Shown: positions 1 to 34,100 of the stretch, piece after piece
Numbering within the stretch: the first letter of the stretch is position 1
Layout: every line of letters begins with the position of its first letter
Origin: an uncultured Phycisphaerales bacterium
GTDB taxonomy: Bacteria > Planctomycetota > Phycisphaerae > UBA1845 > Fen-1342
Reading direction: 5' to 3'
Length of the DNA stretch: 34,100 nucleotides
Assembly (NCBI GenBank): GCA_903914415.1
Contig: CAIWOY010000150.1
Location: 1-34,100, forward strand
Position numbers and translations under genes: made by a program
Notes under the pieces: model-generated
Told to the model about the DNA's origin: nothing
The model's input: only the letters and a program-made list of their open reading frames with translations
Database searches by the model: none

Positions 1-1385
1 ACGGTGAACTTCACGCCGACGGTCGTGGCGCCCTGCGAATTCGGGGCCGGCGGGATGCCGCGCGTGCTGTAGTCGAAGGCGAAGTTGGCGGTGTAGTCGC
101 TCGACGAGGTGTAAAGGTGCCAGTTGGAAGCCGACGTGCCGCCGTCGAAATCGTCCTGGAAGACGACGACCTCGACATTCGGGTCCGCGGCGGTGCAGCA
201 CCCGTTTACGAAGCGGGTCTGCAGCTCATTCCAAAGCTCCGCCCGCGTCCCATCGTAATTGAGGGCCCACATGCCCACACCCTGCAGATTCTGGTCCTGC
301 GCGAGCTGGTATTTCAGCCCCAGGCTCTGCGCGTCGTCGTACCAGACCTGGTGCCAGACGCCCGACACCTGGTAGTAATACCACGGCGTCTGCGAGATCG
401 TGTCCCACTGCCGCCCGTAGGTCTGCGAGTTCGGTTGGTCGTTGCGGAAGAACGTCGCGCCGACCCAACTGACGACGGCCACCCGCGGCGACGACGACGC
501 GGTCGTCCAATGGCCGCCGTAGTACGGCAGGCCGAGGATGATCTTCTCGGGGTGCACCTGCGTGACGGGGTAGTACTGGCTCAGGACCGTGTTGGTAATG
601 CAGATGCCGCCGCCGCTGGCGGTCAGCGGGGAGTTTGGGCCGGTATAGGTGCTCCAGCTCCCGGCGAACGCATAGCCCATGATGAAGATGCCGTCGCAAC
701 TATTGGCGAGCGCCGCCAGATCCCAGCCCGAGGCGAGCGCGGGGCCGGCGAAGGTCACCTCGCTGCCGGGGATCTGCGTGTGCATGTACGCGGTCAGCTC
801 GGCCATGAAGAGGTGGACGGTCGAGCGCCACGTGCCGGTGCCTTCAAAATCGATATTGATGCCGTCGGCGCTGCCCTGGAGCATCTTGGCCTTCATGTTG
901 GCGAAGAAATTGGCTTTGTAGGTCGCGTTGTTGATGAGCGTCGTGATGGTGGAGTCGGTGAAGATCGTCGCAACGAGGATCACCTTGACGCCATTGGCGT
1001 GCGCGGAATTGATTGTGCTCGTCCACGGCCAGCCGTGCAGGTTGGTGAGCGAGCCGTCGGCGGCGCCCTCGACCGAGAAGCACGCGACGTGCGTGATCAG
1101 ATTCCAGTGGATGTTGGCGGAGCTTTCCCAATAGGGCAGGTAGCCGAAGATGGTCCGACAGGGCCGCGCCGTGCGCGGCGACTGCAGCGGCAGGATCGGC
1201 TCGCCCGGGCGACCGAGCAGGTCCGGCGACGTGGGTGTGTCGCGGTGCGCCTCCAGCTCCTGCTGATGCGGGCTGACGATCGCTGCGATGGGCAGCGGCG
1301 TCTCTGGGACGCCGCCATCCTGGAGATCCAACGCTTGGCAGATTCCCCCGATGGTCAACGCCGCAAGAATGAGCCCAATACGCAT
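1..1385 (-). CDS. Secreted GH18-family glycosidase (chitinase/YaaH-like), 3' end outside window
   Basis: Read on the minus strand from ATG at 1385, this is open for 461 codons and runs off the left edge. A GGGGGAGTGAGG stretch lies upstream of the start. Residues 1-18 form a signal peptide (MRIGLILAALTIGG...) without a lipobox, so export is predicted. Residues about 78-395 read as a GH18 barrel: GYLPYW opens the domain, DGINIDFEG (174-182) is the catalytic DxxDxDxE-type motif with Glu181 as acid and Asn at the second Asp position, and GMWALNYDG (371-379) is the closing strand. From about 408 (FQDDFDGG...) a separate beta-rich domain begins and is cut by the edge. GH18 enzymes hydrolyse beta-1,4-N-acetylglucosamine polymers such as chitin or peptidoglycan glycan. 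The substrate here is unknown. The family call is firm and the specificity is not. Confidence 0.85.
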   Translation of the reverse strand, partial: MRIGLILAALTIGGICQALDLQDGGVPETPLPIAAIVSPHQQELEAHRDTPTSPDLLGRPGEPILPLQSPRTARPCRTIFGYLPYWESSANIHWNLITHVACFSVEGAADGSLTNLHGWPWTSTINSAHANGVKVILVATIFTDSTITTLINNATYKANFFANMKAKMLQGSADGINIDFEGTGTWRSTVHLFMAELTAYMHTQIPGSEVTFAGPALASGWDLAALANSCDGIFIMGYAFAGSWSTYTGPNSPLTASGGGICITNTVLSQYYPVTQVHPEKIILGLPYYGGHWTTASSSPRVAVVSWVGATFFRNDQPNSQTYGRQWDTISQTPWYYYQVSGVWHQVWYDDAQSLGLKYQLAQDQNLQGVGMWALNYDGTRAELWNELQTRFVNGCCTAADPNVEVVVFQDDFDGGTSASNWHLYTSSSDYTANFAFDYSTRGIPPAPNSQGATTVGVKFT

Positions 1386-1500
1386 CGCCAGCGCCTCACT
1401 CCCCCTCAGACACCACTATACATCGGCGGGGCCGGGTGGCGGGTGTGGATTCTGGGGCGGAATTGAATCGCTTGCTGGCTTCACGACCGTGGCACGGGAA

Positions 1501-1546
1501 GGCGAAGTACAACTTCGCCCTACCGGCCCTACCGGCCCTACCGGCG
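1501..1546. repeat. Palindrome plus three 9-bp tandem repeats
   Basis: GGCGAAG-tacaa-CTTCGCC (1501-1519) is a perfect 7-bp inverted repeat. It is followed directly by three copies of a 9-bp unit, CTACCGGCC/CTACCGGCC/CTACCGGCG (1520-1546). The element lies in the 195-bp gap between porB and the GH18 gene, both on the minus strand. No T-tract follows on either strand, so it is not a convincing intrinsic terminator. Confidence 0.7.
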
Positions 1547-1580
1547 ACGAGACGGCCGTGGCACCGGGCGCAGTCTGGCG

Positions 1581-2483
1581 CTACAGCTCGGGAGCCGGGA
1601 AGGCGCGGGCCATCGTCTCCAGGTGGGCCCAGTTCTCGCGAATCTGCGCCTGCAGCGCGTCCAGGTCCAGCGTCGCGGAGCGGTAGCGGCGTTGCCGCTT
1701 GATGTAGTCCTCGAGCGGCGTGCCATCGGGGCGCGCGTTGATCCGATAACGTCGGCCGCCGTACACCTCGTACAGCGGGAACAGCCCGCAGCGCACCGCC
1801 GTGTCGATCAGGTCCACGCTATCGCCCGGCTCCGACTTCCACCCGGTGGGGCACGGCGAGAGCATGAGCAAAAACCGGAAGCCCTTCATCTGCCGCGCGG
1901 TCTTCACCTTCCGCATGAAGTCGTCGCGGTGGGCCACCGACAGCGTCGCCGCGTACGGCACGCGGTGCGCCGCGACGAGCGCCATGATGTCCTTCTTCGG
2001 CTCCAGCTTGCCTTCGCTGGTGGTGCTGGTCTTGACGCCCTGCGGCGTGGCGCTGCTGCGCTGCCCGCCGGTGTTGCCGTAGATCTCGTTGTCGTAGCAG
2101 ATGTAGAGGAGGTCTTCGTTGCGTTCGGCGGCCGCGGACCAGGTGGCGACGCCGATGTCGTAGGTCCCGCCGTCGCCGGTCCAGCAGACGGTCAACTCGT
2201 CCTCGCCGTTCATCGCGTAGACGGAGGAGACGCCGGTCGCGACCGACGCGGCGCTGGCGAACGTGCACGCCACGGTCGGCACGCCGTAGGCACTGGTTGG
2301 GAACGTGCCGGCGGTGACGATGCCGCAACAGGCGGGGATGCATAGGGTCGGGCGCTCGCCTTCGAGCGCCTGCTCGAGCCACTGAAGCCCGATCGACATG
2401 CCGCAGCCGGCGCAGTTCGTGTTGCCGGGCCGCAGAATCCCGTCGCAGCGCGCCTCATGGGGTGTGACCGGCGCGGTAGTCAT
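1581..2483 (-). CDS. porB: Pyruvate:ferredoxin oxidoreductase, beta (TPP-binding) subunit
   Basis: 300 aa, the usual PorB length. It binds thiamine diphosphate and, with PorA, cleaves pyruvate with CoA to acetyl-CoA, CO2 and reduced ferredoxin in the cytoplasm. NTNCAGCGMSIG near the N-terminus carries cluster-ligand cysteines. GDGGTYDIG followed by NEIYGNTGGQRS is the TPP/Mg site. SPCPTGWKSEP toward the C-terminus holds the last conserved Cys and is typical of pyruvate-type enzymes. The ATG at 2483 overlaps the porA stop by 4 nt (ATGA), so the two are translationally coupled. It is the last gene of the operon. A related substrate such as 2-oxoisovalerate is possible, but the beta-subunit motifs favour pyruvate. 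Confidence 0.93.
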   Translation of the reverse strand: MTTAPVTPHEARCDGILRPGNTNCAGCGMSIGLQWLEQALEGERPTLCIPACCGIVTAGTFPTSAYGVPTVACTFASAASVATGVSSVYAMNGEDELTVCWTGDGGTYDIGVATWSAAAERNEDLLYICYDNEIYGNTGGQRSSATPQGVKTSTTSEGKLEPKKDIMALVAAHRVPYAATLSVAHRDDFMRKVKTARQMKGFRFLLMLSPCPTGWKSEPGDSVDLIDTAVRCGLFPLYEVYGGRRYRINARPDGTPLEDYIKRQRRYRSATLDLDALQAQIRENWAHLETMARAFPAPEL

Positions 2484-3649
2484 GAGAGCACCTCTTTCCA
2501 GACGGGCTCGCTCGCAACGGTGCGCGCGTTGAGGTCGTCGAGAATCTCGTCGAGGATGGCCGGGGTGACATCGCCGCCGCCGAGCCCCACCAGGTAGTCC
2601 TGGAGCAGGAGGCCGGGCTTCTCGCGCAGGCTGGTGGCAATCTCGGTCCAGAAGATGCCGCCGGAGCCGGGCGAATGGTTGCGGTCGAGGACGCCGACGC
2701 GTTTGGCTGACCCGATCGCGCGCACATAGTCCTGGCGCGGGAAGGGGCGGAACAGCTTGGCTTTGATGAGGCCGATCTTCTGCCCGCGCTCGCGCCGCCG
2801 CTTCACGACGGTACGGAGCGTCCGCACCATCGTGTTGCAGGCAATCAGCACGGTTTCGGCGTCCTCGGTGTGCTCGGCCGACAGCGTGCCGTGCGGCCGG
2901 CGGCCGAAGACCCGCTCGAATTCGTCGATCGCCTCGGCGAGCACCTGCGGCACGCGGTCCATCGCGGCCTGAATCTCCATGCGATGTCGCTCGGTGTCGT
3001 GCGGAACGATCATGCCGCCCACGGTCACGCCCTTGCCGCGCAAGCGGTGCGGCAGATCGAGCGGCGGCAGGTAGCGGTCCACCTGCTCCTGCTCGGGCAA
3101 GTCGACGACCGTCTGCGTGTGCGACACGACGAAGCCGTCCTCCGCGACAAGCGAGGGCAGTAGCACGCGCGGGTCCTCGCTCACGCGGAACGCCAGCAGG
3201 ATCGTATCCACCAGGTCCTGGTGCGATTCGGTGTAGAACTGGAGCCACGCCGCGTCCCGCAGGGCCAGCGTGTCGCCCTGGTCGGTCCAGATATTCCACG
3301 GCGGGCCGAGGGTGCGGTTGACGCCGATCATGACAATCGGCAGGCGGTAGTAGCCGGCGGCGAAGACGTTCTCGGTCATGTAGGCGAGGCCGTTGGACGA
3401 GCTGGCGGTGAAAGAGCGGGCGCCCGCAAGCGCGCCGCCGATGCACACGCCCATTGCGCTGTGCTCGGACTCGACCGCCACGACGCGGCCCTTGGTGAAC
3501 TTGAAGTCGCGCAGGAACTCGACGATTTCGGTTTGCGGCGTAATGGGGTACGCGCCGCAGATGGCCCCGCGCGCCTTGCGGTTGGCTTCGCCCGCCAGCG
3601 CGAGCGTGTACCCGGCCGCGTTGTTCCCGGTAACGAGTTCGCGTGCCAC
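2480..3649 (-). CDS. porA: Pyruvate:ferredoxin oxidoreductase, alpha subunit
   Basis: 389 aa from GTG at 3649, a start chosen because TTGGAG lies just upstream and because homologous alpha subunits begin with a similar ELxxGN segment. A longer reading from 3733 would translate a palindromic repeat and is rejected. Domain I carries the conserved YPITPQT motif (about 34-40), which contacts TPP and pyruvate. ESEHSAMG (60-67) and SSSNGLAYMTEN follow. The C-terminal domain II contains LIKAKLFRPFP and DRNHSPGSGG. It forms the catalytic core with PorB, whose start codon overlaps its stop. Upstream, a 109-bp gap with two hairpins separates it from the fused gamma/delta gene, so the alpha and beta subunits may be expressed at a different level from the first cistron. 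Confidence 0.93.
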   Translation of the reverse strand: MARELVTGNNAAGYTLALAGEANRKARGAICGAYPITPQTEIVEFLRDFKFTKGRVVAVESEHSAMGVCIGGALAGARSFTASSSNGLAYMTENVFAAGYYRLPIVMIGVNRTLGPPWNIWTDQGDTLALRDAAWLQFYTESHQDLVDTILLAFRVSEDPRVLLPSLVAEDGFVVSHTQTVVDLPEQEQVDRYLPPLDLPHRLRGKGVTVGGMIVPHDTERHRMEIQAAMDRVPQVLAEAIDEFERVFGRRPHGTLSAEHTEDAETVLIACNTMVRTLRTVVKRRRERGQKIGLIKAKLFRPFPRQDYVRAIGSAKRVGVLDRNHSPGSGGIFWTEIATSLREKPGLLLQDYLVGLGGGDVTPAILDEILDDLNARTVASEPVWKEVLS

Positions 3650-3666
3650 GTGGATCTCCAACCGGC

Positions 3667-3747
3667 GAGCCGCGGGCTTCAGCCCGCGCAGTCGTAACGG
3701 CGGGCCGCTCCACACGGTCGCACCGCGCGGCATGAATGCCGCGGCTC
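3667..3747. repeat. REP-like double-hairpin element inside the por operon
   Basis: Two near-perfect palindromes of the same design stand 37 bp apart: CGCGGGCT-TC-AGCCCGCG (3671-3688) and CGCGGCAT-GA-ATGCCGCG (3726-3743). The whole is framed by GAGCCGCGG (3667-3675) and its complement CCGCGGCTC (3739-3747). It sits between the stop of the gamma/delta fusion gene and the ribosome-binding site of porA. The compound-palindrome form resembles bacterial REP/BIME elements, and the CGCGGGCT/AGCCCGCG core is of a kind often dispersed in planctomycete genomes (recalled, not searched). It may also attenuate or stabilise the operon mRNA. Confidence 0.7.
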
Positions 3748-3758
3748 ACGATCAGCCT

Positions 3759-5978
3759 CTATAACTCCGCCATATACACGACGCCGCGGGGGCACTGCGA
3801 CGCGCAGATCCCGCAGCCCTTGCAGTACTCGTAGTCGAATTCGTAATTGCCGGACCCGCGATGCACCATGATGCCTTCCGGGCAGTAGGACAGGCAGCGG
3901 TCGCATTCGTTGCACACGCCGCAGCTCAGGCAGCGGCCGGCCTCGATCGTCGCCGCCGGTCGCCCCGGCTCGTCGAGCAGGCCCAGCCGGACCTCGGTGA
4001 AGCTGCCGCGCCGCACGTCGGGCGGCAGGACGACGCCGCGCTCGCGGGGTGCATGGGCGAACACGTGCATCGTGATGCGGTCGGGGCCGGCGACCTCGGG
4101 CGGCGGCGGGGGGAACAAGTCCTCGCCCGTCAGGGTGCGGTGGATGTGCAGCGCCGCGCGACGCCCGCCGCCGATCGCCGCCGTCACCGTCCCGTCGTTC
4201 GTCGCGAAATCGCCCCCGGCGAAGATCGGCGCACCGGTCAGCCCGGCCAGCTTCTGACTGTCGCGCACCTCGGAGCCTTCGGGAAAGATCGACAAGTCCG
4301 GCGTTTGTCCGAGCGCGAGGATGACCTTGTCGCACCGGACCTCGAATTGCGAATCTTCGCTCTCGATGGGGACCGGCGCCCGCCGTCCAGAGGCATCGGG
4401 CTCGCCCAGTCTCATGCGTTGGCAGGTCAGCACCGGCCCCAGCGCGTCCTCGTGCAGCCGCAGCGGAGCGACCAGCTCCGACAGCTCGATGCCCTCTTCC
4501 AGCGCCTCGTCGATCTCCTCCTTGATCGCGGGCATTTCCGCGCGCGTCCTGCGATAGAGGATGTGCACGCTGCGTGCGCCGAGCCGGCGGGCCGAGCGGG
4601 CGGCATCCATGGCGGTGTTTCCGCCGCCGATAACCGCGACGCGTTGCGCGATCAGGTTCTCCTGCCCGTGCCGGGCGCGGTCGAGGAAGTCGATGCCTTG
4701 CACGGCGATCCCCGGCGCGTCATGTCCCAGACGCAGCGCCCGCGACTCCTGCAACCCCGTCGCGACGAAGATCGCCGCGAACTGGTGCGACATCTCCAGC
4801 AGCCGCTTGCGGTCGATGGTCTGGCCCGTCTTGACCTCGACGCCGTGGCGAACGATGAAGCTGATCTCGCGGTCGAGCACGTCCCGGGGGAGGCGGTAGC
4901 TCGGAATCCCCGTCCGCAGCACGCCGCCGAGCTCCGCGCCCAGCTCGAACAGCGTCACCCGATAGCCGAGCCGCGCCAGGTGATACGTCGCGCTCAGACC
5001 CGCCGGCCCCGAGCCGATCACGGCGAGCGGCTCGGCGCGCTGCGGCTTCGTCACGTCCGGCCAGCGGGCATGATCGGCCAGGTAGCGCTCGATATCGCGA
5101 ACGTTGACCGCTTCGTCATGCTCCCGGCGGTTGCACGCCTCCATGCACGGCGCCGGACACACGCGCCCGCAGATGCCGGGCAGCGGCGACGTTTGCAGGA
5201 TGATGCGCAGGGCTTCGTCGAATTCCTTCTTCCCGGTCGCCTGCACGAAACCCCGCACGTCGTTCCCCGCGGGGCAGCCGTCGTTGCAGGGCGGCGTGAG
5301 CTGGTGGCGCTTTGGCTGGCGGCTCGCCCAATCGCCGGTGTGAATCGTCGGCAGCCCGCCCAGGTCGCGGTCCAGGATGCTCGCGACCCGTCCGGACACG
5401 CGGACGCACGCCGCGGGCTCAACCTTCCCGGCGAGCTGCTTCGCGCGGACGCCTTCGAACGCCTGCTGCCCGGAGCGCAGGTTCGGTCCGCCGAATCCGA
5501 CGTGGTCCATGGCCGCCTCGACATCCCGGAGTGCCAGCCCCAACACCTTGGCAACGGCACCGAGCATCGTCGTATTGACGATCGGCACCGCTCGCGTCCC
5601 CAACCCATTGGCGACGGCGATCCCGGTCGCGTCCACCGTGACTACCCGCCGCCCGGGGAACTGCTCGGCGTAGGTCTCCGGCGGCTCCGGAGAATTGACA
5701 ATCAGCCAACCCGCCGGCTTGAGCCCGCTGACGATCTGCGGCCCGATCAGCGTGCGGTCGAGGACGATGACGTGATCCGGCTCGCGAATCTGGTTGTGAT
5801 TCGTGATTTCCTCGTCATCAATCCGCACAAAGGCCTGTACCGGGGCGCCGGAACGCTCGGCCGCGTACACCCCGAACGCTTGCACGTAGCGGCCACGCAG
5901 GAAATAGGCCGACGCGATGAGCTTCGCGAGCGTGACCCCGCCCTGCCCGCCCCGTCCGTGGATCGCGATCTCGGTCAT
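3759..5978 (-). CDS. Fused PorC (gamma) - GltD-like FAD/NAD(P)H oxidoreductase - PorD (ferredoxin) protein
   Basis: 739 aa from ATG 5978, which follows GGGTGAG. Three modules are visible. Residues 1-185 are a PorC-type gamma subunit (HGRGGQGGVTLAK; AAERSGAPVQAFVRI). Residues about 225-620 are a GltD/NfnB-like flavoprotein, with N-terminal cluster cysteines in CNDGCPAG (231-238) and CGRVCPAPCMEAC (270-282), a FAD fold VIGSGPAGLSA (320-330), an NAD(P)H fold VIGGGNTAMDA (449-459) and the FAD-closing GGDFATNDGTVTAAIGGG (588-605). Residues about 680-739 are a PorD-like ferredoxin with CLSCGVCNECDRCLSYCP and CKGCGICASQCP, enough cysteines for two [4Fe-4S] clusters. It is the first gene of the por operon. 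Gamma and delta are normal POR parts. The inserted oxidoreductase suggests electron transfer between ferredoxin clusters and NAD(P), which is inference. No frameshift interrupts the fusion. Confidence 0.9.
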   Translation of the reverse strand: MTEIAIHGRGGQGGVTLAKLIASAYFLRGRYVQAFGVYAAERSGAPVQAFVRIDDEEITNHNQIREPDHVIVLDRTLIGPQIVSGLKPAGWLIVNSPEPPETYAEQFPGRRVVTVDATGIAVANGLGTRAVPIVNTTMLGAVAKVLGLALRDVEAAMDHVGFGGPNLRSGQQAFEGVRAKQLAGKVEPAACVRVSGRVASILDRDLGGLPTIHTGDWASRQPKRHQLTPPCNDGCPAGNDVRGFVQATGKKEFDEALRIILQTSPLPGICGRVCPAPCMEACNRREHDEAVNVRDIERYLADHARWPDVTKPQRAEPLAVIGSGPAGLSATYHLARLGYRVTLFELGAELGGVLRTGIPSYRLPRDVLDREISFIVRHGVEVKTGQTIDRKRLLEMSHQFAAIFVATGLQESRALRLGHDAPGIAVQGIDFLDRARHGQENLIAQRVAVIGGGNTAMDAARSARRLGARSVHILYRRTRAEMPAIKEEIDEALEEGIELSELVAPLRLHEDALGPVLTCQRMRLGEPDASGRRAPVPIESEDSQFEVRCDKVILALGQTPDLSIFPEGSEVRDSQKLAGLTGAPIFAGGDFATNDGTVTAAIGGGRRAALHIHRTLTGEDLFPPPPPEVAGPDRITMHVFAHAPRERGVVLPPDVRRGSFTEVRLGLLDEPGRPAATIEAGRCLSCGVCNECDRCLSYCPEGIMVHRGSGNYEFDYEYCKGCGICASQCPRGVVYMAEL

Positions 5979-6124
5979 GGACTCACCCAACTTCAGGCCA
6001 GCGCAGGGCGCACACATCCCGTCTGCTGCGGTCGCCGGGCGAACGCCGGCCGGCTTGGTGCCCGCCGCGACCGGACGGCGCGGCCGCGTTCGCCTGTCGT
6101 CGTTAAGCAAGACGCCTGCGGGAG

Positions 6125-6153
6125 ATTGTACTCCAGCGCTTCGGCCGCGCAAA
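6125..6153 (-). promoter_or_regulatory. Possible promoter for the por operon
   Basis: On the minus strand a TACAAT -10 (6125-6130, one mismatch to TATAAT) is preceded, after 17 bp, by TTTGCG (6148-6153), a weak -35. The predicted start lies about 140 nt before the fusion-gene ATG. It rests on sequence match only. Confidence 0.3.
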
Positions 6154-6222
6154 CGAGGCGGCCGGCGCTTTAGCGGGCCGCCACCGGCCCGCCGGATGAG
6201 TGTTGCCCGGCCGCCCCCCGGG

Positions 6223-7290
6223 CTACAGCGTCGTCTTCATCCCGTGCTTCTGCCAGTCGGCAATCAGCCCCCGGAACTCGTCGATAGCCAGCCGCAGCCG
6301 CCCGGTGGTCTCAAGCAGGCTTTCGTACAGCCGGTTGTCCATGAACAGTTGTCCGACGTTGCCCTTGCCGCTGGTGACCTGCTCGCTCAGCACGTTCAAG
6401 TTGTCGAGAACGCGGTCGGCGCGGTCGAGCGCGTCGACGAGCGCCCGGGCGACGTCCGTGACCCGCGTGTCCAGATTTTCCATCTTCTTGTTCGCGTTCG
6501 CGATCATCTCGCGCCCGTCGGCGAGCAACTGGCGAGCGTCCTTTACCGCCGCCTCGAAGTCCGTCATGAGCCGCTGCCCCTTCTCAGACATGTCGCGGAC
6601 GTTGGCGACAGTCTCGCGCAGCTCGCTCTTCACATTCGGGTCACCCAGCACGTCGTTGAAGTGCTTCAGCGACGCGTCGAACCGGGCCGCCGCACTCGAA
6701 ATGTTGCCCGGCGCTGCGCCCCGGTCGACCTGCTCCGGGCTGCGCTTCTGAAACAGGTCCTGTAACTCGTTGAGCACGGGGGGCATGGCTTCGGCCGCAT
6801 CGCCGATCTGCCGCGCGACCGTCTCGAATGTCCCGACGACTCCCGGCGGGAGGATGGAGTCGAGCGCGGGGCGCGTCTTACCTGTCAGCGTGGCGCCCGC
6901 GGCCAACAGGGGCGCGTTGGCCGGCCCCGGGTCGATCTCGATCGGCGGCCGTCCCTGTCCGAACATGCCCGCGCCCGTCTGCGCCGAGGCCCCCTCGTGA
7001 ATTGAGCTGCTATAGCGCTTCTGGATCGAGACGAGCACGTCGACCCCCTTGTCCAGCCGCGCCAGATCGACGAGATCGACGCTGGAAACCTCGCCAATCC
7101 TCATTCCGCGGACCGTCACGAGATTCCCCACGCGGATGCTGCCGGCATCGTCGAAGTTGATGTGCAGCAGGTAGCGCCCGCCGCTAAGCCAGCTGGGCCC
7201 CTGTCCGAAGAGAACGACCAGCGCTGCGAGAGCCACCAGTCCGCACGCGACGAAGACCCCCACCCACACGTTCCGACGCATCTCGTCCAT
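6223..7290 (-). CDS. MCE/MlaD-family lipid-transport protein
   Basis: 355 aa from ATG 7290, with GGAG eight bases upstream. One N-terminal membrane anchor (about 8-28, WVGVFVACGLVALAALVVLF) is followed by a single MCE domain (about 38-118), recognised from the pattern of a beta strand with INFDDAGSIRVGNLVTVRGMRIGEV. A long polar, helix-forming C-terminal region (about 150-350) with repeated DxxxxLxxxxE segments completes it. MCE proteins form periplasmic rings or tubes that move phospholipids between membranes, usually with an MlaE permease and MlaF ATPase. Neither is next to this gene: the neighbours are the por operon downstream and a divergent response regulator, so the partners must be elsewhere. 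The helical tail could form a tube as in other single-MCE, long-tail proteins, which is inference. Confidence 0.85.
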   Translation of the reverse strand: MDEMRRNVWVGVFVACGLVALAALVVLFGQGPSWLSGGRYLLHINFDDAGSIRVGNLVTVRGMRIGEVSSVDLVDLARLDKGVDVLVSIQKRYSSSIHEGASAQTGAGMFGQGRPPIEIDPGPANAPLLAAGATLTGKTRPALDSILPPGVVGTFETVARQIGDAAEAMPPVLNELQDLFQKRSPEQVDRGAAPGNISSAAARFDASLKHFNDVLGDPNVKSELRETVANVRDMSEKGQRLMTDFEAAVKDARQLLADGREMIANANKKMENLDTRVTDVARALVDALDRADRVLDNLNVLSEQVTSGKGNVGQLFMDNRLYESLLETTGRLRLAIDEFRGLIADWQKHGMKTTL

Positions 7291-7365
7291 GGCTTGCGCT
7301 CCGTCTTTCCGCGACTGCCGTGAACCACTCGTCCGGCCGCGGGTATTACCCGTAGACCCGCTGCA

Positions 7366-7394
7366 TTGTCACGCAGCGGCGGCAATACTACACT
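7366..7394 (+). promoter_or_regulatory. Predicted sigma-70 promoter of the response regulator
   Basis: TTGTCA (7366-7371) and TACACT (7389-7394) are separated by exactly 17 bp. The predicted start of transcription is near 7401, downstream of the ATG at 7397. This supports the GTG at 7418 as the real start of the gene. The -35 lies in the loop of a CCGCTGC...GCAGCGG inverted repeat (7358-7379), which could be an operator. Confidence 0.5.
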
Positions 7395-7417
7395 GTATGA
7401 ACGCACAGGAGAATGTC

Positions 7418-7804
7418 GTGACGCAGAAGTTCCCCGGCAAGAAGGTCCTCATCGTCGACGACGACCCGGATGTCCTGGCCGCCGTCACCGCCGCCCTCAA
7501 GGACACCGAGGCGACGCTCGAAACGGCCGCGGACGGCAACGCCGCCGTGTCCAAGGCCGAAGCGTTCGCCCCCGACCTGGTGATCCTCGACATCATGCTC
7601 CCGGGCAAGAGCGGCTTCCTCGTGCTCGAGAAGCTGCGCCAGGGCAAGCCGCGCGGCCAGGGCCCGCGCGTCATCATGATCACGGGCAACGCGGGCAAGC
7701 GGCATCGCCAGTACGCCGAGGCCCTCGGCGTAGACGGCTACCTCAACAAGCCCTTCCGCATGGATCAGCTCGTCGCGGAAGCGGAACGGCTGCTGGCCAA
7801 ATAA
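7418..7804 (+). CDS. Single-domain response regulator (receiver only)
   Basis: 128 aa from GTG 7418. This start has AGGAG (7407-7411) six bases upstream, whereas an in-frame ATG at 7397 has no ribosome-binding site and precedes the predicted transcription start. The whole protein is a receiver domain: acidic pair in VLIVDDDPDV, phospho-acceptor Asp58 in LVILDIMLPGKSG, Thr/Ser switch in MITGNAGK, and conserved Lys in YLNKPF. There is no DNA-binding or enzymatic output domain, so it would act by protein contact, as CheY or Spo0F-type proteins do. No histidine kinase is adjacent, and its partner is unknown. Divergent from the MCE gene. Confidence 0.9.
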   Translation: MTQKFPGKKVLIVDDDPDVLAAVTAALKDTEATLETAADGNAAVSKAEAFAPDLVILDIMLPGKSGFLVLEKLRQGKPRGQGPRVIMITGNAGKRHRQYAEALGVDGYLNKPFRMDQLVAEAERLLAK

Positions 7805-7805
7805 G

Positions 7806-8117
7806 ATGCCCGAGGAACGGCTGTCGGCGTGGCTGGAATCGTACGGCCTCGGCTGGCGCGAGGCGCTCGAGTGCGCTGCCCGGCAGGGGTATCGCAGCGT
7901 ACAAATCGGCACCGTCTATGTGCGCTACGTCCAGCACCGCGGGGGGTGACTGGTCGAAGTCCCGTTCGGCGATGGCGTGGTCGATTTCGCCGCGATCCTC
8001 GGAGGTGCCGGGGACGCGGTCCTGGTCATCCGCCGGGACGCGGGCGCCGGTATTGACGCGCTCCGACCGGGTCGGGAGTATATTGAGAGCTTGTGCGGCC
8101 GGATCCGTGGGCGCTGA
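7806..8117 (+). pseudogene. Remnant of a sugar-isomerase/epimerase-like TIM-barrel gene
   Basis: An ATG two bases after the response-regulator stop opens 47 codons (with LGWREALECAARQGYRSVQIG) and meets TGA at 7947-7949. The same frame continues without another stop to 8115 and reads LVEVPFGDGVVDFAAILG...LVIRRDAG...LRPGREYIESL. The first part resembles the beta1-alpha1 start, and the second the C-terminal end, of xylose-isomerase-like sugar phosphate isomerase/epimerase proteins (about 270-290 aa, recalled). Nearly the whole barrel between them is missing, so this looks like a gene with a large internal deletion plus an in-frame stop. Alternatives are a 47-aa small protein or chance resemblance. 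A TTGACG near 8053 within its 3' end could serve the next gene. Confidence 0.55.
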
Positions 8118-8181
8118 CGGCGCGACGGGTGCCGGCGGGTTAGGACGTCATCGTTCTTGAATTCCACTGGAGGATGGTCGA

Positions 8182-9147
8182 ATGCGACGAATGCCCATGT
8201 ATCTGTGCCTCGTGGTCATCGCACTAGCCGGCTGCGAAACCGTGCCCAGCTCCCAGGCTCCCAAAGCCCGGGGCGAGGCGAAGCCGGCCGCGGCGGCGAA
8301 GACGGAACCGAAGGCCGCGCCGGCCCCCACGACGCAGCCGGCGCCCGCGCAGCCGGCCGAGCCGGAGAAGCCGGCGACGACGCCACCGGCTTATGACCAG
8401 GGGCCGCTGAAGGTCGAGATCGATGCGATGCGGGAGCTCCGCATCGCGTACGTCGATTCCGCGGAACGCAGCGCCATGGAGTCTAACTTCGCCATGCGAC
8501 TGCGTCTGCAAGGGGAGCAGATCAAGCACATCGTGCGGATGGGCAACGTCATCCTGACCAACGTGGTCGACGACACCGGACACTCGATGGTCGACCCCAA
8601 CCTGTACAGCGACCAGGATCGGACCATTATGCGTCCGGCTCAACAGATCCCGCCGGACCAGCTCACCCGCGAGGGCCTGCGGCTGGGTGCGAAGGCCAAC
8701 CTGCCGGCACGCGGCGCCCGCCAGATCAAGTCTCTGAAGGGCACGATCCGCCTGGTGCTCGCCGACAAGTCCGAGAAGCTCACGATCCTCAACCCCCTGC
8801 AGTTCCTCGGCCATCGGATCGTCGACCCGCGCCTCAAGCAACTGGGCCTCGAAATCGAGTTCATGTCGCCGTCCGCGTTCCCCCAGCCGCCGCCGGCCGA
8901 CCGCACGATCATCCTCCGGTTCCAGACCAAGCCGGACAACGTCCAGAGCGTGGCGTTCTTTGACGGCAACATGCAGCCGATGCGCTACCGCGAATCGCAC
9001 ATCGCGACCGCGGCGGGCGAGGACTGCTCGGCGTACATGTTCGATACCGCCGCCTTCAACGACGAGATGCAGCTCATGCTCGAGGTCCACCCGGAAGTCG
9101 AAGACATTCAAATGCCCATCGAGGCCTCGAACGTGCCGCTGCCGTAG
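8182..9147 (+). CDS. Lipoprotein of unknown function with Ala/Pro-rich linker
   Basis: 321 aa from ATG 8182, with GGAGG eight bases upstream. The signal peptide ends in a lipobox, ALAGC, with Cys18 as the lipidated residue, so the mature protein should be membrane-anchored outside the cytoplasm. Residues about 20-70 are an Ala/Pro/Lys-rich low-complexity linker, probably a spacer from the membrane. The folded part (about 72-321) contains MRELRIAYVDSAERSAMESNF, a central segment with SLKGTIRLVLADKSEKLTI, and an acidic tail. I do not recognise a family. It stands between the isomerase remnant and the flippase and is probably monocistronic. Confidence 0.8.
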   Translation: MRRMPMYLCLVVIALAGCETVPSSQAPKARGEAKPAAAAKTEPKAAPAPTTQPAPAQPAEPEKPATTPPAYDQGPLKVEIDAMRELRIAYVDSAERSAMESNFAMRLRLQGEQIKHIVRMGNVILTNVVDDTGHSMVDPNLYSDQDRTIMRPAQQIPPDQLTREGLRLGAKANLPARGARQIKSLKGTIRLVLADKSEKLTILNPLQFLGHRIVDPRLKQLGLEIEFMSPSAFPQPPPADRTIILRFQTKPDNVQSVAFFDGNMQPMRYRESHIATAAGEDCSAYMFDTAAFNDEMQLMLEVHPEVEDIQMPIEASNVPLP

Positions 9148-9178
9148 GACGGTTTTTCGACGAAGCCTGGCGTCGATC

Positions 9179-9240
9179 GGGAGGGCGATCCCGGCGCGCC
9201 GGGACCTCCGAGCCGCGGCGGGCCGGAAGGTTCGCCCTCC
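9179..9240. repeat. Nested intergenic palindrome (GGAGGGCGA family)
   Basis: Outer arms GGAGGGCGA (9180-9188) and TCGCCCTCC (9232-9240) are perfect complements. The 5' arm runs straight into a 16-bp perfect palindrome, TCCCGGCGCGCCGGGA (9189-9204). It lies in the 149-bp gap between the lipoprotein and flippase genes. The GGGAGGGCGA core recurs, inverted, near 23426-23435. Confidence 0.6.
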
Positions 9241-9296
9241 TCAGGCAAGAAGACCGGCTTTCCACGCGCGGCCAACCGCGGCGGGCAACGTGTATT

Positions 9297-10655
9297 GTGT
9301 CGACGGAAGAGCCGACGAATCGCGTCAAGACTCCGGCCACGCCGCCACCCCGCTCACTGGTCGCGAACACGATCTATGCGGTGGGTGGCACCGGCGTCTT
9401 TCACCTGTGCCAGCTCGGCGTGGTGGTGCTACTCACGAAGTTCAGCACGCCGGAGCTGACCGGGCAGTACTTCTTCGCGCTGGCCGTCGCCACACCCGTC
9501 GTCCTCCTCCTGGGGCTGGAGCTGCGGGGCGCCCTGGTGTCCGATGTCGCCGGGCACTTTACCGTGGGCGCCTATCTGGCTTTGCGGACGCGGATGATAG
9601 CGCTCGCCGGCGCTCTGCTGCTCGTGGTCGCCGCCTGGCGTGCCCTGGTCGATCCGCGTCCGGCCGCGGTTCTCATCCTGGCCGGGGTCTTCGCGGCGCG
9701 GAGCGCCTGGTCGCTCGCCGAGGTCGGCTGGGGCACCTTTCAGCGCCGCGAGCGACTCGACCTGCTGGCCGCGGCGTACGTCCTCCGCGGCGTGGCCGCA
9801 CTTCTGCCGTTCGCCATCCTCCTGCCGCTGTTCGCGCCGCACGCCGGCCAGCGGCCGCAGCGCGCGGCAAACGCCGTCGCGCTGGCCGTCGCGTTGCACG
9901 CCCTCGGGTTCGTGCTCGTTTATTACCTGTTTGACCGGCCGCGGGTGTTCGACCCGCGACAGTGGGACCTTTCGTGGAGCCCGCCGGCGCTACGCCGGCT
10001 CGCGGTCCAGACGCTGCCACTCGGGCTGGTCGCCCTGTTCATCAACCTGTGCGACAGCTTCCCGCGCTGGGTGTTCGAGAGCGGCCGCGTGCCGGATGGT
10101 CCGGCACAGCTCGGCTACTTCGGAGCGCTCGCCTACCTCACGCTGGTCGGCAATCTCATCGTGATCCAGGCCTCGACCGCAGCGGCCAACCGCCTGTCGT
10201 TGTACTACCAGCGCGACCTGGGGGCCTTCCTGCGCCTGGGCGTCCGACTGCTCACGCTCGCCCTGGTCAGCGGCGCCGGCGTGCTCGTGCTCGCCCTGCT
10301 CTACGGGCGTTGGATCCTGGGCGTGCTGTACACGGCGGACTATGCGCGCTTCGAGACCGAGTTCCACATTATTGTCCTGGCCCACTGCCTCGCGCTGCTC
10401 ACGAACGTCCTCGGCGCTGCGACGACGCAGATGCGCATCTTCTGGGTCCAGGTCCCCATCCAGCTTGTCACGCTCGCGGTGACGGTGGTCGCCGCCGTGC
10501 TGCTGATTCCCGGGGCACACCCGGTCCTCGGCGCCGCGCAGACCGCCCTGATCCGGGCCGGCACGCAGCTCGCGCTGTACGCCGGCTGCGCCGTGCTCGG
10601 GGTGATGGTGCGCGACCGGATTCTGAAGCAGCAGCGGGCGGGCAGTCGGCGTTGA
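9297..10655 (+). CDS. Wzx-like polysaccharide/oligosaccharide flippase (membrane protein)
   Basis: 452 aa from GTG 9297, the first start after an intergenic repeat; no strong ribosome-binding site is seen. The protein is hydrophobic throughout, with about a dozen predicted membrane helices in the pattern of the MATE/polysaccharide-exporter superfamily: an N-terminal SLVANTIYAVGGTGVFHLCQLGVVVLL, then the FSTPELTGQYFFALA loop typical of Wzx/RfbX proteins. Such proteins flip lipid-linked sugar units across the inner membrane. A short basic tail (ILKQQRAGSRR) closes it in the cytoplasm. No glycosyltransferase is adjacent, though several lie 14-18 kb downstream in the window. The substrate cannot be told from the sequence. 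Confidence 0.8.
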   Translation: MSTEEPTNRVKTPATPPPRSLVANTIYAVGGTGVFHLCQLGVVVLLTKFSTPELTGQYFFALAVATPVVLLLGLELRGALVSDVAGHFTVGAYLALRTRMIALAGALLLVVAAWRALVDPRPAAVLILAGVFAARSAWSLAEVGWGTFQRRERLDLLAAAYVLRGVAALLPFAILLPLFAPHAGQRPQRAANAVALAVALHALGFVLVYYLFDRPRVFDPRQWDLSWSPPALRRLAVQTLPLGLVALFINLCDSFPRWVFESGRVPDGPAQLGYFGALAYLTLVGNLIVIQASTAAANRLSLYYQRDLGAFLRLGVRLLTLALVSGAGVLVLALLYGRWILGVLYTADYARFETEFHIIVLAHCLALLTNVLGAATTQMRIFWVQVPIQLVTLAVTVVAAVLLIPGAHPVLGAAQTALIRAGTQLALYAGCAVLGVMVRDRILKQQRAGSRR

Positions 10656-10700
10656 GCGCGGTGGGCGCAGCCCGCGCCGCGTAGAGACGATCGGGGTAAG

Positions 10701-10775
10701 CGAGGCCGACGGGACTCGAACCCGCAACCTCCGCCGTGACAGGGCGGCGCTCTAAACCAATTGAGCTACGGCCCC
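10701..10775 (-). tRNA. tRNA-Asp (GTC anticodon)
   Basis: On the minus strand a full cloverleaf is drawn from the sequence. The acceptor stem GGGGCCG pairs with CGGCCTC (one G-U), the D-arm is GCTC/GAGC, the anticodon stem CCGCC/GGCGG holds loop CTGTCAC with anticodon GTC, and the T-arm is GCGGG/CCCGT with loop TTCGAGT. The discriminator is G73, as expected for Asp. The 3' CCA is not encoded. Confidence 0.96.
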
Positions 10776-11033
10776 AATCGTTGGCCGCTGCCGCTCGGTA
10801 CGCGGCACGAACTTGAGGAGTAGTATCGCGCCCCACCGCGTCCAAGTCAAACCCAATTCCGGCACACGGCCCGTCCGTGGCAGGATCGACGGGCACGGCG
10901 CACGGGCGGCGCTATCGAACCCGGCGGCGGTTTGTACCGATTACAGCAGTGAGCAGAAGCCGCGCGCCCGAGGCGACGCCAGCCTCAGATCCTATCGGAC
11001 ATGCCCGGGCTCCCGGCCCGCAGGAGACGGTCG

Positions 11034-12107
11034 ATGAACGCTCCAATAGTCCGGGTCCTCGTCGTCGATGACAGCACCGTCGTCCGCGCGTTCATCTGCG
11101 GGGCGTTGACACGGAACCCGCAGTTCCAAGTGGTCGGCCAAGCCGTCGATGGCCTCGACGCGCTGCGGAAGATCGCCGCCCTTCGTCCCGACGTGGTCAC
11201 GCTGGACGTCGAGATGCCGCGCATGAACGGCATCGGCGTGCTGGAGCGGGCGGCGGGCAAGCTGCCGGTGAGCTTCGTCATGGTTTCGACACTGACGCAG
11301 GCCGGCGCCCAGGTCACGTTCGAAGCCCTGAACAGAGGGGCCTTCGACTACGTCACCAAACCCCAGAACGCCGCCCGCACCGCGCGCCCCGAGTTCCAGC
11401 GGAACCTGCAGGCCAAAGTCCTGGCGGCCGCGCAGGCCAAAGGACGCACCCGCCAGCTTGCCCGGGCCGACGCGGGCAGCCAGGTCCCCCGCCTGCCGCC
11501 CAACCGCGCCACGGGCTGGGTCGTCGCGATGGGGATAAGCTGCGGCGGGCCGCAGACGCTCTACCGGCTGTTGCCCGCGTTCCCCAGCGATTTCGTGCCG
11601 ATCGTGCTCACCCAACACATGCCCGCGCAGTTCACGGGCCCGTTCGCCAAGCACCTGGACGGCGTCTGCGCGATGAAGGTCCGCGAGGCCGTCGGCGGCG
11701 AGGCGCTCGAACCGGGAACCGTCCTGGTCGCGCCCGGGGATCGGCATCTGCGCGTAACCCGGCGCGGAATCCGGCTCGCGACCGAGCTCGACGCGGGTCC
11801 GCAGGTCTCCGGGCACCGTCCCTCGGTCGACGCGATGTTCCAGTCGGTCGCCGAAGCCTGCGGCCCCCGGGCGGTGGGCGTCGTCATGACGGGTATGGGA
11901 CGTGACGGCGCCGCCGGCATCGTCGCGCTGGCTGCCGCCGGCGCCCGCACGGTGGCGCAGGACGAACAGACCAGCCTCGTGTACGGGATGCCCAAGGCGG
12001 CCGCCGAAACCGGCCGCGTGCAGCACGTCGTCCCGCTTTCCGCGCTTCCGGCAACGATTGCGCGGCTGATTCAAAGGGAGGAGCGTCCGGCGCTCGCGAA
12101 GCGGTAG
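11034..12107 (+). CDS. cheB: Chemotaxis protein-glutamate methylesterase/glutaminase CheB
   Basis: 357 aa from ATG 11034, with AGGAG seven bases upstream. Receiver domain 1-125: VLVVDDSTVVRAF, phospho-acceptor Asp58 in VVTLDVEMPRMNG, Lys109. Linker about 126-158. Methylesterase domain 159-350, with the catalytic triad visible as Ser169 (GISCGG, where most family members have S-T-G-G), His195 (TQHMP) and Asp291 (TGMGRDGAAG). CheB removes methyl groups from glutamates on chemoreceptors and deamidates glutamines, with activity raised by phosphorylation from CheA. It heads a same-strand group with cheX and cheY-like genes, but no cheA, cheR, cheW or receptor gene is in the window. Gap to cheX is 223 bp, so separate transcription is possible. 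Confidence 0.94.
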   Translation: MNAPIVRVLVVDDSTVVRAFICGALTRNPQFQVVGQAVDGLDALRKIAALRPDVVTLDVEMPRMNGIGVLERAAGKLPVSFVMVSTLTQAGAQVTFEALNRGAFDYVTKPQNAARTARPEFQRNLQAKVLAAAQAKGRTRQLARADAGSQVPRLPPNRATGWVVAMGISCGGPQTLYRLLPAFPSDFVPIVLTQHMPAQFTGPFAKHLDGVCAMKVREAVGGEALEPGTVLVAPGDRHLRVTRRGIRLATELDAGPQVSGHRPSVDAMFQSVAEACGPRAVGVVMTGMGRDGAAGIVALAAAGARTVAQDEQTSLVYGMPKAAAETGRVQHVVPLSALPATIARLIQREERPALAKR

Positions 12108-12330
12108 CGCGCCGGCGCGGCGTCCGGCGCGACGCACCACACGGGCGAAAAACACGCCGACGGGCACACGCGCGCGGCAAAATCCCGAAACTCGGCCGGT
12201 GGAGCGGACGATGACAAACAGAAGGTGGCGCCGAAGCTGCCACCCGCGGAAGGCGACCACGGGGCGCACCGCGGGTACAGCGTGACGGCGCCGGCGAACC
12301 CCTGAAACCCACGCTGAGGGAGTACTGGCT

Positions 12331-12801
12331 GTGGACGCGAACTGCATCAACCCGTTCATCGAGGCCGTGGACACCGTCTTCACCACCATGCTGCACGTCC
12401 AGCCCAAGCGGAACGGAGTCCGTGTCAGCCAGGACGATAAGAACGCGCAGGACCGCCCCAGCCTCACGTCCATCGTGGGCATTAGCGGCCAGATCAGCGG
12501 CGTGGTCGCCCTGCGCTTTCCGCCGGAAACCGCGCTGTGCGTAGCCAGCCGGATGCTCGGCTCCACGATCAGCCACGTCAACGACGAGGTCGTCGACGTC
12601 ATCTCGGAACTGGTGAACATGGTGGCCGGCTCGGCGAAGGCCAAGCTGGGCTGCCACCCGCCCCTGCAGTTGGGACTGCCGACCGTCGTAGAGGGGACGG
12701 GGTACAAGCTCAAGTACCCGAGCAAGTCGGTGTGGCTGGAAGTGGGCTTCGCGTCCGACGCGGGCACATTCAGCATGGAAGTCACGTACAACCCGAACTA
12801 G
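12331..12801 (+). CDS. cheX: CheX-type CheY-P phosphatase
   Basis: 156 aa from GTG 12331, with GAGGGAG upstream. It matches the CheC/CheX/FliY phosphatase fold. The single signature helix ISELVNMVAGSAKAKL (91-106) carries the E-x2-N pair (Glu93, Asn96) that dephosphorylates CheY-P. One such motif and the length point to CheX rather than two-motif CheC. Residues 46-63 (TSIVGISGQISGVVALRF) and the C-terminal EVGFASDAGTFSMEVTY supply the sheet used for dimerisation. The cheY-like gene begins 11 bp later, so enzyme and substrate are probably co-expressed. Homologues also act in non-chemotactic phospho-signalling. Confidence 0.88.
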   Translation: MDANCINPFIEAVDTVFTTMLHVQPKRNGVRVSQDDKNAQDRPSLTSIVGISGQISGVVALRFPPETALCVASRMLGSTISHVNDEVVDVISELVNMVAGSAKAKLGCHPPLQLGLPTVVEGTGYKLKYPSKSVWLEVGFASDAGTFSMEVTYNPN

Positions 12802-12812
12802 AGGGCCCTGTA

Positions 12813-13181
12813 ATGAAAGCGTTGGTCGTCGACGATTCGCTGACGATTCGCCGCATCGTGGTCAAGGCGCTCGGTTTGGTCGGCATTACGGAGGCCGCCG
12901 AGGCGGGCGACGGCACGGAAGCGTTGCGGGCCCTCGCGGGGGACAAGTTTGACCTGATCCTGCTCGACTGGAACATGCCGAAGATGAGCGGGATCGACAC
13001 GTTGCGGGCGCTGCGCCAGGCCGGCCAGAAGGTTCCGGTCATCATGGTCACCACGGAAGCGGAGAAATCCCGCGTCATCGAGGCCATCAAGACCGGCGCC
13101 AACGACTACCTCATCAAGCCCTTCTCGCCCGATCAGCTGGCCGCGAAGGTGAAAAGCGTCCTTGGCGCCCCCACGGGGTAG
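12813..13181 (+). CDS. CheY-like single-domain response regulator
   Basis: 122 aa from ATG 12813, preceded by GAGGG. A stand-alone receiver with acidic pocket Asp7/Asp8 (ALVVDDS), phospho-acceptor Asp52 (LLDWNMPKMSG), switch Thr80 (VTTEAE) and Lys102 (IKPF). The DWNMP segment and the lack of an output domain are typical of CheY proteins that bind flagellar switches or other targets. Its position directly after a cheX-type phosphatase suggests that CheX resets it. No flagellar gene is in the window, so a motility role is unproven. Confidence 0.9.
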   Translation: MKALVVDDSLTIRRIVVKALGLVGITEAAEAGDGTEALRALAGDKFDLILLDWNMPKMSGIDTLRALRQAGQKVPVIMVTTEAEKSRVIEAIKTGANDYLIKPFSPDQLAAKVKSVLGAPTG

Positions 13182-13390
13182 GGCCGCGCCCGCCCCAGCC
13201 CTGCGTCCGACGCGAGCGCCGCGCCGCTGCGCCGCCGCCCCGGAATCGCGCCGGGGATCTGGCCGGCCGCCGCGGGGGCCGCTACTATTCGGGCGGCGCG
13301 GCACGAGACCCTTCAGCGCGTGCGCCCCTGGCCGTCGGGCCGCCCGCCAACACGTTCGTCACGGTGCCGCCGCCCGGAAGACTGTAACGA

Positions 13391-15001
13391 ATGCGCCTGA
13401 TTGTCCTGCAAAACGAGGCGATGATCGCCGACGTGGTCTGCGGCCTGGAAGCGGTCTACGTCGGCTCGCGCGAGGGCTGCCGGATCCAGCTCCCCGACGC
13501 GCGCGTCGCCGCGCAGCAGGCCGTCATCTGGCCGGAGCGCAACGGCGTCTGGACGCTCAAGCAACTGGACGCCGCCTGCGAGATGCGTCTGAATCAGATG
13601 ACGGTGACGGACCAGGCGGACCTCAAGCCGGGGGACGAGATTCAGATCCTCGACTACGCGGTGCGCGTGTACCCCGACTATGACGAGAAGTCGCCCGGGC
13701 GAGGCGCGGTCGGCACGTCGCGCGCCGCTCTGGAGCGTTTTGCGCAGGCCAAGCTGCCGGTCGGTGCGACGCTCCGGAAACCCGACGAGCCGCTGACGAT
13801 TCACGCGGCCCAGTTGGACGCGGTGGCCCGCGCCAACCTCGTGGTCGCCGGCTGCGTCTCGGTCGAAGAGTTCATGGACGCGCTGCTGGGCACGCTGCTG
13901 ACGACGTTTGCGGCGCAGCGGGTCTGGATCGGCGTCCGGCGCGTCAACTACGGCCCCATGGAATACGAGGAAGGGCGGCTGATCGCCGGGCAGCCCACGG
14001 ACCTGCCGCCGCTCGGGCACGACCTCAAGCCGCGCATCCTGGATCGGGCGCAGTTCGTCCTGATCCCCGTCATCAGCGCGGAAGAGCGCGTGTCCGCGCT
14101 GGCCGGCCCGCTCGCCGGCCCCGACGGGACGCTCGGCATGGTCTACCTGGACAACGGCGACTCGGGGCGGCGCTTCGACCTGCGTGACATCGACCTGCTC
14201 GTCCTGCTGCTCAACATCTGCGCGTACCAACTCGACGCCGTCTTCAAGTGGCTGGCGCGCAACCGGGCCGCGATGATCGAGGGACAGGTCAGCGTCGCGC
14301 ACGAGGTCCAGCAACGTCTGACCCCCCGCAAGCTGCCGCAGTCGGACGAGCTGCAATTCGGTGCGTTCCGCGAGCCCGGCCACGAGCGCTCCGGGGACAT
14401 CTACGACGTCGTGCGCTTGCCGAACAACTCCATCGCCTTCATGGTGGCCCACACGCCCGCCGCCGGTGCGCTGCCGGGCATCCTGATGGCGCAGGCGCAG
14501 ACGGCGTTCCGCGTCGCCGCCATGCACCAGGACAGCCCCAACGCGTTCCTGCGCTCGTTGAGCTGGCTGCTGTACGACGGGCAGCGCGACCACGCCCTGC
14601 ACTGCTTCGCCGGGGTCATCGACCCCGCCACCGGCGAGCTGCGCTATGCGCAAGCGGGACACGTCGCCGCGCTCATCGTCAGTGCCCGCGGCGAAGAGCG
14701 CTCGCTGGCCCCGGAAGAGCCCGCGCCCGAACTCGGCCTCGTCAAGAGCACGGTGTATCCGCTCCTCACCGAGCAACTGGAGCCCGGCGAGACGTTCGTG
14801 CTCTCCACGCCCGGCGTCACGACCGCCAAGAACCGCCGCGAGGAGACGTTTGGCGAGGAGCGTTTCATGAACATTCTGTGCGACGGCTTCGGCCAACTCG
14901 CCAGCGCCACGCTGAAGGAAATGCTCACCGACCTGCGGAACTTCACGGAAGGCGGCTCGCAGCCGGACGACATCACGGTGCTCCTGGCGCATCGCGTGTA
15001 G
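13391..15001 (+). CDS. FHA-GAF-SpoIIE/PP2C-like protein, probably a degenerate phosphatase
   Basis: 536 aa from ATG 13391. Residues 1-95 look like an FHA fold (AVYVGSREGCRIQLPD; LKPGDEIQILDYAVRV), although the usual Ser and His/Asn phosphothreonine ligands are not obvious. Residues about 145-285 form a GAF-like domain. Residues 286-315 are a helical linker ending in VAHEVQQRLTPRKLP, the hallmark preceding SpoIIE/RsbU catalytic domains. Residues 320-536 have the PP2C fold: GDIYD (335-339), QAGHVAAL (421-428) and QPDDITVLL (524-532). Two metal-binding acidic sites look lost: the ADVSGHG-type segment reads MVAHTPAAG (351-359) and the TDG-type turn reads STPGV (472-476). It may therefore bind rather than dephosphorylate an anti-sigma antagonist. 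It follows the che genes on the same strand. Confidence 0.82.
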   Translation: MRLIVLQNEAMIADVVCGLEAVYVGSREGCRIQLPDARVAAQQAVIWPERNGVWTLKQLDAACEMRLNQMTVTDQADLKPGDEIQILDYAVRVYPDYDEKSPGRGAVGTSRAALERFAQAKLPVGATLRKPDEPLTIHAAQLDAVARANLVVAGCVSVEEFMDALLGTLLTTFAAQRVWIGVRRVNYGPMEYEEGRLIAGQPTDLPPLGHDLKPRILDRAQFVLIPVISAEERVSALAGPLAGPDGTLGMVYLDNGDSGRRFDLRDIDLLVLLLNICAYQLDAVFKWLARNRAAMIEGQVSVAHEVQQRLTPRKLPQSDELQFGAFREPGHERSGDIYDVVRLPNNSIAFMVAHTPAAGALPGILMAQAQTAFRVAAMHQDSPNAFLRSLSWLLYDGQRDHALHCFAGVIDPATGELRYAQAGHVAALIVSARGEERSLAPEEPAPELGLVKSTVYPLLTEQLEPGETFVLSTPGVTTAKNRREETFGEERFMNILCDGFGQLASATLKEMLTDLRNFTEGGSQPDDITVLLAHRV

Positions 15002-15098
15002 CCCGCGCGCGCTCGATGGCACCCGCGCCGGGGATTGCCGGTGCCGAGGATATCCCGTCCCGAGGCGGGGCCACCGCTATAAGCCGCGCCCATGCAAA

Positions 15099-15127
15099 GG
15101 GCCCGCGACGTGCTCCGCCGCGGGCCC
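15099..15127 (-). terminator. Hairpin at the end of the prepilin-like transcript
   Basis: GGGCCCGCG (15099-15107) and CGCGGGCCC (15119-15127) are perfect complements around an 11-nt loop. On the minus strand the stem is followed by TTTGCAT, a short T-run, so it could end the prepilin-like transcript. It lies between two convergent genes. Confidence 0.45.
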
Positions 15128-15148
15128 GGGTCGTTTGCGTCACGTTCT

Positions 15149-15170
15149 GGCCGCGACATCGGTCGCGGCC
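15149..15170. terminator. Perfect 9-bp hairpin between convergent genes
   Basis: GGCCGCGAC-ATCG-GTCGCGGCC (15149-15170) has a 9-bp perfect stem and a 4-nt loop, 12 bp beyond the prepilin-like stop codon. No T-tract follows on either strand. It may work as a transcription barrier for both converging genes together with the hairpin at 15099-15127. Confidence 0.4.
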
Positions 15171-15182
15171 GGGGATCAGCCC

Positions 15183-16280
15183 TTAATCCGCCCTCAAGTT
15201 GTCCTGCATGTTCCTCAGGGGATACTTCGTCTTGTCCATACTCTGGAACCACTGATTCAGTGTCGCCCGGCCCCAGATGATCGCGCCGCCAACGGGGTAC
15301 GGGTCCAGCCGCCAATTCGCGCCGCGGCGGTCTACAAACCCCGCATCCCCGTTGACAACATCGTCGAGCAACGCCTGCGACACATCCGCCTTCTTCTCTG
15401 CCTTAGTGGAGCGCGCGGAGGAATCGCAGAACAAGAGGTTATCGGTCATCTTCCGCTTGTGCCAGCCCAGGACCGGGACTTCGGCGTCCTCGTTGCTGCC
15501 GCTGTCCATGCCGATCATGTTGAAGAATGTCGGCTCGCCGGCGCACACGAGCCTCCCGGTGTCGACCAGGCTCGAGAGCCGGAGTCCCCACACGCCGCAG
15601 GAAAACGCCGCCTTCGAGGCGCTATTGCCCTGCTGTTCGGCCCAGTTATAGCTCGAGAGACTGGCCCGGTAGCTCGTCCCCAACGTGTCGTAGCACGGTC
15701 GCAGCGCGTTGGCCGGCGGAGAGTCGTCAATATAGGGGCTATCCGGGTACCCGGTATCACCGGGGCAACTGAACCACTCCATCCGCTTCTGGTCCCCGCC
15801 GCCAACGCCCGAGACCATGTATAGGTTCAAAGGACGTTCAGTGGCGTCGTAGTCCGCCCTCGCCATCACCGCAACACCCCCGGAGGAGTCATTGGGTTTG
15901 TCGCGCGCCAGGGCATACCCACCCGTATTGAGCACCTTGAAGACCTTCTGCGACGAGCGCCCGCCCCAGCAGAACCAGTTCGCCGTCCGCCACAGCCAGT
16001 AGCCGTTGTCGATGGTTCCCGGCGGATAAAGCTGTGCGTTCGATACGTCTGTCACCATTTGCCGCATGATCGGGATGGTCTGCTCCGCCGAGTCGTCGTT
16101 TGCGTACTGGTAGATCGACGTCCCGATGCTGCGCAGGTTGGACAGGCACTTGGCCCGCTTGCCCTGCTCGCGGGCGCCGCTCAAGCTCGGCAGCAGGATC
16201 GACAGCAGCAGCGCGATGATCGCGACCACCACCAACAACTCAATCAGCGTGAATGCCGCTCTCTTCAAACCTCTTCGCAT
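15183..16280 (-). CDS. Prepilin-type exported protein (type II/IV pseudopilin N-terminus)
   Basis: 365 aa from ATG 16280, with AGGAG just upstream. The N-terminus KRAAFTLIELLVVVAIIALL is a class III prepilin signal: basic leader, then FTLIE with the +5 Glu and a long hydrophobic helix. The residue before the cut is Ala rather than Gly, which is frequent in Phycisphaerae relatives. The large globular part contains a HKRKMTDNLLFCDSSA segment, counterpart of the H-x9-DG region in planctomycete prepilin-like proteins. These proteins are abundant in planctomycetes, and most have no known function beyond probable export to the surface. Its last quarter is duplicated as a fragment at 16897-17184. 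No prepilin peptidase or secretion ATPase gene is nearby. Confidence 0.88.
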   Translation of the reverse strand: MRRGLKRAAFTLIELLVVVAIIALLLSILLPSLSGAREQGKRAKCLSNLRSIGTSIYQYANDDSAEQTIPIMRQMVTDVSNAQLYPPGTIDNGYWLWRTANWFCWGGRSSQKVFKVLNTGGYALARDKPNDSSGGVAVMARADYDATERPLNLYMVSGVGGGDQKRMEWFSCPGDTGYPDSPYIDDSPPANALRPCYDTLGTSYRASLSSYNWAEQQGNSASKAAFSCGVWGLRLSSLVDTGRLVCAGEPTFFNMIGMDSGSNEDAEVPVLGWHKRKMTDNLLFCDSSARSTKAEKKADVSQALLDDVVNGDAGFVDRRGANWRLDPYPVGGAIIWGRATLNQWFQSMDKTKYPLRNMQDNLRAD

Positions 16281-16896
16281 TGCTCATCTCCTGGCCAGCG
16301 AATCTGACCCGCTACGCCGCTCGCTCAACACGTGGAGTGGCGCACTACTGCACGCTCTCCGATGCGCCTGCAAGGCCGAAGGCCTCAGCCCGCCAGCGCC
16401 ACCGTATCACCTTCACCACGCAGCCGTGAATCGTAAGCTACTCGCCGTTCACCAGCGCAACTACCGCGTCCCGGCGACGCGCACAACCACACCGTCTCGC
16501 TACCAGCAGGCACAACATACGCTGGCGATAGCGTGAAACGACGGGCCGCGTCCCGTTCCGGGCCGCCAGTCGACCCAACACAGACCGCCACCCGCCCATT
16601 CGACGGGCGGCGTTTCCGCTCATACCACCACTTATATTACTGTCGCCGGGGGATTTGTCCACAACCAAATTTCCTACGCACACGACCAACGCCGGGACGT
16701 GGCCGGTTGCGATCCGACGCGGCGTCTGAGCCGCCGGCCCGTCCTCAACGGCCGGCGCCAACCGATGTGGAGCAGGGGTCGCGCGCATCCGGGACCGTTC
16801 CCGGACGGCCCGTCGCGCGAACCGTCCACGCCTTCGTCGGTGCCAGTCGGCTCAACAGATTCGGGCCGTTCAAGCACGTCTCGTGCGTGGAACGAG
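16281..16896. other. Intergenic region, 616 bp
   Basis: I see no supported gene. The part nearest the prepilin-like gene is its 5' leader. An AT-richer patch near 16630-16665 reads on the minus strand TGGACA, 16 bp, TAATAT, a possible promoter for that gene about 360 bp upstream of its start. TTGTCCACA near 16657 differs by one base from a DnaA box but is single. The rest is unstructured to the eye. Confidence 0.4.
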
Positions 16897-17184
16897 CTAA
16901 TGTGGCTTCAGATTGTCCTGGAAGTTCTTGTAGGGCCATTTGGGCGGCTGCAGCGCGAGCCAGCCGGACAAGTCGCCGCAAATGAGCGCGCCACCCACGG
17001 GGTACGTGTCCAGGCGATACGTCGAGCCCCGGTGCTCCACCACGCCGGGTTCAGCAACGTCGTCCAGCAGCTCTTGCGACACCGGCGCCGCCTTCTCCGC
17101 CTTGGTCGAGCGCACCGAGGCGTCGCAATGCAGCAGGTTATCGGTCAGTTTCCGCTTGCGCCACCCGAGCAGCGGGACGGGTGT
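16897..17184 (-). pseudogene. Truncated C-terminal copy of the prepilin-like gene
   Basis: Ninety-five codons ending at 16897 read VPLLGWRKRKLTDNLLHCDA...RSTKAEK...VSQELLDDV...RLDTYPVGGALI...FQDNLK. They align along their whole length with the last quarter of the protein at 15183-16280 (VPVLGWHKRKMTDNLLFCDS...RSTKAEK...VSQALLDDV...RLDPYPVGGAII...MQDNLR), with only small gaps. Upstream of 17184 the frame stays open to about 17493, but the translation is arginine-rich, low-quality sequence with no prepilin N-terminus. The 5' three quarters are thus missing or replaced. It is probably a decayed tandem duplicate. Confidence 0.75.
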
Positions 17185-17497
17185 GACTATTCTTTGTGGG
17201 CACGGAGAAGTTCGCGGGGCCGGCGACGAGTGTCGGCCCCGGAAACGGATCGTGGCGCCACATCCGAGCCGCGCGCGGCAGCGCGCGAAGCTTGCGGCTG
17301 GCTGGTTGCGGGACGGGGCGGGGGAAGCGACGCCCGATCGTGGCCGCGGCAGGAGACGTTTCGCCGGGCGAGACCGACCGGTGATCGCAGACGGCGCTCG
17401 CTGCCGGTCGCCGATCAGACACGGACGGTTACCGGCGGCGGCTGCACGCGCGAGCCGCTCCGCCGCGAGGCCCGCGGGATCACAAATAAACAAACCG

Positions 17498-17605
17498 GGG
17501 GCACGCGCAACACCCCAATGGGTTGTGTCTCCCTGCCATCGGGCAGGAGGCCGGCGATACGTACGTCGCTCGCCGGCAGAGACTGCGACGTGTTGCGCGT
17601 GCCCC
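17498..17605. repeat. 108-bp multi-branched palindrome (MITE-like or structured RNA)
   Basis: The ends GGGGCACGCGCAACAC (17498-17513) and GTGTTGCGCGTGCCCC (17590-17605) are perfect 16-bp inverted repeats. Inside, GTCTC (17527-17531) pairs with GAGAC (17579-17583) and encloses two further perfect hairpins: CCTGCC-atcg-GGCAGG (17532-17547) and GCCGGCGA...TCGCCGGC (17550-17577). The result is a three-way junction on a long stem. On the minus strand the closing stem is followed by CGGTTTGTTTATTTG, a T-rich tail like that of an intrinsic terminator for the smc direction. No clear target-site duplication is visible. It encodes no protein. Confidence 0.7.
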
Positions 17606-17661
17606 AGAAAGGCCTGCGTGTCTTCGATCGCCTTGCGATGGATTCCGCGACTGTTCTGTCA

Positions 17662-17682
17662 GGCCCGCCCGTCAGGCGGGCC
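17662..17682. repeat. 8-bp perfect hairpin
   Basis: GGCCCGCC-cgtca-GGCGGGCC is a perfect 8-bp stem with a 5-nt loop, about 130 bp beyond the lysine-rich gene. No T-tract follows. It resembles the simple dispersed palindromes found elsewhere in the window. Confidence 0.55.
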
Positions 17683-17810
17683 GTTCTACATGGCGCTTAC
17701 CCCGCGCTCCGGCCGTCGACCGCTTGTCGGTCCGACCATCAGTCAGCGCGGGCAGATCGGTCGCATGCCGTTCACCATCGAATGCGGCACCGGACACGCC
17801 TCCGTCCGGG

Positions 17811-17903
17811 CTAGCAGGGTCCGCAGCGCGTCTTAGCGCGCTTGGCCTTCTTTGCCTTCTTGCCCTTCTTCGCGGTCTTCTTCTTGGCTTTCTTCTTAGC
17901 CAT
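17811..17903 (-). CDS. 30-aa lysine/alanine-rich micro-protein ending in CGPC, histone H1-like
   Basis: ATG at 17903 with GAGG seven bases upstream opens 30 codons that end at TAG 17811-17813. Residues 1-24 are built from AKK/KAK units with almost no other residue types, like the repetitive tails of bacterial histone H1-like (Hc1/HU-tail) proteins that bind DNA non-specifically. The last four residues are CGPC, identical to the thioredoxin active-site motif and striking in so short a basic peptide. The gene begins 36 bp after the smc stop on the same strand, so co-transcription with smc is likely and a role in chromosome compaction is a reasonable inference. It could be a fragment of a longer H1-like protein, but the start, ribosome-binding site and stop are all intact. 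Confidence 0.6.
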   Translation of the reverse strand: MAKKKAKKKTAKKGKKAKKAKRAKTRCGPC

Positions 17904-17939
17904 GGCGCAACCTCACTAAAAAAAGGAAACTGGAAACAC

Positions 17940-20900
17940 TCACGCCACATTGGGCGTTTGCACGCGCTCCTCGAACCGGACGCTCACGCGTTTGCTCACG
18001 CCCGGCTCTTCCATCGTGATTCCGTACAGCACGTCTGCGCTCGCCATCGTCCGCTTGCTGTGCGTGATCACCACGAACTGCGTATGCGACAGGAACTCCT
18101 GCAGCACGCTATTGAAGCGTTCGGTGTTCGATTCATCAAGGGCCGCATCGACTTCATCTAAAATTGCGAACGGCGACGGCCGGCACTTGAACACGCTCAT
18201 CAGCAGCGCTACCGCCGTCATCGTCTTCTCGCCGCCCGAGAGCAGCGAGATTGATTGCGGCTCTTTGCCCGGCGGCCGCGCGATGATCTCGACCCCGCAC
18301 TCCAGCGGCCGCTCCGGGTCCTCCAGCAGCACGTCGGCCTTGCCGCCGCCGAACAGCTTGCGGAACATCTCCTGAAAATTCAGGCGCACCTGCTCGAACG
18401 TCGCCAGGAAACGCGCCCGCGACTCGGCATCCAGCTCTACGATCAACGCCTGCAAGCGCTCGATTGCGCTCGTCAGGTCGGCCTGCTGCGAGATCAGGTG
18501 CTCGTAGCGCGGCGTCAACTCCTCCAACTCGGCGATCGCATCCAGATTGACGTTGCCCAGCCGCGTGACCTTCCCCTTCAGCTCGGCGATCTCCGTCTTG
18601 ATGGCCTCCCAGTCCTGCTCCGCGTGCTGGTACGTTGCGTAATGCTCGGCGAGGTCCAGCCTCAACTCCTCGCGCACCCGCGCCACCAGCGCCTCCCGGC
18701 GAACCTCGTTTTCGCGCAGCGCCACCTGCTGCTCGTGCAAGACCGCGTCGGCCGCCTCGATCCGCCGCTGCGCTTCGCGCGCCGCCGCGCTCTGCTCTTC
18801 GAGCCGCTGGCGCAGCGCCTGGCGCTGCTCGCGCATCTGCAGCACGTCCGCCTGCCGGCGCGCGCCTTCCGCCTGCTGCTCGGCTTGCTGTCCGCGCGCC
18901 TGCCGCAGCTCCTCCGTCAGTGCCGCGCTTTGCCGCTGCGCTTCCTCCGTCTCACGCCGCACCTGGCTTTCCTCAGCCGCGCAGGCGGCCCGACGGCTCT
19001 CGAACTCGCGCAGGCTCTGCTCGGCCGCCGCCCGCTTCTCGACCACCCGCCCTCTTTCCACGAGGGCCTCGGTGCAGGCACCGGACCGTTCGGCGACGGC
19101 GGCCTCCGACAGCCCCAGCTCCTGCGCCAGCACCCCGACCCGCGACTCATGTTCGCGTTGGGCCGCGTCCGCCGCGGTACTTTCCGCGCTCAGCCGCGAC
19201 GCCTGCTCGGCGAGTTCCGCCACCGCGCGCTGCTGACTGGCCAGGTCACCCGCTACCAGCAGCGTCTCGCGCGCGAGCCGCTGCCGCGCGTCGTCCGCGC
19301 GGGTGCACTCGGCGCGCACGTCCGCGTGCTCGCGCTGCACGGTCGCAATCCGCTGCAGCGCTGCCTCGCGCCGCAGGTGCAGGTCGGAAATCGCCTGCTC
19401 GAGCTCCATCCGCCGCCGTGTGGCCAGCACCAGCCGCGCCTCGACGTCTTCCAGGTCGCCGCGCAGTTGCCGAATCTCGGCCTTGCGGCTGATGAGCCCC
19501 CCCGCCGCCTGCGCCGCGCCCCACGTCAAGCGCCCGTCGGGCTGCACCGTCCAGCCGTCGAGCGTGACGAACGCGTAGCCGGCCAGCGCCTCGGCCGCCA
19601 GCCGCAACGCACGTTCCAACGTGTCCACCACGATCGTCCGCCCGAGGAGCTGTTCCGCCAGCGGCCGGAATTCCTCCGCGCAACGCACCCAGTCACACGC
19701 CCGCGCCACGAACCCCGGCGTGCCTTCGTAGCCAGCGGCCAGCGGCCGCGGCGTCACCCGATCCAGGCCCAGCACGCGCAGCGGCCCGGACGGCGCACCG
19801 CGGCGCTGCGCCTGTTCCACGAAAGCGGCCGTGTCCCGCACGACCACGTGACTCTCAAAGCCGGCCAGCACGACCTGAAGCGATGCGACGCGCGGATCGT
19901 CAATGCGGAGCAGCTCCGCCGCCAGGCCGAGCACCCCGCCGGGCGACCCAGGCTCTTCGCGCCAGGCCAACACGGCGCGCGTCCCCTGGTCGACTCCTTC
20001 CAGGCGCCGCTCCATGTCCTCCAACAGCGCCAGCCGCGACATCAGCGCCGTACGCTGCTCCTTCGCCTGACTGATCCCCTCGTCGAGTTGGTCAGCCTCG
20101 GCGTCAAGCGCGGCCCGGCGCGCGTCGTCCGCCCGCAGCCCTTCCGCCAGCGCGGCCGCCTGCTGGTCGAGCTGCTCGCCGCGCTGCACCAAACCGGCCA
20201 GGCGCTCCGCGAGCCGCCCCACTTCGTCCTCAATCTCGCGCTGCCGCGCAGTCAAGCGTTCGATGACCGCGGCCAGGCGCTGGCGTTGCGGTTGCAGGTT
20301 CGCTTGCTCGTTCTGCACCAGCGCCGCGCGGCGCGCCGCGTCGAACGACGCCACGCGCTCGTGCTCCAACGCCTGCCGTGCTTCGTCGCACCGCTGCTCC
20401 GCCGCCTGCCGCTCGGCTTGCAGCACGCCGATTCGCGTGCTCGCCGCCTCTTCGGCCGCCACCAGGTCAGCGCGCACGGCCTGCTCGGCCGCCAGGCGCT
20501 CCGTCAGCACCTCGCGTTGCCGCACGATTTCCGCAATCTGCACCTCGCGGCGCTCGCGCGCCGCTTGTGCATCGGCCAGACGCCGTTCGCTCTGTGTAAT
20601 GCGTTCCTCGAGCGCCCGCAGCCCCGCCTGCAGCTCGTACAGCTCCGTATCCGCCGCCTGGATCCGGTCGTCCTGGGCCTGGAGCGCGTGTCCGAGCTCT
20701 GTCGCCGTCGCCTCCAGCTCGGCCAGACGGGCGCGCTCCGCCCGCAGCGCCTCGGCCAGCTCGTCGATCTCGTGCTGCACCTGGCCGCGCCCCTGCTCGA
20801 GCTCGTGATACTCCGCCAGGCTGAATGTCGCGCGCAGCTCCCGCAGGCGCGCGTCGTATTGCTGAAAATTCCGGGCTTTGCCCGCCGCCAGGCGCACGCT

Positions 20901-21509
20901 GCGCAGCCGCCGCTCGACCTCGTCGATGATGTCCTTCAGCCGCAGGAGATTGCTCTGCGTCCGCTCCAGCCGGCGCTGCGCCTCGGTGCGCCGCAGCTTG
21001 TACCGGCTGATTCCCGCCGCCTCTTCGAAGGTTTCCCGCCGTTCCTGCGGGCTCGACTGCAACAGCAGGTCGACCCGCCCCTGCTCGATCACGCTGTACG
21101 CGTCCACGCCGACGCCCGTGTCCAGGAACAGCTCGCGCACGTCCTTCAACCGGCACGGCGTGCCGTTGAGCCGGTACTCGCTGTCGCCGCTGCGATAAAG
21201 CATGCGACCGACGATCACCTCGGCCTCGTCGCGGCGCAGCACCCCCGTGGCGTTGTCGAAGGTCAGCTCGACCTCGGCGAAGCTCGCCGGCTTGCGGGAG
21301 CGTGAGCCGGCGAAGATCACGTCGACCATCCGGTCCCCGCGGAGGCTCTTGGCGGATTGCTCGCCGAGCACCCAGCGGATCGCGTCCAGGATGTTGCTTT
21401 TGCCGCAACCGTTCGGGCCGACGACGGAAGTGATCCCCCCGCCGAACTCGAACTCGGTTCGGTCGGCGAAGCTCTTAAAACCGTGTAGGACAGCTCTTTT
21501 GAGAAACAC
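17940..21509 (-). CDS. smc: Chromosome segregation ATPase SMC
   Basis: 1189 aa from GTG 21509, the normal length for bacterial SMC. The N-terminal ATPase half has Walker A GPNGCGKS (31-38). It is followed by a long coiled coil rich in Glu, Arg, Gln and Ala, a globular hinge (about 510-670, around GVLGLAAELL...VVLAGFESHVVV), a second coiled coil and the C-terminal head with signature LSGGEK (from 1090) and Walker B FAILDEVDAALD (catalytic pair Asp1118/Glu1119). SMC dimers entrap and extrude DNA loops, with ScpA and ScpB as partners; neither is in the window. The gene is followed after 36 bp by a lysine-rich micro-protein gene. Upstream is a long repeat-rich non-coding stretch. Confidence 0.97.
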   Translation of the reverse strand: MFLKRAVLHGFKSFADRTEFEFGGGITSVVGPNGCGKSNILDAIRWVLGEQSAKSLRGDRMVDVIFAGSRSRKPASFAEVELTFDNATGVLRRDEAEVIVGRMLYRSGDSEYRLNGTPCRLKDVRELFLDTGVGVDAYSVIEQGRVDLLLQSSPQERRETFEEAAGISRYKLRRTEAQRRLERTQSNLLRLKDIIDEVERRLRSVRLAAGKARNFQQYDARLRELRATFSLAEYHELEQGRGQVQHEIDELAEALRAERARLAELEATATELGHALQAQDDRIQAADTELYELQAGLRALEERITQSERRLADAQAARERREVQIAEIVRQREVLTERLAAEQAVRADLVAAEEAASTRIGVLQAERQAAEQRCDEARQALEHERVASFDAARRAALVQNEQANLQPQRQRLAAVIERLTARQREIEDEVGRLAERLAGLVQRGEQLDQQAAALAEGLRADDARRAALDAEADQLDEGISQAKEQRTALMSRLALLEDMERRLEGVDQGTRAVLAWREEPGSPGGVLGLAAELLRIDDPRVASLQVVLAGFESHVVVRDTAAFVEQAQRRGAPSGPLRVLGLDRVTPRPLAAGYEGTPGFVARACDWVRCAEEFRPLAEQLLGRTIVVDTLERALRLAAEALAGYAFVTLDGWTVQPDGRLTWGAAQAAGGLISRKAEIRQLRGDLEDVEARLVLATRRRMELEQAISDLHLRREAALQRIATVQREHADVRAECTRADDARQRLARETLLVAGDLASQQRAVAELAEQASRLSAESTAADAAQREHESRVGVLAQELGLSEAAVAERSGACTEALVERGRVVEKRAAAEQSLREFESRRAACAAEESQVRRETEEAQRQSAALTEELRQARGQQAEQQAEGARRQADVLQMREQRQALRQRLEEQSAAAREAQRRIEAADAVLHEQQVALRENEVRREALVARVREELRLDLAEHYATYQHAEQDWEAIKTEIAELKGKVTRLGNVNLDAIAELEELTPRYEHLISQQADLTSAIERLQALIVELDAESRARFLATFEQVRLNFQEMFRKLFGGGKADVLLEDPERPLECGVEIIARPPGKEPQSISLLSGGEKTMTAVALLMSVFKCRPSPFAILDEVDAALDESNTERFNSVLQEFLSHTQFVVITHSKRTMASADVLYGITMEEPGVSKRVSVRFEERVQTPNVA

Positions 21510-21680
21510 AGGCGCTGTTCCAGGGGCGCACGTTACATGCCGGGGCCGTGCGCGACCGCGACCACTACATCTTGTGACAACCGCGGCAGACTACCACAAC
21601 GCGGGCCCGACGGCAAGCCTATTCCGAGAATGTAGGCCGCCACGGGTGTACCGGCGGATCTTGGCGGGTGGCGGGGATCG

Positions 21681-21772
21681 GAGCCCAGAGCGCCAGCGAC
21701 GGGTTCCCGCCCAACGCGGGCCAACCGGAAACGCAACGCCCGCCGGCAACCCCGCGCTGGCGCTTAGGGCTC
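21681..21772. repeat. 92-bp palindromic repeat (AGCGCCAGCG family)
   Basis: Left arm from 21681 (GAGCCCagAGCGCCAGCG) and right arm ending at 21772 (CGCTGGCGCTtaGGGCTC) are complementary, with one two-base mismatch block. The complementarity continues into GGGTT/AACCC, giving arms of roughly 25 bp. A CCCGC...GCGGG hairpin sits inside. In translation one strand gives the SPKRQRG-type string that I recall as a frequent spurious peptide in planctomycete annotations, which fits a dispersed repeat. Confidence 0.65.
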
Positions 21773-21943
21773 TGCTGGCCGGGTCCCACCCCGTACTGCC
21801 GCGTGGCGCGCCGACCGCCATAGTTTTGCGGTACACCCCCCGCCGCGCATGGGGCCAGTCCGGAAAGCCCATCGGCGGCGCCAATCCGGGCCCGTGCAGA
21901 TCGCCGCAACACGTGGGCGGCGCTCGGATGGCGCGGCGAGCGA

Positions 21944-22052
21944 CTAGTAGTCCGTCACGTTTCAATTTTCTGGGAGCATCGGCGTCCCACCGGTGCGAAA
22001 CCAGGGAAAACGCGACGCCTGACCCAAAGAATAAGAGGTGACGGTTTACTAG
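21944..22052. mobile_element. 109-bp MITE candidate, IS630/Tc1-mariner type ends
   Basis: The ends CTAGTAgtCCGTCAC (21944-21958) and GTGACGGttTACTAG (22038-22052) are inverted repeats matching at 13 of 15 positions. Both termini read CTAG. IS630-family elements insert at CTAG and duplicate the TA, so an element bounded by C-TA...TA-G fits a non-autonomous derivative of that family. Weaker complementarity continues inward (TTTTCTGGGAGCATCGGCGTC against TATTCTTTGGGTCAGGCGTC). There is no transposase inside or elsewhere in the window. Confidence 0.55.
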
Positions 22053-22074
22053 AGCAGTTTCAGCCAACCCGTAC

Positions 22075-22096
22075 CGGCCGACGCCCCGGTCGGCCG
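22075..22096. repeat. 8-bp perfect hairpin
   Basis: CGGCCGAC-gccccg-GTCGGCCG, a perfect 8-bp stem with a 6-nt loop, 22 bp to the right of the MITE candidate. No T-tract. Confidence 0.55.
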
Positions 22097-22118
22097 TAGG
22101 ATGCCAACTGATTCTCCA

Positions 22119-22140
22119 CGTCCGGCAGGGGCGCCGGACG
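22119..22140. repeat. 8-bp perfect hairpin
   Basis: CGTCCGGC-aggggc-GCCGGACG, a perfect 8-bp stem with a 6-nt loop, the same geometry as the neighbouring hairpin at 22075-22096 though of different sequence. It is followed by CTACACGCG. Confidence 0.55.
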
Positions 22141-22306
22141 CTACACGCGTGCCGAGCCCGCACTAGGTCGCATAACAGGCTATTTTATATCGACTTAGAG
22201 TCGCGGCGCTTGCCGGTGGAGTGGCCTCGCATGGGGCTTGACGGGGTCGGCCGGTGGCGACATGGCGGACATTCACCTCGGTAAGAGAAAATTCAATAGT
22301 TCGGGC

Positions 22307-22335
22307 TTGCAATCGGCAATCCACCGGGGTATAAC
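22307..22335 (+). promoter_or_regulatory. Predicted sigma-70 promoter of the PEP-CTERM gene
   Basis: TTGCAA (22307-22312) and TATAAC (22330-22335) are 17 bp apart. The -10 has one mismatch to consensus. Transcription would start near 22342, leaving a leader of about 93 nt with two hairpins. I looked for a sigma-54 site, reported for some PEP-CTERM systems, and saw no good one. Confidence 0.5.
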
Positions 22336-22352
22336 TAAGAGTCGTGAGAGTA

Positions 22353-22407
22353 AGGGTGAGCGTCACCCTCGCGGAATACACAGTTCTAGGAGGTAGGAAG
22401 CACCTCC
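22353..22407 (+). promoter_or_regulatory. Two leader hairpins before the PEP-CTERM start
   Basis: AGGGTGA-gcg-TCACCCT (22353-22369) is a perfect 7-bp hairpin. GGAGGT-aggaagc-ACCTCC (22389-22407) is a perfect 6-bp hairpin that hides a Shine-Dalgarno-like GGAGG about 40 nt before the ATG. Both lie inside the predicted 5' leader. They may stabilise the mRNA or modulate translation. Confidence 0.4.
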
Positions 22408-22434
22408 GCTGGCACTTTGATGGGAGATTGGGTT

Positions 22435-23286
22435 ATGAAGAAAACATTAGGACTTATCGCGATTCTCATGCTTGTCGCGTCGGCAAGTGCTGGGATCGAC
22501 ATCTACCTGACCAGGGCATCGCAAGACAACGTGATGACCGAAGAAACCAGGTACTCAACCGACGAGGGGGACTACTCGTACGCCTCCAACGGCGGCTCGT
22601 ACGGCTACACAGAGGCGACGTCGCCCAACCTGACGCACTGCCCGTTCGTCCAGGCTCCCGGCACGATCGACACGTACTACATCTGGGCGCAAATCACGCT
22701 CGAGCCGACCGCCGCCCCGAAGGTCGCGAAAGTCGCCATGTACGGGTTGGATCTGCGTGGCTCGACGATCACCAACGGCTCGCTCAGCGGCACCACTGAC
22801 CCCGACCCCAATCGCAATGACACCGGCGGCCTCTTCTACCGCCAAGTGGGCGCCGCGAAGCGCTGGGAGGGCGTTGGCCCGCTGCTCTTCACCCGTGACT
22901 TCTGTGCCTCGACCGGTATGGGCGTTACCGCCCAGGACTTCGGTAACTTCTCGGAACTCGGGTGGAAAGAAAGCGTCACCTCGTTCCACTTCTTGCTGGG
23001 CGTCTTCGACCTCACCGCGGGCACTTCGGCCGGCAGTCTCCAGATGGACACCGGCGTGCTGTACATGGCGGTCAGGGAGTATCACCGGTCCGGCCAGTCG
23101 TCCTACGTGATGGACAGGAACTATGCCACGGACCCGAATTCCGCCGTCTCCTTCTATCCGAAGGCGTCGATCAACGGCACGCACATCACTGAGTCGACCG
23201 GCCCTGTGACGGTGATTAGTTGGACCCCGGAGCCTGCCAGCATGTTGCTGCTGGGCCTTGCCGGTCTGCTGATTCGTCGTCGCTAG
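22435..23286 (+). CDS. PEP-CTERM sorting-domain exported protein
   Basis: 283 aa from ATG 22435; a GGGAG lies about ten bases upstream, and ATGs at 22417 and 22420 are less likely because they add residues before a clean signal peptide. Residues 1-19 (MKKTLGLIAILMLVASASA) are a type I signal peptide cut before GID. The body (about 20-255) is rich in Ser, Thr, Gly, Tyr and Asp, with GLDLRGSTITNG and WKESVTSFHFLLGVFDL segments, and is not a domain I know. The C-terminus WTPEPASMLLLGLAGLLIRRR is a full PEP-CTERM signal: PEP, a hydrophobic helix, then three arginines. This tag is processed by an exosortase, and the protein is usually delivered to the surface or extracellular matrix. Own promoter and terminator suggest a single-gene transcript. 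No exosortase is in the window. Confidence 0.93.
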   Translation: MKKTLGLIAILMLVASASAGIDIYLTRASQDNVMTEETRYSTDEGDYSYASNGGSYGYTEATSPNLTHCPFVQAPGTIDTYYIWAQITLEPTAAPKVAKVAMYGLDLRGSTITNGSLSGTTDPDPNRNDTGGLFYRQVGAAKRWEGVGPLLFTRDFCASTGMGVTAQDFGNFSELGWKESVTSFHFLLGVFDLTAGTSAGSLQMDTGVLYMAVREYHRSGQSSYVMDRNYATDPNSAVSFYPKASINGTHITESTGPVTVISWTPEPASMLLLGLAGLLIRRR

Positions 23287-23320
23287 CCGATGACCTAAGC
23301 AGAGAAATCTGAAGCAAACG

Positions 23321-23353
23321 AGGAGCCGGACATTCGTCCGGCTCCTTTCTTTT
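23321..23353 (+). terminator. Intrinsic terminator of the PEP-CTERM gene
   Basis: AGGAGCCGGAC-ATTC-GTCCGGCTCCT (23321-23346) is a perfect 11-bp stem with a 4-nt loop, followed at once by TTCTTTT. It begins 34 bp after the stop codon. It is the clearest rho-independent terminator in the window. Confidence 0.9.
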
Positions 23354-23383
23354 CGGAGCGTTTTCAATGATGGTGCGTTGGCC

Positions 23384-23435
23384 GAGGGGGCGAGCCGCCC
23401 GGCGGGCCGCGGCTCGCCAGGAGCCTCGCCCTCCC
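23384..23435. repeat. Nested intergenic palindrome (GGAGGGCGA family)
   Basis: GAGGGGGCGAG (23384-23394) is complementary, with one mismatch, to CTCGCCCTCCC (23425-23435). Within it GCGAGCCGC (23390-23398) and GCGGCTCGC (23409-23417) form a perfect 9-bp hairpin. It lies between the PEP-CTERM terminator and the ribF stop codon, and shares the GGGAGGGCGA core with 9179-9240. Confidence 0.6.
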
Positions 23436-23478
23436 AGGCGACCCCGGGCCTTTTCTGAATCCGCTCCAGCCCCGTCCG

Positions 23479-24450
23479 TCACAGCGCGATCGGGACGCCG
23501 CGGCGCAGCGCGTCAACCTCCGGCTCGAATGCGCGCGTGGCCGCCACGTCCGCGCTGATTTGCCTGGTCAGCTCCCGCGGACCGGCGAACTTCGCCTGCG
23601 GCCGCAGGCGCGCGAGGAAGTGCAGGCCAACCCGCCGGCCGCGCAAATCGCCCCCGTAGTCCAACAGGTGGACCTCGACGCGCGTTCGCGGCTCGGAGAA
23701 GGTCGGTTGCGGCCCGATGTTGACGGCCGCCAGGCGCAGCTCGTCGCCCTCGAGTTGTCCCACCGCGGCGTAGACCGCGTCCTGCGGCAACAGGTGCGCG
23801 ATCCGCTCGAGGTTCGCGGTCGGGAAACCGAGGGTTGTTCCACGCCCTGCGCCGTGCCCGGTGGTCCCCACGATCCGGTATGGCCGCCCGAGCAGCGCGT
23901 TGGCTTCCTCGACCCGGCCGTCGCGTAACGCCTGCCGGATCGAAGAGCTGCCGACGGTCGGCCGCGTGGGCAAGCCCTCGCAATGCACGGCGGGCACCCG
24001 GTGCACCTCATAGCCCCACCGGGCCGCGTTCCGCGCCAGCGTTTCCACCGACCCGCCGCGCCCGCGCCCAAAGTTGAAGTCCGGTCCCTCCACGAAGGCC
24101 CGCGGCCGGCAGTGCGCTACGAGGCTGGCGAGAAAGTCCTCCGCCTCGGTCGCCAGCAGCGCCGCGTTACTGCGCAGGACGACGCAGCGCTCGGCTCCGC
24201 AGCGCTCCAGCAGGGCCAGCTTCTCCGCGAGCGTGGTCAGATTCGCCGGGGCGCGCTCCGGGGCGAGCACGGCCAGCGGGTGCGGCTCGAAGGCCATCGC
24301 CACGACGGGGGCCGCGAGCCGCACGGCCACCTGCCGCGCGGTTTCGAGAATCCGCGCATGGCCGAGGTGCACGCCGTCGAAGTTGCCGATCGTCAGCACG
24401 ATTCCCGCGGCGGGGGCGACGAAAGACTCGAGCCCGTGCACGACTTCCAT
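23479..24450 (-). CDS. ribF: Bifunctional riboflavin kinase/FAD synthetase
   Basis: 323 aa from ATG 24450, normal for the bifunctional enzyme, which phosphorylates riboflavin to FMN and adenylates FMN to FAD in the cytoplasm. The N-terminal nucleotidyltransferase module (1-185) shows GNFDGVHLGH (22-31), EPHP (55-58) and SSSIRQALRDG (168-178). The C-terminal kinase module (190-323) shows HGAGRGTTLGFPTAN (199-213), NIGPQPTF and VEVHLLDY with catalytic Glu259. It lies 36 bp after a glycosyltransferase gene on the same strand and is probably expressed as the third gene of that unit. The two functions look unrelated. Confidence 0.95.
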   Translation of the reverse strand: MEVVHGLESFVAPAAGIVLTIGNFDGVHLGHARILETARQVAVRLAAPVVAMAFEPHPLAVLAPERAPANLTTLAEKLALLERCGAERCVVLRSNAALLATEAEDFLASLVAHCRPRAFVEGPDFNFGRGRGGSVETLARNAARWGYEVHRVPAVHCEGLPTRPTVGSSSIRQALRDGRVEEANALLGRPYRIVGTTGHGAGRGTTLGFPTANLERIAHLLPQDAVYAAVGQLEGDELRLAAVNIGPQPTFSEPRTRVEVHLLDYGGDLRGRRVGLHFLARLRPQAKFAGPRELTRQISADVAATRAFEPEVDALRRGVPIAL

Positions 24451-24486
24451 ACACCGAGGATAGTCCGCGCGCGGAGTCGTGTCGAC

Positions 24487-25959
24487 CTAGGCAGGGAGCG
24501 GCGCGCGGAGCGGCGCCGTAGCGGACGCAGCGTCGCGGGGCCGGAGCGTAATGCAAGCCGCGACGGTGGCCGTAGCGCCGACGAGCGCGAGAACGGTGAA
24601 CGTCCATTCGTAGGGACTGGTGAGCGCGCGCTGCTCAAGGTAGTCGAGGCGGGCCTCGTGCAGCCACACCTGCAGGGGCGGACGGCCCCGGCCACGCGGG
24701 GTATCCCGATCGACCGCCCAGCGGTGCCCCGCTTGGTATTCGATATCCGGCCACGTCCCCGGCTCGATCGTCTTCCAGGACGGCCAGGTCACCTGCGCCA
24801 CGGCCACGACGCTCAACAGGATGAATCCCGCCCAGAACCGGGGCGCCAGGACAGCCGCCACACCGAGGAATGGCAGCACGAGCAGGAGATAGCGCTCGTG
24901 CACCTCGGTCGGCAGCATCACGAACAGCAGCAAACTGAGCGCGCTCCAGAGAACGAGCCCGCGGCGGTCATGCCGCCAGCGCCAGACCGCCAGCACGAAG
25001 CCCGCCGCCAGCCCGACCAGCAGGAAGATCTTGCCCCAGAGGCTCTTCGTGAACGGTCCCCAATGCGCGAAGGCGTCCAGCGAATCGGTGTGCAGCAAGT
25101 CGATGTACCAGATGTTGAACGCGTTGAGCGTGATCTGATCGGCGTACTGGCCCCCGATGTTCTGCATGTAGCTGAGCCGGAACCAGGCCCAAGCACTATG
25201 GAGGATGAACGGCGAGACGCTGAGCAGCAGCGTGCCTGCCGCGAGCAGCATGGCGAGCAGCACGCGTCCACGCGCACGCACGGTGAGCAGGGCGTACGCC
25301 CACAGCGGGATGAAGAGAACCGCGTGGGGCTTGAGGCCGAAGGCCAGTCCCCATAGGACGCCGGCCCACAGCCAGCGGCCGCGCAGCATCGCGTATACCA
25401 TCCAGACGACGCTGGCCAGCAGCACGGTGTCCATCTGCGCCCAGACGACCGAGTCCCACCAGAACGGCGGGAAGAACAGCGTCACTAAATAGGTGGCGCG
25501 CGCCGGCCAGCCCGGCCGGAAGAGCCCCACCAGCGCGGCGCAGCCCGCAGCCACGACGAAGTCGCACAAGATGCTCCAACTCGAGAAGCAGGCGTGCGCC
25601 GTAATCGTGTTGATCAGACGGTCGCTGCTGACCGCCTTGAACACGAGCCCCGAGGCATAGAGCAGATAGGCCGACAGCGGGGGGTAGTTGCAGACGCGGT
25701 CGAAGGTGCGCTGCTCGACGTGCCACTGGCCTCGGTACCAGAGCTGCCAGTCGTGTCGCGGCGGCGGCTGCTCATAAAGGGTCAGCACGCCCTTGTCGAC
25801 AGCCTGTATACCCCACCGTACGAAGTCGTCGTGGTCGCCCGGCAACCCGAACGTCAGGCTCACCGGCAGCAGCGCGATGCGGAAGACCAGCGCGGCTGCG
25901 GTGACTACGAGCGCGAGCACCAACCAGCGGCTGCGATCCTGTCTGTCCGCTGGCGACAC
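24487..25959 (-). CDS. GT-C family membrane glycosyltransferase, copy 1 of a tandem pair
   Basis: 490 aa from GTG 25959, chosen because GGAGCGTGGT precedes it exactly as in the tandem copy; a longer frame extends to 26205 but reads as non-coding. About ten membrane helices, with the acidic motif PGDHDDFVRWG (40-50) in the first extracytoplasmic loop, the site where GT-C enzymes place their catalytic Asp. NYPPLSAYLL, WDSVVWAQMDT and GLKPHAVLFIPL follow, typical of Gpi18/ALG6/8-like mannosyltransferases that use polyprenyl-phosphate sugars. The donor and acceptor are not known. It is followed by ribF 36 bp downstream, and copy 2 lies upstream. The C-terminal soluble part (about 400-460) carries WPDIEY and WLHEARLDYLEQRA, also kept in copy 2. 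Confidence 0.82.
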   Translation of the reverse strand: MSPADRQDRSRWLVLALVVTAAALVFRIALLPVSLTFGLPGDHDDFVRWGIQAVDKGVLTLYEQPPPRHDWQLWYRGQWHVEQRTFDRVCNYPPLSAYLLYASGLVFKAVSSDRLINTITAHACFSSWSILCDFVVAAGCAALVGLFRPGWPARATYLVTLFFPPFWWDSVVWAQMDTVLLASVVWMVYAMLRGRWLWAGVLWGLAFGLKPHAVLFIPLWAYALLTVRARGRVLLAMLLAAGTLLLSVSPFILHSAWAWFRLSYMQNIGGQYADQITLNAFNIWYIDLLHTDSLDAFAHWGPFTKSLWGKIFLLVGLAAGFVLAVWRWRHDRRGLVLWSALSLLLFVMLPTEVHERYLLLVLPFLGVAAVLAPRFWAGFILLSVVAVAQVTWPSWKTIEPGTWPDIEYQAGHRWAVDRDTPRGRGRPPLQVWLHEARLDYLEQRALTSPYEWTFTVLALVGATATVAACITLRPRDAASATAPLRAPLPA

Positions 25960-25988
25960 ACCACGCTCCGGCGCCCGCCCCGCGCGAA

Positions 25989-26017
25989 ATAGTAGAACCC
26001 TTCGCGGCGCACCGCAA
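25989..26017 (-). promoter_or_regulatory. Possible promoter of GT-C copy 1
   Basis: On the minus strand TTGCGG (26012-26017), 17 bp, TACTAT (25989-25994) lies about 30 bp before the GTG. The same arrangement recurs before copy 2 with an 18-bp spacer. That it survived the duplication is the main support. Confidence 0.35.
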
Positions 26018-26113
26018 GCGGGGCTTCGTAGCGGTAGCCTCGCCCCCCTGCGGGCGACGTAGTGGGCGAACCGCGCTGCCTTCGGGATCAGGCGTTGGCC
26101 ACCGGGGTCAACG

Positions 26114-27586
26114 CTACGCGGGCGACAGGTCGGGCGGCACCGCCACAGAGGCAGGCCGCCGGGGCAGAGGTATAACGCAGCCCGCGACGGTGGCCGCCGT
26201 CCCAACCAAGGCTAACACGGTGAAGGTCCACTCGAATGGACTTGTCCGCGCGCGGTCCTGAAGATAGTCGAGGCGGGCTTGATGCACCCACAGTTGGAAA
26301 GGTGGGCGCCGCTGTCCCGCAGGCGTCTTCCTCTCGACGGCCCATATGTACGTCATCTCCTTTTCGATGTCCGGCCAGCTGCCGGCGGGGACCGGTTTCC
26401 ACGCCGGCCAGGTTACCTGCGCAAAAGCCACGATGCTCAACAGCACGAACCCGGCCATCAGGCGAGACGGCAGCAGGACGGCCCCGACGCCGAGAAATGG
26501 CAGCACTAGCAGCAGATAGCGCTCGTGCACGGCAGTCGGCAGCATCATGAACAAAAGCAGGCTGAGCGCCGCCCACAAGATCAGCCCGCGGCGGTCATGC
26601 CGCCAGCGCCAGACCGCCAATCCGAAGCCGCCCACCAGGCCGGTGAGCAGGAAGATCTTGCTCCACAGGCTCTTCGTCAGAGGTCCCCAACGCGCGGACG
26701 CACTCAGCGAGTCGGTCCTAAGCACGTCGACGTACCAGACGTTGAATGCGCTCATGGTGGTCTCGTCGCCATACTCCGGGCTGAGGTTGTGCACGTAGCT
26801 GTAGCGTAGCCAGGCCCACCCACTGTGCATCAGGAAGGGCAGGGCCACGACGAGCAGCGTCAGGCCAGCAAGCAGTCCGCCGAGAACCACGCGTCTACGC
26901 GGTCGCGCGGTAACGAGCGCGTAGCCCCACAGCGGGATAAGAAGAACCGCCTGCGGCTTGATGGCGAAGGCCAGCCCCCACAAGACGCCGGCCACCAACC
27001 AGCGACCGCGCAGCATGGCGTACACCATCCAAACGACGGTCGCCATCAGGACGGTATCCATCTGTGCCCACACGACAGAGTCCCACCAGAACGGCGGGAA
27101 AAAAAGCGCCACCAGATATGTGAGCCGCGCTGGCCACCCCGGCCGGAAGAGCCCCACCAGCGCGGCGCAGCCCGCCGCCACGATGAAATCGCAGAGAATG
27201 CTCCAACTCGAGAAGCACGCATGAGAAGTGACGGTGTTAATCAAGCGGTCGCTGCTGAGCGCCTCGAACACCAACCCAGAGACATAGAGCAGATAGCCCG
27301 ACAGCGGCGGGTAATTGCACACTTGCTCGAAGGCGTGCTGCTCGACGTGCCACGCACCGCGGTGCCAGACGCGCCAGTCGTGTCGGGGCGGCGGCCGATC
27401 GTAGAGCGTAACCAGCCCCTGATCGACCGCCTGCATGCCCCAGCGCACGAACTCGTCGTGGTCGCCCGGCGTCCCGAACGTCAGGCTGCCTGGCAGCAGA
27501 ATGATATGCCAGGCCAGTGCGGCCGCGCTGACGCCGAGCGCGAGAACCAACCAGCGGCCGCGATCCTGTCGGTTCGGTTGCAACAC
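26114..27586 (-). CDS. GT-C family membrane glycosyltransferase, copy 2 of a tandem pair
   Basis: 490 aa from GTG 27586, preceded by GGAGCGTGGC; length and start context equal those of copy 1. The two proteins align almost without gaps. The stretches DRLINT, HACFSSWSILCDF, VAAGCAALVGLFRPGWPAR, FFPPFWWDSVVWAQMDTV and WRWRHDRRGL are nearly or fully identical, while the loop after residue 290 (HNLSPEYGDETTMSAFNVWYVDV) and the C-terminus differ. The first-loop motif is PGDHDEFVRWG, with Glu in place of the second adjacent Asp. Presumed lipid-linked-sugar-dependent transferase of the envelope. The divergence in the loop suggests changed acceptor or donor choice, which is inference. Confidence 0.82.
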   Translation of the reverse strand: MLQPNRQDRGRWLVLALGVSAAALAWHIILLPGSLTFGTPGDHDEFVRWGMQAVDQGLVTLYDRPPPRHDWRVWHRGAWHVEQHAFEQVCNYPPLSGYLLYVSGLVFEALSSDRLINTVTSHACFSSWSILCDFIVAAGCAALVGLFRPGWPARLTYLVALFFPPFWWDSVVWAQMDTVLMATVVWMVYAMLRGRWLVAGVLWGLAFAIKPQAVLLIPLWGYALVTARPRRRVVLGGLLAGLTLLVVALPFLMHSGWAWLRYSYVHNLSPEYGDETTMSAFNVWYVDVLRTDSLSASARWGPLTKSLWSKIFLLTGLVGGFGLAVWRWRHDRRGLILWAALSLLLFMMLPTAVHERYLLLVLPFLGVGAVLLPSRLMAGFVLLSIVAFAQVTWPAWKPVPAGSWPDIEKEMTYIWAVERKTPAGQRRPPFQLWVHQARLDYLQDRARTSPFEWTFTVLALVGTAATVAGCVIPLPRRPASVAVPPDLSPA

Positions 27587-27615
27587 GCCACGCTCCGCAA
27601 TCCGCGCCGCCCGAG

Positions 27616-27645
27616 ATATTAGACGTGCCCGCGGCGCCCCCGCAA
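27616..27645 (-). promoter_or_regulatory. Possible promoter of GT-C copy 2
   Basis: On the minus strand TTGCGG (27640-27645), 18 bp, TAATAT (27616-27621). The surrounding bases (GCTTGCGG...GCGCCGCG) match those upstream of copy 1, so the duplication included the control region. Confidence 0.35.
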
Positions 27646-27732
27646 GCCCGCGACGCGCCGGGCGTCTGTTCCGGACATCGAGCGCTGCCCCGCCCGGCCG
27701 AGGTCGTCGGCCCCCGGAACGGGACGCCGTTC

Positions 27733-27760
27733 TTGCTGGTCCGGGGGAGCACGCTATGAT
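27733..27760 (+). promoter_or_regulatory. Possible promoter of the TMTC-like gene
   Basis: TTGCTG (27733-27738), 16 bp, TATGAT (27755-27760); the -10 has one mismatch. The predicted leader to the GTG at 27836 is about 70 nt. Divergent from GT-C copy 2. Confidence 0.35.
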
Positions 27761-27835
27761 CCGGACATGCTTCGGACCGTCCGGGCTCCGGTCGGTTTTC
27801 CGGGTTGGCTCGCGACGGAGGTGGAGCCGCCGACT

Positions 27836-29485
27836 GTGCTGAACACAATGACGACCAGCTCGCCGCGGAAGCGGCTCGCCGCCGGCGCGGGCCTGCTAGT
27901 CGTAACCCTCGTGGCGTACCTGCCGGCCTTTCGGGGCGGGTTCGTCTTTGACGACGAAGACTACATCGTCAACAACTGGGCCCTGCGCAGCCTCGACGGC
28001 CTGCGCGTGCTCTGGTTGGACCACAGCGCGACCGCGCAATACTACCCCCTCACGTGCACGACCTTCTGGGTGGAGTACCACCTCTGGGGATTGAACCCGG
28101 CCGGCTATCACGTCGTGAATGTAGTGCTGCACGGCGTGAATGCGGTGCTTTTCTGGATGCTGCTGCGACGGTTACAGCTGCCGGGCGCGTGGTTCGCGGC
28201 CGCCCTCTTCGCGCTGCACCCAGTGCACGTGGAATCGGTGGCCTGGGTCACGGAGCGGAAGAACACGCTGTCGGGTCTGTTCTACCTGTTGGCCGCGCTC
28301 GCGTACCTCCGTTTTCGGCCGCTCGCCGGCGCGGCCCCCGACCGACCGGGGAGCCGCTGGGGCTTCTACGTCGCCGCCCTCGCCGCGTACGCCGCAGCGC
28401 TGCTGTCCAAGACGACGACGATCGCGCTGCCGGCGGCGATCCTGCTCGTGATCTGGTGGAAGTGCGGTCGCGTCAAGTGGCGCGACATCGCCGGGGTGGC
28501 ACCATTTTTCGTGTTGGCGTTCGTGTCCGCCTTGGGGACGCTGACGCAGGAATCCGCCGACCTGGCCCGCGCGCCGCATACGGTGCACGCGTACACGCTG
28601 CTGGAACGCGTCCTGGTGGCGGGGCGCGTCCCGTGGTTCTACCTGGGCAAGCTGGTCTGGCCCACGGATCTGGCCTTCATCTACGCGCGCTGGGCGATCG
28701 ACCCCCGCGTGTGGTGGCAATATCTCTACCCCCTCGCCAGCCTGGCGCTGCTTCTCGGCCTCTGGCTCGGCCGGCGCAGGATCGGTCGCGGTCCGCTCGT
28801 CGCCGGCCTCTATTTCGTCGGCACGTTGCTCCCGGTCCTCGGTTTCGCGGATTACGGCCTCATGCGTTACACGTTTGTCGCGGATCACTTTCTGTACCTG
28901 CCGAGCCTGGGCGTCCTCGCGCTGCTGGCGGCGGTGGCGGCGGCGGCCTCCCGGCAGCTCGGTTCCTCAGGCGGGCGCGCCGCGCCCGTGCTGGCCGGGC
29001 TGACGCTGCTCGCCCTGGGGACGGGCACGGCCCGGCAGAACTTGATCTACGCCGACGTCGAGACGCTGTGGCGCGACACGCTCGCGCACGATCCGCAGTC
29101 ACCCGTCGCGCACTACAACCTGGCCCGCCACCTGATCGACACCGACCGCGCGGCGGAGGCGGTCGCCCATCTGGAGGCCGCGCTCCGCGCGCAGCCCGGC
29201 GACGTCGATACGCTCAACAACCTCGGCGTGGCGTACGTGAAAACCGGTCGCATCGACGACGCTCTGCGCACTCTGGAGCAGGCCCTGCGGCTCCGTCCGG
29301 ACGATGACTTCATCCACACTAACCTGGGGGTGTTATACGCGCGGCGGGGCAACATCGAGGCGGCGATCAAGCACTTCACGCGCGCCCTGGAACTCAACCC
29401 CCGCCGCGAAGAGGCCCGCGCCAATCTGAACACCCTGCTCGCCCGGTCGCGGCGCCCGCCGTCGTCGCAGCCGATGACACCGTGA
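27836..29485 (+). CDS. TMTC-like membrane glycosyltransferase with C-terminal TPR repeats
   Basis: 549 aa from GTG 27836, which has GGAG nine bases upstream; an ATG at 27848 is an alternative start. The N-terminal part has about nine membrane helices, with a DDED motif (39-42, GGFVFDDEDYI) in the first loop, then HVVNVVLHGVNAVLFW and HPVHVESVAWVTERKNTLSG, the signature of the TMTC/DUF1736 group. From about 425 there are three to four TPR units (HYNLARHLIDTDRAAEAVAH; LNNLGVAYVKTGRIDDALRT; HTNLGVLYARRGNIEAAIKH). Animal TMTC proteins O-mannosylate cadherins. Bacterial members are mostly uncharacterised, so transfer of a sugar to an exported protein is an inference. Near the GT-C pair but on the opposite strand. 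Confidence 0.85.
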   Translation: MLNTMTTSSPRKRLAAGAGLLVVTLVAYLPAFRGGFVFDDEDYIVNNWALRSLDGLRVLWLDHSATAQYYPLTCTTFWVEYHLWGLNPAGYHVVNVVLHGVNAVLFWMLLRRLQLPGAWFAAALFALHPVHVESVAWVTERKNTLSGLFYLLAALAYLRFRPLAGAAPDRPGSRWGFYVAALAAYAAALLSKTTTIALPAAILLVIWWKCGRVKWRDIAGVAPFFVLAFVSALGTLTQESADLARAPHTVHAYTLLERVLVAGRVPWFYLGKLVWPTDLAFIYARWAIDPRVWWQYLYPLASLALLLGLWLGRRRIGRGPLVAGLYFVGTLLPVLGFADYGLMRYTFVADHFLYLPSLGVLALLAAVAAAASRQLGSSGGRAAPVLAGLTLLALGTGTARQNLIYADVETLWRDTLAHDPQSPVAHYNLARHLIDTDRAAEAVAHLEAALRAQPGDVDTLNNLGVAYVKTGRIDDALRTLEQALRLRPDDDFIHTNLGVLYARRGNIEAAIKHFTRALELNPRREEARANLNTLLARSRRPPSSQPMTP

Positions 29486-29491
29486 GCCGTG

Positions 29492-30790
29492 CTACGGCAA
29501 CGGTGGCGATGGCGTGACATTCTCTGACGCGACGACGTCCTCGTACGTCTCTCGCCGACGGATGAGACGGACCGCGCCGCCGTCGACCAGCACCTCCGCG
29601 GCCCGCGGCCGCGAGTTGTACTGGCTGGCCATCGCCATCCCGTACGCCCCCGCCGTGTGCACCACCAGGAGGTCCCCGGGTCGCAGCGGGGGCAAGCGGC
29701 GGCCCTTGGCCAGGAAATCGCCGCTTTCGCACACGGGGCCAACCACGTCGCACCGCCGCAGCCCGTCGAACGGCTGATTCGGCGACCAGTCCCGCGGGAT
29801 GCGCGGGCCGGCCTCGACCGGCCAGATGAAGTGATAGGCGCTGTACAACGCCGGACGGATCAGCTCGTTCATCGAGGCGTCCACGACCACGAACCGCCGC
29901 CGTCCCGACGTCTTGACATACAGCACGCGCGTCACCAGCACGCCGGCGTTGGCGGCGATCGACCGCCCGGGCTCCAGAATCACCCGCAGCCCGCGGCCTG
30001 CGAGCAGCGGCACGATAACCTGCGCATACGCGTCCGCGGACGGCGCGTCGTCGCCGACGTAGTGCGCCCCGTACCCCCCGCCGATGTCGAGCGTATCCAC
30101 CGTCAGCCCCTCCGCCCGCAGCCGTTCGATGAGCTGCAGCGCCCGGCGGATGCCCAGCGCGTACCGCTCCGGGTCGCTCACCGGGGAGCCGATGTGCAGG
30201 TGCAGCCCGCGCAGCCGTACCAGCGGCGAGGCCCCGAAGCGGCGATACAGGTCGGCCGCCTGGTCGAGGGCGATGCCGAACTTGTTGTGCCGCGTGCCGG
30301 TTGTCGTGTAGGCGTGGGTCTGCGCGTCCACATCCGGGATGATGCGGAGGGCAACGTCCGGCGTGACGGCGCGGCGCTGGGCCGCGCGTGCCAGCAGCTC
30401 CAACTCGCCCGCGGACTCCACATTCAGCAGGCCGACGCGCGCCGCGAGGGCTTCGTCGATCTCGCGCTCGGTCTTGCCGACGCCGGCGAACACGATCCGG
30501 TCCGGGGGTGTGCCGATGCGCAGAACGCGAAACAGCTCCCCGCCGCTGACGATGTCGAAGCCGCTGCCGCACTCCGCCAGCAAGCGCAGGATATCGAGGT
30601 TCGGGCAGCACTTGACGGAGTAGCAGATGAGCGGCTGCAGCGCGCCGAACGCGTGTGCGAGGCGTGCGAAGTGCGTTCGGAACGTCGCGGCCGAGTACAC
30701 GTATAACGGCGTGCCGAAATGCGCCGCCAGGTCGCGCAGCGGCTGCCCCTCGCACCGTAGCTGCCCGTCGTGGTACTCGAACCGGTTCAT
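29492..30790 (-). CDS. lysA: Diaminopimelate decarboxylase
   Basis: 432 aa from ATG 30790; a longer frame upstream is discarded because it overlaps the preceding gene and lacks family sequence. PLP-dependent fold-III decarboxylase that makes L-lysine from meso-diaminopimelate. Lys60 in CYSVKCCPN is the PLP lysine (most homologues have YAxKAN, so the CC is slightly unusual). HNKFG (168-172), HLHIGS (197-202), GGGYG (237-241), EPGR (273-276) and CESGD (354-358, active-site Cys from the partner subunit) are all present. It follows a small membrane-protein gene by 37 bp, so the two are probably one operon. Its 3' end nearly touches the convergent TMTC-like gene (6 bp). Confidence 0.94.
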   Translation of the reverse strand: MNRFEYHDGQLRCEGQPLRDLAAHFGTPLYVYSAATFRTHFARLAHAFGALQPLICYSVKCCPNLDILRLLAECGSGFDIVSGGELFRVLRIGTPPDRIVFAGVGKTEREIDEALAARVGLLNVESAGELELLARAAQRRAVTPDVALRIIPDVDAQTHAYTTTGTRHNKFGIALDQAADLYRRFGASPLVRLRGLHLHIGSPVSDPERYALGIRRALQLIERLRAEGLTVDTLDIGGGYGAHYVGDDAPSADAYAQVIVPLLAGRGLRVILEPGRSIAANAGVLVTRVLYVKTSGRRRFVVVDASMNELIRPALYSAYHFIWPVEAGPRIPRDWSPNQPFDGLRRCDVVGPVCESGDFLAKGRRLPPLRPGDLLVVHTAGAYGMAMASQYNSRPRAAEVLVDGGAVRLIRRRETYEDVVASENVTPSPPLP

Positions 30791-30827
30791 CGCGGGGACC
30801 GCCTCGGGGAGCTGTGGCGCATGCGGG

Positions 30828-31367
30828 CTAGTCCTCGCCCGGGATGCGCAGTCCCAGCTCGCCGGCACGCCGGGCAAACTCGGTGTCGCGCAGCCAGAGC
30901 ACGGCGTATTTCCCCGTCTGTGTGTCAAAAACGAGCACGTGGCGGCCGTCGGGGCCGATCAGACGTGCGTGCGGCTCGCGGCAGCAGCACACGCCGACGT
31001 CGTGCGACGTGCCGGGCCGATGGTCAAAGATCGCATCGTAGTAGACGTGGCTCTGCAGCTCCCGAACCAGACGCCGGTGCTCGTCGGCGTCAACCCCTTC
31101 CGTCGGCAGCGGCAACGTCGGGGGCGGCGGCAGCCCCTGGTCCTGCAGCGTCTGAAACACCTGTCGCGCGGCTTCCATGCGCTGTGCGCACGAGCGAATA
31201 CTGGCCTCGTCGCGGTTGATGACGACGACCGCGACCATCACCAGGGAAACCGTCACGATCATCAGCACGCTGCGCAGAACACGTCGGCTGCGCTCGCGCA
31301 GCGTGCGCAGCTCGACCGAGCCCGCCGTCGGACTCTGGCGCTCCAAAGTACCCGGTCCCGTCGTCAC
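30828..31367 (-). CDS. Small membrane-anchored protein of unknown function upstream of lysA
   Basis: 179 aa from GTG 31367. A basic, Arg-rich N-terminus (about 20-34) leads into one hydrophobic helix (about 34-50, SVLMIVTVSLVMVAVVV). The rest, probably outside the cytoplasm, includes a proline-rich stretch (LPPPPTLPLP), VYYDAIFDHRPGTSHDVGVCCC with three consecutive cysteines, and GPDGRHVLVFDTQTGKYAVLWL, which looks like a short beta unit. I recognise no family. The start is uncertain because the nearest strong Shine-Dalgarno, AGGAGG, is 24 nt upstream and instead fits a short leader frame ending on this GTG. lysA follows by 37 bp. Confidence 0.7.
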   Translation of the reverse strand: MTTGPGTLERQSPTAGSVELRTLRERSRRVLRSVLMIVTVSLVMVAVVVINRDEASIRSCAQRMEAARQVFQTLQDQGLPPPPTLPLPTEGVDADEHRRLVRELQSHVYYDAIFDHRPGTSHDVGVCCCREPHARLIGPDGRHVLVFDTQTGKYAVLWLRDTEFARRAGELGLRIPGED

Positions 31368-31402
31368 ACCTGACTGCCTGGCAAGCGTCGTCCTCCTTGC
31401 AT
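31364..31402 (-). other. Possible short leader frame coupled to the gene at 30828-31367
   Basis: On the minus strand ATG 31402 (or TTG about eight bases after AGGAGG, in the same frame) reads to TGA 31366-31364. That stop overlaps the GTG of the next gene as GTGA. A ribosome starting here would stop on the downstream start codon, the classical layout for translational coupling. No conservation can be judged. Confidence 0.3.
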
Positions 31403-31471
31403 AACGCCGCGATCCGTTTCATTCTATAGCGGCAGGCGCGCCGGTAAAGGCGCCCCGCGTGCGGTGGTGCA

Positions 31472-31687
31472 ATGGGCCCGATCGCCGAGCTCGGCGGATG
31501 GACGTGGGTGGTCGCGGGAGCCGCGGTCACCGTCGTGCTAACCGCCGCCATCATCGGCTGGACCCGAAACGAGTGGCGCACCCATTCCTGCAACCCAGGC
31601 CGCGCGCCAGGCCCGGCTCACCCCCTGCCTGACAACCAAGCCGAAGAACGCACGGGAGTCGACGAGCAATCGTCGCATCCGGCTTGA
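31472..31687 (+). CDS. Possible 71-aa single-helix membrane protein
   Basis: ATG 31472 opens 71 codons. One hydrophobic helix (about 11-30, WTWVVAGAAVTVVLTAAIIGW) is followed by a hydrophilic, Pro/Gln/Glu-rich tail. A GGTGG precedes the start at a usable distance. It lies in the 330-bp gap between the lysA-linked gene and purL, convergent with purL. No family is recognised. It may be a genuine small membrane protein or a chance frame, and the well-formed helix is the only argument for it. Confidence 0.35.
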   Translation: MGPIAELGGWTWVVAGAAVTVVLTAAIIGWTRNEWRTHSCNPGRAPGPAHPLPDNQAEERTGVDEQSSHPA

Positions 31688-31697
31688 CGCACGCCGC

Positions 31698-34100
31698 TCA
31701 ACGCTGGCGGCCCGACCACGCCGCCCGCAGGTCCGCCACCTCCATCGTCGTGCCGCCGTATGCCAGGGCTTTATCCGCGCGCACGCGACCAACCTTGGCC
31801 CACGTGACGCCGCTTTGCTCGAGCGCGCCCACGGCGGCCGCGCCATCGGTGACCTCGGCGACGTAGCCGGCGCAGCACTCCGCCAGCGGCGCCTGCGACG
31901 CGCGCGGATCGCCGTTCAGCTCCACGCCGCGGTCGCCGGCGATGGCCATCTCCGCCAGCGCCACCAGCCAGCCGCCGTCCGCCACGTCGTGGCACGCCGC
32001 CACGAGCCGCTTGCGGATCAGCTCCGCCACCGTGCGATGAATCGTCGCCGCGGCTGCCAGCGAGAAGCCCGTCTGCGGCAGGCCGCCAATGAGCAGCACG
32101 TCGTGACCGGCGTGCTTCAGATCGGGCGTTACGCACCGCCGGACGTCGTCAACCACGCTGACGGCGCTGATCAGCAGCGTCGGCGGAATCGCCAGCCGTC
32201 GCCGACTGCGCACACGCGCCTCCAACTCGGGCAGCAGGGCGCGGAGGCGCTCGGCCTCGACGCCGCCTGCCGCCGCGCGTTGCCGCAAGGTCTCGAGCAG
32301 CGGCTCGACGTCGGCCTCATCCAGCGCGAACTCGTTGTTGAGCGAGTCCTTGCCGGAGATGAAGGGCGTGCGATGCGCCTTGGCGACGTCGTAGCACGCC
32401 TGGCACGCGCGGACGAGCGCCCCGAGTTGCGGCGGGTCGTCGCTCCGCCCCCAGCAGAAATTGTCGAGCAGGGCCGTTCGGTCCGGATTCCCGCCGACAC
32501 TGACGACGTTCCGCAGCGCCTCGTCGATCGACGCGGCCGCCATCCAGTATGGGTCGCTGTCCGACAAGTGCGGCGCCAGCCCGCACCCGAGGGCCACGCC
32601 GCGGTACGAATCCAGCCGTGGCCGCAGCACCGCCGCATCCGCCGGCCCGTGCCCCGGACCGACGAGCGGCTTGACCACGCTGCCGCCCTGCACTTCATGG
32701 TCGTACTGGCGAATGATCCACTCTTTCGACGAGACGTTCGGACGCGCCAGCTCGTCCGGCAATCGCCGGAGCGCCGTCGCGAGGCCGCCGGTTTCGTCGC
32801 CCGCCCCCGCTGCGGCGGCACAGGCGGGCGCCGCCGCGGGCAACGACCATTCCGCGATGCGCTCCGGCCTCGGAAAACCGCCGTGCAGGAATGCCAGGTC
32901 GAGGTCGCCGACCACCTGCTGCTGGTAGCGGAGCACGAGGCGTGGCGAGCCACCCGCCGCGGCCTCCCGATCGGCGTCCGACCGTGGCGGGCCAAACACG
33001 CCGATCACCGTCGCTTCAACCTCTTCGTCCTGCATGATGTGCAGGAACCGGTCGAGCCGGCCGGGCGGCACGGCGACGACCATGCGCTCCTGCGCTTCAC
33101 TGATCCAGATCTCGTCATAGCGCAAGCCGGAGTACTTCAGCGGCACCCGGTCCAGCTCGACCACGGCCCCGATTTCCTCGGCCATCTCGCCCACTGCGCT
33201 GCTCAATCCGCCGGCCCCGCAGTCGGTGATCGCCGTGTATAAGCACCCGGGCTCGTCGTCGCGTGCTTGCAGGATCGCGTCGAGGAACCGCTTCTCCGTG
33301 ATCGCGTTGCCAATCTGGACGGCGTGGGAGAACTCGTCCGCGTGCGTGTCCGTCAACTCGGCCGACGAGAACGTCGCCCCGTGAATCCCATCCCGCCCCG
33401 TCCGCCCGCCAATCACCACGACCAGGTCGCCGGGCTGCGCCCCCTTCTGAACCATCCGACGTGGAATCAACCCCACGCTGCCGCAGAAGACGAGCGGATT
33501 GCCCAGGTACCGCGCATCGAAGTACACCGTGCCGTTGACGGTCGGGATCCCCATCCGGTTCCCGTAGTCCGCCACACCTCGCACGACGCCGCGGAGCACG
33601 CGCCACGGATGCAGCACGCCCTTGGGCAGCCGATCCTGCGGCCAGTCCGCCGGGGCGACACAAAAGACGTCTGTGCTCGCAATCGGCTTGGCGCCAAGGC
33701 CGCAGCCGATCACGTCCCGGATCACGCCTCCGATGCCCGTCGCCGCGCCGCCGTAGGGTTCGATCGCGGACGGATGATTATGGGTCTCAACCTTAAACGC
33801 GACGCCGTAGTTCTCGTCGAATGCGATCACACCCGCGTTGTCTTTGAAGACTGAGAGGCACTGTGGGCCGTGGCCCGCGGCGATGAGCTCCGCAGTTACC
33901 CGTGCAACGGTTTCCCCAAGCAGGTTGCCATACCGGAGCGTCTTCTCCGGCCCCGCTGGGGCGGCGTCCGCTCCAACGCCGTCCGGGGACGGCAGCGGCG
34001 TCCCGCGGTAGACGATGGCGGCCTTGAACGTCTTGTGCACGCAATGTTCCGACCACGTCTGCGCGAGCGACTCCAGCTCCAAGTCCGTGGGCTCGCGGCC
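31698..34100 (-). CDS. purL: Phosphoribosylformylglycinamidine synthase, PurL (5' end outside window)
   Basis: About 800 codons are present; the frame is open to the right edge (GREPTDLELESLAQTWSEHC), so the start is missing. PurL converts FGAR, glutamine-derived ammonia and ATP to FGAM in purine synthesis. Family motifs in order: SEHCVHKTF, DNAGVIAFDENYGVAFKVETHNHPSA split by the usual spacing, GGAATGIGGVIRDVIG, GGRTGRDGIHGATFSS, TDCGAGGLSSAVGEMAEE, SGKDSLNNEF and ACHDVADGGW. AQTWSEHCVHKTF resembles the longer PurL subtype (roughly 950-1000 aa, recalled) rather than the 740-aa B. subtilis form. No PurQ domain follows: the protein ends 31 residues after VTWAKVG, so PurQ and probably PurS are separate. 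Confidence 0.95.
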   Translation of the reverse strand, partial: GREPTDLELESLAQTWSEHCVHKTFKAAIVYRGTPLPSPDGVGADAAPAGPEKTLRYGNLLGETVARVTAELIAAGHGPQCLSVFKDNAGVIAFDENYGVAFKVETHNHPSAIEPYGGAATGIGGVIRDVIGCGLGAKPIASTDVFCVAPADWPQDRLPKGVLHPWRVLRGVVRGVADYGNRMGIPTVNGTVYFDARYLGNPLVFCGSVGLIPRRMVQKGAQPGDLVVVIGGRTGRDGIHGATFSSAELTDTHADEFSHAVQIGNAITEKRFLDAILQARDDEPGCLYTAITDCGAGGLSSAVGEMAEEIGAVVELDRVPLKYSGLRYDEIWISEAQERMVVAVPPGRLDRFLHIMQDEEVEATVIGVFGPPRSDADREAAAGGSPRLVLRYQQQVVGDLDLAFLHGGFPRPERIAEWSLPAAAPACAAAAGAGDETGGLATALRRLPDELARPNVSSKEWIIRQYDHEVQGGSVVKPLVGPGHGPADAAVLRPRLDSYRGVALGCGLAPHLSDSDPYWMAAASIDEALRNVVSVGGNPDRTALLDNFCWGRSDDPPQLGALVRACQACYDVAKAHRTPFISGKDSLNNEFALDEADVEPLLETLRQRAAAGGVEAERLRALLPELEARVRSRRRLAIPPTLLISAVSVVDDVRRCVTPDLKHAGHDVLLIGGLPQTGFSLAAAATIHRTVAELIRKRLVAACHDVADGGWLVALAEMAIAGDRGVELNGDPRASQAPLAECCAGYVAEVTDGAAAVGALEQSGVTWAKVGRVRADKALAYGGTTMEVADLRAAWSGRQR

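Follow-up and report, generated by a model that had tools for sequence, protein, structure and literature searches.

The window, a 34,100-nucleotide stretch of DNA from an uncultured Phycisphaerales bacterium, carries on its minus strand (5978 to 3759) a frame of 739 amino acids that is free of stops until its terminal stop codon; read on the plus strand, the same interval meets a stop already at codon 2. An earlier note on this DNA had given the coordinates and the single frame correctly and had left the strand unstated. Pfam searches of the translation returned POR (residues 10–159), Fer4_20 (228–305), Pyr_redox_2 (318–600) and Fer4_7 (689–733), in agreement with the note's claim that a PorC domain, an FAD/NAD(P)H flavoprotein and a two-cluster ferredoxin share one chain (Table 1).

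Table 1. Features of the fusion gene and its neighbours, in window positions.
Feature	Position	Strand	Basis or motifs
PorC–GltD–PorD fusion gene	3759..5978	-	739 aa plus stop; translation, domain search
PorC (gamma) domain, residues 1–178	5445..5978	-	Pfam POR; TIGR02175
Fer4_20 / GltD N-terminal iron–sulfur domain, residues 226–310	5049..5303	-	Pfam Fer4_20; C231, C235, C274, C278, C282, E297
FAD and NADP Rossmann domains, residues 315–620	4119..5036	-	Pfam Pyr_redox_2; motifs; AF2 alignment
C683–C686 in RCLSC motif, proposed ligands completing the second GltD cluster	3921..3932	-	Invariant, 44/44
PorD (delta) type 2[4Fe–4S] ferredoxin domain, residues 687–739	3762..3920	-	Fer4_7 / Fer4, TIGR02179, phmmer
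porA (alpha), at most 417 aa, actual start possibly further in	2480..3733	-	POR_N, PFOR_II
porB (beta), 300 aa	1581..2483	-	TPP motif GDG...N; [4Fe–4S] ligands C24, C27, C53, C211
Gene with an MlaD domain, immediately upstream	6223..7290	-	Domain search

At the N terminus, the PorC model TIGR02175 scores 155.6 bits, above its cut-off of 81.1, and the region aligns with the PorC chains 9bt4_F (Z score of 23.4) and 2raa (Z score of 22.9). The PorD model TIGR02179 reaches 50.1 bits at the C terminus, under its cut-off of 60.05; all eight PorD cysteines are invariant, and the region matches 9bt4_G (phmmer, 1e-9). Between the two, the Rossmann motifs GSGPAG and GGGNTA begin at residues 322 and 451, followed by YRR at 475–477. 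An AF2 model of the chain (pLDDT of 84.7) superposes on 9bov_A with a Z score of 44.1 (2.3 Å over residues 224..689) and on 8oh5_C with a Z score of 42.5. The fusion scores 506.7 bits against NF009410, narrowly under the curated value of 516, and an unfused relative from a Chloroflexi MAG (L041) scores 555. These matches indicate that the chain is likely to comprise the gamma and delta subunits of a 2-oxoacid oxidoreductase of the POR/VOR type, separated by an inserted GltD-like NADP+ reductase. The parts are known and the PorC–GltD–PorD arrangement is new; we found no description of it in the searchable literature.

The fusion gene lies directly upstream of porA and porB, as the earlier note had it. 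All three genes are on the same strand, and the reading of an operon is supported; the porA stop and porB start overlap as ATGA. PorA matches 9bt4_B (4e-68) and scores 342 bits against PorA_Arch, under the cut-off of 550, and neither PorA nor PorB reaches the curated cut-off in the pyruvate or ketoisovalerate models. The four cluster ligands of PorB are invariant (n = 30). At a separate locus (L124), an MlaD-like frame also occurs near an unlinked porB.

Conservation and distribution of the fusion

A frameshift or assembly join within the frame, which the earlier note had named as fatal to its reading, was looked for and is ruled out by codon-position GC, full-length orthologues and dN/dS. Codon-position GC is uniform along the 739 residues, and two orthologues are 92% and 81% identical across residues 1–739. 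Every domain and linker shows more synonymous than nonsynonymous change. The dN/dS values are well below 1 with one exception: in the second of the pairs compared, linker 1 reaches about 0.5.

Relatives are encoded at 66 loci in a search of 85k species genomes, many of them full length and at 41–92% identity. The nearest named relatives come from MAGs labelled Phycisphaerales, and all named full-length carriers in that search are MAG or uncultured records. Full-length copies span at least six phyla; by record labels, members of the fused GltD clade described below come from Planctomycetota, Pseudomonadota, Gemmatimonadota, Acidobacteriota, Myxococcota and Thermodesulfobacteriota. A full-length match was present in about 24 of 61 relatives, or about 26 when two split over contigs are included; wider samples yielded the fusion in 20 of 392 genomes from the phylum, 13 of 200 from the order of a Lysobacterales locus and 1 of 76 from the family of a Geobacter MAG. 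The carriers are many uncultured bacteria, mostly planctomycetes. A search for plasmid carriage gave no match at E 1e-80.

PorA and then PorB follow immediately 3′ of the fusion at 31 of the 32 loci with enough flank. At the exception (L013), porA–porB is unlinked, on contig C78 of the same genome, and sulfhydrogenase-type [NiFe] hydrogenase genes adjoin the fusion in its place (L013:6001-12167). In a tree of 95 GltD domains, all 44 fused ones form a single clade (support 100/99), and the spread of this one clade across phyla suggests a single fusion with transfer afterwards.

Cluster ligands of the fusion chain

Fifteen cysteines (231, 235, 274, 278, 282, 683, 686, 689, 692, 695, 699, 719, 722, 725 and 729) are invariant in 44 aligned fusions, and residue 297 is Glu in 43 of the 44. 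Together these residues would provide 16 ligands, a number predicted to serve exactly four [4Fe–4S] clusters in the fusion chain. By the ligand scheme of NfnB (PMC7596348), the flavin-proximal cluster would be held by C235, C274, C278 and E297. The second GltD cluster needs four ligands, of which the N-terminal domain supplies only C231 and C282; the usual GltD N-terminal CxxC is absent. The earlier note's description of a complete flavoprotein with its own N-terminal iron–sulfur cysteines is accordingly right for some ligands and wrong for the two that are missing.

A candidate replacement lies at the other end of the flavoprotein. An ExxRCxxC motif after the FAD domain is found in every complete protein without the N-terminal CxxC (n = 78), 12 proteins have only the N-terminal CxxC and no tail motif, none has both, and 8 proteins, truncated or of variant spacing, have neither; these counts are not independent, because the ligand swap falls on about one branch of the tree and the perfect association amounts to one evolutionary event. 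The GltD region of StnC (102–565) holds two clusters and ends at an RCxxC whose C562 and C565 are the equivalents of C683 and C686, and the AF2 model could be aligned to 9bov_A and 8oh5_C through residue 689. Given the motif swap, the StnC equivalents and this alignment, C683 and C686 most likely replace the missing CxxC and complete the second GltD cluster with C231 and C282. As C686 and C689 are only three residues apart, such a composite cluster would have to adjoin the first PorD cluster. This proximity, predicted from sequence alone, goes some way towards answering the objection, raised in the earlier note, that clusters and flavin might lie too far apart for electron transfer.

Relationship to known systems

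The four-subunit pyruvate or 2-ketoisovalerate:ferredoxin oxidoreductase PorGDAB (for example, 9bt4) shares with the present system its PorC, PorD-type, PorA and PorB components, the TPP motif and the PorB cluster, whereas the fusion holds gamma and delta in one chain around a flavoprotein and has NADP+ as its likely acceptor. DsrL and the NF009410 / PRK12771 family share the order of Fer4_20, FAD/NAD(P) domain, linker and terminal 2[4Fe–4S] domain, and DsrL-2 the YRR motif, but they lack a PorC fusion and the partner of DsrL is a sulfite reductase. The DsrL survey encountered DsrL-like genes linked to pyruvate/ketoisovalerate oxidoreductases and left them out (PMC7596348); the fusion, being linked to porAB, falls outside DsrL as defined there by the absence of linkage to 2-oxoacid oxidoreductase genes. 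NfnB, the GltD-like chain of NfnABC (9bov_A, 9n5u_A) and StnC (8oh5_C) have the same GltD fold, and the StnC and NfnABC chains align over about residues 224..689 of the fusion, RCxxC included. Unlike the fusion, these are transhydrogenases with other partner subunits.

The statement in the earlier note that no biochemical study was known needs amending, as two oxidoreductases of Azoarcus evansii are precedents for the principle. Its 2-oxoglutarate:NADP+ oxidoreductase (Ebenau-Jehle 2003, as cited in PMC10134865) has one subunit placed among GltD-like proteins, in the NsoC clade, in the tree of PMC10134865. As far as that source describes it, the enzyme resembles our proposal in being a 2-oxoacid oxidoreductase with NADP+ as acceptor and a GltD-like subunit; it differs from the fusion in being named for 2-oxoglutarate and in the NsoC placement of its GltD-like subunit. 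The second precedent, phenylglyoxylate:NAD+ oxidoreductase (PadEFGHI), as cited in PMC5109826, is likewise a 2-oxoacid oxidoreductase with a pyridine-nucleotide acceptor, but consists of separate subunits. We considered and rejected a PadH-type flavoprotein for the present gene: NF045765 has no match on its contig (C150), and the PadE, PadG and PadI models score far under cut-off. The protist pyruvate:NADP+ oxidoreductase consists of a PFOR and a domain resembling cytochrome P450 reductase, joined in a single chain. It, too, is a fused enzyme that couples pyruvate oxidation to NADP+, with a different flavoprotein.

Related modules occur in other arrangements. A Chloroflexi MAG (L041:3554-7596) encodes KorA-, KorB- and gamma-like genes of a 2-oxoacid oxidoreductase followed by an unfused GltD–Fd gene, a split version of the architecture. 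In a Myxococcota MAG (L067:4207-7740), a 1178-aa frame joins an IorA-type TPP core to GltD–Fd (POR_N, TPP_enzyme_C, Fer4_20, Pyr_redox_2, Fer4), and L066 is an apparent sibling whose GltD portion contains a change of frame. Together with the A. evansii subunit as placed in PMC10134865, these two loci make the joining of GltD–Fd modules to 2-oxoacid oxidoreductases appear recurrent. That the POR fusion, L041 and L067 each recruited the module independently is likely on architecture rather than on the tree, which does not reject a single recruitment (AU p of 0.16 to 0.18).

Proposed electron route and its alternatives

Residues Y475, R476 and R477 are invariant in all 44 fusions. In NfnB the phosphate of NADP is bound by this motif, which is also present in the DsrL-2 enzyme that was tested and proved specific for NADP(H) (PMC7596348); by analogy, YRR would favour NADP(H) over NAD(H) here. 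Direct pyridine-nucleotide reduction, as the earlier note had suggested, is supported as the likely, predicted role, with YRR pointing to NADP(H).

On the domains, operon, ligand inventory and conservation described above, we infer that the fusion, PorA and PorB assemble into one complex, and we consider it probable that this complex acts as a POR/VOR-type 2-oxoacid:NADP+ oxidoreductase, working in the oxidative direction. PorA and PorB would decarboxylate a 2-oxoacid on TPP, most likely pyruvate, or a branched-chain oxoacid. Electrons would then travel singly from TPP to the PorB cluster, the two PorD clusters and the composite GltD cluster (C231 and C282 with C683 and C686), and on through the flavin-proximal cluster to FAD, from which a hydride would pass to NADP+, probably without free ferredoxin.

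Retention of all eight PorD ligands, and the presence of other ferredoxin-type enzymes in the genome (a NifJ-type PFOR and NfnA–NfnB), would also suit a ferredoxin-linked POR with free ferredoxin as its main product, in which the GltD part merely equilibrates with NADP(H) as a built-in ferredoxin:NADP+ reductase. However, the RCLSC motif would bind the PorD domain tightly to GltD and may hide the ferredoxin docking face, and the whole arrangement is inherited as a single unit, which makes a side exit of this kind unlikely. The potentials concerned are about −500 mV for pyruvate and about −320 mV for NADPH. Transfer from 2-oxoacid to NADP+ is downhill by these textbook values, so no coupling is needed. 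The reverse, NADPH-driven carboxylation of acetyl-CoA to pyruvate, would have to climb roughly 180 mV in the standard state, and the locus offers no evident energy input; although PORs are reversible, as is well established, and the GltD-like DsrL-2 enzymes draw electrons from NADPH (PMC7596348), we regard this direction as highly improbable.

The earlier note had also raised bifurcation in the manner of NfnAB. Flavin-based bifurcation or confurcation, in which FAD sends some electrons to NADP+ and others to a further acceptor, would be in keeping with the NfnB-like Glu ligand E297 and with the conserved R362 near the FAD, the equivalent of StnC R239 and NfnB R201. But R362 cannot tell bifurcating from non-bifurcating flavins, because StnC, the closest structure with a flavin characterized in the literature searched, has the same Arg and yet a non-bifurcating FAD. 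The locus itself encodes no NfnA-type subunit, its neighbours being the MlaD-domain gene upstream and porA and porB downstream, and the NfnA–NfnB pair of the genome is encoded separately, on contig C408. Bifurcation by the fusion enzyme is therefore not supported and seems highly improbable.

The genome, at 4.74 Mb and 97% complete, provides further context for the proposed 2-oxoacid:NADP+ oxidoreductase. Besides the Nfn pair, contig C131 encodes the NifJ-type PFOR, C86 a 2-oxoacid oxidoreductase and C404 an IorA-type protein, and C111 has a PDH E1 match; searches of the genome for heme-copper oxidase subunit 1 and for RnfC returned no match. With these other 2-oxoacid oxidoreductases, PDH E1 and Nfn at hand, the cell would have no obvious need of the fusion as a source of NADPH, and its enzyme would be a specialised extra for which a bifurcating role need not be invoked. 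On C404, an IorA-type gene adjoins a separate fusion, of POR-gamma to Succ_CoA_lig, CoA_binding_2 and ATP-grasp_5, of the ADP-forming acyl-CoA synthetase type (L116:3621-6764).

The fusion is real, conserved and coherent, and the principle has biochemical precedent. More tentatively, the system may be a bacterial counterpart of the protist pyruvate:NADP+ oxidoreductase, in which a cluster whose ligands come from either side of the flavin domain couples PorD permanently to a flavin that reduces NADP+. On this reading, the module would have been joined separately to POR, KOR and IOR, serving generally to change the acceptor from ferredoxin to NADP+. Enzymes of this class normally pass electrons from 2-oxoacids to ferredoxin. 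A built-in NADP+ exit, if true, would alter the balance between ferredoxin and NADPH in these uncultured bacteria. Metabolic models of Planctomycetota genomes would be affected; there, the best names that libraries offer for this chain are PorC and a NAD(P)-binding protein of glutamate-synthase-like type. The fusion is also compact enough to serve as a test case for how a 2-oxoacid oxidoreductase can be rewired towards a new acceptor.
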